Positions 1 through 40,566 of a DNA stretch of 40,566 bases are shown one piece after another. Each line of letters starts with the position of its first letter. The first letter of the stretch is position 1. Made by a program: the position numbers and the translations under genes. The notes beneath the pieces were generated by a model. That model saw only the letters and a list, made by a program, of their open reading frames with translations, was not told where the DNA came from and did no database searches. Source of the DNA: Hydrogenophaga sp. (lineage in GTDB: Bacteria > Pseudomonadota > Gammaproteobacteria > Burkholderiales > Burkholderiaceae_C); the NCBI RefSeq assembly GCF_028698005.1, contig NZ_JAQVEJ010000007.1, positions 1 to 40,566 on the forward strand, in the 5' to 3' direction.

Positions 1-737
1 GCGACGCCGACTTCGGCGTGGTGCGCGTGCGCGCCTTCGGCACCTACGACTTCAAGATCGTCGATCCGGTCAAGTTCCTCAAGGAGGTGGCGGGCACCGA
101 CCACCATTTCCGCCTGGACGAGTTCAATGACGTGATGCGCTCGCGCATCGTCAGCGTGTTCAGCGAGACCCTGGCCAAGGCCAAGGTGCCGGCGCTGGAC
201 GTGGCCACGCGCTACGGCGAGCTCGGTGCGGCCCTGCTGGAGCCACTGAACGTGGTGATGCGCGAGCTCTATGGTCTGGAATTCACCGCCTTTGTGGTCG
301 AGAACGTCTCGGTGCCGCCCGAGCTGGAGCAGGCGATCGACAAGCGTGGCGCCATGACCGCCATCGGCGACCTCAACGACTTCGTCAAGTACAACATGGG
401 TACCGCGCTGGCCGAGGGCAAGGCCGGCGCTGCCGGCATCGGTGCCGAGCTGGCGGCCGGTCTGGCCATGGGGCAGTCCATGTTGCAGGGCGGCATGGGT
501 GTGGGGGCGCCCCCGGCGCAGCCGGGCTTCGTGCCGGGGGCCACGGCACCCGCCGCCGCGGCGGCGGCCGGCGCCGCGCCCATCGCGCTCATGACGCCCG
601 AACAGGTGGCCGAGGCGCTGGGCGTGGCGCCCAGCGACGTGCTGCAGGAGCTGGAGGCCGGCACCCTCAAGGGCCGCAAGATCGGCTCCCAGTGGCGTGT
701 GCCGCGGGCGGCGCTGGATGAGTTCCTGAAAGGCTGA
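1..737 (+). CDS. SPFH (band 7) domain protein, YdjI/virion-core-like, 5' partial
   Basis: The reading frame is open from the first base of the window, so the N-terminus is missing; about 244 residues are visible. The first ~130 residues are SPFH-like: an alternating beta region (VRVRAFGTYDFKIVDPVKF) followed by the helical segment that makes up the rest of the band-7 fold. A flexible Gly/Ala/Pro linker follows (about residues 140-190). The last ~45 residues form an excisionase-type winged helix, with MTPEQVAEALGVAPSDVLQ and then KIGSQWRVPRAALDEFLKG. Bacterial proteins of this SPFH type are thought to scaffold membrane microdomains or act in envelope stress; the B. subtilis counterpart is YdjI. 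The zinc-ribbon gene 14 bp downstream fits a YdjI/YdjG-like pair. The exact role is inference. Confidence 0.8.
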   Translation, partial: DADFGVVRVRAFGTYDFKIVDPVKFLKEVAGTDHHFRLDEFNDVMRSRIVSVFSETLAKAKVPALDVATRYGELGAALLEPLNVVMRELYGLEFTAFVVENVSVPPELEQAIDKRGAMTAIGDLNDFVKYNMGTALAEGKAGAAGIGAELAAGLAMGQSMLQGGMGVGAPPAQPGFVPGATAPAAAAAAGAAPIALMTPEQVAEALGVAPSDVLQELEAGTLKGRKIGSQWRVPRAALDEFLKG

Positions 738-751
738 GCGGTCCGGCGCGT

Positions 752-1822
752 ATGCAACTGAGCGAGGTCTCTGCCGGGCAGAAACTGGCGTGCCCGGCCT
801 GTGGCGGCGAGGCGCAGTGGAACCCGGCCAAACGGGCGCTGGTCTGTGCCTACTGCGGCACCGAGTCGCCCTACGAGCTCAAGACCGACGGCGCGATCGT
901 CGAGCACGATCTCGTGGCGGCCCTGCAGTCCATTCCACAGGCGGCCCGGGGCTGGCGCGACGAGCGGCGCTCGGTGCGCTGCCAGCACTGCCAGGCCATC
1001 AGCGTGTTTTCGTCCGCCCAGCAGGGCAAGGCCTGCGACTTCTGCGGCTCCACCGCCCTGGTGCCGTTTGAGGACGAGGCGGACGAGATCATCCGGCCCG
1101 AGAGCCTGCTGCCGTTCGATATCGACCAGCCGCGCGCACGCGACCGGGTGCGCCAGTGGTACGGCTCGCGCTTCTGGGCGCCGAACAACCTGGGCAGCAA
1201 GGCGCTGACCGATACCCTGCACGGCGTTTATCTGCCTTACTGGACCTTCGATGCCGATGTCAGCGCCCGTTACACGGCCCAGGGGGGCGAGTACTACCAG
1301 GACCGTGACGGCAAGCGGCAGGTGCGCTGGTTCCCGGTGTCGGGCCAGGTGCGCCATTTCTTCGACGACACCCTGGTGTGCGCCTCGCGCGGCGTGCACC
1401 CGCGGCTGATCCAGGCGGTGGAGCCGTTTCCCACCACCTCCGAGCGCCTCAAGCCCTACGACCCGGGTTACCTGAGCGGCTGGACGGTGGAGCGCTACCA
1501 GCTCGACCTGGTGGGCGCCGCCCAGCGCGGGCGCGAGCGCATGATGGCGGCGATCCGCCGGATGTGTGCACAGGACATCCGTGCCGATACCCACCGCAAC
1601 CTGCAGGTGTCGGCCCAGTTCGAGCGCCAGACCTTCAAACATGTGCTGCTGCCGGTCTGGCTGGTGGGCTACCGCTACGGCAGCCGCGATTACCAGGTGC
1701 TGGTCAACGGCGCGACCGGTCAGGTCGCCGGTGAGTACCCCAAGAGCTGGGTCAAGATCACGATCGCGGTGCTGCTGGCCCTGGTGGTTCTGGCGGCCAT
1801 CATCTGGCTGGACCAGGGCTGA
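752..1822 (+). CDS. Zinc-ribbon protein with C-terminal membrane anchor (YdjG-like)
   Basis: 356 residues. Two zinc ribbons are visible at the N-terminus: C14-x2-C17 with C32-x2-C35, and C77-x2-C80 with C95-x2-C98. A soluble middle domain (about 110-330) contains the segment GVYLPYWTFDADVSARYTA, as in the TFIIB-like zinc-ribbon proteins often annotated as replication-factor-Y-like. A single hydrophobic helix at about 335-352 ends the protein, giving a cytoplasmic body tethered to the inner membrane. The gene starts 14 bp after the SPFH gene on the same strand and is probably co-transcribed with it. I see no clear Shine-Dalgarno sequence; ATG is the first usable start. No enzymatic motif is visible. 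Its function is unknown; a membrane-maintenance role is inferred from the partner. Confidence 0.8.
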   Translation: MQLSEVSAGQKLACPACGGEAQWNPAKRALVCAYCGTESPYELKTDGAIVEHDLVAALQSIPQAARGWRDERRSVRCQHCQAISVFSSAQQGKACDFCGSTALVPFEDEADEIIRPESLLPFDIDQPRARDRVRQWYGSRFWAPNNLGSKALTDTLHGVYLPYWTFDADVSARYTAQGGEYYQDRDGKRQVRWFPVSGQVRHFFDDTLVCASRGVHPRLIQAVEPFPTTSERLKPYDPGYLSGWTVERYQLDLVGAAQRGRERMMAAIRRMCAQDIRADTHRNLQVSAQFERQTFKHVLLPVWLVGYRYGSRDYQVLVNGATGQVAGEYPKSWVKITIAVLLALVVLAAIIWLDQG

Positions 1823-1844
1823 CGGCCCTGCCGGCGCGGCCGCG

Positions 1845-2657
1845 TCAGCGCCGGTCCGGGGCCAGGTGCTGGCGCAGTTCGGCGCAATGGTCTTTCTCGG
1901 GTACCGGCGGGGTCGGCCACACGGCGTCCGCGACGCCGGCCACATCGGCGGGGCCGGTTGGGCCGGCGCGCAGCCAGACCACATGGGCCTGGTCGGCGAG
2001 CGCTGCGGGCCAGTGGCGGGGCACGCCGATGTCGCGCCGCACGTGGCCGGCGCCGGCCAGGAGCAACACGGTCTGACCGGCCCGCAGTTCGCGTGTGGCC
2101 GTCTGCGCCAGGCTCAGGTCGCGTGCGATCTGGATGCGCGTCATCCCGGGCAATTGCGCGGCCGGCAGCAGGCGGCAGTGCCCGTCGTCAACCGCCTGGC
2201 GCTGCCGTGCCAGGCCGTCGGCATCCAGCCGGTCGTCCAGGCTGTGATCCTGCAGCGCGTCGCGCATGCGGGCGCGGGGCAGATTGCCGCCGACCACCGG
2301 CACGCCGGCTTGCACGGCGGCCATCACGACCGGGCCATAGCGCGCCCAGGGCCAGCCGGGCTCATGCCAGGCCAGGCGCTGGCGGACCTCGGTCTCGCTG
2401 GCGCTGTCCGGGAGGCCATGGGTGTCGTGGCCGGACTCGGCCATCTCGAGGACCAGCACCGCCAGGCGGCCTGCGGCGGCCAGATGCTCCACGCTTGCGC
2501 GGGCCAGCACGGCATGCTCATCGGCATCGTGCTGCTCACCCAGCAACAGCACCGGCGCCTCGGGCAGCGCCAGCGCCAGCGGCGCGGCGGTGGCGCAGGC
2601 TGCCAGCATCAGCAGGCCGGCCAGCAGGGCTGGCGTGGCAGACGGTCGATGGCTCAT
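1845..2657 (-). CDS. ChaN family lipoprotein
   Basis: 270 residues. A lipoprotein signal is visible (charged MSHRPS, hydrophobic stretch, lipobox LMLAAC with Cys21). The mature part has the ChaN/EreA-like pattern: LLLGEQHD near the N-terminus, an acidic VLEMAESGHDTHG segment, RLAWHEPGWPWARYGPVVMAA, and a C-terminal LLLAGAGHVRRDIGVPRHW segment with a conserved His. Family members such as Campylobacter ChaN and Pseudomonas PhuW bind haem or are iron-regulated surface lipoproteins, so a haem-binding role at the envelope is plausible but not shown. It converges with the zinc-ribbon gene (22 bp apart) and is divergent from the AbrB-type gene (44 bp apart), so the two divergent promoters must be very compact. 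Confidence 0.8.
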   Translation of the reverse strand: MSHRPSATPALLAGLLMLAACATAAPLALALPEAPVLLLGEQHDADEHAVLARASVEHLAAAGRLAVLVLEMAESGHDTHGLPDSASETEVRQRLAWHEPGWPWARYGPVVMAAVQAGVPVVGGNLPRARMRDALQDHSLDDRLDADGLARQRQAVDDGHCRLLPAAQLPGMTRIQIARDLSLAQTATRELRAGQTVLLLAGAGHVRRDIGVPRHWPAALADQAHVVWLRAGPTGPADVAGVADAVWPTPPVPEKDHCAELRQHLAPDRR

Positions 2658-2701
2658 GCAGGGATACTACGCCCTTTGCCGCCGTGCAACGGCCGACACC
2701 G

Positions 2702-3796
2702 ATGATGTTCATGTCCCGACCACCTGGTCGGCCGGTACCGTGGTCCCGCGTGCTGGGGACGCTGGTGCTGGCCTATGCTGCCGCGCGCTTGTGCGTGTGG
2801 CTGGGCACGCCCCTGCCCTGGATGATCGGCCCCTTGCTGGCCACCGCGCTGGGCTCGATGCTGGGCGCGCCCACCGAGAGCTGGGTGGTGCTGCGCAACG
2901 CCGGCCAATGGGTGATCGGCGCGGCGCTGGGGCTGCATTTCACGCCCGCGGTGGGCGTGTTGGTGGCGCAACTGTGGTGGGTGATTGCCTGGGGTGTCGT
3001 GTGGGCGCTCGCACTGGGGTGGGCGATGGGCGTCTGGCTGCACCGCTTGCATGCGGGGCGGGTGCCCGGGGTGAGGCCCGACCAGTGGCGCGGGACGGCG
3101 TTTTTTGCCGGCTCGATCGGCGCTGCCTCGGAAATGACCCTGATCGCCGAGCGCTATGGCGCGCGCACCGATCTGGTGGCGGCGGCACACAGCCTGCGGG
3201 TGCTGCTGGTGGCCGTGGCGATTCCCTTCGGCCTGCAGGCCTGGGGCGTCACCGGGCTGGATGCCAGCCCGCCTGGCGTGCGGGAGGTCGATCCCGCGGG
3301 CCTGGCCGTGCTGGCGGCGCTGACGCTGGCCGGCATCGTGGCCATGCTGCGCTTCGGGGGAGCGAACCCCTGGTTCATCGGCGCGCTGGCGGTGGCCATG
3401 GTCCTGACCCTCTCGGGTGTGACGTTGTCGGCGGTTCCGGCGGGCCTGAGCAACGCCGCCCAACTGGTCATCGGCATCAGCCTGGGGGTGCGCTTCACGC
3501 CGGCGTTCGTGCATGCCGCGCCGCGCTGGCTGGCTTCGGTGGCGCTGGCCAGCCTGGCCATGATGGCCCTGTGCGTGGTGTTTGCCTGGATCCTGTCGCA
3601 CCTGACCGGCCTGCCAGCGGCCACCCTGGTTCTGGCCGGCGCGCCCGGCGGCATCGCCGAAATGTCCATCACGGCCAAGGTGTTGCAACTCGGTGTGCCC
3701 GTGGTCACCACCTTCCAGGTCTGCCGCCTGGTGGCGGTGCTGATGCTGTCCGAACCCCTGTACCGCTGGTGGGCGGCGCGCCAGTTGCCGTCGTAG
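2702..3796 (+). CDS. AbrB family (PF05145) integral membrane protein
   Basis: 364 residues from the ATG at 2702; ATGs at 2705 and 2711 are alternative starts. The protein is almost entirely hydrophobic helices arranged as two similar halves, each with a glycine-rich signature: TPLPWMIGPLLATALGSMLG with GQWVIGAALGLHFTP in the first half, and GANPWFIGALAVAMVL with QLVIGISLGVRFTP in the second. The segment LAGAPGGIAEMSITAK near the C-terminus is also typical. The family is often misnamed 'transcriptional regulator' or 'ammonia monooxygenase'; it is better described as a putative transporter of unknown substrate. It follows a divergent ChaN-like gene and is followed by a repeat-containing spacer. 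Confidence 0.85.
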   Translation: MMFMSRPPGRPVPWSRVLGTLVLAYAAARLCVWLGTPLPWMIGPLLATALGSMLGAPTESWVVLRNAGQWVIGAALGLHFTPAVGVLVAQLWWVIAWGVVWALALGWAMGVWLHRLHAGRVPGVRPDQWRGTAFFAGSIGAASEMTLIAERYGARTDLVAAAHSLRVLLVAVAIPFGLQAWGVTGLDASPPGVREVDPAGLAVLAALTLAGIVAMLRFGGANPWFIGALAVAMVLTLSGVTLSAVPAGLSNAAQLVIGISLGVRFTPAFVHAAPRWLASVALASLAMMALCVVFAWILSHLTGLPAATLVLAGAPGGIAEMSITAKVLQLGVPVVTTFQVCRLVAVLMLSEPLYRWWAARQLPS

Positions 3797-3817
3797 CCGC
3801 GAGCCCCCTCACCCCGA

Positions 3818-3838
3818 CCCTCTCCCGGAGGGAGAGGG
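3818..3838. repeat. REP-like palindrome 1
   Basis: A perfect 9-bp inverted repeat (CCCTCTCCC/GGGAGAGGG) with a 3-nt loop. It is preceded by CCCCTCACCCCGA, a context I recognise from a widespread intergenic palindromic repeat of proteobacteria. It lies 21 bp after the AbrB-type stop codon. It may act as a mRNA 3'-end stabiliser or simply be a dispersed element; there is no T-run. Confidence 0.65.
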
Positions 3839-3915
3839 AGCGAAAACCCGCGGCGAACAACGTGTCTTCCAGCGTGGGCACCCACGGAACCGGCTTCGCC
3901 GGGCCGTCGGGTGCG

Positions 3916-3957
3916 TCCCCCCTCCAAGCGCCCGCAGGGCGCGCCAGAGAGGGGGGA
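3916..3957. repeat. REP-like palindrome 2 (two-armed hairpin)
   Basis: The outer arms TCCCCCCTC (3916-3924) and GAGGGGGGA (3949-3957) are perfect inverted repeats. They enclose an inner perfect arm pair GCGCCC/GGGCGC with a GCA loop (3928-3942). The structure resembles dispersed GC-rich palindromes common between genes in Comamonadaceae. It lies between the AbrB-type gene and the convergent DUF3567 gene and could serve as a bidirectional 3' barrier. Confidence 0.6.
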
Positions 3958-3989
3958 AGCCGCATCAGCGGCGCAGGGGGGAGTGCCCC

Positions 3990-4274
3990 TCAGTGCATGA
4001 CGACGGGCATCTGCGCCAGGCAGGCATAACCCTCCAGCGTGTCTTCCACTTCCTCTTGCGAGGGGGCGTTTTGCTGCCAGGCCTGCAGCCGCTGCTGGAA
4101 CAGCTCGGCCCACGAGCCGTCCAGGTAGACCTCCTTGCCCGAGCGCTTGTCCACGATCTCGAAGCCGTGGCGCGGCATCTGGGGCAGGTCTTCCTGGCCG
4201 GGCGTCGGCGCATCGGCAGCATTGGCCAGGATGTGGACGACCGCAAAGGAATCCGAGTCGTAGAGCATGTGCAT
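3990..4274 (-). CDS. DUF3567 family protein
   Basis: 94 residues, small and acidic. It begins MHMLYDSDSFAVVHI and contains GFEIVDKRSGKEVYLDG followed by a helical tail (SQEEVEDTLEGYACLAQMPVVMH), the pattern of the DUF3567 family that I know mainly from Burkholderiales. I chose the ATG at 4274 because family members usually begin M-x-M-L-Y and AAGGA lies 10 nt upstream; an ATG at 4292 would add six residues (MKDIEV). Function is unknown. The gene stands alone between the REP-like palindromes and the DUF3108 gene. Confidence 0.8.
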   Translation of the reverse strand: MHMLYDSDSFAVVHILANAADAPTPGQEDLPQMPRHGFEIVDKRSGKEVYLDGSWAELFQQRLQAWQQNAPSQEEVEDTLEGYACLAQMPVVMH

Positions 4275-4449
4275 GACTTCAATATCCTTCATTGAGCAAA
4301 TCGGTGGTGCCTGTGGCACTTATATCGGCAAAACCCGTACAAGACCCGGCTACCTTGCCATTTAGATAGGGATGCCGGGCCCAGGTTCAAGCGGTGTGTC
4401 TTTTTTCGGACAGATGTGGGGTGGGGGGTGGCCACGCGCTGAATCCATG

Positions 4450-4475
4450 GCCCCCACGCTCCGCCGCTGGCGCGG
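4450..4475. repeat. Partial copy of a GC-rich dispersed repeat
   Basis: The 13-mer GCCCCCACGCTCC at 4450-4462 is identical, in the opposite orientation, to 25282-25294 inside the palindromic insert of glpK, and it lies just beyond the DUF3108 stop codon. The match is short, so common descent is a suggestion. The remainder of the 203-bp spacer (4275-4477) holds a T6 run near 4398 and no gene that I can see. Confidence 0.35.
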
Positions 4476-4477
4476 GG

Positions 4478-5734
4478 TCACTGTGCGGGCGGTGGGAGGG
4501 TGTCGATGGTCTGATCGACGAAGTCGCCGCTGGCTTCGCTGACGCGGATGCGGGCCGGCAGGTAGCTCATGTCGGGGGCCAGCCAGACCTCGACCTGGCG
4601 GTCGCGTTCGCGGCGGGGTTGGCGGGCCAGCCGGATCGCGGGCAGGCTCCCGCCCTCCAGGTGCAGTTCATCGGGCCCCTGGACCACGAAGTCCCACAGT
4701 TCCACGCCGGACACGTCGGCCACCGGCAGCCGGATCGTGCTGCCCGCGGGGTAGGCATCGGGCCGCGCCAGGAACAGCGCGCTCAACTGCAGCGCCACCG
4801 ACAGACGGTCTTGCGTGCCCGCCTGCAGCGGCGCCTCGCCGCCGTGGTGGAAGCGGATGCGCTGGCTGGCCGCATCCAGCGTGGCGCGGCGCTCGCGTCG
4901 GCTCTGGTCGACGAAGACCTCCGGATGCATGCCGTGCGCGTCGATGCGGCCCTCGCTGTGCTGCTGGCGCTTGCCGAGCAGGAAGGCACTGACGCTGGCG
5001 TGGGCCTCGTAGCGCTGATGGTCGTGTCGCAGCGTCATGGTGCCGCTGGCGTGGTAGTTGAAGCCTTTGGCCTGGCCGGTCACGGCGTAGCGCAGGTCGA
5101 TCTCCGGCGGCAGCCGGGCGGGGGGCAGCCTGACGTCGGCCTCGCCCGGGGCAGGTACGTCGGCTGGCGGGGGGGTGGCTGACTCGCGCGCCATCTGCTC
5201 GGGCACCGCTTCGGTGGGTGCCGGTCCGGTACCGGCCGTGTCGCCGGCGGCGGGCGGCTCCGTGTCCGGCGCCGGTGCTGCATCGGTGACCGGTGGGGCC
5301 GGCGCCGGTTCGGGCCATGGCATCGGCGTCGCCTCCGGCAATGGCTCCGGCAGTGGTTCGGGTGGTAACGGGGGCGGCGGTGGCAGCGCCGGCGGTGGAG
5401 CCGGTGGTGGAGGAGGAGGTGGAGGAGGAGGTGGAGGAGGAGGAGGTGGTGGTGGTGGCGGAGGCGGCGGCACGAGCTGGATCCAGCGCACGCTGCTGCG
5501 GGCCACGGGTGGGGGCTCCGGAAGGTCCGTGGCGCCGGCGGTGCCGTCATGGGCGGCCTGCGCCGGCGAGGGCGTGTCGCGGGCCGGGTCCAAGGCCGCG
5601 GGGTCTTCGCCCCGCAGGCCGAAGCGCCAGTTCGGCAGGCCGCCGTTGAGCACCAGCACGTGCGCCACCATCACCGCCAGCGTCAATGCCGCCAGGCGGC
5701 CCCGGGGTGGGCGATGGTCGAAGGCGGGGGTCAC
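4478..5734 (-). CDS. DUF3108 domain protein with 23-proline run
   Basis: 418 residues from a GTG start that overlaps the stop of the upstream IclR gene (GTGA), implying translational coupling. A TonB-like layout is visible: short basic N-terminus, one hydrophobic signal-anchor helix (about 13-31), then a long Pro-rich periplasmic spacer. The spacer includes 23 consecutive prolines at residues 89-111 and further PLPEPLPE-type repeats up to about 190. The C-terminal ~210 residues (from IDLRYAVTGQAKGFNYHASG) match the DUF3108 pattern of periplasmic beta-rich proteins. Function is unknown. Such a long proline run should require elongation factor P to translate efficiently. The pairing with IclR is odd and may be only positional. 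Confidence 0.8.
   Translation of the reverse strand: MTPAFDHRPPRGRLAALTLAVMVAHVLVLNGGLPNWRFGLRGEDPAALDPARDTPSPAQAAHDGTAGATDLPEPPPVARSSVRWIQLVPPPPPPPPPPPPPPPPPPPPPPPAPPPALPPPPPLPPEPLPEPLPEATPMPWPEPAPAPPVTDAAPAPDTEPPAAGDTAGTGPAPTEAVPEQMARESATPPPADVPAPGEADVRLPPARLPPEIDLRYAVTGQAKGFNYHASGTMTLRHDHQRYEAHASVSAFLLGKRQQHSEGRIDAHGMHPEVFVDQSRRERRATLDAASQRIRFHHGGEAPLQAGTQDRLSVALQLSALFLARPDAYPAGSTIRLPVADVSGVELWDFVVQGPDELHLEGGSLPAIRLARQPRRERDRQVEVWLAPDMSYLPARIRVSEASGDFVDQTIDTLPPPAQ
5402..5470. repeat. NGG triplet microsatellite encoding polyproline
   Basis: Twenty-three consecutive NGG triplets on the plus strand (mostly AGG and TGG) encode P89-P111 of the minus-strand DUF3108 protein. The near-pure purine/GT tract is prone to slippage by whole codons, so copy number could vary between strains without a frameshift. 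Confidence 0.85.
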
Positions 5735-6585
5735 GATGGGGCCCGGTACCCGAGGTCTTCACTCAACTGCCGGGCGCAGGCACGCAGCGCCGTGGCGGGC
5801 GCGCCATCCCAGCGGGTCTCGAAGGTGGCGGCCGAGCCGAGTGCCACCAGGGCGAGTGCCAGACGCCCCTGGGCGTCGAACACCGGCGCGCAAAAGCCGC
5901 CGACGCCCGGCACCATGCCATGCACCACGCGTCCCATGCCCTGGCGCCGCACCTCGGCCAGCATGGCATCGACGGCGGGCAGGTCCAGGGGGACGTCCGT
6001 CAGGGGGAGCCCGGTGGGCGGCATCCGGCGCAGGCGGGCCAGTTCGTCATCGATCATGCGGCGGATGCGCTCGCCATCGCGGCCGTCACCCGGCATGAAG
6101 GCGGCGAAACAGCGGCCGGTGGCCGAAGTCAGCAAGGGCATCACGTCGCCCAGGCGCAGCGGCACGGGCGCGGCCTGCGGCGCCTCCTCCCAGTGCACCA
6201 TGGTCGGCCCCTGGTTGCCCCAGACGGCGATCGCCAGCGTGTGCCCGGTCTCCTGCAGCAGGGCCGGCATGCGCGCCCGCGCCAGCTTGACGGCATCCAC
6301 CCGCGCCAGCGTGGCCAGGCCGATGCGCAGCGCGGCCGGGCCGAGGTCGTAGCGTGTGCTCACCGGGTCCTGGACGACCAGGCCCAGACGCTGGAAGCTG
6401 ACCAGGTAGCGGTGCGCCTTGGCCGCGCTCATGCCGGCGGCCGCGGCCAGGTCGCGCAGCATCAGGGCGCCAGGCACTTCGGACAGGGCTTTCAGCAACT
6501 CGAACCCCACTTCAACCGACTGGATGCCCGCGCGCTGCGGTTCGCTGTCCTGGGGCGTGGGCGTGTCGGTGTTAAATTTCACCAT
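5731..6585 (-). CDS. IclR family transcriptional regulator
   Basis: 284 residues. The N-terminal winged helix-turn-helix is clear (about 20-80: GIQSVEVGFELLKALSEVPG, LRDLAAAAGMSAAKAHRYL). It is followed by the IclR effector domain (about 95-270) with typical segments LTSATGRCFAAFMPG and GVGGFCAPVFDAQGRLALAL. IclR proteins are dimeric repressors or activators that bind small carboxylic or aromatic-derived acids. The gene is divergent from the FAH-family gene across only 61 bp, which contain an excellent inverted repeat (6595-6622), so it probably controls both directions. Its stop codon overlaps the GTG start of the DUF3108 gene. Confidence 0.9.
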   Translation of the reverse strand: MVKFNTDTPTPQDSEPQRAGIQSVEVGFELLKALSEVPGALMLRDLAAAAGMSAAKAHRYLVSFQRLGLVVQDPVSTRYDLGPAALRIGLATLARVDAVKLARARMPALLQETGHTLAIAVWGNQGPTMVHWEEAPQAAPVPLRLGDVMPLLTSATGRCFAAFMPGDGRDGERIRRMIDDELARLRRMPPTGLPLTDVPLDLPAVDAMLAEVRRQGMGRVVHGMVPGVGGFCAPVFDAQGRLALALVALGSAATFETRWDGAPATALRACARQLSEDLGYRAPS

Positions 6586-6594
6586 GTGTCATTC

Positions 6595-6622
6595 GGGTCT
6601 GAGCATGGCCATGACCAGACCC
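6595..6622. promoter_or_regulatory. Inverted-repeat operator between iclR-type and FAH genes
   Basis: Outer arms GGGTCTG (6595-6601) and CAGACCC (6616-6622) are perfect inverted repeats. They flank a perfect 10-bp palindrome CATGGCCATG (6604-6613). The 28-bp site sits in the middle of the 61-bp divergent intergenic region, the expected position for an IclR-family operator. Confidence 0.6.
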
Positions 6623-6646
6623 CGCTCGCGGCATCAGGAGGCCGGC

Positions 6647-7696
6647 ATGAAACTCGCCACATACAAGGACGGCTCGCGCGACGGACAACTGGTGGTGGTC
6701 TCGCGCGACCTTTCAACTGCCCATTATGCGACGGGTGTGGCCCAGAAGCTGCAGCAGGTGCTGGACGACTGGAACTTCCTGGCACCGCAGTTGCAGGACC
6801 TGTCGGTGGCGCTCAACAGCGGCAAGGCGCGCCACGCCTTCCCCTTCGATCCGGCCCAGTGCATGGCGCCGCTGCCGCGCGCCTACCAGTGGGCCGACGG
6901 CTCGGCCTACCTCAATCACGTGGAGCTGGTGCGCGCCGCGCGTGGCGCCGAGGTGCCGGCCAGCTTTTACGAAGACCCGCTGATGTACCAGGGTGGCAGC
7001 GACGACTTCATCGGCCCCTGCGACCCGGTGGTGGTGCCCAGCGAGGATTTCGGCATCGACTTCGAGGCCGAAATCGCGGTCGTCACCGGCGACGTGCCCA
7101 TGGGCGCATCGCCCGAGCAGGCGCTGGAGGGCGTGCGCCTGCTCATGCTGGCCAACGACGTGTCGCTGCGCCACCTCATCCCGGCCGAGCTGGCCAAGGG
7201 CTTCGGTTTCTTCCAGAGCAAGCCCGCCACCAGTTTCAGCCCGGTGGCGGTCACGCCCGACGAGCTGGGCGAGGCCTGGCAGGGTGGGCGCGTGCACCTG
7301 ACGCTGCAAAGCACCTGGAACGGCCGCCGCGTGGGCATGTGCGATGCCGGCCCCGACATGACGTTTCACTTCGGCCAGCTCATCGCCCACATCTGCAGGA
7401 CGCGCCATGTGCGCGCCGGCACCATCGTGGGCTCGGGGACGGTGAGCAACCCGCCGGTGGTCGCGGACGACGGCCGCAAGACATGGCCCAAGGGCTATTC
7501 GTGCATCGCCGAAAAGCGCGCCATCGAAACCATCCTTGATGGCCAGCCCGGCACCGGTTTCATGAAGTTCGGTGACACCATCCGCATCGAGATGAAGGGC
7601 CGCGATGGCCAGAGCGTGTTCGGCGCCATCGACCAGACCATCGTGTCGGGGCGGCCCGGGGCGCACGCGGACGAGACGCCGGGCGACGACGCCTGA
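6647..7696 (+). CDS. Fumarylacetoacetate hydrolase (FAH) family protein
   Basis: 349 residues. ATG at 6647 is preceded by CAGGAGG at a good distance. The N-terminal ~110 residues are the small lid-like domain; the catalytic FAH fold follows. Metal-binding motifs are visible: the E-x-E of DFEAEIAVVTGDVPMG and the Asp of MLANDVSLRHL, then GFGFFQSKPATSFSPVAVTPDELG and the C-terminal GTIVGSGTVSNPP. Members cleave C-C bonds of 3-oxo or fumaryl-type acids from aromatic degradation in the cytoplasm; the actual substrate cannot be read from sequence. Divergence from an IclR regulator fits an inducible catabolic gene. True fumarylacetoacetase is usually longer, so I give no gene symbol. Confidence 0.85.
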   Translation: MKLATYKDGSRDGQLVVVSRDLSTAHYATGVAQKLQQVLDDWNFLAPQLQDLSVALNSGKARHAFPFDPAQCMAPLPRAYQWADGSAYLNHVELVRAARGAEVPASFYEDPLMYQGGSDDFIGPCDPVVVPSEDFGIDFEAEIAVVTGDVPMGASPEQALEGVRLLMLANDVSLRHLIPAELAKGFGFFQSKPATSFSPVAVTPDELGEAWQGGRVHLTLQSTWNGRRVGMCDAGPDMTFHFGQLIAHICRTRHVRAGTIVGSGTVSNPPVVADDGRKTWPKGYSCIAEKRAIETILDGQPGTGFMKFGDTIRIEMKGRDGQSVFGAIDQTIVSGRPGAHADETPGDDA

Positions 7697-7750
7697 GACG
7701 GCCTCAGGTCGGTCCGGCCCCATGCCGTGACCGGGCACGGAGGGACGGCC

Positions 7751-8194
7751 TCAGCCGGCGAAGACGCCCGCCAGGCTGGCAAAGCCCTTGACCTCGATCG
7801 GGTTGCCGAAGGGGTCGCAGAAGAACATCGTCCACTGCTCGCCGGCCTCGCCCGGGAAGCGCACGTGCGGCCTGATCACGAAATCGGTGCCGGCGGCCTC
7901 CAGCCGCTGCGCCAGCGCCTGCCATGCGGGCAGCAACAGGACCAGCCCGAAGTGCGGCATCGGTACCAGGTGTTCGCCGACCCGGCCGGTACGGCTGGTC
8001 TGGAACGGCTGGCCCAGGTGCAGTGAGATCTGGTGGCTGAAGAAGTCGAAGTCCACCCAGGTGTCGGTGCTGCGGCCTTCACGGCAGCCCAGCACGCCGC
8101 CGTAGAAGCGGCGCGCCTCGTCCAGGTCGCTGACGTGGAAGGCCAGGTGGAACAGGCTGCGCGCCGGCAGCGTGGCGTGGGTGTCGTCGCTCAT
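7751..8194 (-). CDS. VOC (glyoxalase/bleomycin-resistance superfamily) protein
   Basis: 147 residues. The start MSDDTHATLPARSLFHLAFHVSDLDEARRFYGGVLGC gives the first beta-alpha-beta-beta-beta module with a metal-ligand His (LAFHV). The second module includes HFGLVLLLP and the ending WTMFFCDPFGNPIEVKGF, with the usual Asp-Pro-x-Gly-Asn-x-x-E signature. A single VOC domain normally dimerises to form a metal site. Substrate is unknown. The gene converges with the FAH gene (54 bp) and is divergent from phaM (121 bp). Confidence 0.85.
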   Translation of the reverse strand: MSDDTHATLPARSLFHLAFHVSDLDEARRFYGGVLGCREGRSTDTWVDFDFFSHQISLHLGQPFQTSRTGRVGEHLVPMPHFGLVLLLPAWQALAQRLEAAGTDFVIRPHVRFPGEAGEQWTMFFCDPFGNPIEVKGFASLAGVFAG

Positions 8195-8257
8195 CGGATC
8201 AGCATAGCAAAACGCCAGCCCCGGCGTGCGCGAAGCTGTGGCATCCTTGTGTGAACG

Positions 8258-8281
8258 CCGGCCCCCGCGCTGCGGGGCCGG
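8258..8281. other. GC hairpin in the phaM leader
   Basis: Perfect 8-bp arms CCGGCCCC and GGGGCCGG with an 8-nt loop, ending 34 bp before the phaM start. There is no T-run, so it is more likely an mRNA leader structure or chance GC pairing than a terminator. Confidence 0.35.
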
Positions 8282-8315
8282 TGAAACGGCACAACCACCC
8301 TCACAGGAGACGCCC

Positions 8316-9029
8316 ATGACCCAGGCCAGCGAATTCGGCAAGTTCATCCCCGGTTTCGACTTCCTGCAGAACCTGGCGGGCCAGGCCACCTCGGGCGTGG
8401 CCCAGGGGTTCGGCCAGGGTCTGCCGTCACTGCCCCAGTTGTCGAGCTGGGTCGCACCGACCTTCAACGTCGAGGAGCTGGAAAAACGCATTGGCGAGCT
8501 CAGGGCGGTGCACTTCTGGCTCGACAACAATGCCAAGGCGCTGGCGGCCACCATCCAGGCGCTGGAGGTCCAGAAGATGACCCTGGCCACGCTCAAGACC
8601 ATGAATGTCAGCCTGGGCGACGTGGCCGAGGCACTCCAGGTCAAGCCGGCGGGCGCGGCGGCCGGCGCCGCGGCACCGGGCGGCAAGACGCCGTTCGCCG
8701 GGCTGGAGGTGCCCGAGCGTACCTACGGCCAGGCGGCCACCAAGCCTGCGGCACGGCGCAAGGCGGCGCCCCGCAAGGCGGCGGCCCAGGCCGCCACCGG
8801 CGAGGCGGCGGCGGTCGATCCGATGCAATGGTGGGGCGCCCTGACGCAGCAATTCCAGCAGATCGCGTCCCAGGCCATGCAGGACGTGGCCCAGAAGGCC
8901 GCGCCCGGCCAGACGGCCGATGCACCGGCGCCGGGCCGTGGCCAGGCCGCCGCACGCAAGGGCCGCGCGCCATCCTCACCGGCTCCGGCAAAGGGCCGGT
9001 CTGCCACCCGGCGGCGCTCCGCTTCCTAG
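8316..9029 (+). CDS. phaM: PhaM-type polyhydroxyalkanoate granule regulatory protein
   Basis: 237 residues. CAGGAG lies 8 nt before the ATG. The N-terminal half carries the PhaM pattern: FGKFIPGFDFLQNLAG, SWVAPTFNVEELEKRIGELRAVHFWLDNNAKALAATIQALEVQKMTL split by short turns. The C-terminal half is rich in Ala/Lys/Arg/Pro (AARRKAAPRKAAAQAA and RSATRRRSAS), resembling histone-like DNA-binding tails. In Cupriavidus, PhaM activates the PHA synthase PhaC and links granules to the nucleoid; the same role is likely here. It implies that the organism stores polyhydroxyalkanoate. Confidence 0.85.
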   Translation: MTQASEFGKFIPGFDFLQNLAGQATSGVAQGFGQGLPSLPQLSSWVAPTFNVEELEKRIGELRAVHFWLDNNAKALAATIQALEVQKMTLATLKTMNVSLGDVAEALQVKPAGAAAGAAAPGGKTPFAGLEVPERTYGQAATKPAARRKAAPRKAAAQAATGEAAAVDPMQWWGALTQQFQQIASQAMQDVAQKAAPGQTADAPAPGRGQAAARKGRAPSSPAPAKGRSATRRRSAS

Positions 9030-9033
9030 AGCC

Positions 9034-10311
9034 ATGCGGCGCTTCCCCCTCGCCCACGCCACGCACCCGCAGTGGCGCATGGCCGCCGCGCTGGTGGTGG
9101 CCCAGTTGCATGCCCAGATGGCCTTGCCCGGGTACGCCGCCGATCCGCCGCTGGGCCTGCTGTACATCACCGACCGCTATGCGCCACACGCGCAGGACAT
9201 CCTGGACTACCTGTCCGACGAGTTGCCCGGGATCAGGGACTGGGTCGGGACGGTCGGCGTCGGCATCTGCGCCACGGGGGTGGAGTACGTCGACGAACCG
9301 GCCATGGCCGTGCTGGCCTGTGACCTGCCCCCCGAGCAGTACCGCGTGTTCAGCGGGGTGGCGCCGCTGCCGGCCAGCGGTCACGACGGCGCGGGCTTCC
9401 AGGCCCACACGGCGCTGGTGCATGCCGACGGCGCCACGCCCGACCTGGCCGAGTTGCTGACCGACCTGGCCGACCGCACCCGCACCGGTTACCTGTTCGG
9501 GGGCCTGCCCAGCAGCCGCTGGGGTGCGGTGCAGTTTGCCCGCGGTGACCGTGGCCAGCCCGGGCAGCGCGTGGCCGGCGGCGTGTTGGACGGTGGCCTC
9601 AGCGGCGTGGCCTTCGGGCCGCAGGTCGAGGTCTTTTCGCGTGTGACGCAGGGAGCGCAGCCGATCGGCCCGTCGCACACCATCACCCGTGCCGAGAGCA
9701 ACGTGGTCCTCGAACTTGATCGGCAGCCGGCGCTGGATCTGCTGCTGGCCGAGGCCGGTATCGACCTGGGTCAACCCCAGGTGGCCGTCGGCCGGCTGCG
9801 TGAGGTGCTGGTGGGCCTGTCAGGGCCGATGGCCCGCCACGCCGACGGCATGCCGCAGGTGCGCGGCCAGTTTGGTGACGAGGTCGAGGTGCGCCACATC
9901 ATCGGTCTGGACCCGGCGCGCCGTGGCGTGGCGATCGCCCACCGGCCCGAGGAGGGCATGCGCCTGGCCTTTTGCGAGCGTCACGTGGCCGCGGCACGGG
10001 CCGATCTGGTGCGCATCTGCACCGAGATCCGCGAGGAGCTCGAGCCCGAGGCCGTCGGTCTGGACGCGGTTTCTTCGCTGCTGGCCGGCGGCACCGATGG
10101 CGGCACGGCGGCACCATGGCGCATGCGGGGGGCGGTCTATGTGAGCTGCTCCGGCCGGGGTGGTCCCCATTTCGGCGGCGACAGCGCCGAACTGCAGATC
10201 GTGCGCCGGGCGCTGGGCGATGTACCGCTGGTGGGCTTCTTCGCCGGTGGCGAAATCGCGCGCCACCACCTGTACGGCTACACCGGTGTGCTGACGGTGT
10301 TCGTGGCGTAG
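9034..10311 (+). CDS. FIST domain (FIST_N/FIST_C) sensory protein
   Basis: 425 residues, starting 4 bp after the phaM stop codon. The N-terminal FIST domain contains GLLYITDRYAPHAQDILDYL, VGVGICATGVEY and GYLFGGLPSSRWGAVQFARG. The C-terminal part ends with VYVSCSGRGGPHFGGDSAEL and VPLVGFFAGGEIARHHLYGY, the classic FIST_C ending. FIST domains are proposed small-ligand sensors, often linked to signalling proteins; here the domain stands alone. Downstream lies a membrane zinc-ribbon protein that may be a partner. Ligand and output are unknown. Confidence 0.88.
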   Translation: MRRFPLAHATHPQWRMAAALVVAQLHAQMALPGYAADPPLGLLYITDRYAPHAQDILDYLSDELPGIRDWVGTVGVGICATGVEYVDEPAMAVLACDLPPEQYRVFSGVAPLPASGHDGAGFQAHTALVHADGATPDLAELLTDLADRTRTGYLFGGLPSSRWGAVQFARGDRGQPGQRVAGGVLDGGLSGVAFGPQVEVFSRVTQGAQPIGPSHTITRAESNVVLELDRQPALDLLLAEAGIDLGQPQVAVGRLREVLVGLSGPMARHADGMPQVRGQFGDEVEVRHIIGLDPARRGVAIAHRPEEGMRLAFCERHVAAARADLVRICTEIREELEPEAVGLDAVSSLLAGGTDGGTAAPWRMRGAVYVSCSGRGGPHFGGDSAELQIVRRALGDVPLVGFFAGGEIARHHLYGYTGVLTVFVA

Positions 10312-10376
10312 GGCTGCGCCGCCGCCAGGGTGACCCCGGGGCGGTGTATCGTGCGCGCTGGAGGAGAAAACACATC

Positions 10377-11420
10377 ATGAGCAATGCCTTGCGGCTGTCT
10401 GAAAAATGGTTCCGCCGCGGCCTGTGGCTGGTCGCCTTCCTGTTCGCATGGTTCCTGACCGGGCTGGGCAGCACCATCGTTGGCGATCTGCCCAAGGTCG
10501 AGCAGCAGCGTTCGCTGAACGACTTCATGGACGCCAGCCGGGCGCCCGCACTGCGCCAGACGATCCAGGACGCCGGCCAGGCGGACGACGAGGCGCGTGC
10601 CGCGCTGGACCAGGCCCAGCTCAAGCTGCAGGTGGCGCGTGCCGACAACCAGGCCGCACGCGAGACCTTCAGCAACTGGCTGGCGACCCGGCGCGCCACG
10701 GCGCAGGGCGAGCACGATGACGAACTGGTGCGGCGTACGCGCGAGCTCGATGCGCTGCGACAGGTCGAACGCGAGGCCCAGGCGGCCGTGCAGCAACAGC
10801 AGCAGGCCGGGCTGGATGCGCGTCAGCGCCTGGAGCGTGCGCAGGCCGAACTGGGCCAGCTCGAGAGGCAGGCGCGCGAGGCCTACGAGCGCGCCCGGCG
10901 CGCGCAGGAGTTGCGCGTGTTCGGCTATCGGCTGGCGCTGACCCTGCCGCTGCTGCTGGTGGCCGGCTGGCTGTTCAAGCGGCACCGCAAGGGCGCGTCG
11001 TGGCCCTTCGTGTGGGGCTTCATCTTCTTTGCGCTGTTTGCCTTCTTTGTCGAACTGGTGCCTTACCTGCCCAGTTACGGCGGCTACGTGCGCTATATCG
11101 TCGGCATCGTGCTCACGGTGATCGGCGGGCGCTACGCCATCCAGGCCCTGCAGCGCTACCTGGAGCGCCAGCAGCAGGCCGAGGCCCAGCCCGACAACCA
11201 GCGCCGCAGGCAGTTGGACTACGACCTGGCGCAGGCGCGACTGACCAAGAACGTCTGTCCCGGCTGTGAGCGCGCGGTGGATCTGAAGGATGGCAAGACC
11301 GACTTCTGCCCGCACTGCGGCCTGTGCCTGTTCGACCGCTGCGGCCACTGCCAGACCCGCAAGAGCGCCTTTGCGCGTTACTGTTTCTCGTGCGGCACGG
11401 CCGCGGACGCGCGGGACTGA
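10377..11420 (+). CDS. Coiled-coil membrane protein with C-terminal double zinc ribbon
   Basis: 347 residues. GGAGGA lies about 10 nt before the ATG. Domains in order: membrane helix (about 15-36); a long Gln/Arg/Glu/Ala-rich coiled coil (about 45-180), which would face the periplasm; three more hydrophobic helices (about 183-260); then a cytoplasmic tail with four Cys pairs (CPGC, CPHC plus CGHC, CFSC), i.e. a double zinc ribbon. I do not recognise a named function; related Burkholderiales proteins are annotated vaguely. The gene is 65 bp after the FIST gene on the same strand and converges with the MFS gene. Transmembrane sensing or scaffolding is only a guess. Confidence 0.75.
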   Translation: MSNALRLSEKWFRRGLWLVAFLFAWFLTGLGSTIVGDLPKVEQQRSLNDFMDASRAPALRQTIQDAGQADDEARAALDQAQLKLQVARADNQAARETFSNWLATRRATAQGEHDDELVRRTRELDALRQVEREAQAAVQQQQQAGLDARQRLERAQAELGQLERQAREAYERARRAQELRVFGYRLALTLPLLLVAGWLFKRHRKGASWPFVWGFIFFALFAFFVELVPYLPSYGGYVRYIVGIVLTVIGGRYAIQALQRYLERQQQAEAQPDNQRRRQLDYDLAQARLTKNVCPGCERAVDLKDGKTDFCPHCGLCLFDRCGHCQTRKSAFARYCFSCGTAADARD

Positions 11421-11438
11421 ACGCGCTCAGGCGCGTTC
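11419..11438. terminator. Hairpin between convergent genes
   Basis: Perfect 8-bp arms GAACGCGC and GCGCGTTC with a TCAG loop span both stop codons of the convergent zinc-ribbon and MFS genes, which are 6 bp apart. No T-run follows on either strand. A shared 3'-end structure is plausible; intrinsic termination is doubtful. Confidence 0.35.
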
Positions 11439-12620
11439 GCGCCACAGCGGGCGCAGGGCCCACAGCCCCAGTGCCGGGCCGATGGCCAGGCCTGTGATCA
11501 GCCAGCCCAGCGGCATGTGTTCGCTCAACTGCACGAACAGCACGATGCTGAGGCTGCTGATGGCGAAGCCGATGCTGTTGGTGAGGGTCAGCACACTGCC
11601 GACGGCGTGCGGCGGTGCGTTGCGGGCCGTGAGAGCCGAGAACTGGGGTGAATCGCCCGAGACGGTGATGCCCCACAGCAGCAGCCAGGCGTAGAACAGG
11701 ACGTCGGTCGCCTGGATGAGCCAGGGCGCCAGCAGGCAGCACAGGCCGCTGATCGCCAGTTGCGTGCCGGCCACGCGGGCGCTGCCCCAGCGCGGCGCCA
11801 GGGCGCCGCCCACCACGCAGCCGATGGCGCCGCCGCCGAGCACGGCAAACGCGGTCCACGAGAGGGCAAGCCCTTCCAGCCGCGTGGCCAGGACCATGGG
11901 CACCAGCACCCACATGGTGTAGAGCTCCCACATGTGTCCGAAGTAGCCCAGCACCGAGCTGCGCACGCGTGCGTCGGTGCCGATGGCGGCCAGTGCCCGC
12001 CACTGCAGCGTGCTGACGTGGGCGACGGCGTGTGGCGGCTCGGGCAGCGCGGCGTAGAGCAGGATGCCGCCGGCCGCCACCAGGGCGGCCACGCCGATCA
12101 TGATCGACTGCCAGGGCAGGGTGTCGCCGCCGATCGCGCGCAGCGCATGGGCGCTGGCCGAGCCCAGGATCAGCGCGCCGATCAGCATGCCCAGGGCCGG
12201 GCCCAGCCCGCGCGGAAACCATTGCGATGCGATTTTCATGCCCACCGGATAGATGCCGGCCAGGAAGAAGCCGGAGGCAAAGCGCCAGGCCAGCAGGGCA
12301 CCATAGTGCGAGATGGTGGCCCAGGCCCCGACGGTGCACGCGGCGCCGGCCAGCGTGCAGACGAGGAACACGGCACGGGCCGGGAATCGGTCGGCGATGG
12401 CCAGCAGCGCGAAGAACAGCGTGCCGGCGATGAAGCCGGTCTGCAGCGTGGAGGTGAGGGTGCCCACCGCCGTGGCCGGCCAGCCGAAGGCGCGCTGCAG
12501 GTCGGGCATGACGGCATTGACCGCGAACCACAGCGAGGTACCGGCGAACTGCGCGATGACCAGCACCGGCAGAACGCGGGCAGGGGCGGCGGCGGAGGTG
12601 GGTGGAGGTGTCGTCGTCAC
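11427..12620 (-). CDS. Major facilitator superfamily transporter
   Basis: 397 residues from a GTG start. About 12 hydrophobic helices are visible in two halves separated by a loop around 190-210. Typical MFS pieces include AFGWPATAVGTLTSTLQTGFIAG in the first pair of helices, the loop A-x-x-D-R-F-P-A-R between helices 2 and 3 (motif A-like), and RFASGFFLAGIYPVGMKIA in helix 4. The substrate is not readable. It is the last gene of the minus-strand run tgt-proQ/FinO-MFS, 45 bp after the ProQ gene. Confidence 0.85.
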   Translation of the reverse strand: MTTTPPPTSAAAPARVLPVLVIAQFAGTSLWFAVNAVMPDLQRAFGWPATAVGTLTSTLQTGFIAGTLFFALLAIADRFPARAVFLVCTLAGAACTVGAWATISHYGALLAWRFASGFFLAGIYPVGMKIASQWFPRGLGPALGMLIGALILGSASAHALRAIGGDTLPWQSIMIGVAALVAAGGILLYAALPEPPHAVAHVSTLQWRALAAIGTDARVRSSVLGYFGHMWELYTMWVLVPMVLATRLEGLALSWTAFAVLGGGAIGCVVGGALAPRWGSARVAGTQLAISGLCCLLAPWLIQATDVLFYAWLLLWGITVSGDSPQFSALTARNAPPHAVGSVLTLTNSIGFAISSLSIVLFVQLSEHMPLGWLITGLAIGPALGLWALRPLWRERA

Positions 12621-12665
12621 CCGCGCATTGTGCGGCGAAGAACGCCTTCGCCGGTGTCGCCCTGG

Positions 12666-13310
12666 TCAGGCCAGGGTGCGTCGCACCTCGTCCAGGGGCA
12701 GGCCGTAGCTGCCGGCGAAGTCCTCGACGCTCATGCCGCTGGCGGCGAAGGCACGCCGCAGCGCTTCGGCGCGGGCGGCACGGCTGCCCGCCTCGGCCAG
12801 TGCCTCGAGCGTGAGGGTGTTGATCGCCTCGTCGCGGCCCAGCACCTTCTCGACATAGGCCTCGCGGCTCAGACCCGAGGCCTCGAAGGCCTGCGCCAGG
12901 CGCCGCAGCAATTTGGGGCGCAGGTCTTCGGCGCTGCGCTGCTGGCGGCGGCGGAACACCTCGACCAGGGCGTGGTGCACGTGCTCGGGGGCCACGGCTT
13001 CCACCGGCTGCCCGTTCAGGTCGTGGCGCTGCGCACCGCTGGCGACGGCATTCAGGTAGCGGGTGGAGCGCGTGTGCAGGGCCAGGGCCGCCTTCAGGCC
13101 GTCCTTGTCCAGTTCGCTGCCGTGGGCGGCCAGCAGATCCTGGTAGATGCCGCGCTTGAGCGGTCGCAGCGTTTCACCGAACAGCGCAGGGTAAAGCTCG
13201 GCCAGGCGCGTCAGCACGGGGTGTTGTCGGGCCGGCTGGTTGCCCGGGCGCGCTGCCTGGGGCCGCCGCTGGCGCTGGCGGGCTTTCGAGGGGGTGTTGT
13301 CGGAGGTCAT
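12666..13310 (-). CDS. ProQ/FinO domain RNA-binding protein
   Basis: 214 residues. A basic, disordered N-terminus (KARQRQRRPQAARPGNQPAR) precedes the FinO/ProQ fold (about 32-130). Segments LAELYPALFGETLRPLKRGI, LHTRSTRYLNAVASGAQRHDLNG and EHVHHALVEVFRRR are characteristic. The last ~80 residues are helical and do not resemble the E. coli ProQ C-terminal domain. Proteins of this class bind structured sRNAs and mRNA 3' ends as RNA chaperones. The gene starts 17 bp after tgt on the same strand. Confidence 0.88.
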   Translation of the reverse strand: MTSDNTPSKARQRQRRPQAARPGNQPARQHPVLTRLAELYPALFGETLRPLKRGIYQDLLAAHGSELDKDGLKAALALHTRSTRYLNAVASGAQRHDLNGQPVEAVAPEHVHHALVEVFRRRQQRSAEDLRPKLLRRLAQAFEASGLSREAYVEKVLGRDEAINTLTLEALAEAGSRAARAEALRRAFAASGMSVEDFAGSYGLPLDEVRRTLA

Positions 13311-13327
13311 GGTGTCGGGTTGATCGC

Positions 13328-15051
<1,724 letters not shown>

Positions 15052-15078
15052 GCGCGCAGGCGCCGTCGGCGAAGACCC

Positions 15079-15219
15079 TTATGCGCTGATGGTGCTGCCG
15101 GCCACGGGCAGCGGCTGGGCCGGTGCGCCGTCCGAATGGTCCCACCCCCAGGCGAGCAGCAGGGCCAGGCCGACGGACAGCAGGAGGGCGAAGCCGAGGC
15201 GGGTGAGGATTTCGATCAC
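15079..15219 (-). CDS. Possible small membrane protein
   Basis: 46 codons from GTG. The predicted product begins with VIEILTRLGFALLLSVGL, continues as a single hydrophobic helix to about residue 24, and has a short polar tail. This topology is common for real small membrane proteins, and the frame lies on the same strand as the LysR gene, 142 bp downstream of it. There is no convincing Shine-Dalgarno sequence and no homologue that I recognise, so it may be spurious. I see nothing else in the rest of this 15052-15361 spacer. Confidence 0.3.
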   Translation of the reverse strand: MIEILTRLGFALLLSVGLALLLAWGWDHSDGAPAQPLPVAGSTISA

Positions 15220-15361
15220 GTTGGCAGTCTGGCGGGTGGCAGGAACGCCGCCGATTGTGCGGGAATTCCGGCGCCGGTCCCGCGCACGGATCGCCCAAAT
15301 TGTTACGAAAGCTGAACGGATGTGCCAATCCGCCGGGCGGTGTGGCCTTTCGCCGACGGTC

Positions 15362-16291
15362 CTATGGGCCCCGCTCGGGCTGGCCGGGGCGGCCGAAGTG
15401 GCGGGCGATCAGTTCCCGGAGCCACTGGTGCCCCGGGTCGCGGTGCAGATGGGCGTGCCAGTACTGGCAGATGGTGCTGGTGGGTAGCCGCAGCGTCAGC
15501 GGGCGGCTGACCAGTTGCAGCGGGCCGGTGACGCGGTCGGCGAAGCGCTCGGGCACGGTGGCGACCAGGTCGGTGCCGGCCAGCACATGGCCCAGCGCCA
15601 CGTAGTGGGGTACGGTCAGGCACACCGCACGCCGGATGCCCAGACGGGCCAGGGATTCTTCCACGCGCTGGTGCGCGGTGCCGATGGACTCGACCTGAAC
15701 GTGCTGCGCCTGCCGGAACAGCGCGGCAGTGATCTGACGCGCCCTGGCGAGTGGATGCCCTTGCCGCATCAGCAGCACGTAGCGCTGGCGGAACAGTGCC
15801 TGCTGGAAAAAGCCCGCCTGCAGTTGCGGCAGGGAGCCCAGGGCCAGGTCCACGCGGCCGGTGGCCATGGCCTCGCGCAGGTCGGGTTCGGCCACCGTCA
15901 CGCAGCGCAGCGTCACGCCCGGCGCCTCACGCGCCAGCAGTTCCATCAGCACGGGCAAAAAATAGGTTTCGCCCACATCGGTCATCGCGGCGGTGAAGCG
16001 CCGCTCGCTGCCGGTCGGGTCGAACGAGGCGCGCACGTTGAGCGCGCCGTGCAAGGTATCCAGCGCCTGGGCCACCGGTTCGGCCAGTTGCAGGGCATAG
16101 GGCGTGGGCGCCATGCCGGCGGGGGTGCGCAGGAACAGCTCGTCACCCAGCAGCGTGCGCAGACGCCGCAGCGCGTTGCTGATGGCGGGCTGGCTCAGGC
16201 CCAGGCTGTCGGCGCTGCGCGAGACGCTGCGCTCGCGCATCAGGCGGTCGAACACCACCAGCAGGTTCAGGTCGATGTCGCCGAGGTCCAT
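15362..16291 (-). CDS. LysR family transcriptional regulator (divergent from Rieske oxygenase operon)
   Basis: 309 residues. The N-terminal LysR helix-turn-helix is clear (about 5-65: DLNLLVVFDRLMRERSVSRS, ADSLGLSQPAISNALRRL, LLGDELFLRTPAGM). The effector domain follows with FTAAMTDVGETYFLPVLM and DLALGSLPQLQAGFFQQ. This architecture resembles the NahR/NagR/NtdR group, which activates aromatic catabolic genes in response to salicylate or related acids. It is transcribed away from the oxygenase alpha gene, with a T-N11-A palindrome 10 bp from its own start. Autoregulation plus activation of the oxygenase is the natural inference. Confidence 0.88.
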   Translation of the reverse strand: MDLGDIDLNLLVVFDRLMRERSVSRSADSLGLSQPAISNALRRLRTLLGDELFLRTPAGMAPTPYALQLAEPVAQALDTLHGALNVRASFDPTGSERRFTAAMTDVGETYFLPVLMELLAREAPGVTLRCVTVAEPDLREAMATGRVDLALGSLPQLQAGFFQQALFRQRYVLLMRQGHPLARARQITAALFRQAQHVQVESIGTAHQRVEESLARLGIRRAVCLTVPHYVALGHVLAGTDLVATVPERFADRVTGPLQLVSRPLTLRLPTSTICQYWHAHLHRDPGHQWLRELIARHFGRPGQPERGP

Positions 16292-16300
16292 GCATCGATA

Positions 16301-16313
16301 TTCATGATATGAA
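16301..16313. promoter_or_regulatory. LysR-type T-N11-A operator
   Basis: TTCATGATATGAA is an inverted repeat (TTCAT/ATGAA around GAT) that matches the T-N11-A LysR box. It sits in the 107-bp divergent region close to the LysR start. A second looser inverted pair, GTTGTGC (16336-16342) and GCACAAC (16378-16384), lies nearer to the oxygenase start. Confidence 0.6.
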
Positions 16314-16398
16314 TTTGAATTATCACGGGAATTCCGTTGTGCGATATGCACCAGGACGCCATGATGGGCCCCGCGATGCACAACAACGGAGACGAGAC

Positions 16399-17706
16399 AT
16401 GAACCCTGAGGCCCCGACGGCCGGCGCCGGCCCGGATGCCCTGGCATGGGAGCTGGGTGGCACCAGCCGCATTCCCTTTGCCGTCTACACCGACGAGGAA
16501 CGCCACCGGCGCGAACTGGAACGGTTCTTCTACCGGGGCCACTGGTGCTACGTCGGCCTGGAGGCCGAGATCCCGAACCCGGGCGACTTCAAGCGCACCG
16601 TGGTGGGCGAGCGCTCGGTCATCATGACGCGCGCGGCCGACGGCGCCATCCATGTGGTGGAGAACGTCTGCGCGCACCGGGGCATGCGCTTCTGTCGCCA
16701 GCGCCATGGCAACGCGAAGGCGTTCGTCTGCCCCTACCACCAGTGGAGCTACCAGCTCGACGGCACGCTGCAGGGCGTGCCCTTCCGGCGCGGCGTGCGC
16801 CAGGACGGCAAGGTCAACGGGGGCATGCCGGCCGACTTCGACCCCGGGGACCACGCGCTGACCCGGCTCAAGGTGGCCACGCGCGGCGGCGTGGTGTTCG
16901 CCAGCTTCGACCACGAGGTCGAGTCGCTGGAGGACTACATGGGGCCGGCCATCCTCGCCTGCTTCGATCGCCTGTTCAACGGCCGCAAGCTCACCATCCT
17001 GGGCTACAACCGCCAGCGCATCCCGGGCAACTGGAAGCTGATGCAGGAGAACATCAAGGACCCCTATCACCCGGGCCTGCTGCACACCTGGTTCGTGACC
17101 TTCGGCCTCTGGCGTGCGGACAACAAGAGCCGGCTGGTCATGGATGCGCGCCACCGGCACGCGGCGATGATCTCCACCCGTGGCAGCGCCGGCCAGGCCA
17201 GCGGTCCGGCGGCGCAGGTGACGCAGGTGTCCAGCTTCAAGGACCGCATGCAACTGGAGGACCCGCGCTTTCTCGACATCGTGCCCGAGCCCTGGTGGCG
17301 CATGGGCGAGGAGATGCCGACCGCGGTGATGATGACGCTGTTCCCCAGCGTGATCCTGCAGCAGCAGGTCAACAGCGTGAGCACGCGCCACATCCAGCCC
17401 GACGGCCATGGCGCCTTCGATTTTGTCTGGACGCACTTCGGCTTCGAGGACGACACCGAGGAGATGACGCAGCGCCGCCTGCGCCAGGCCAACCTGTTCG
17501 GCCCGGCCGGCTTTGTCAGTGCCGACGATGGAGAGGTGATCGAGTTCTCGCAGCAGGCCTTCGACAGCAAGCCGCAGCACCGCGCGCTGGCGGAGCTGGG
17601 CGGGCGCGACGTGGGCAATACCGACCACATGGTGACCGAGACCCTGATCCGCGGCATGTACGCATACTGGCGCCAGGTGATGGAACAGCCGGAGGCAGGG
17701 CAATGA
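16399..17706 (+). CDS. Rieske non-haem iron aromatic ring-hydroxylating oxygenase, alpha subunit
   Basis: 435 residues. The Rieske [2Fe-2S] motif is CAHRG with CPYHQW (C-x-H, 17 residues, C-x2-H; around residues 92-116). The mononuclear iron site is [15 protein letters not shown] (D-x2-H-x4-H), and a further acidic ligand is expected towards the C-terminus. The sequence around the iron site looks to me most like the salicylate 5-hydroxylase (NagG) and anthranilate dioxygenase (AndAc) group; this is recollection, so the substrate is unproven. GGAG lies 8 nt before the ATG. The stop overlaps the beta-subunit start (ATGA). No reductase gene is nearby, so electrons must come from an enzyme encoded elsewhere. 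Confidence 0.92.
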
Positions 17707-18185
17707 ACGTGCTGGACAACGAGACCTTTCAGGCACTGCTCGCGCTGAACAGCGACTACGCCTCGGCCGTTGACAGCGGCAACTGGGACCTGTGGCCGGA
17801 CTTCTTTACCGCCGACGGCGTTTACAAGCTGCAGCCGCGCGAGAACCACGAGCGCGGCCTGCCGCTGGCCACGCTGGCCTTCGACAGCCGGGCCATGCTG
17901 CGCGACCGCGTCTACGGCATCAAGGAAACGCTGTTCCACGACCCGTACTACCAGCGTCACGTGGTGGGCGCGCCCATCGTGCGCCAGGTGGACGTGCAGG
18001 GCCGGCTGCACTGCGAGGCCAACTACGCGGTGTTCCGCACCAAGCTGGACGGCCCGAGCACCGTGTTCAACGTCGGCCGTTACCTGGACATCGTCGTGCG
18101 CACGCCCGACGGTCTGAAGTTCGCACAGCGTCTGTGCATCTACGACAGCGAGATGGTGCCCAACTCCATCATCTACCCGATCTGA
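17703..18185 (+). CDS. Aromatic ring-hydroxylating oxygenase, beta subunit
   Basis: 160 residues, typical for the family. The cone-shaped NTF2-like fold is suggested by [59 protein letters not shown] and a C-terminal [18 protein letters not shown]. The beta subunit has no catalytic metal and stabilises the alpha3beta3 hexamer. It is translationally coupled to the alpha gene by an ATGA overlap and is followed after 14 bp by the ferredoxin gene. It resembles NagH/AndAd-type small subunits. Confidence 0.9.
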
Positions 18186-18199
18186 ACGAGAAAACCGCC

Positions 18200-18514
18200 A
18201 TGAGCAACTGGACCGACGTGGCCGCCGAGGCCGATCTGTTCGAGGGCGCGGGGATTCCCGTGACCCCCGGCGGTCACGACATCGCGCTGTACCTGCAGGA
18301 TGGGCAGGTGTACGCCACCGACAACCTGTGCACGCACGGCGCCGCCAAGCTGTGCGACGGCTTCCTGGAGGGCTTCGAGATCGAGTGCCCGTTCCACCAG
18401 GGCCGCTTCGACATCCGCACCGGTGCGCCCACCGGCGCGCCCTGCACCGAGCCCGTCAGGAGCTGGCCGGTGAAGGTGCAGGCGGGGCGGGTTTACCTCG
18501 ACCTGTCGGTGTGA
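18200..18514 (+). CDS. Rieske [2Fe-2S] ferredoxin of the oxygenase system
   Basis: 104 residues. The Rieske cluster ligands are in CTHG and CPFHQG (C-x-H, 16 residues, C-x2-H), followed by [20 protein letters not shown], the standard ending of NahAb/NagAb-like ferredoxins. It would shuttle electrons from an NAD(P)H reductase to the alpha subunit. It is the last gene of the alpha-beta-ferredoxin operon. Its last 22 bases overlap the 3' end of the convergent queA gene, so no space remains for a terminator between them. Confidence 0.92.
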
Positions 18515-19617
18515 GCGGCGGTGGGTGAGCGCGTCAGCAGCATGGCATCGCCGTAGCTGAAGAAGCGGTAGCGCTGCGCCACCGCGTGGCGGTACAGGGC
18601 CATCACGCGCTCATGGCCGGCGAAGGCGCTGACCAGCATCATCAGCGTGCTCTTGGGCAGGTGGAAGTTGGTCACCAGCACGTCCACCACGCGGAAGTCG
18701 AAGCCCGGGGTGATGAAGATGTTGGTATCGCCGGCCGTCTCGCCACGGTGCGCCCAGCTCTCCAGGGTGCGCACCGTCGTCGTGCCCACGGCCACGACCC
18801 GGCCGCCGCGCGCGCGGCATGCGGCGATGGCCTGCAGCGTGGCCGGCGGGATGGCATAGCGCTCGTGGTGCATCACATGGTCGGCGATGCGCTCCGTCTT
18901 CATGGGGGCGAACGTGCCGGCGCCCACGTGCAGCGTGACGCTGGCGCGCTGCACGCCGCGCCGCTCCAGTGCGGCCAGCACGCCGCCGTCGAAATGCAGC
19001 GCCGCGGTCGGCGCGGCCACGGCGCCCGGCACGCGCGCAAACACGGTCTGGTAGCGGCGCGCGTCGTCCTCGGTATCGCCGTGCGTGATGTAGGGCGGCA
19101 GCGGCACGTGGCCATGGCGCTCCATCAGGGTGTAAGGGTCTTCGCCGGCGGGGCCTTCAAGGCGCAGGCGGAACAACTGGCCCTGTTCGTCGGGCCAGCG
19201 GCCGAGGAACACCGCGTCGAACCCGCCCCCGCGCAGGCCGCCGGCCAGGTGCAGACGGCCGCCGGGCAGGGGTTTCTTGCTCACGCGCAGGTGGCCCACC
19301 ACTTCGTGCGCGCTGGCGCCGTCGCTGGCCTCGTGCGGCAGCAGCACGCGCTCGATCAGCAACTCCAGCTTGCCGCCTGTGGCCTTCTCGCCGAACAGAC
19401 GCGCCTTGACCACCTGGGTATCGTTGAACACCAGCAGGTCACCGGGTTGCAGCAGGTCGGGCAGGTCGCGGAACACGCGATCGGCCGGCGCGGCGCCGGT
19501 ACCGTCGAGCAGGCGCGAAGCGCTGCGTTCGGCGGCCGGGTGCTGGGCGATGAGTTCCGGGGGCAGCTCGAAGTCGAAATCCGCGACGGTGAATGCGCGG
19601 GAGGTGGCGAGGGACAT
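18493..19617 (-). CDS. queA: S-adenosylmethionine:tRNA ribosyltransferase-isomerase
   Basis: 374 residues, a little longer than average. QueA transfers and isomerises the ribosyl part of AdoMet onto 7-aminomethyl-deazaguanine in tRNA, the penultimate queuosine step. Recognisable parts are [83 protein letters not shown] and [20 protein letters not shown]. An insertion around 95-115 ([18 protein letters not shown]) is longer than in E. coli. It is divergent from recG (81 bp) and convergent with the ferredoxin gene, which it overlaps by 22 bases. Confidence 0.95.
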
Positions 19618-19698
19618 GGTGCTTGAGGGCCGGACGGGGCCCGTTCCAAGAGGGGACAGGGTGGATGGAAATACAGCGTTTGCAGGCAGAATTGTCCC

Positions 19699-21816
19699 AT
19701 GTCCGCCGACGCCGCACCCGCCCCGCCCCACAAGCCCCTGTCGGCCGCCCAGAAGGCCTTGCGCAAGCTGGGCCTGCTGCGCGACATCGACCTGGCGCTG
19801 CACCTGCCACTGCGTTACGAGGACGAGACGCGCATCACGACGCTGGCGCAGGCCCGCGAGGGCGAGGTGGTGCAGCTCGAAGGCGTGGTCACCCAGCAGG
19901 AGATCACCTACCGCCCGCGCCGCCAGTTGCTGGTGACGCTGGATGACGGGACCGACACCTGCACGCTGCGCTTTTTCACTTTCTATCCCTCGCACCAGAA
20001 GGCGCTGGCCGTGGGCGCCCGCGTGCGGGTGCGCGGCGAGATCCGCGGGGGCTTCCTCGGGCGCAGCATCATGCACCCGAGCTTCCACGCGGCGGGCGGC
20101 GAGCTGCCGGACGCGCTGACACCGGTGTACCCGAGCAGCGCCCAGCTGCCGCAGGCCTATCTGCGCAAAGCGGTGGCGAGCGGTCTGCGGCGAGCCGACC
20201 TGTCGGAGACGCTGCCACCCGAGCTGCTGCCATCGCTGCGCCAGGCCCTCCAGGGGCAGCACGCGCCGGTGATGAGCTTGCGCGAGGCGCTGCATTTCCT
20301 GCACCACCCCGGACCGGACGTGTCGCTGGCGGCGCTGGAGGACCGCAGCCATCCGGCCTGGCAGCGGCTCAAGGCCGAGGAGTTGCTGGCCCAGCAGCTG
20401 TCGCAGCAGATGTCGCGGCGCGAGCGCGACGCGCTGCGCGCGCCGCGGCTGGGCGCGCCGGCGGGCGGTTTGCACGAGCAGCTGCTGGCGGCCCTGCCTT
20501 TTGCCCTGACCGCCGCCCAGCGCCGTGTGGTGGAGGAGATCGCGCACGACCTGGCGCGGCCCGTGCCCATGCACCGGCTGCTGCAGGGCGACGTCGGCTC
20601 GGGCAAGACGGTGGTGGCGGCGCTGGCGGCCGCGGTCGCCATCGGGGCGGGCTGGCAGTGTGCGCTGATGGCGCCGACCGAGATCCTGGCCGAGCAGCAC
20701 TTCGCCAAGCTGGTGGGCTGGCTCGAACCCCTGCTCGCACCGCTGGGCAAGCGCGTGGCCTGGCTCACGGGCAGCCAGAAGAAGAAACAGCGCACCGAGA
20801 TGCTGGCGCTCATCGCCAGTGGCGAGGCGGCGCTGGTCGTGGGCACGCATGCCGTGATCCAGGACCAGGTGCGGTTCCAGCGCCTGGCGCTGGCCATCAT
20901 CGACGAGCAGCACCGCTTCGGCGTGGCGCAGCGGTTGGCGTTGCGCAGCAAGACGGGCGATGACGCGCCGGCACAGGCCGGCGAGCCGCACCTGCTGATG
21001 ATGACCGCCACGCCCATCCCGCGCACGCTCGCCATGAGCTACTACGCCGATCTGGATGTCTCCACCATCGACGAGCTGCCGCCCGGGCGCACGCCCATCG
21101 TCACCAAGGTGGTGGCCGACAGCCGGCGCGCCGAGGTGATCGAGCGCATCCGCGCGCAGGTGGCGCAGGGCAGGCAGGTCTACTGGGTCTGTCCGCTGAT
21201 CGAGGAGAGCGAGGCACTGGACCTGTCCAATGCCACCGCCACGCATGCCGAGTTAAGCACCGCCTTGCCCGAGGCGATGGTCGGGCTGCTGCATTCGCGC
21301 ATGCCCGCGGCCGAGAAGAAGGCGGTGATGACCCTGTTCAGCGAAGGCGTGATGGGGGTGCTGGTTTCCACCACCGTGATCGAGGTGGGGGTGGACGTGC
21401 CCAATGCCTCGCTGATGGTCATCGAGCACGCCGAGCGCTTCGGCCTGTCGCAACTGCACCAGTTGCGTGGCCGTGTCGGGCGCGGCGCTGCGGCCTCGGC
21501 CTGTGTGCTCATGTACACGCCACCCGAGGGCGGGCGCCTGGGCGAGACGGCGCGCGCGCGTCTGCGTGCCATGGTCGACACCAGCGACGGCTTCGAAATC
21601 GCCCGCCGCGACCTGGAGATTCGCGGCCCGGGTGAGTTTCTGGGCGCCCGCCAGTCGGGCGCCCCCCTGCTGCGTTTCGCCGACCTGGCGACCGATGCCC
21701 ACTTGCTCGGGTGGGCGCGGGACGCCGCCCGCGCACTGCTCGACCACCACCCTGCGCGGGCCGACCAGCACGTCGCCCGCTGGCTCGGTGGCAAGGCCGA
21801 ATACCTCAAAGCCTAG
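19699..21816 (+). CDS. recG: ATP-dependent DNA helicase RecG
   Basis: 705 residues, full length. The N-terminal wedge/OB domain includes [19 protein letters not shown] and [20 protein letters not shown]-like strands. The helicase core follows: Walker [55 protein letters not shown], and the C-terminal helicase half with [13 protein letters not shown] and [12 protein letters not shown]. RecG remodels stalled replication forks and branch-migrates Holliday junctions. It is followed after 22 bp by oxyR and may be co-transcribed with it. Confidence 0.97.
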
Positions 21817-21838
21817 GCAGGGGGTAATAATCCGGCTC

Positions 21839-22798
21839 ATGACGCTCACAGAACTCAAGTACATCGTCGCCGTGGCGCGCGAGCGGCATTTCGGCAAGGC
21901 GGCCGAGGCCTGCTTCGTGTCCCAGCCCACGCTGTCCGTGGCGATCAAGAAGCTGGAAGAGGAGCTGGAGCTCAAGATCTTCGAGCGCAACGCCAGCGAG
22001 ATCACCGTGACGCCGCTGGGCGAGGAGATCGTGCGTCAGGCGCAGATCGTGCTGGAAGAGGCGGCGGCGATCAAGGAGATCGCCAAGCGCGGCAAGGATC
22101 CGCTGGCGGGGCCGTTGCGCGTGGGGGTCATCTACACCATCGGCCCCTACCTGCTGCCCAATCTGGTGCGCCAGGTGATCGAGCGCACGCCCCAGATGCC
22201 GCTGATGCTGCAGGAGAACTTCACCACCAAGCTGCTGGAGCAACTGCGCCTGGGCGAAATCGACTGCGCCATCCTGGCCGAGCCGTTCCCCGACACCAAC
22301 CTGGCGATCGCGCCCCTGTACGATGAGCCCTTCCTGGCCGCCGTGCCGGCCAGCCATCCGCTGGCCCAGGCGGGATCGGTCACGGCCGATGAGCTCAAGC
22401 GCGAGACCATGCTGCTGCTGGGCACCGGGCACTGCTTCCGCGACCATGTGCTGGAGGTCTGCCCCGAGTTCGCGCGCTTTTCCAACGACGCCGAGGGCAT
22501 CCGCAAGAGCTTCGAGGGCTCGTCGCTGGAGACCATCAAGCACATGGTGGCCGCCGGCATGGGCGTGACGCTGGTGCCACGGCTGTCGGTACCGAACTCC
22601 GCACTGGACGGCGCCGCCGCGGCCGAGCAGGACTACGGGGACTCGTCCTTCGTGCGCTACGTGCCCTTCCGGGGCGATCCGCCCACGCGTCGCGTGGTGC
22701 TGGCCTGGCGCCGCAGCTTCACGCGCTACGAGGCCATCGCCGAGCTGCGCAACGCCATCTATGCCTGCGAACTGCCGGGCGTCAAACGCTTGTCCTGA
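21839..22798 (+). CDS. oxyR: Hydrogen-peroxide-sensing LysR regulator OxyR
   Basis: 319 residues. LysR HTH at about 2-60 ([37 protein letters not shown]). The redox-active cysteines are exactly at C199 and C208 in [14 protein letters not shown], the positions that form the H2O2-induced disulfide in E. coli OxyR. It therefore should activate catalase and alkyl hydroperoxide reductase genes located elsewhere. Placement directly after recG and 2 bp before ubiA is an arrangement that I recall from Comamonadaceae. Confidence 0.95.
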
Positions 22799-22800
22799 AG

Positions 22801-23739
22801 ATGAATGCTGCTGCCATGACGGCGCCTTCGCGCCTGAATCTGTACCTGGATCTGATCCGCTGGAACCGGCCGGCCGGCTGGCTGTTGCTGTTGTGGCCTT
22901 CGCTGTCGGCGCTGTGGATCGCGGCGGACGGCTTCCCCGGCTGGCACCTGCTGCTGGTGTTCGTCGCCGGCACCATCCTCATGCGCAGCGCCGGCTGCTG
23001 CGTCAACGACGTGGCCGACCGCGAGTTCGACCGCCACGTCAAACGCACCGTGGCGCGTCCGGTCACCAGCGGTCGCATCGGTGTCCGGGAAGCCTTGTCC
23101 GTGGGCGGCGTGCTGGCCCTGGTGGCCTTTGTGCTGGTGCTGACCACCAACCTGGCGACCATCGCCTGGTCGGTCGTTGGTCTGCTCCTGTCGCTGGTCT
23201 ATCCCTACGCCAAGCGCCATGTGTCGATGCCGCAGGCGGTGCTGGGGGTGGCCTTCAGTTTCGGCATACCGATGGCGTTCTCGGCCGTGCAGGGCGGCCC
23301 TGCATGGGAGCTGTTCGCCACTGCGCCGACCCGTGCCGGGGCCGGTGCGGGCCTGCTGGACAGCGTCCCTGCCATGGCCTGGGCGCTGCTGCTGGGCAAC
23401 CTGTTCTGGGTGCTGGCCTACGACACCGAGTACGCAATGGTCGATCGCGACGACGATCTGAAGATCGGCATGAAGACCGCGGCGATCACCCTGGGTGATG
23501 CCGACGTGCCCGCCATCGTGGGCTTCTATCTCGTGTTTCTGGCCATCTGGACCGCGGCCCTCTGGAGCCGGGTGCATCACGGCATCTGGCTGGCCACGCT
23601 GGCGGTGGCGCTGGTCCAGGTCGCCTGGCACTGGCGCCTGATCCGGGGGCGTGCCCGCGACGACTGCTTCAAGGCCTTTCGCCTCAACCACTGGCTCGGC
23701 TTTACCGTCTTTGTCGGCGTGGTGGCCGGCCTGGCCTGA
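22801..23739 (+). CDS. ubiA: 4-hydroxybenzoate octaprenyltransferase
   Basis: 312 residues from the first ATG; an ATG 15 bases later would remove MNAAA. UbiA attaches the polyprenyl chain to 4-hydroxybenzoate in ubiquinone synthesis at the inner membrane. Both Asp-rich metal/diphosphate motifs are present: [15 protein letters not shown] and [19 protein letters not shown]. About eight membrane helices are visible. A short loop insert ([18 protein letters not shown]) precedes the second motif. It starts 2 bp after oxyR and converges with proC (18 bp). Confidence 0.95.
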
Positions 23740-23757
23740 GGTCAGGCGCTCCCGCAC

Positions 23758-24591
23758 TCAGGCACCGAACTCGCGTCCCAGCTCGGCCGCGCGCGCCTGT
23801 GCGGCCCTCAGTGCCCGGGCGAAGTGCTCCTTCATGCCCGAGGCGTCCATCGAGGTGATGGCCGCGTGGGTGGTGCCGCCCTTGGAGGTGACCCGCTCGC
23901 GCAGCACCTGCGGCGGTTCGGCCGAACGCTGGGCCAGTGTCGAGGCACCGACGAAAGTGCCGACGGCCAGCCGGTGCGCCACGTCGGGCGTCAGTCCCAT
24001 GGCGATACCCGTGTCGCGCATCGCCTCCAGGAAATAGAACACATAGGCCGGACCCGAGCCCGAAATCGCCGTCACCGCATCGAGGTCGGTCTCGGCGCCG
24101 ACCCAGACCAGGTCGCCGGTGGTGCGGATCACCTGTTCGACCAGGGCGCGGTCTTCGTCCGAGACGCCGGCGCGGGCCATCAACCCGGTCATGCCCAGCC
24201 CGACCAGCGCCGGGGTGTTGGGCATGGCGCGCACGATGCGCTGGCTGCCCAGCCAGTCGGCCAGGCTGTCGCTGGTGATGCCGGCGGCCACGCTCAGGTG
24301 CAGCGGCTGCCCGAGGAACGGCGCGGCGGCGGTGGCCGCCTCCCTGAAGACCTGGGGCTTGACGGCCCACACCACCAGTGCGCCGGGCGCGAGCGCGGCG
24401 TCGGCCACCGCCTGCACCCGGATGCCCTCGAACTGCGCCTGCAGCCTGGCCCGTTGCTCGTCCCAGGGTTCAACCACTTGCAGCGCGCTGCCCGGGTGGC
24501 CTTGGCGGACCAGGCCGCCGATGATGGCGCTGGCCATGTTGCCGCCGCCGATGAAGGTGATGAGGGGGTGGGGGGTGTGGGAAGGTGCCAT
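23758..24591 (-). CDS. proC: Pyrroline-5-carboxylate reductase
   Basis: 277 residues. It reduces 1-pyrroline-5-carboxylate to proline with NAD(P)H. The Rossmann motif is ITFIGGGNMASAIIGGLV near the N-terminus. The central helix has IVRAMPNTPALVGLGMTGL, and the C-terminal dimer domain has TAISGSGPAYVFYFLEAM and SKGGTTHAAITSMDASGMKE, all hallmarks of ProC. It lies 55 bp downstream of glpK on the same strand, a pairing without an obvious metabolic reason. Confidence 0.95.
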   Translation of the reverse strand: MAPSHTPHPLITFIGGGNMASAIIGGLVRQGHPGSALQVVEPWDEQRARLQAQFEGIRVQAVADAALAPGALVVWAVKPQVFREAATAAAPFLGQPLHLSVAAGITSDSLADWLGSQRIVRAMPNTPALVGLGMTGLMARAGVSDEDRALVEQVIRTTGDLVWVGAETDLDAVTAISGSGPAYVFYFLEAMRDTGIAMGLTPDVAHRLAVGTFVGASTLAQRSAEPPQVLRERVTSKGGTTHAAITSMDASGMKEHFARALRAAQARAAELGREFGA

Positions 24592-24646
24592 GAAAGAGGG
24601 AGCGCGGGTGTTGCGGGTCAGATGAGGTCGCTATTGTGGCGTTTGC

Positions 24647-26242
24647 TCAGGCGGCCACCGTCTGGCGCACGGCATGCTCCCACTCGGCCATGCGTTCGGC
24701 CGCGCGATCGCGCGAAAGCGTGGGGTAGAACGTGCGGTCGGCACGCCACTGGCCGGCCAGTTCCTGCAGCCCGGTATAGAGGCCGCACTGCAGGCCGGCC
24801 AGGTAGGCCGCACCCAGCGCGGTGGTCTCGGTCACCGCCGGGCGCACCACCGGAATGCCCAGCAGGTCGGCCTGGATCTGCATCAGCAGGTCGTTGACGC
24901 TGGCACCGCCATCCACCCGCAATTCGGACACCGGTACGCCGCCGGCGGCCATGGCGTCGCGGTTCATCGCCTGCAGCAGGGCCGCGCTCTGGAACGCGAT
25001 GCTTTCCAGCGCGGCGCGGGCGATGTGGGCCATGGTGCTGCCCCGGCTCAGGCCGACGATGGCGGCACGCGCCTCGGGCTGCCAGTACGGCGCGCCCAGG
25101 CCGGTGAAGGCGGGGACCAGCACCACCCCCCCGGCGTCCGGCACGCTCTCGGCCAGGGCCTGCGCCTCGCTGCTGGAGCGGATCGCCTTCAGGCCGTCGC
25201 GCAGCCACTGCACCACCGCCCCTCCCATGAAAACGCTGCCCTCCAGCGCGAACTGCGGCGGGGAGGCCAGCCCCGTGGCGGGGAGCGTGGGGGCACCGGC
25301 CCCGCCGCCGGGCCGCCCCAAGGCGGGGCCAGCCCCCCCGGGGGGGAGCGAGCCACGCGCAGCGGCACCCACCTGCGCTACCGCCGTGGTGATCAGCCCG
25401 TTGCTGCTCGTCTGGAAGCGCTCGCCCGTGTGGCTGAGCAGGAAGCAGCCCGTGCCATAGGTGTTCTTGGCCATGCCGGCCTTGAAGCAGGCCTGGCCGA
25501 ACAGCGCGCTTTGCTGGTCGCCCGCCACGCCCGCGATGGGCAGGCTCGTGCCCAGCAGCTCGGGCAGGGTGTCGCCGAACAGGGTGCTGGAGGGCAGTAC
25601 CTCGGGCATCATCGCCGCCGGTACCCGCAGCGCCGCCAGCAGCCCGCTGTCCCACTGGCGTGTCTGCAGGTCCAGCAGCAGGGTGCGCGAGGCGTTGCTG
25701 TGGTCGGTGGCATGGACCGCGCCCCCGGTCAACTGCCAGATCAGCCAGCTGTCGATGGTGCCGAACGCCAGCTCGCCCGCTTCGGCGCGCGCGCGTGCGC
25801 CCGGCACATGGTCCAGGATCCAGGCGATCTTGGTGCCGGAAAAATAGGGGTCGATGCGCAGGCCGGTCTTGTGCAACACGGTCTCGGCCAGACCCTGCTC
25901 GCGCAGTGCCGCGCAGGCCTGGGCAGTGCGCCGGTCCTGCCAGACGATGGCGTTGTGGACCGGCCGGCCCGTGCGGCGCTCCCACACCACCGTGGTCTCG
26001 CGCTGGTTGGTGATGCCGATGGCGCGGATGCTGGCCGCCGCCAGGCCGGCCCGGTGCAGGGCCTCGCGTGCGGTGGCCAACTGGCTGTTCCAGATCTCCA
26101 GCGGGTCGTGCTCGACCCAGCCCGGCTGGGGGTAGATCTGGCGGAGCTCGCGCTGGGCCATGGCCACGATGCGGCCGGTGGCATCAAAGACGATGCTGCG
26201 CGAGCTGGACGTGCCCTGGTCGAGGGCCAGCAGGTAACTCAT
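24647..26242 (-). CDS. glpK: Glycerol kinase with in-frame repeat insertion
   Basis: 531 residues, about 35 longer than usual. It phosphorylates glycerol to glycerol-3-phosphate. FGGY-kinase signatures are clear: [20 protein letters not shown] at the N-terminus, [64 protein letters not shown] and [19 protein letters not shown]. Residues 293-327 interrupt the conserved passage between GLITTAVAQ and [19 protein letters not shown]. They are encoded by a GC-rich palindromic repeat (25262-25366) that keeps the frame open. The fold on both sides is intact, so the enzyme is probably still functional, with an exposed loop; this needs testing. It is divergent from glpD (97 bp). Confidence 0.93.
25262..25366. 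repeat. Palindromic GC-rich repeat inserted in glpK
   Basis: 105 bp that contain three inverted repeats: CCCCG/CGGGG around TGG (25271-25283), GGCCCCGCC (25298-25306) with GGCGGGGCC (25322-25330), and the self-complementary run of seven C and seven G (25333-25346). The piece GGAGCGTGGGGGC (25282-25294) recurs inverted at 4450-4462. Exactly 35 codons are added, with no stop codon in the glpK frame. Confidence 0.75.
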
Positions 26243-26312
26243 GGTCTGTCCCCTGTCTCCGTGGAGGGCCTGGCGGGATAATAGCCAACAACACCGGCCG
26301 TTGTCGCCGTGT

Positions 26313-26324
26313 CGTGCCGGCACG
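26313..26324. promoter_or_regulatory. Palindrome upstream of glpD
   Basis: CGTGCCGGCACG is a perfect 12-bp palindrome 15 bp before the glpD start. A second weak pair, ACAAC (26288-26292) and GTTGT (26300-26304), and a GATAAT hexamer (26277-26282) lie in the same 97-bp glpK/glpD divergent region. A regulator site, for example for a GlpR-like repressor, is possible but no consensus is claimed. Confidence 0.35.
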
Positions 26325-26339
26325 TTTCCACCCATCGCC

Positions 26340-27926
26340 ATGACCCGTCAGGACCTGCTTGCTTCGCTCCGGTCATCCGACTGCCTCGACCTGGTGGTGG
26401 TCGGCGGAGGTGCCACCGGGCTGGGCGTGGCGCTCGATGCCGCGCTGCGCGGCTTTTCCGTGGCCCTGTTCGAGGCGAACGACTTCGCCAGCGGCACCTC
26501 GTCGCGCTCGACCAAGCTGCTGCATGGCGGTGTGCGTTATCTGGCCCAGGGCAATATCGCGCTGGTGCGCGAGGCCCTGGCCGAGCGCGCGACCGTGCTG
26601 CACCTGGCACCCCACCTGGCGCAGCCGCTGCCCTTCGTCATGCCCTCGTATGCGTGCTGGCAGAGCCCGTTCTACGGGGCTGGCCTGGCGATGTACGACC
26701 TGCTGGCGGGCCGGGCCGGGCTGGGCCGCACACGCTGGCTGAACAAGGCGCAGGCCATGGCGGCACTGCCCGGCGTGCGTGCCGATGGTCTGCGCGGCGG
26801 CGTCCAGTACTGGGACGGCCAGTTCGACGATGCCCGCCTGGCCCTGGCGCTGGCACGCACGGCCGAGGCTGCGGGGGCCCGGGTTCTCAACCACCTGCCG
26901 GTACAGGCCATCCGGCCCGATGTGGCTTCGCCCGGCCAGGGGCATGTCGTGACGGTGCAGGACCGCTTTTCCGGTGAGGTCCTGGCCCTGCGGGCGCGCT
27001 GCGTGGTCAATGCCGCCGGCGTCTGGGTGGACGATGTGCGGGCGCAGGCGGCGGGCGGTGGCCAGGCGCCGGCCCGCATGGTCAGCCCCAGCCAGGGGGT
27101 GCACGTGGTTGTTGACCGCGCGTTCCTGGCCGGCCACAGCGCGCTGCTGGTGCCCCGCACGCGCGACGGGCGCGTGCTGTTCGCCGTGCCCTGGCTGGGC
27201 AAGCTGGTGCTGGGCACGACCGACACGCCGCGCGACGATCTGCCGCGCGAGCCGCAGGCCTTCGCCGGCGAGCTGGCCTTCATCCTGCGCGAGGCGGGCC
27301 AGGTGCTGGCCCGACCGGTCACCCGTGCCGACATCCGCAGCGTCTGGGTCGGCCTGCGGCCGCTGGTGGCGGCGCCGACCCCGGCCGAGGGCGGCACCCA
27401 GTCGCTGTCGCGGGAACACACCATCGTGGTCGATCCGGGCGGGCTGGTCACGGTCACGGGCGGCAAATGGACGACCTACCGTGCCATGGCCGAAGACGTG
27501 CTCGAGCGCTGCTTCGAGGCCGGCCTGCTGCCGCGCCGGGCCGGTGGCACGACGGCGCGGCACCGCCTGGTCGGTGCGCCACCGGCCGGACAGGAAGCGG
27601 TGCCGATTCATCAGGCGCCGGGCCTGCACCTGTACGGCACCGAGGCGGGAGCCGTGCGCGCCCTTGCGGGTGCCGGGCGCGAACTGGGCATGGGTCTGAC
27701 CGAAGCGATGGTGCGCCATGCGGTGCGTGCCGAATACGCCTGCACGGTGGAGGATGTGCTGGCGCGACGTTGGCGCTCACTCTTCCTTGATGCCGGGGAA
27801 GCCGCCGCCATGGCACCCGCAGTGGCCGACATTCTGGTCGACGAAGGCCTGTCGCAGGTGGGGCTCGATGCCTTCCTGGACCTGTGCGAACACTACCGCG
27901 GCCACCAGATCCCGACGGGCGGTTGA
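26340..27926 (+). CDS. glpD: Aerobic glycerol-3-phosphate dehydrogenase
   Basis: 528 residues. This FAD enzyme oxidises glycerol-3-phosphate to dihydroxyacetone phosphate and feeds electrons to ubiquinone at the membrane. The dinucleotide-binding motif is [21 protein letters not shown], followed by the family signature [20 protein letters not shown]. Later landmarks are [33 protein letters not shown] and [16 protein letters not shown]; the C-terminal helical domain has [20 protein letters not shown]. With the divergent glpK it makes a two-step glycerol utilisation pair. No glycerol facilitator or G3P transporter gene is visible here. Confidence 0.95.
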
Positions 27927-27936
27927 AACAAAGCGC

Positions 27937-27965
27937 TTGACTTGGCGGTTTCTTTGCGCAACAAT
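27937..27965 (+). promoter_or_regulatory. Putative sigma70 promoter of the spc ribosomal operon
   Basis: TTGACT (27937-27942), 17-bp spacer, AACAAT (27960-27965). It lies just after the glpD stop and about 165 bp before rplN, and is the best -35/-10 pair in this 205-bp gap. Ribosomal operon promoters typically have such strong -35 elements. Confidence 0.6.
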
Positions 27966-28028
27966 AGCAGGCTTCGCTGTCAAAAGTGAAGTTATCTGCC
28001 CACCGAAGTGGCCAGGAATGTCAACGGG

Positions 28029-28105
28029 CCGGCGTCAAGCCGGAGCGTGCATCCGGGTTGCGACGACGGGCCCAAGACTGATCGCTCCCGGCCGTGGTGG
28101 CCGGG
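28029..28105 (+). other. Structured leader of the rplN operon
   Basis: Two perfect hairpins lie in the ~160-nt presumed leader: CCGGC/GCCGG with a GTCAA loop (28029-28043), and CCCGGCC/GGCCGGG with a GTGGT loop (28087-28105). They could take part in autoregulation by a ribosomal protein or simply protect the 5' end; no known leader family is recognised. Confidence 0.4.
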
Positions 28106-28131
28106 TGGATTCAAGTTGGGACTTAAATCAA

Positions 28132-28500
28132 ATGATTCAAACGCAATCTCGACTCGATGTTGCTGACAACACGGGTGCGAAGTCCGTGATGTGCATCAAG
28201 GTGCTGGGTGGTTCCAAGCGCCGCTATGCCAGCGTGGGCGACATCATCAAGGTCAGCATCAAGGAAGCAGCGCCGCGTGGCCGCGTCAAGAAGGGCGAGG
28301 TCTACAACGCGGTGGTGGTGCGCACCGCCAAGGGCCTGCGTCGCCCCGATGGTGCCCTGATCAAGTTCGATGGCAACGCCGCTGTGTTGCTCAACGCCAA
28401 GCTGGAGCCCATTGGCACCCGCATCTTCGGCCCGGTCACGCGCGAACTGCGTACCGAGAAGTTCATGAAGATCGTGTCCCTGGCCCCCGAGGTTCTCTGA
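28132..28500 (+). CDS. rplN: Ribosomal protein uL14
   Basis: 122 residues, the standard length. [39 protein letters not shown] and the C-terminal [20 protein letters not shown] are diagnostic. uL14 sits at the 50S subunit interface. It is the first gene of this ribosomal cluster. The S10-operon genes (ending with rpsQ) that precede rplN in E. coli are absent; glpD lies upstream instead. Confidence 0.98.
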
Positions 28501-28509
28501 GGAATCATC

Positions 28510-28830
28510 ATGAACAAGATTCGTAAGGGCGATGAAGTCATCGTGATCGCCGGCCGCGACAAAGGCAAGCGCGGCAAGGTGCTGCTGCGTGCAGCCGAAG
28601 ACCGTGTGGTCGTCGAAGGCGTGAACATCGTCAAGAAGCACGCCAAGCCCAATCCCATGAAGGGTGTGACCGGTGGCATCGTCGAGAAGACCATGCCCAT
28701 CCACCAGTCCAACGTGGCCATCTTCAATGCGGCCACCGGCAAGGCTGATCGCGTGGGTATCAAGGCGCTGGCCGATGGCAAGAAGGTCCGCGTCTACAAG
28801 TCCAGCGGCGAAGAAATCAAGGTGGCATGA
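28510..28830 (+). CDS. rplX: Ribosomal protein uL24
   Basis: 106 residues. [20 protein letters not shown] is the KOW motif, followed by [19 protein letters not shown]. uL24 initiates 50S assembly by binding the 5' end of 23S rRNA. GAGG precedes the ATG; it is 9 bp after rplN. Its stop overlaps an ATG that could start rplE two codons early. Confidence 0.98.
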
Positions 28831-28832
28831 CC

Positions 28833-29372
28833 ATGGCACGCTTTCAAGACATCTACCGCGACAAGATCGCTCCCGCGCTGACCGAGAAGTTCGGCTACAA
28901 GTCGCCCATGGAGGTGCCGCGCATCACCAAGATCACCCTGAACATGGGTGTGAGCGAAGCCGTGGCCGACAAGAAGGTGATGGACAACGCCGTCGCCGAC
29001 CTGACCAAGATCGCCGGTCAGAAGCCTGTCGTCACCAAGGCCAAGAAGGCCATCGCCGGTTTCAAGATCCGCGAACAGCAGCCCATCGGCTGCATGGTGA
29101 CGCTGCGTGGCGCCCGCATGTATGAATTCCTGGACCGTTTCGTCACCGTGGCCCTGCCGCGGGTGCGTGACTTCCGTGGTATTTCCGGCAAGGCATTCGA
29201 TGGCCGTGGCAACTACAACATCGGTGTCAAGGAACAGATCATCTTCCCCGAGATCGAGTACGACAAGGTCGACGCCCTGCGTGGCCTGAACATCTCCATC
29301 ACGACGACCGCCAAGACCGATGACGAGTGCAAGGCACTCCTGGCGGGTTTCCGTTTCCCGTTCAAGAACTGA
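28833..29372 (+). CDS. rplE: Ribosomal protein uL5
   Basis: 179 residues. [40 protein letters not shown] and the ending [13 protein letters not shown] identify uL5, the 5S rRNA-binding protein of the central protuberance. I use the ATG at 28833, which gives the family length; an ATG at 28827 overlapping the rplX stop would add Met-Thr. Confidence 0.97.
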
Positions 29373-29380
29373 GGTGGCGC

Positions 29381-29686
29381 GTGGCTAAGCAAGCACTACT
29401 CCAACGTGAACTCAAGCGCGAAAAGCTCGCCGCCAAGTTCGCCAAGAAATACGCCGAACTCAAGGCTACCGCCAACGATGCCAAGCGTTCTGATGAAGAG
29501 CGCGACGCCGCCCGTCTGGCGCTGCAGAAGCTGCCCCGCAACGCAAACCCGACCCGCCAGCGCAACCGCTGCGAGATCACCGGTCGTCCGCGTGGCACGT
29601 TCAACCACTTCGGCCTCGGCCGTGCCAAGGTCCGTGAAATGGCCTTCGCCGGCGAGATCCCCGGTGTGACCAAGGCCAGCTGGTAA
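29381..29686 (+). CDS. rpsN: Ribosomal protein uS14
   Basis: 101 residues from a GTG start (GAGGTG 4 nt before). [40 protein letters not shown] and the ending [11 protein letters not shown] identify the long, zinc-free form of uS14: the CxxC pairs of the short type are absent. Thus 30S assembly through this copy is independent of zinc. Confidence 0.97.
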
Positions 29687-29704
29687 GCCCTAGGAGAACC
29701 ACAA

Positions 29705-30100
29705 ATGAGCATGAGTGATCCTATCGCTGACATGTTGACCCGCATCCGCAACGCGCAGATGGTCGAGAAGACCACCGTGTCGATGCCGGCATCCAAACTC
29801 AAGGCTGCGATTGCCAAGGTCCTGCAGGACGAAGGCTACATCGATGGCTTCAAGGTGAAGAACGAGGGCGGCAAGAGCGAACTCGAGATTGCCCTGAAGT
29901 ACTATGCCGGCCGCCCCGTGATCGAGCGCATCGAGCGCGTGAGCAAGCCGGGCCTGCGCGTCTACCGCGGCCGTGACGCCCTGCCCCAGGTCATGAACGG
30001 TCTGGGCGTGGCCATCGTCACCACCCCCAAGGGCGTGATGACCGATCGCAAGGCCCGTGCCGACGGCGTCGGTGGCGAAGTGCTGTGCTACGTCGCCTGA
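29705..30100 (+). CDS. rpsH: Ribosomal protein uS8
   Basis: 131 residues starting [20 protein letters not shown], with the C-terminal [20 protein letters not shown]. In E. coli uS8 binds 16S rRNA helix 21 and also represses the spc operon through an mRNA mimic near rplE; I cannot identify that mimic with confidence here. AGGAG lies upstream at a good distance. Confidence 0.98.
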
Positions 30101-30124
30101 TGCGGGCATTGAGGAGAAACTGAA

Positions 30125-30658
30125 ATGTCACGTATTGGTAAGCAACCGGTTGCCGTCCCCGCCGGGGTCGAGGTAGCCGTCAAGGACGGGCTGGTCAACG
30201 TCAAGGGTTCGCTGGGCGCATTGAGCCTGGCCGAAAATGCCCTGGTCAAGATCGAGAACAACGCTGGCGTGCTCACGTTCACGCCGGCCGACGAATCGCG
30301 TGAGGCCAACGCCATGTCGGGCACCATGCGCCAGCTGGTGAACAACATGGTCACGGGCGTGAGCAAGGGTTTCGAGAAGAAGCTGACCCTGCTGGGCGTG
30401 GGCTTCAGGGCCCAGGCTCAAGGCAACAAGCTGAACCTGAACGTCGGCTTCTCGCATCCGGTCGAAATCGAGATGCCCGCCGGCATCAAGGCCGAGACCC
30501 CGACGCCGACCGAGGTCGTCATCAAGGGCGCTGATCGTCAGCGCGTGGGCCAGATCGCTTCCGAAGTGCGCGGCGTGCGCCCCCCGGAGCCCTACAAGGG
30601 CAAGGGCATCCGCTATGCGGATGAGAAGGTCGTGATCAAGGAAACCAAGAAGAAGTAA
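30125..30658 (+). CDS. rplF: Ribosomal protein uL6
   Basis: 177 residues. [40 protein letters not shown] and the ending [20 protein letters not shown] are diagnostic for uL6, which lies near the factor-binding site of the 50S subunit. GAGGAG precedes the ATG. Confidence 0.98.
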
Positions 30659-30669
30659 GGATCAGGATC

Positions 30670-31035
30670 ATGCTGACGAAAAAAGAGCAACGCCTGCGCC
30701 GTGCCCGCCAGACGCGTATCCGTATCGGGCAGCAGGGAGCTGTTCGCCTGACCGTGAACCGCACCAACCTGCACATCTATGCCAGCGTCATCTCCGGCGA
30801 TGGCACCAAGGTGCTGGCCACTGCCTCCACCGTCGAAGCCGAGGTGCGCAGCCAGATTGGCGCCGCCGGCAAGGGCGGCAACACCGCCGCCGCTGCCCTG
30901 ATCGGCAAGCGCATTGCCGAGAAGGCCAAGGCCGCCGGCATCGAGAAGGTCGCCTTCGATCGCGCCGGTTTTGCCTACCACGGCCGTGTCAAGGCCCTCG
31001 CCGATGCGGCTCGTGAAGCCGGTCTGCAGTTCTGA
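30670..31035 (+). CDS. rplR: Ribosomal protein uL18
   Basis: 121 residues. [20 protein letters not shown] and the ending [20 protein letters not shown] identify uL18, the 5S rRNA-binding partner of uL5. AAGGATC precedes the start, 11 bp after rplF. Confidence 0.98.
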
Positions 31036-31053
31036 TCAGACGGGATACACAAA

Positions 31054-31572
31054 ATGGCTAAATTTCAGGCTAACGTGAAGAACGAAGCGAACGACGACGG
31101 TCTGCGCGAAAAGATGATCGCGATCAACCGCGTGACCAAGGTGGTCAAGGGTGGTCGTATCCTCGGTTTCGCCGCGCTGACCGTGGTCGGCGATGGCGAC
31201 GGCCGTGTCGGCATGGGCAAGGGCAAGGCCCGCGAAGTGCCCGTGGCCGTGCAAAAGGCCATGGAGCAGGCCCGCCGCAACATGATCAAGGTGTCGCTCA
31301 AGAGCGGTTCCCTGCACCACGCCGTTCACGGTGAGCATGGTGCCTCGCGCGTCATGATGTTGCCCGCCTCCAAGGGTACCGGCATCATTGCCGGCGGCCC
31401 GATGCGCGCCGTCTTCGAAGTGCTGGGCGTGACCGACGTCGTGGCCAAGAGCCACGGCTCGAGCAACCCCTACAACCTGGTGCGCGCCACGATGGACGCA
31501 CTGAAGAATTCGACCACGCCTGCCGAGATCGCTGCCAAGCGCGGCAAGTCGGTCGAGGAAATTCTGGGCTGA
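31054..31572 (+). CDS. rpsE: Ribosomal protein uS5
   Basis: 172 residues. The N-terminal double-stranded RNA-binding fold contains [20 protein letters not shown] and [20 protein letters not shown]; the C-terminal part ends [20 protein letters not shown]. uS5 is involved in decoding accuracy and mRNA unwinding at the 30S entry. Start chosen at [13 protein letters not shown]. Confidence 0.98.
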
Positions 31573-31583
31573 TTGGAGCGACC

Positions 31584-31766
31584 ATGACCACCCCAACCAC
31601 CGTCAAGATCCAGCTGGTTCGCAGCCCCATCGGCTGCAAGCAGTCGCACCGCGACACCATTCGCGGCCTGGGCCTGCGCAAGCTCAACAGCGTGAGCGAG
31701 CTGCAGGACACCCCGGCCGTGCGCGGCATGATCAACAAGGTCAGCTACCTCGTCAAGGTGCTGTGA
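31584..31766 (+). CDS. rpmD: Ribosomal protein uL30
   Basis: 60 residues, the normal size. [20 protein letters not shown] and [20 protein letters not shown] are diagnostic of uL30. It sits between rpsE (11 bp) and rplO (29 bp) as in most bacteria. Confidence 0.97.
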
Positions 31767-31795
31767 ACACGGCACCCGGTAAGGACACACAAGCC

Positions 31796-32230
31796 ATGGA
31801 ACTCAACACCATTCAACCCGCAGCCGGCGCCAAGCACGCTGCGCGCCGTGTCGGCCGCGGCATCGGCTCCGGCCTGGGCAAGACCGCCGGCCGCGGTCAC
31901 AAGGGCCAGAAGTCGCGCTCCGGTGGCTACCACAAGGTGGGCTTCGAAGGCGGCCAGATGCCGCTGCAGCGTCGTCTGCCCAAGCGCGGCTTCAAGTCGC
32001 AGACCCTGCGCTTCAACGCCGAGGTGACCCTGGCGCAATTGAACGCCCTGGACGTGGCCGAGGTCGACGTGCTGGCGCTCAAGCAGGCAGGCCTGGTCGG
32101 CCAGCTGGCCAAGCGCGTGAAGGTCGTCAAGACCGGTGAGATCACCCGCGCCGTCACCCTCAAGGACATCGCCGCGACGGCAGGTGCCAAGGCTGCCATC
32201 GAGGCGGCTGGTGGCTCCGTGGCTGCCTGA
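31796..32230 (+). CDS. rplO: Ribosomal protein uL15
   Basis: 144 residues from MELNTIQPA, the usual family start; a longer in-frame ATG at 31763 overlaps rpmD and is unlikely. [20 protein letters not shown] and [20 protein letters not shown] are the uL15 signatures. It binds 23S rRNA during late 50S assembly. secY follows after 26 bp. Confidence 0.97.
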
Positions 32231-32256
32231 TCGGCTTAACGACGCAAAGGCACTCT

Positions 32257-33570
32257 GTGGCAACCGGCTCCACGACTCTGGCCAAGGCGGGCAAGTACGG
32301 CGACCTGCGTCGCCGGTTGATCTTCCTGCTGATGGCGATGGTCGTCTACCGCATCGGGGCGCATATCCCGGTGCCGGGAATCGACCCGGCCCAGCTCGAG
32401 CAGCTCTTCAAGGGGCAGCAGGGCGGCATCCTCAGTCTGTTCAACATGTTCTCGGGCGGTGCGCTCTCGCGCTTCACCGTCTTTGCGCTGGGCATCATGC
32501 CGTACATCTCGGCATCGATCATCATGCAGTTGATGACCTACGTGGTGCCCACGTTCGAGCAGTTGAAAAAGGAAGGGGAAGCCGGGCGCCGCAAGATCAC
32601 CTCCTACACGCGCTACGGTACGCTGGCACTGGCGATCTTCCAGGCCATGGGCATCGCCCTGGCTCTCGAAGGTCAGGCGGGCCTGGTCATCAGTCCCGGC
32701 CTGGGCTTTCGTATCACTGCGGTGGTCAGCCTGGTGGCAGGCACCATGTTTCTGATGTGGCTGGGTGAACAGATCACCGAGCGTGGTCTGGGCAACGGCA
32801 TCTCGCTGCTGATCTTCGCGGGTATCGCGGCCGGTCTGCCGAGCGCCGTCGGTGGTCTGCTGGAGCTGGTGCGCACCGGTGCCATGAACATCCTGGTGGC
32901 CCTGTTCATCATCGTCCTGGTGGCGGTGGTGACCTGGTTCGTGGTGTACGTGGAACGCGGTCAGCGCAAGATTCTGGTGAATTACGCACGCCGCCAGGTG
33001 GGCAACAAGGTCTATGGTGGCCAGTCGTCCCACCTGCCGCTGAAGTTGAACATGGCTGGCGTGATTCCGCCGATCTTTGCCTCGTCCATCATCCTGTTGC
33101 CGACCACCATCGTCAGCTGGGTGAGCTCCGGTGACTCGACCCGGTGGTTGCGTGACATCGCCTCGGCGCTGTCGCCTGGCCAGCCGATCTATGTCGGCCT
33201 CTATGCTGCAGCGATCATTTTCTTCTGCTTCTTCTACACGGCCCTGGTGTTCAACAGCCGGGAGACAGCCGACAACCTGAAGAAGAGCGGCGCGTTCATC
33301 CCCGGTATTCGGCCGGGAGACCAGACGGCACGCTACATCGACAAGATCCTGCTGCGGCTGACGCTGGCTGGTGCCATCTACATCACCGCTGTCTGTCTGT
33401 TGCCCGAGTTCCTGATCCTGAAGTACAACGTTCCCTTCTATTTCGGTGGCACCTCGCTGCTGATCATTGTGGTGGTGACGATGGACTTCATGTCCCAGGT
33501 GCAAAATTACATGATGTCCCAACAGTACGAATCACTGTTGAAGAAGGCGAATTTCAAAACCACCCTCTGA
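32257..33570 (+). CDS. secY: Preprotein translocase subunit SecY
   Basis: 437 residues from GTG. SecY forms the protein-conducting channel of the inner membrane. Ten membrane helices are visible; landmarks include [20 protein letters not shown], the [20 protein letters not shown] region, [20 protein letters not shown] and [23 protein letters not shown] at 32257 gives the expected [20 protein letters not shown] start. It is followed by infA after 8 bp. Confidence 0.97.
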
Positions 33571-33578
33571 GTGCCATC

Positions 33579-33797
33579 ATGGCCAAGGACGACGTTATCG
33601 AAATGCAGGGCGAGGTGATCGAAAACCTCCCCAACGCCACCTTCAGGGTCAAGCTCGAAAACGGGCACGTGGTCCTGGGGCACATTTCCGGCAAGATGCG
33701 GATGCACTACATCCGGATCCTGCCGGGGGACAAGGTCAAAGTGGAGCTCACGCCTTATGACCTCACCCGGGCGCGGATTGTGTTCCGCACCAAGTGA
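33579..33797 (+). CDS. infA: Translation initiation factor IF-1
   Basis: 72 residues, an S1-type OB fold. [40 protein letters not shown] and the ending [12 protein letters not shown] are diagnostic. It blocks the A site during 30S initiation. Located between secY and rpmJ, as is common in beta- and gammaproteobacterial relatives that place infA here. Confidence 0.97.
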
Positions 33798-33841
33798 CAG
33801 GTCATCTGTCGAACGTATCTGGAAGTATTTAGGAGAAGACT

Positions 33842-33955
33842 ATGAGAGTTTCGGCTTCGGTCAAAAAAATGTGCCGCAACTGTAAGATCATCCGTCGCAA
33901 GGGCGTGGTGCGCATCATCTGCACCGACCCGCGTCACAAACAGCGTCAAGGCTGA
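33842..33955 (+). CDS. rpmJ: Ribosomal protein bL36
   Basis: 37 residues: [20 protein letters not shown] and then [17 protein letters not shown]. The C-x2-C, C and H zinc ligands are all present, so this is the zinc-binding (C+) form. AGGAG lies 7 nt before the ATG. It is 44 bp after infA and 17 bp before rpsM. Confidence 0.98.
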
Positions 33956-33972
33956 GCCTTTAGAGGACCCAC

Positions 33973-34338
33973 ATGGCACGTATTGCAGGTATCAACATTC
34001 CGCCACACAAGCATGCTGAGATCGGCCTGACCGCCATCTTCGGCATCGGGCGTACCCGTGCTCGCAAGATCTGCGAAGCTGCCGGCATCGAGTACAGCCG
34101 GAAGATCAAGGACCTGACCGACGCCGAGCTCGAAAAGGTGCGCGACCAGGTTGGCCAGTTCACCATCGAAGGTGACCTGCGCCGCGAAACGACGATGAAC
34201 ATCAAGCGCCTGATGGACATCGGCTGCTACCGCGGCTTCCGCCATCGCCGCGGCTTGCCGGTGCGTGGCCAGCGCACCAAGACCAATGCGCGCACGCGCA
34301 AGGGTCCGCGCAAGGCTGCCCAGTCGCTGAAGAAATAA
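33973..34338 (+). CDS. rpsM: Ribosomal protein uS13
   Basis: 121 residues. [40 protein letters not shown] and the basic tail [20 protein letters not shown] identify uS13, which contacts the P-site tRNA and 50S bridges. It begins the alpha-operon block after rpmJ. Confidence 0.98.
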
Positions 34339-34357
34339 AAGGGTTTGAAGGATTTCC

Positions 34358-34759
34358 ATGGCTAAGCAACAATCCAGCGCCGCCGCCCGTGTCCGCAAGA
34401 AGGTCCGCAAGAACATTGCGGACGGCATTGCCCACGTGCACGCCTCGTTCAACAACACCATCATCACCATCACCGACCGCCAGGGCAACGCTCTGTCCTG
34501 GGCGTCGTCGGGTGGCCAGGGCTTCAAGGGTTCGCGCAAATCGACCCCCTTCGCTGCCCAGGTGGCATCCGAAATGGCTGGCCGCGCCGCCATGGAACAA
34601 GGGATCAAGAACCTGGACGTCGAGATCAAGGGTCCTGGCCCGGGTCGCGAGTCGTCCGTGCGCGCCCTGGGCGCCCTGGGCATCCGCATCACGTCCATCT
34701 CCGACGTGACCCCGGTGCCACACAACGGCTGCCGTCCGCAAAAGCGCCGCCGCATCTGA
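34358..34759 (+). CDS. rpsK: Ribosomal protein uS11
   Basis: 133 residues. [40 protein letters not shown] and the ending [16 protein letters not shown] identify uS11 of the 30S platform. Unlike E. coli, where rpsD follows closely, 189 bp separate it from rpsD here, and that spacer contains a terminator hairpin. Confidence 0.98.
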
Positions 34760-34772
34760 TCTGAAGCGACAC

Positions 34773-34802
34773 TTGCCGTGGAGGATTCCCCCGCGGTAAA
34801 AT
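34773..34802 (+). promoter_or_regulatory. Putative internal promoter before rpsD
   Basis: TTGCCG (34773-34778), 18-bp spacer, TAAAAT (34797-34802): 4/6 and 5/6 matches to sigma70 consensus. The predicted start near 34809 lies about 11 bp before the terminator-like hairpin at 34820. A near-perfect hairpin (34776-34796) also lies inside the spacer of this promoter. Confidence 0.5.
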
Positions 34803-34819
34803 CAAAAGCTTTTTCGAGC

Positions 34820-34850
34820 GCCACCGCAGTCACGCTGCGGTGGCATTTTT
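34820..34850 (+). terminator. Intrinsic terminator/attenuator between rpsK and rpsD
   Basis: Perfect 10-bp stem GCCACCGCAG/CTGCGGTGGC with a 5-nt loop (TCACG), followed by ATTTTT. It is one of the two best intrinsic terminators in the window, yet it sits inside the ribosomal cluster 99 bp before rpsD. It could end the spc-rpsK transcript, or attenuate rpsD-rpoA-rplQ expression. Confidence 0.8.
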
Positions 34851-34948
34851 GCTAAGCCCACTGCCCCCGAGACATCGGAAGGCTCCCGCGATGGTGTCCC
34901 GCCTGCTGGCCGGACCCGGGTCGCGGCAGAAACGACAAGGAACCCAAC

Positions 34949-35572
<624 letters not shown>

Positions 35573-35579
35573 TTCCGTT

Positions 35580-35609
35580 CCCGGCACGCGCGGCCGCCGC
35601 GCGTCCGGG
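35580..35609 (+). other. Strong GC hairpin between rpsD and rpoA
   Basis: Outer arms CCCGG/CCGGG and inner arms ACGCGCGG/CCGCGCGT around a CCG loop form a 13-bp stem with a single bulged base. No T-run follows, so it may be an RNA processing or stabilising structure rather than a terminator. It lies 56 bp before rpoA. Confidence 0.5.
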
Positions 35610-35665
35610 CCATGCTCCGTCTGCCTTATCGGTGTAACGAGCCGAGGGAACTGAAGGAAGTCTGA

Positions 35666-36646
35666 ATGTTGAACAATCTGCTCAAGCCCAAAACCATCAA
35701 TGTCGAGCAAATCTCGGCCAACCGTGCGAAGGTGACCCTGGAGCCGTTCGAGCGCGGGTATGGTCACACCCTGGGCAACGCGCTGCGCCGTGTGCTGCTC
35801 TCCTCGATGGTCGGGCATGCCCCCACCGAGGTGACCATTGCGGGCGTTGTGCACGAGTACTCGTCGATCGACGGTGTGCAGGAAGACGTCGTCAACATGC
35901 TGTTGAACCTCAAGGGCGTGGTGTTCAAGCTCCACAACCGCGATGAGGTCACGCTGAGCCTGCGCAAGGACGGTGAGGGTGTCGTCACCGCAGCCGACAT
36001 CCAGACGCCGCATGACGTCGAAATCGGCAATCCCGAGCACGTCATTGCCACCCTGTCGCAGGGCGCCAAGCTGGACATGCAGATCAAGGTGGAAAAGGGT
36101 CGTGGCTATGTGCCGGGCAACCTGCGTCGCAGCGACGACACCCGTTCGCTGGGCCGCATCGTGCTGGACGCCTCGTTCTCGCCGATCAAGCGCGTGAGCT
36201 ACACCGTCGAAAGCGCGCGCGTCGAGCAGCGTACCGATCTGGACAAGCTGGTGCTGGAAATCGAGACCAATGGCTCCATCGGCCCGGAAGAGGCCGTGCG
36301 CGCCTCGGCCAAGATCCTGGTCGAGCAACTGGCGGTGTTCGCGCAGCTTGAAGGTGCCGAACTCGACTTCGATAACCAGGCGTCCCGCCCGGTAGAGAAG
36401 TTCGATCCGATCCTGCTGCGCCCGGTGGACGAACTCGAACTCACCGTGCGCTCGGCCAACTGCCTCAAGGCCGAGAACATCTACTACATCGGTGACCTGA
36501 TCCAGCGCACCGAGAACGAGCTGCTCAAGACCCCGAACCTGGGTCGCAAGTCGCTCAACGAAATCAAGGAAGTGCTGGCTTCGCGCGGTCTGACCCTGGG
36601 CATGAAGCTGGAAAACTGGCCGCCCGCCGGTCTGGACAAGCACTGA
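35666..36646 (+). CDS. rpoA: RNA polymerase alpha subunit
   Basis: 326 residues. The N-terminal assembly domain contains [20 protein letters not shown] and [20 protein letters not shown]. After a linker, the C-terminal domain carries [20 protein letters not shown] and [20 protein letters not shown], the surface that binds UP elements and activators. AAGGAAG precedes the ATG. It lies 93 bp after rpsD and 91 bp before rplQ. Confidence 0.98.
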
Positions 36647-36737
36647 TCCGCCGATTGTCAACCCTCCGTCAATACGTCTGACGACCCCTCCCAGTACCTG
36701 ACACGGCTGGGGGCAAAACACTGAAAGGAAACTGAAA

Positions 36738-37133
36738 ATGCGTCACGGACACGGTCTGCGCAAACTGAACCGCACCAGCGAGCACCGCCAGGCGATGCTG
36801 CGCAACATGATGAACTCGCTGCTCACGCACGAGGTCATCAAGACCACCCTGCCCAAGGCCAAGGAGCTGCGGCGCGTGGTGGAACCCATGATCACCCTGG
36901 CCAAGGAGCCCACCGTGGCCAACCGCCGCCTGGCGTTTGACCGCCTGCGCGACCGCGACGTCGTGGTCAAGCTGTTCGACGAACTGGGCCCGCGCTTCAA
37001 GGCCCGTCCGGGTGGCTACACCCGCATCCTGAAGATGGGCTTCCGCGTGGGCGACAATGCCCCGATGGCCCTGGTCGAGCTGGTCGATCGTGCGGCAGAG
37101 GAAACGCCGGCGGAAGACGGCGAAAAAGCGTGA
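36738..37133 (+). CDS. rplQ: Ribosomal protein bL17
   Basis: 131 residues. [20 protein letters not shown] and [20 protein letters not shown] are diagnostic; ending [28 protein letters not shown] precedes the ATG. It closes the ribosomal/RNA polymerase cluster. The -10-like TATAAT of the downstream tRNA overlaps its stop codon. Confidence 0.98.
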
Positions 37134-37139
37134 TATAAT
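37134..37139 (+). promoter_or_regulatory. -10 element of the tRNA-fMet gene
   Basis: A perfect TATAAT overlaps the rplQ stop codon region and lies 11 bp before the first tRNA base. The -35 region falls inside rplQ and is not a good match, so activity by itself is uncertain. Confidence 0.5.
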
Positions 37140-37150
37140 TTCAGTCTTGA

Positions 37151-37227
<77 letters not shown>

Positions 37228-37253
37228 ATAAAATCAAGCACTTAGCTTGTCTT

Positions 37254-37279
37254 AAAACCCGCCGCAAGGCGGGTTTTTT
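37254..37279 (+). terminator. Intrinsic terminator after tRNA-fMet
   Basis: Perfect stem AAAACCCGCC/GGCGGGTTTT with a GCAA tetraloop and a run of six T. It should terminate the tRNA and the upstream ribosomal transcript. Confidence 0.93.
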
Positions 37280-37283
37280 GTTT

Positions 37284-37432
37284 CTGTGTCGAGGTTTGTG
37301 ACGAGGTCTGTGCCGTCACAAGAGGCCCGTTTTGGTTTGTGACCTTTGGGCAGATGGATACAGGTCGCAGATTTAGTGACCGTTGGGCATCTCTTTTTGC
37401 GCTGAAGCTGTGTCGACCCTACCTCGTCACAA
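37284..37432. repeat. Cluster of direct and inverted repeats next to tRNA-fMet
   Basis: GGTTTGTGAC occurs at 37293-37302 and 37334-37343. GTCACAA, the inverse, occurs at 37315-37321 and 37426-37432. GTGACC-TTGGGCA repeats with one mismatch at 37339-37352 and 37376-37389. CTGTGTCGA repeats at 37284-37292 and 37408-37416. The 12-mer TTGTGACGAGGT (37296-37307) is perfectly inverted at 37421-37432. No gene is visible in 37280-37456. Such clusters are typical of recombinase or replication-protein binding sites, but no such gene is present in the window. Confidence 0.7.
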
Positions 37433-37456
37433 GGGGATTTGAGGCCATTGACGGTC

Positions 37457-38674
37457 CTAAGCCCTGACCGCCGGCACATCCTCCAGCCGCGTCGTGTACT
37501 GCGGTGTCCGCCTCTCCTGCTTCATGCCCCATGCCCGCACCGGTGCTGTCTGCCCGGTGGACCCCACATGGACGGTTCCTTTTCCGTAGCGCTGGTTGAT
37601 GACATCCATGGCCACCATCAGCCGTGACCGGTTCCGTGGTGTCTCAGCCTCATGCTCAGGCTCCAAGTCCAGCTCCTGCTGCTGGACGCTTGTTGGCTGA
37701 AGATCCACGAGGATGACCCCGGCCTTGATGAACCGGTAGCCCGGCAGGTACATCCGTCGCATGGCATCGGCTGCGGCGCCTGCGAGCAGCCGGCTGTCAT
37801 CCGTGGGTCTGCGCAGTGGCACCACCACACTGCGCGAGAGCTGGGGTCCTTGCCGATGCGGTGAGGTGTGCATGAACACCAGCAGTTCACGGGCTAGGCT
37901 GTTCTGCTTCCTCAGCTTCTCTCCCGCCCGGCTGGCGAACTCGCTGACCGCTTCGATCAGCGGCTCCAGTTCGGTCACCGGCTTGCCGAAGGAGCGGGTG
38001 CAGGCAATCTGCTGCTTGGGTTCTGGGGCATCGTCCAGATCCACGTAGGGCTGCCCCTGCAGCTCCCGAACCGTCTTCTCCAGCGTCACGTTCCAGCCAC
38101 GGCGGATGGTGGCCGGATCCATGCGCACCAGGTCCAGCACCGTCTGGATGCCGTGCTCCTTGAGCTGCTTGCCGATTCGCCGGCCCACGCCCCACACCTC
38201 GCCGACATCGGTGGCTTTGAGTACATCATCCAGATCCTGTGCCGGCAACGCGGCCAGGTTGCACACCTGCGCCAGTTCCGCCGGATAGCTGCCCGGCTTG
38301 CGCTCGGCGGTCTTGGCGATGTGGTTGGCCAGCTTGGCCAAGGTCTTGGTCGGTGCAATGCCAATACAGGTCGGGATGCCGATCCACTGCAGGATCCGGG
38401 CTCGGATCTTGTGTGCCCTGAGCACCAGGTCACCCGGCACCCCTTGCAGACCGATGAAGCTCTCGTCGATGCTGTAGATCTCCTGGGTGGGACCCAGGCC
38501 GGCGGCCAGGCTCATCATCCGGTCGCTCATGTCCCCATACAGGGTGAAGTTGGCCGACAAGGCCACCAGTCCCGCTTGCTGCTCCAGATGGCGGATCTGG
38601 AACCAGGGTGCGCCCATGCGGATGCCGAGGTCCTTGGCCTCGTTCGAGCGGGCAATGGCACAGCCATCGTTGTT
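37457..38674 (-). pseudogene. umuC: Y-family DNA polymerase UmuC, 5'-truncated
   Basis: Homology runs from NNDGCAIARSNEAKDLGIRM to the natural end QERRTPQYTTRLEDVPAVRA, about 405 residues. The catalytic pair is present in EIYSIDESFIG, and the helix-hairpin-helix and little-finger regions look intact (IACTRSFGKPVTELEPLIEA). The family's first ~30 residues, which hold the first catalytic Asp in the DGNSFYASCE-type motif, are missing. In-frame reading upstream of NNDGC gives QLGSFR and then a TAA stop (38693-38695), and no start precedes the homology; the first internal ATG is at 38617. No umuD lies upstream. It is therefore very probably non-functional as a polymerase. Confidence 0.85.
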
Positions 38675-38685
38675 TCTGAATGACC

Positions 38686-38743
38686 CTAACTGTTAGTAGG
38701 TATTTAGTCGTTGATTCTTCAACAAGAATCAAGACTAACAGTT
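38686..38743. repeat. Nested palindromic element at the umuC break
   Basis: AACTGTTAGT (38688-38697) is repeated inverted as ACTAACAGTT (38734-38743). Between them TTAGTC-TTGATTCTT (38704-38719, one bulged base) pairs with AAGAATCAA-GACTAA (38724-38738) around a CAAC loop. The left end is itself a palindrome, CTAACTGTTAG (38686-38696). The segment is AT-rich, unlike its surroundings. The arms can form alternative structures. It looks like a recombination site or an element end. Confidence 0.65.
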
Positions 38744-38893
38744 TTGTACGTAATAAGGCTCAATTCGAGCACGCTCTGAGTCGTTGAAGTAGGAGGCCCA
38801 GCGCCACCCTGATCGACGCAGGACGACCCTCAAGAGCCGCTCAGAATTTCTGGCCCAGCGCCGGCAGTGCAGCGGGAGCGGCCGGTCAGTCAC
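38735..38893 (-). other. Possible 3' remnant of an unidentified gene
   Basis: A 52-codon frame (GTG at 38893) ends in the palindrome with its stop codon. Its last part, beginning WRWASYFNDSERARIEPYYV and ending QNC, has protein-like composition, but I do not recognise it and it may be chance. The rest of the 38744-39046 interval, about 300 bp, holds nothing else that I can identify. Confidence 0.2.
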
Positions 38894-39046
38894 TCACGCC
38901 GCAAGACCGCGCTCGGCCACGAGCGGACGGCCGGCTGGTTGCCGAACAACGGCCACTCGGCAGTTACCTGCCCGGGGACCTGCCGTCGGCTCGTCGACCT
39001 TCTACCGCCGAACTGCTCCGTCTCACAGACATCGCCCCGAATGCGT

Positions 39047-40057
39047 TCAGCGCCGAGAAAGCGTCGTCGAGGGCGATTCGCCGAACCGGTTGCGGTAGCT
39101 GGCGGCAAACATGCCGAGGTTGGCGTAGCCCCAGGCTTCGGCCACGTCTCGAACCTTGGTCTGTGGAGAGGCCACCAGCAGCTCTGCGCGCACGCCGTTC
39201 AGGCGGATGTCGCGCAGGCACTGCATCGGCGTGCAGCCCCTGAACTCCCGAAACGCGGCATTGAGGGTGCGCACGCTGACGCCGGCACTCCGCGCCAGTT
39301 CGCTCAAGGTGGGCGCGTGCTGAGCATGGTCTCGCATGTGCTGTTCGGCCAGCAGCACATGGCGAGGCACCAGTCGGTGCACAGTCGGCTCCTGAGGGCT
39401 CTCCAGCTGCTGTCGCCACAACGTCAACAGGTGCAGCCCGATCATCTCCTCCAGGTGTCGCCCCAGCGGACCCTGCTCCACCGCGTCCGGCATCTCGGTG
39501 ATGCAGCGGCACACGTAGGACAACAGGCTGATCCAGCTGGACTGCGCACCGCCGAAGCGGAACTTGCGGGCCCACATCCGCTCATCAGCCGGCGCGCCGA
39601 ACCAGCGTTCGTGGAGCGCGGCCATCGCATCATGCTGGAAGGTCAGGTTGACCTGCAGATGATGCGGATCGGCATCGAGCCAGTAGTGGGTGCGCGAGTT
39701 GTCCACGAGGAAGGCTTCGCCAACCCCCGTGTCCGCATACTCCCGCCCGCTCGACCAGTGCCGAATGGCGCCACGCAGGGTCGTGAGGACCAGGCCGGTG
39801 CCGGCCTCCGCGGCAAAACCGGTCAGGTGCACTGGCACGCCGTAGCTGAAGCGGCTGAGCGTGAAGTGCCCGATGCGGATGGCGTCGAGCACCGAGTCGG
39901 GCTGCCGCACGAGCCCGACCGGCGCCGCGTCATACGGCATGTAGACCTGCTTGCACCAGTGCTGCACCTCGTCCCAATCCGTCGACGCCACCAGACGGTG
40001 GCGGGTGCTGGGGGCACCGGTGACGTCGGTGACCAGGACGTTGCGGATCGCTTCCAT
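39047..40057 (-). CDS. AraC family transcriptional regulator
   Basis: 336 residues. The N-terminal ~200 residues resemble the AraC-binding-like sensor domain of the long AraC subgroup (GHFTLSRFSYGVPVHLTGFA, FLVDNSRTHYWLDADPHHLQ). The C-terminal ~100 residues hold the double helix-turn-helix: LSELARSAGVSVRTLNAAFR, FRGCTPMQCLRDIRLNGVRA, and VRDVAEAWGYANLGMFAASY with RNRFGESPS. GAGGAG lies 10 nt before the ATG. Regulators of this subgroup often control aromatic or aliphatic catabolic genes. It lies 42 bp downstream of the serine hydrolase gene on the same strand and may be co-transcribed with it. Confidence 0.9.
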   Translation of the reverse strand: MEAIRNVLVTDVTGAPSTRHRLVASTDWDEVQHWCKQVYMPYDAAPVGLVRQPDSVLDAIRIGHFTLSRFSYGVPVHLTGFAAEAGTGLVLTTLRGAIRHWSSGREYADTGVGEAFLVDNSRTHYWLDADPHHLQVNLTFQHDAMAALHERWFGAPADERMWARKFRFGGAQSSWISLLSYVCRCITEMPDAVEQGPLGRHLEEMIGLHLLTLWRQQLESPQEPTVHRLVPRHVLLAEQHMRDHAQHAPTLSELARSAGVSVRTLNAAFREFRGCTPMQCLRDIRLNGVRAELLVASPQTKVRDVAEAWGYANLGMFAASYRNRFGESPSTTLSRR

Positions 40058-40099
40058 GCCGGTGTACTCCTCACGGCGTGCGCCGCGGAAGTCAGCGGC

Positions 40100-40566
40100 T
40101 CACCGGTGATGATAGACGGCCGTCTCGAACTCCACAAAGCCTGGGTACGACGCCGTGTCCTGGAACGGCAGGATCTGGGTCGCCCAGTAGCCGCCGATCC
40201 CGCTGCTGCGGTCGATCCAGTAGAAGCAGTTGGCCAGACCGGCCCACATCAGCGAGTTGGCGGGGCGGCCCGAGGGCGTGCGCTCGCGGTTGGTCATGAA
40301 GGTGTAGGCCCATCCCTTGGCGGTGCCCGGGAAGAACTCGCCGGTGTTGCTGAGCGACGGGATCGACGTGGTCCACCCGCCAACCGACAGCCCGAGGGCG
40401 GCGAGGCCGTCCTGCGACATCTGCTGCACGGTCTCGGCCTTGAGCACACGGCCGTTCGGCCCGGCGCCGTCATTCAGGATCATGCGGATGAACTTCATGT
40501 ACTCGCCCACCGTGGCGTACAGGCCATGGCCGCCCATGTCCATCGGCGGCGGATCGGGCAGCACCA
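40100..40566 (-). CDS. Serine hydrolase (class C beta-lactamase-like), 5' partial
   Basis: The frame is open to the end of the window; about 155 C-terminal residues are visible, so the catalytic Ser-x-x-Lys motif lies outside. [40 protein letters not shown] and [20 protein letters not shown] match the C-terminal half of the penicillin-binding/EstB-like esterase family; [10 protein letters not shown] occupies the place of the usual His/Lys-x-Gly strand. The family includes esterases and beta-lactamase relatives; substrate cannot be assigned. It is upstream of the AraC-family gene. Confidence 0.8.

Follow-up and report, generated by a model that had tools for sequence, protein, structure and literature searches.

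How a glycerol kinase gene that otherwise looks intact has come to hold 105 bp of palindromic DNA within its reading frame, and what becomes of the enzyme, is the question raised by the window, i.e. the whole 40,566-nucleotide stretch of Hydrogenophaga sp. DNA analysed here.

The insertion in glpK

The glpK product matches the family profile TIGR01311 with 681.4 bits (cut-off, 590.35), so that the gene looks intact. The insert contributes 35 stop-free codons (residues 293–327, AAARGS...GLAS), and the 531 residues of GlpK compare with 497 in five of the six insert-free relatives measured and 498 in the other, bearing out the first-pass annotation on the added codons, their freedom from stops and the length of the protein. 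The inverted repeats that it had reported were located as three pairs of arms in or at the insert (25289–25313/25315–25339, 25265–25283/25300–25318 and 25259–25275/25324–25340), which are 76–82% complementary. It had also placed them in a highly conserved passage; this holds for the flanks, whereas at the precise point of insertion there is a turn whose sequence varies. The sense strand of the element is the plus strand of the window, so that the copy is antisense to glpK. The features are as follows.

24647–26242, minus strand: glpK, glycerol kinase of 531 residues, including the insert
25262–25366, plus strand: in-frame insert of 105 bp, a partial and a nearly full unit of a dispersed palindromic repeat
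25262–25294, plus strand: incomplete preceding unit that closes with the conserved tail GGAGCGTGGGGGC (25282–25294)
25298–25330, plus strand: hairpin 1, with a 9-bp stem (25298–25306/25322–25330) round the conserved 15-nt loop GCCGGGCCGCCCCAA
25333–25346, plus strand: hairpin 2, a C run followed by a G run
25347–25366, plus strand: hairpin-3 region, the terminal tail of the unit being missing here
4438–4477, minus strand: probable remnant of the element, with hairpin-3 region, tail and start of the next stem (by eye)

A dispersed repeat with three hairpins

A BLAST search of the genome with 116 bp returned 52 matches at E ≤ 1, own copy included. Thus the insert is multicopy, and the first-pass reading of a REP-like element stands, in that a dispersed palindromic repeat lies in frame inside glpK. 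From the aligned copies, the repeat unit is about 81 bp long and consists of a variable stem round the conserved loop, the C-run/G-run hairpin, a small third hairpin and the tail. The units are often found in tandem, and the window copy consists of an incomplete unit and, after it, one that lacks its tail. The G-poor bases behind the tail are read as the ends of genes that face it, with their final and stop codons, and not as a feature of the element.

A covariance model was built from 25 units, the window copy among them, which has to be borne in mind when reading its E-values for that copy (1.7e-4 in the genome, 2.2e-6 in the window). With the best 150 of 5597 candidates scored, the model gave at least 40 matches at E ≤ 0.01 in the genome, grouped into 27 sites. 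A survey with stricter filters, in which the best 76 candidates per genome were scored, found matches at E ≤ 1e-5 in 36 of 36 genomes of the genus (own included) and in one of 24 genomes from other families of the order. An exact-pattern scan led to at least 119 named loci; the pattern demands a perfect core, and these loci are therefore not a random sample of copies. Among the matches listed, 112 of the 119 belong to Betaproteobacteria and seven are without class assignment, and the model matches within them span 50–111 nt (mostly 66–86) with a G+C content of 0.64–0.89. Bordetella genomosp. 4 gave a match with E 5.8e-9. An Rfam search of nine loci up to E 1 returned only microRNA-family matches below the gathering scores, all in one locus (L011) and away from the element.

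The spacing of tandem units in the own genome is 81, 84 or 87 bp, plus one value of 168 bp; an array interrupted by an N gap is not included. A period that is always a multiple of three holds for this genome, but it was dropped on account of the spacings of 82, 83 and 86 bp in another one (G004).

The remnant at 4438–4477 (about 40 nt) adjoins the stop codon at which a minus-strand reading frame ends and is scored weakly by the model (E 0.39). The 13 bases of the insert that had been noticed in inverted form at 4450–4462 are confirmed and lie within it, and a probable truncated second copy accounts for them.

The palindrome and its covariation

Folding of the insert on its own gives a structure no more stable than those of dinucleotide-shuffled versions (z +1.14, with 171 of 200 doing as well), and a crude k-mer score rates 33 of the window's 2698 stretches of 105 bp as equally palindromic. 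With a G+C content of 88% in its DNA, palindromicity alone would thus prove nothing. What raises the insert above chance is the existence of homologous copies in the genome, the covariance-model matches and the covarying stems among copies. In the first stem, 24 distinct copies show changes on both sides at eight of the nine pairs and changes on one side only at none; 94.4% of the cells are paired, and cells changed on both sides number 48 against 14.3 in shuffles. Four of five covariation measures exceed all 500 shuffles; the fifth (further pair types, 16) is not above them, 121 of the 500 being as high.

The same picture is obtained from 131 distinct stems of named Betaproteobacteria among the matches listed. 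At positions 2–8, Watson–Crick pairs make up 759 of 917 (319 expected), while both G-T (15, with 101 expected) and A-C (39, with 125 expected) are rare, and 64 of the 131 stems are perfect. Drift at the RNA level would pass through G-U pairs, yet G-T is rare; from the stem sequences we infer that both arms are renewed together at the DNA level, an argument weakened by the shared ancestry of the copies. The two sense-oriented GlpK copies differ in the stem by a single matched base pair (CAGCCGTTC/GAACGGCTG versus CAGTCGTTC/GAACGACTG).

Relation to known repeats

The Beta-proteobacterial repeat element (BRE; Hot et al. 2011, PMC3110155) is described as a G+C-rich repeat with units of 75–91 bp, arranged in tandem with few bases between copies, usually intergenic but with some copies entirely within coding sequences. 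The present element, a G+C-rich unit of about 81 bp spaced at 81–87 bp, resembles it in size, and the tandem habit and the intragenic copies are common to both. Both are spread over Betaproteobacteria, Bordetella and Comamonadaceae included; the genera shared are Bordetella, Polaromonas, Rhodoferax, Acidovorax and Delftia, together with a member of the Rhodocyclaceae. To judge by taxa, size, tandem habit and intragenic copies, the element is most probably BRE. The intragenic copies and their reading frames, as well as the GlpK case, are analysed here but not in the section on BRE of PMC3110155.

The palindromic elements of Rickettsia and Wolbachia (RPE and WPE; RPE of about 100–150 nt) are reported in frame inside protein genes (PMC4316617, PMC4224334, PMC3733652). 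As here, palindromic repeats sit in frame inside conserved genes, a likeness of kind and not of sequence family, whereas their host group is unrelated to the present hosts, which are G+C-rich. The GTAG/CGTC REPs, as far as described in PMC3733652, lie mostly downstream of genes and in some cases inside ORFs, as does the present element, and uvrA is a target of both; they differ in having units of 20–40 bp with a tetranucleotide tag instead of about 81 bp with three hairpins. From RAYT-associated REPs and REPINs the element is set apart by the lack of a convincing copy next to 16 RAYT-like loci of the genus. Palindromic repeats within genes are therefore already known from the literature cited (RPE/WPE, REPs, BRE), and the GlpK case adds to them. 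A literature search by title and abstract opening found no report of a GlpK insertion by a palindromic repeat.

Filled, empty and decayed sites in GlpK

Among 60 relatives, 45 have a GlpK at E ≤ 1e-60 (the window's included). The insertion is absent from 28 of 30 GlpK loci and present in the window and in one further genome (G014); relatives do not, therefore, share a non-repetitive insertion at this place, and several filled loci carry the same repeat family. The GlpK cores of G014 and the insert-free G034 share 98% identity, and DNA alignments of the loci display both filled and such near-identical empty sites. A wider set of 399 family genomes yielded GlpK in 354 at E ≤ 1e-100, of which at least 28 besides the window's align in one piece. 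Applied to 31 GlpK loci, the covariance model gave a clear match in the loop of 10, window and G014 included; the loop of L102 gave weak matches alone (E 0.6–0.8), and one match in L118 falls outside glpK. The long loops of L102, L108 and L145 look like decayed remnants. Seven named GlpKs could be aligned in one piece, and three of them also match the element (L301, Hydrogenophaga MAG; L302, Acidovorax MAG; L304, Xenophilus sp. E41), but these genomes were reached through carrying it and are uninformative on frequency. L304 and L101, and likewise L313 and L138, are possibly double entries of one genome.

The inserts of G014 and of L301 are in sense orientation, while that of the window is antisense. 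In L111 and L306 the same turn holds a different G+C-rich insert (PLPREGEGWGGG-like), possibly another family of palindromic repeats. A further GlpK (L066, G003 contig C223) has an unusual C-terminal end, PPPRRFASPP, which may reflect another repeat where the gene finishes.

The loop in the predicted structure

An initial structure model of the window GlpK from three sequences reached a pLDDT of no more than 49.6; the AlphaFold model used here was built with eight (pLDDT 80.8, pTM 0.84). In the latter, residues 294–326 have a pLDDT below 50 and lie between strands 286–289 and 330–337; the surroundings of the insert are of moderate confidence, with blocks of about 60–70 pLDDT. The insert is thus probably a floppy, disordered 35-residue loop in the turn between two strands of the predicted model. 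By sequence, it falls at about chain positions 291–295 of E. coli GlpK (3ezw). The best 50 Foldseek matches of the model are all glycerol kinases. The fructose-bisphosphate site of E. coli GlpK, which we take to lie at about 229–236, and the IIA-Glc site, presumably at about 472–481, are far from the insert along the sequence.

Copies inside other genes and the reading-frame bias

When the 27 sites of the own genome were sorted by the codon-position G+C content of their flanks, a heuristic criterion, eight were apparently inside genes, 15 were called intergenic and four were at contig ends. Three of the intergenic calls (C57, C172, C201) rest on flank strand or a weak coding signal alone; 11 of the 15 intergenic sites are within 34 nt of a stop codon. 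The readable intragenic copies, identified by family matches, are those in GlpK, ValS, two UvrA proteins (C205 and C5), a copper-type P-ATPase, an M20 peptidase and an ABC ATPase, all of them in frame (7/7). A tandem array with an N gap (L077, G000 contig C246) apparently interrupts an acetoacetyl-CoA-synthetase-like gene, as seen by eye, with an unreadable frame.

The named loci hold 154 model matches in 132 sites among the matches listed, and the following counts refer to these. In 26 of the 132 sites the element is in frame inside a gene. Thus, the description of the GlpK insertion as unusual remains valid for the single gene, but the phenomenon itself is widespread among the Betaproteobacterial sites listed. 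At nine of the 132 a reading frame runs for more than 40 nt into the element and is changed, so that not every contact between element and gene is clean. A further 69 lie between genes (52 between genes on one strand, 17 between genes on opposite strands), 14 have a flank that is not clearly coding and 14 are at the edge of the locus.

A scan of 25 of the 26 in-frame ORFs, leaving out L247, which is GlpK (the same as L302), found a known family in 24, L184 being the exception. By reading of the tables, the family matches extend across or to both sides of the insert in 17 of the 25, four of which (L188, L219, L273, L286) rest on a second matched stretch without printed position. The conserved host proteins include HrpA, UvrD, RecQ, PEP carboxylase, PutA, GlmS, biotin carboxylase and a DTW protein. 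By eye, some sites seem to recur between genomes, namely in the M20 peptidase (own C249/L086 and L256) and in a FemAB-like protein (L188 and L286).

The 33 in-frame copies (26 named, seven own) use three of the element's frames 12, 9 and 8 times and the other three 2, 2 and 0 times, although all six are about equally open (in 110–131 of 146 copies). The bias has p = 0.0005, 0.005 with same gene and frame collapsed, and 0.0025 for the 26 named copies alone. Of the little-used frames, the two richest in arginine (0.20 and 0.23) account for 0 and 2 copies; since the third is poor in arginine and yet has no more than two copies, arginine content was rejected as a full explanation. On the basis of these counts, the bias points to translation of the in-frame copies and selection against some of the peptides.

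Insertion history and mobilisation

A quick tree of 111 GlpK rows built without the loop, with 40 of its 106 inner forks open, requires at least nine changes between presence and absence (antisense seven, sense two), each of which may be a gain or a loss. The antisense inserts of several genera share a left junction, AQ[IV] followed by the tail; the window has what looks like a truncated tail. Such a junction could stem from one ancient insertion lost many times over, or from interspecies exchange, rather than from repeated insertion. Accordingly, an ancestral antisense insertion, inherited or recombined and often lost, of which the window copy would be no separate event, is a serious candidate, though we lean against it. 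In its favour, several genera agree with the window in frame and have a similar junction, and remnants begin with the same AQ[IV]. However, the sense inserts of G014 and L301 and the different frame used by the insert of G064 need further events, the window GlpK groups (weakly, support 85–92) with insert-free GlpKs, and AQ[IV], as AQV, occurs in some insert-free proteins too (L134, L153). The alternative concerns history alone and is compatible with a tolerated selfish element.

No defensible target-site duplication emerged from the alignments of filled and empty GlpK sites, and a transposase tied to the element was found neither in the own genome nor in the genus genomes or at the 16 RAYT-like loci. 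The search for a Y1_Tnp gene gave no match in the window's genome, while one is found in 30 of 36 genus genomes, with a single match in 28; the best element match within the 16 loci (3.3 kb each) had E 0.11. Mobilisation by a RAYT was set aside on these grounds, action on distant copies being possible. The RAYT-like loci themselves (L166–L181) have Y1_Tnp beside what looks like gltB, and many show, by eye, palindromes of their own (TGGGGTCAGA).

Weighing the explanations

It is very probable that the insert is a selfish palindrome that entered a permissive turn, where it would be tolerated and translated as a disordered loop. In the mechanism proposed, the 105 bp would be a copy of the multicopy three-hairpin element of Betaproteobacteria, most probably BRE, that may spread to further sites, for the most part directly downstream of stop codons but at times within genes. 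Copies within genes would survive if they preserve the frame, introduce no stop and land in a loop that permits them; the turn between two β-strands of GlpK would accommodate a Gly/Pro/Ala-rich loop without harm to the enzyme. With time, such copies may be eroded by in-frame deletions, or lost. Either slippage that lengthened a low-complexity, G+C-rich loop or an error of assembly, the palindromes being due to chance, would fit the base composition and the indifferent folding of the insert, but the homology to some 40 model matches in the genome (a minimum), the covarying stems and the same repeat family at the same GlpK site of other genomes leave either hardly any credit. Removal of the element from the mRNA, or its bypass by the ribosome, would give a normal GlpK and suit a palindrome lying inside conserved genes, and translational bypassing elements exist as a precedent; a kept frame and a frame preference would be needless if the element were skipped, and the 7/7 in-frame copies and the preference for three of the six frames make this very improbable.

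Domestication had been suggested by the first-pass annotation, together with a possible effect on allostery or oligomerisation; under it, the extra loop would have been selected for some novel property of GlpK, which would explain the kept, stop-free frame. A clade of four rows, of which two are identical and may represent one genome entered twice, also keeps nearly the same insert. Against domestication, the turn is empty in close relatives, including the 98% identical core, species differ in the sequence, orientation and frame of the insert, decayed remnants occur in other genomes, the loop is predicted to be disordered, and many unrelated proteins carry such inserts. Domestication is therefore improbable, if somewhat less so than removal or bypass, and the tolerated selfish insertion is retained, with a loop that would be translated and neutral and a spread that would proceed at the DNA level through the hairpin.

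What the finding means

A general, testable pattern stands behind the GlpK case. We give a little over one chance in three to the broader proposal of a class-wide generator of loops, with about one fifth of the Betaproteobacterial copies in frame inside genes, mostly of known enzyme families, recurrent permissive loops (GlpK, M20 peptidase, FemAB-like) and a palindrome renewed as a DNA hairpin even within coding sequence. The basis for such renewal would be the stem changes in both arms, the depletion of G-T and the single matched pair that separates two GlpK copies. If true, nature would have carried out a replicated experiment on insertion tolerance, and a hairpin-directed mobilising activity would be implied; the stem statistics point to a mobilising process at the DNA level. 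Matched GlpKs with and without the loop, whose cores are 98% identical, make its effect on the enzyme directly testable. The findings suggest that conserved enzymes of many Betaproteobacteria have gained flexible loops from short palindromic repeats, as has been described for Rickettsia and Wolbachia.
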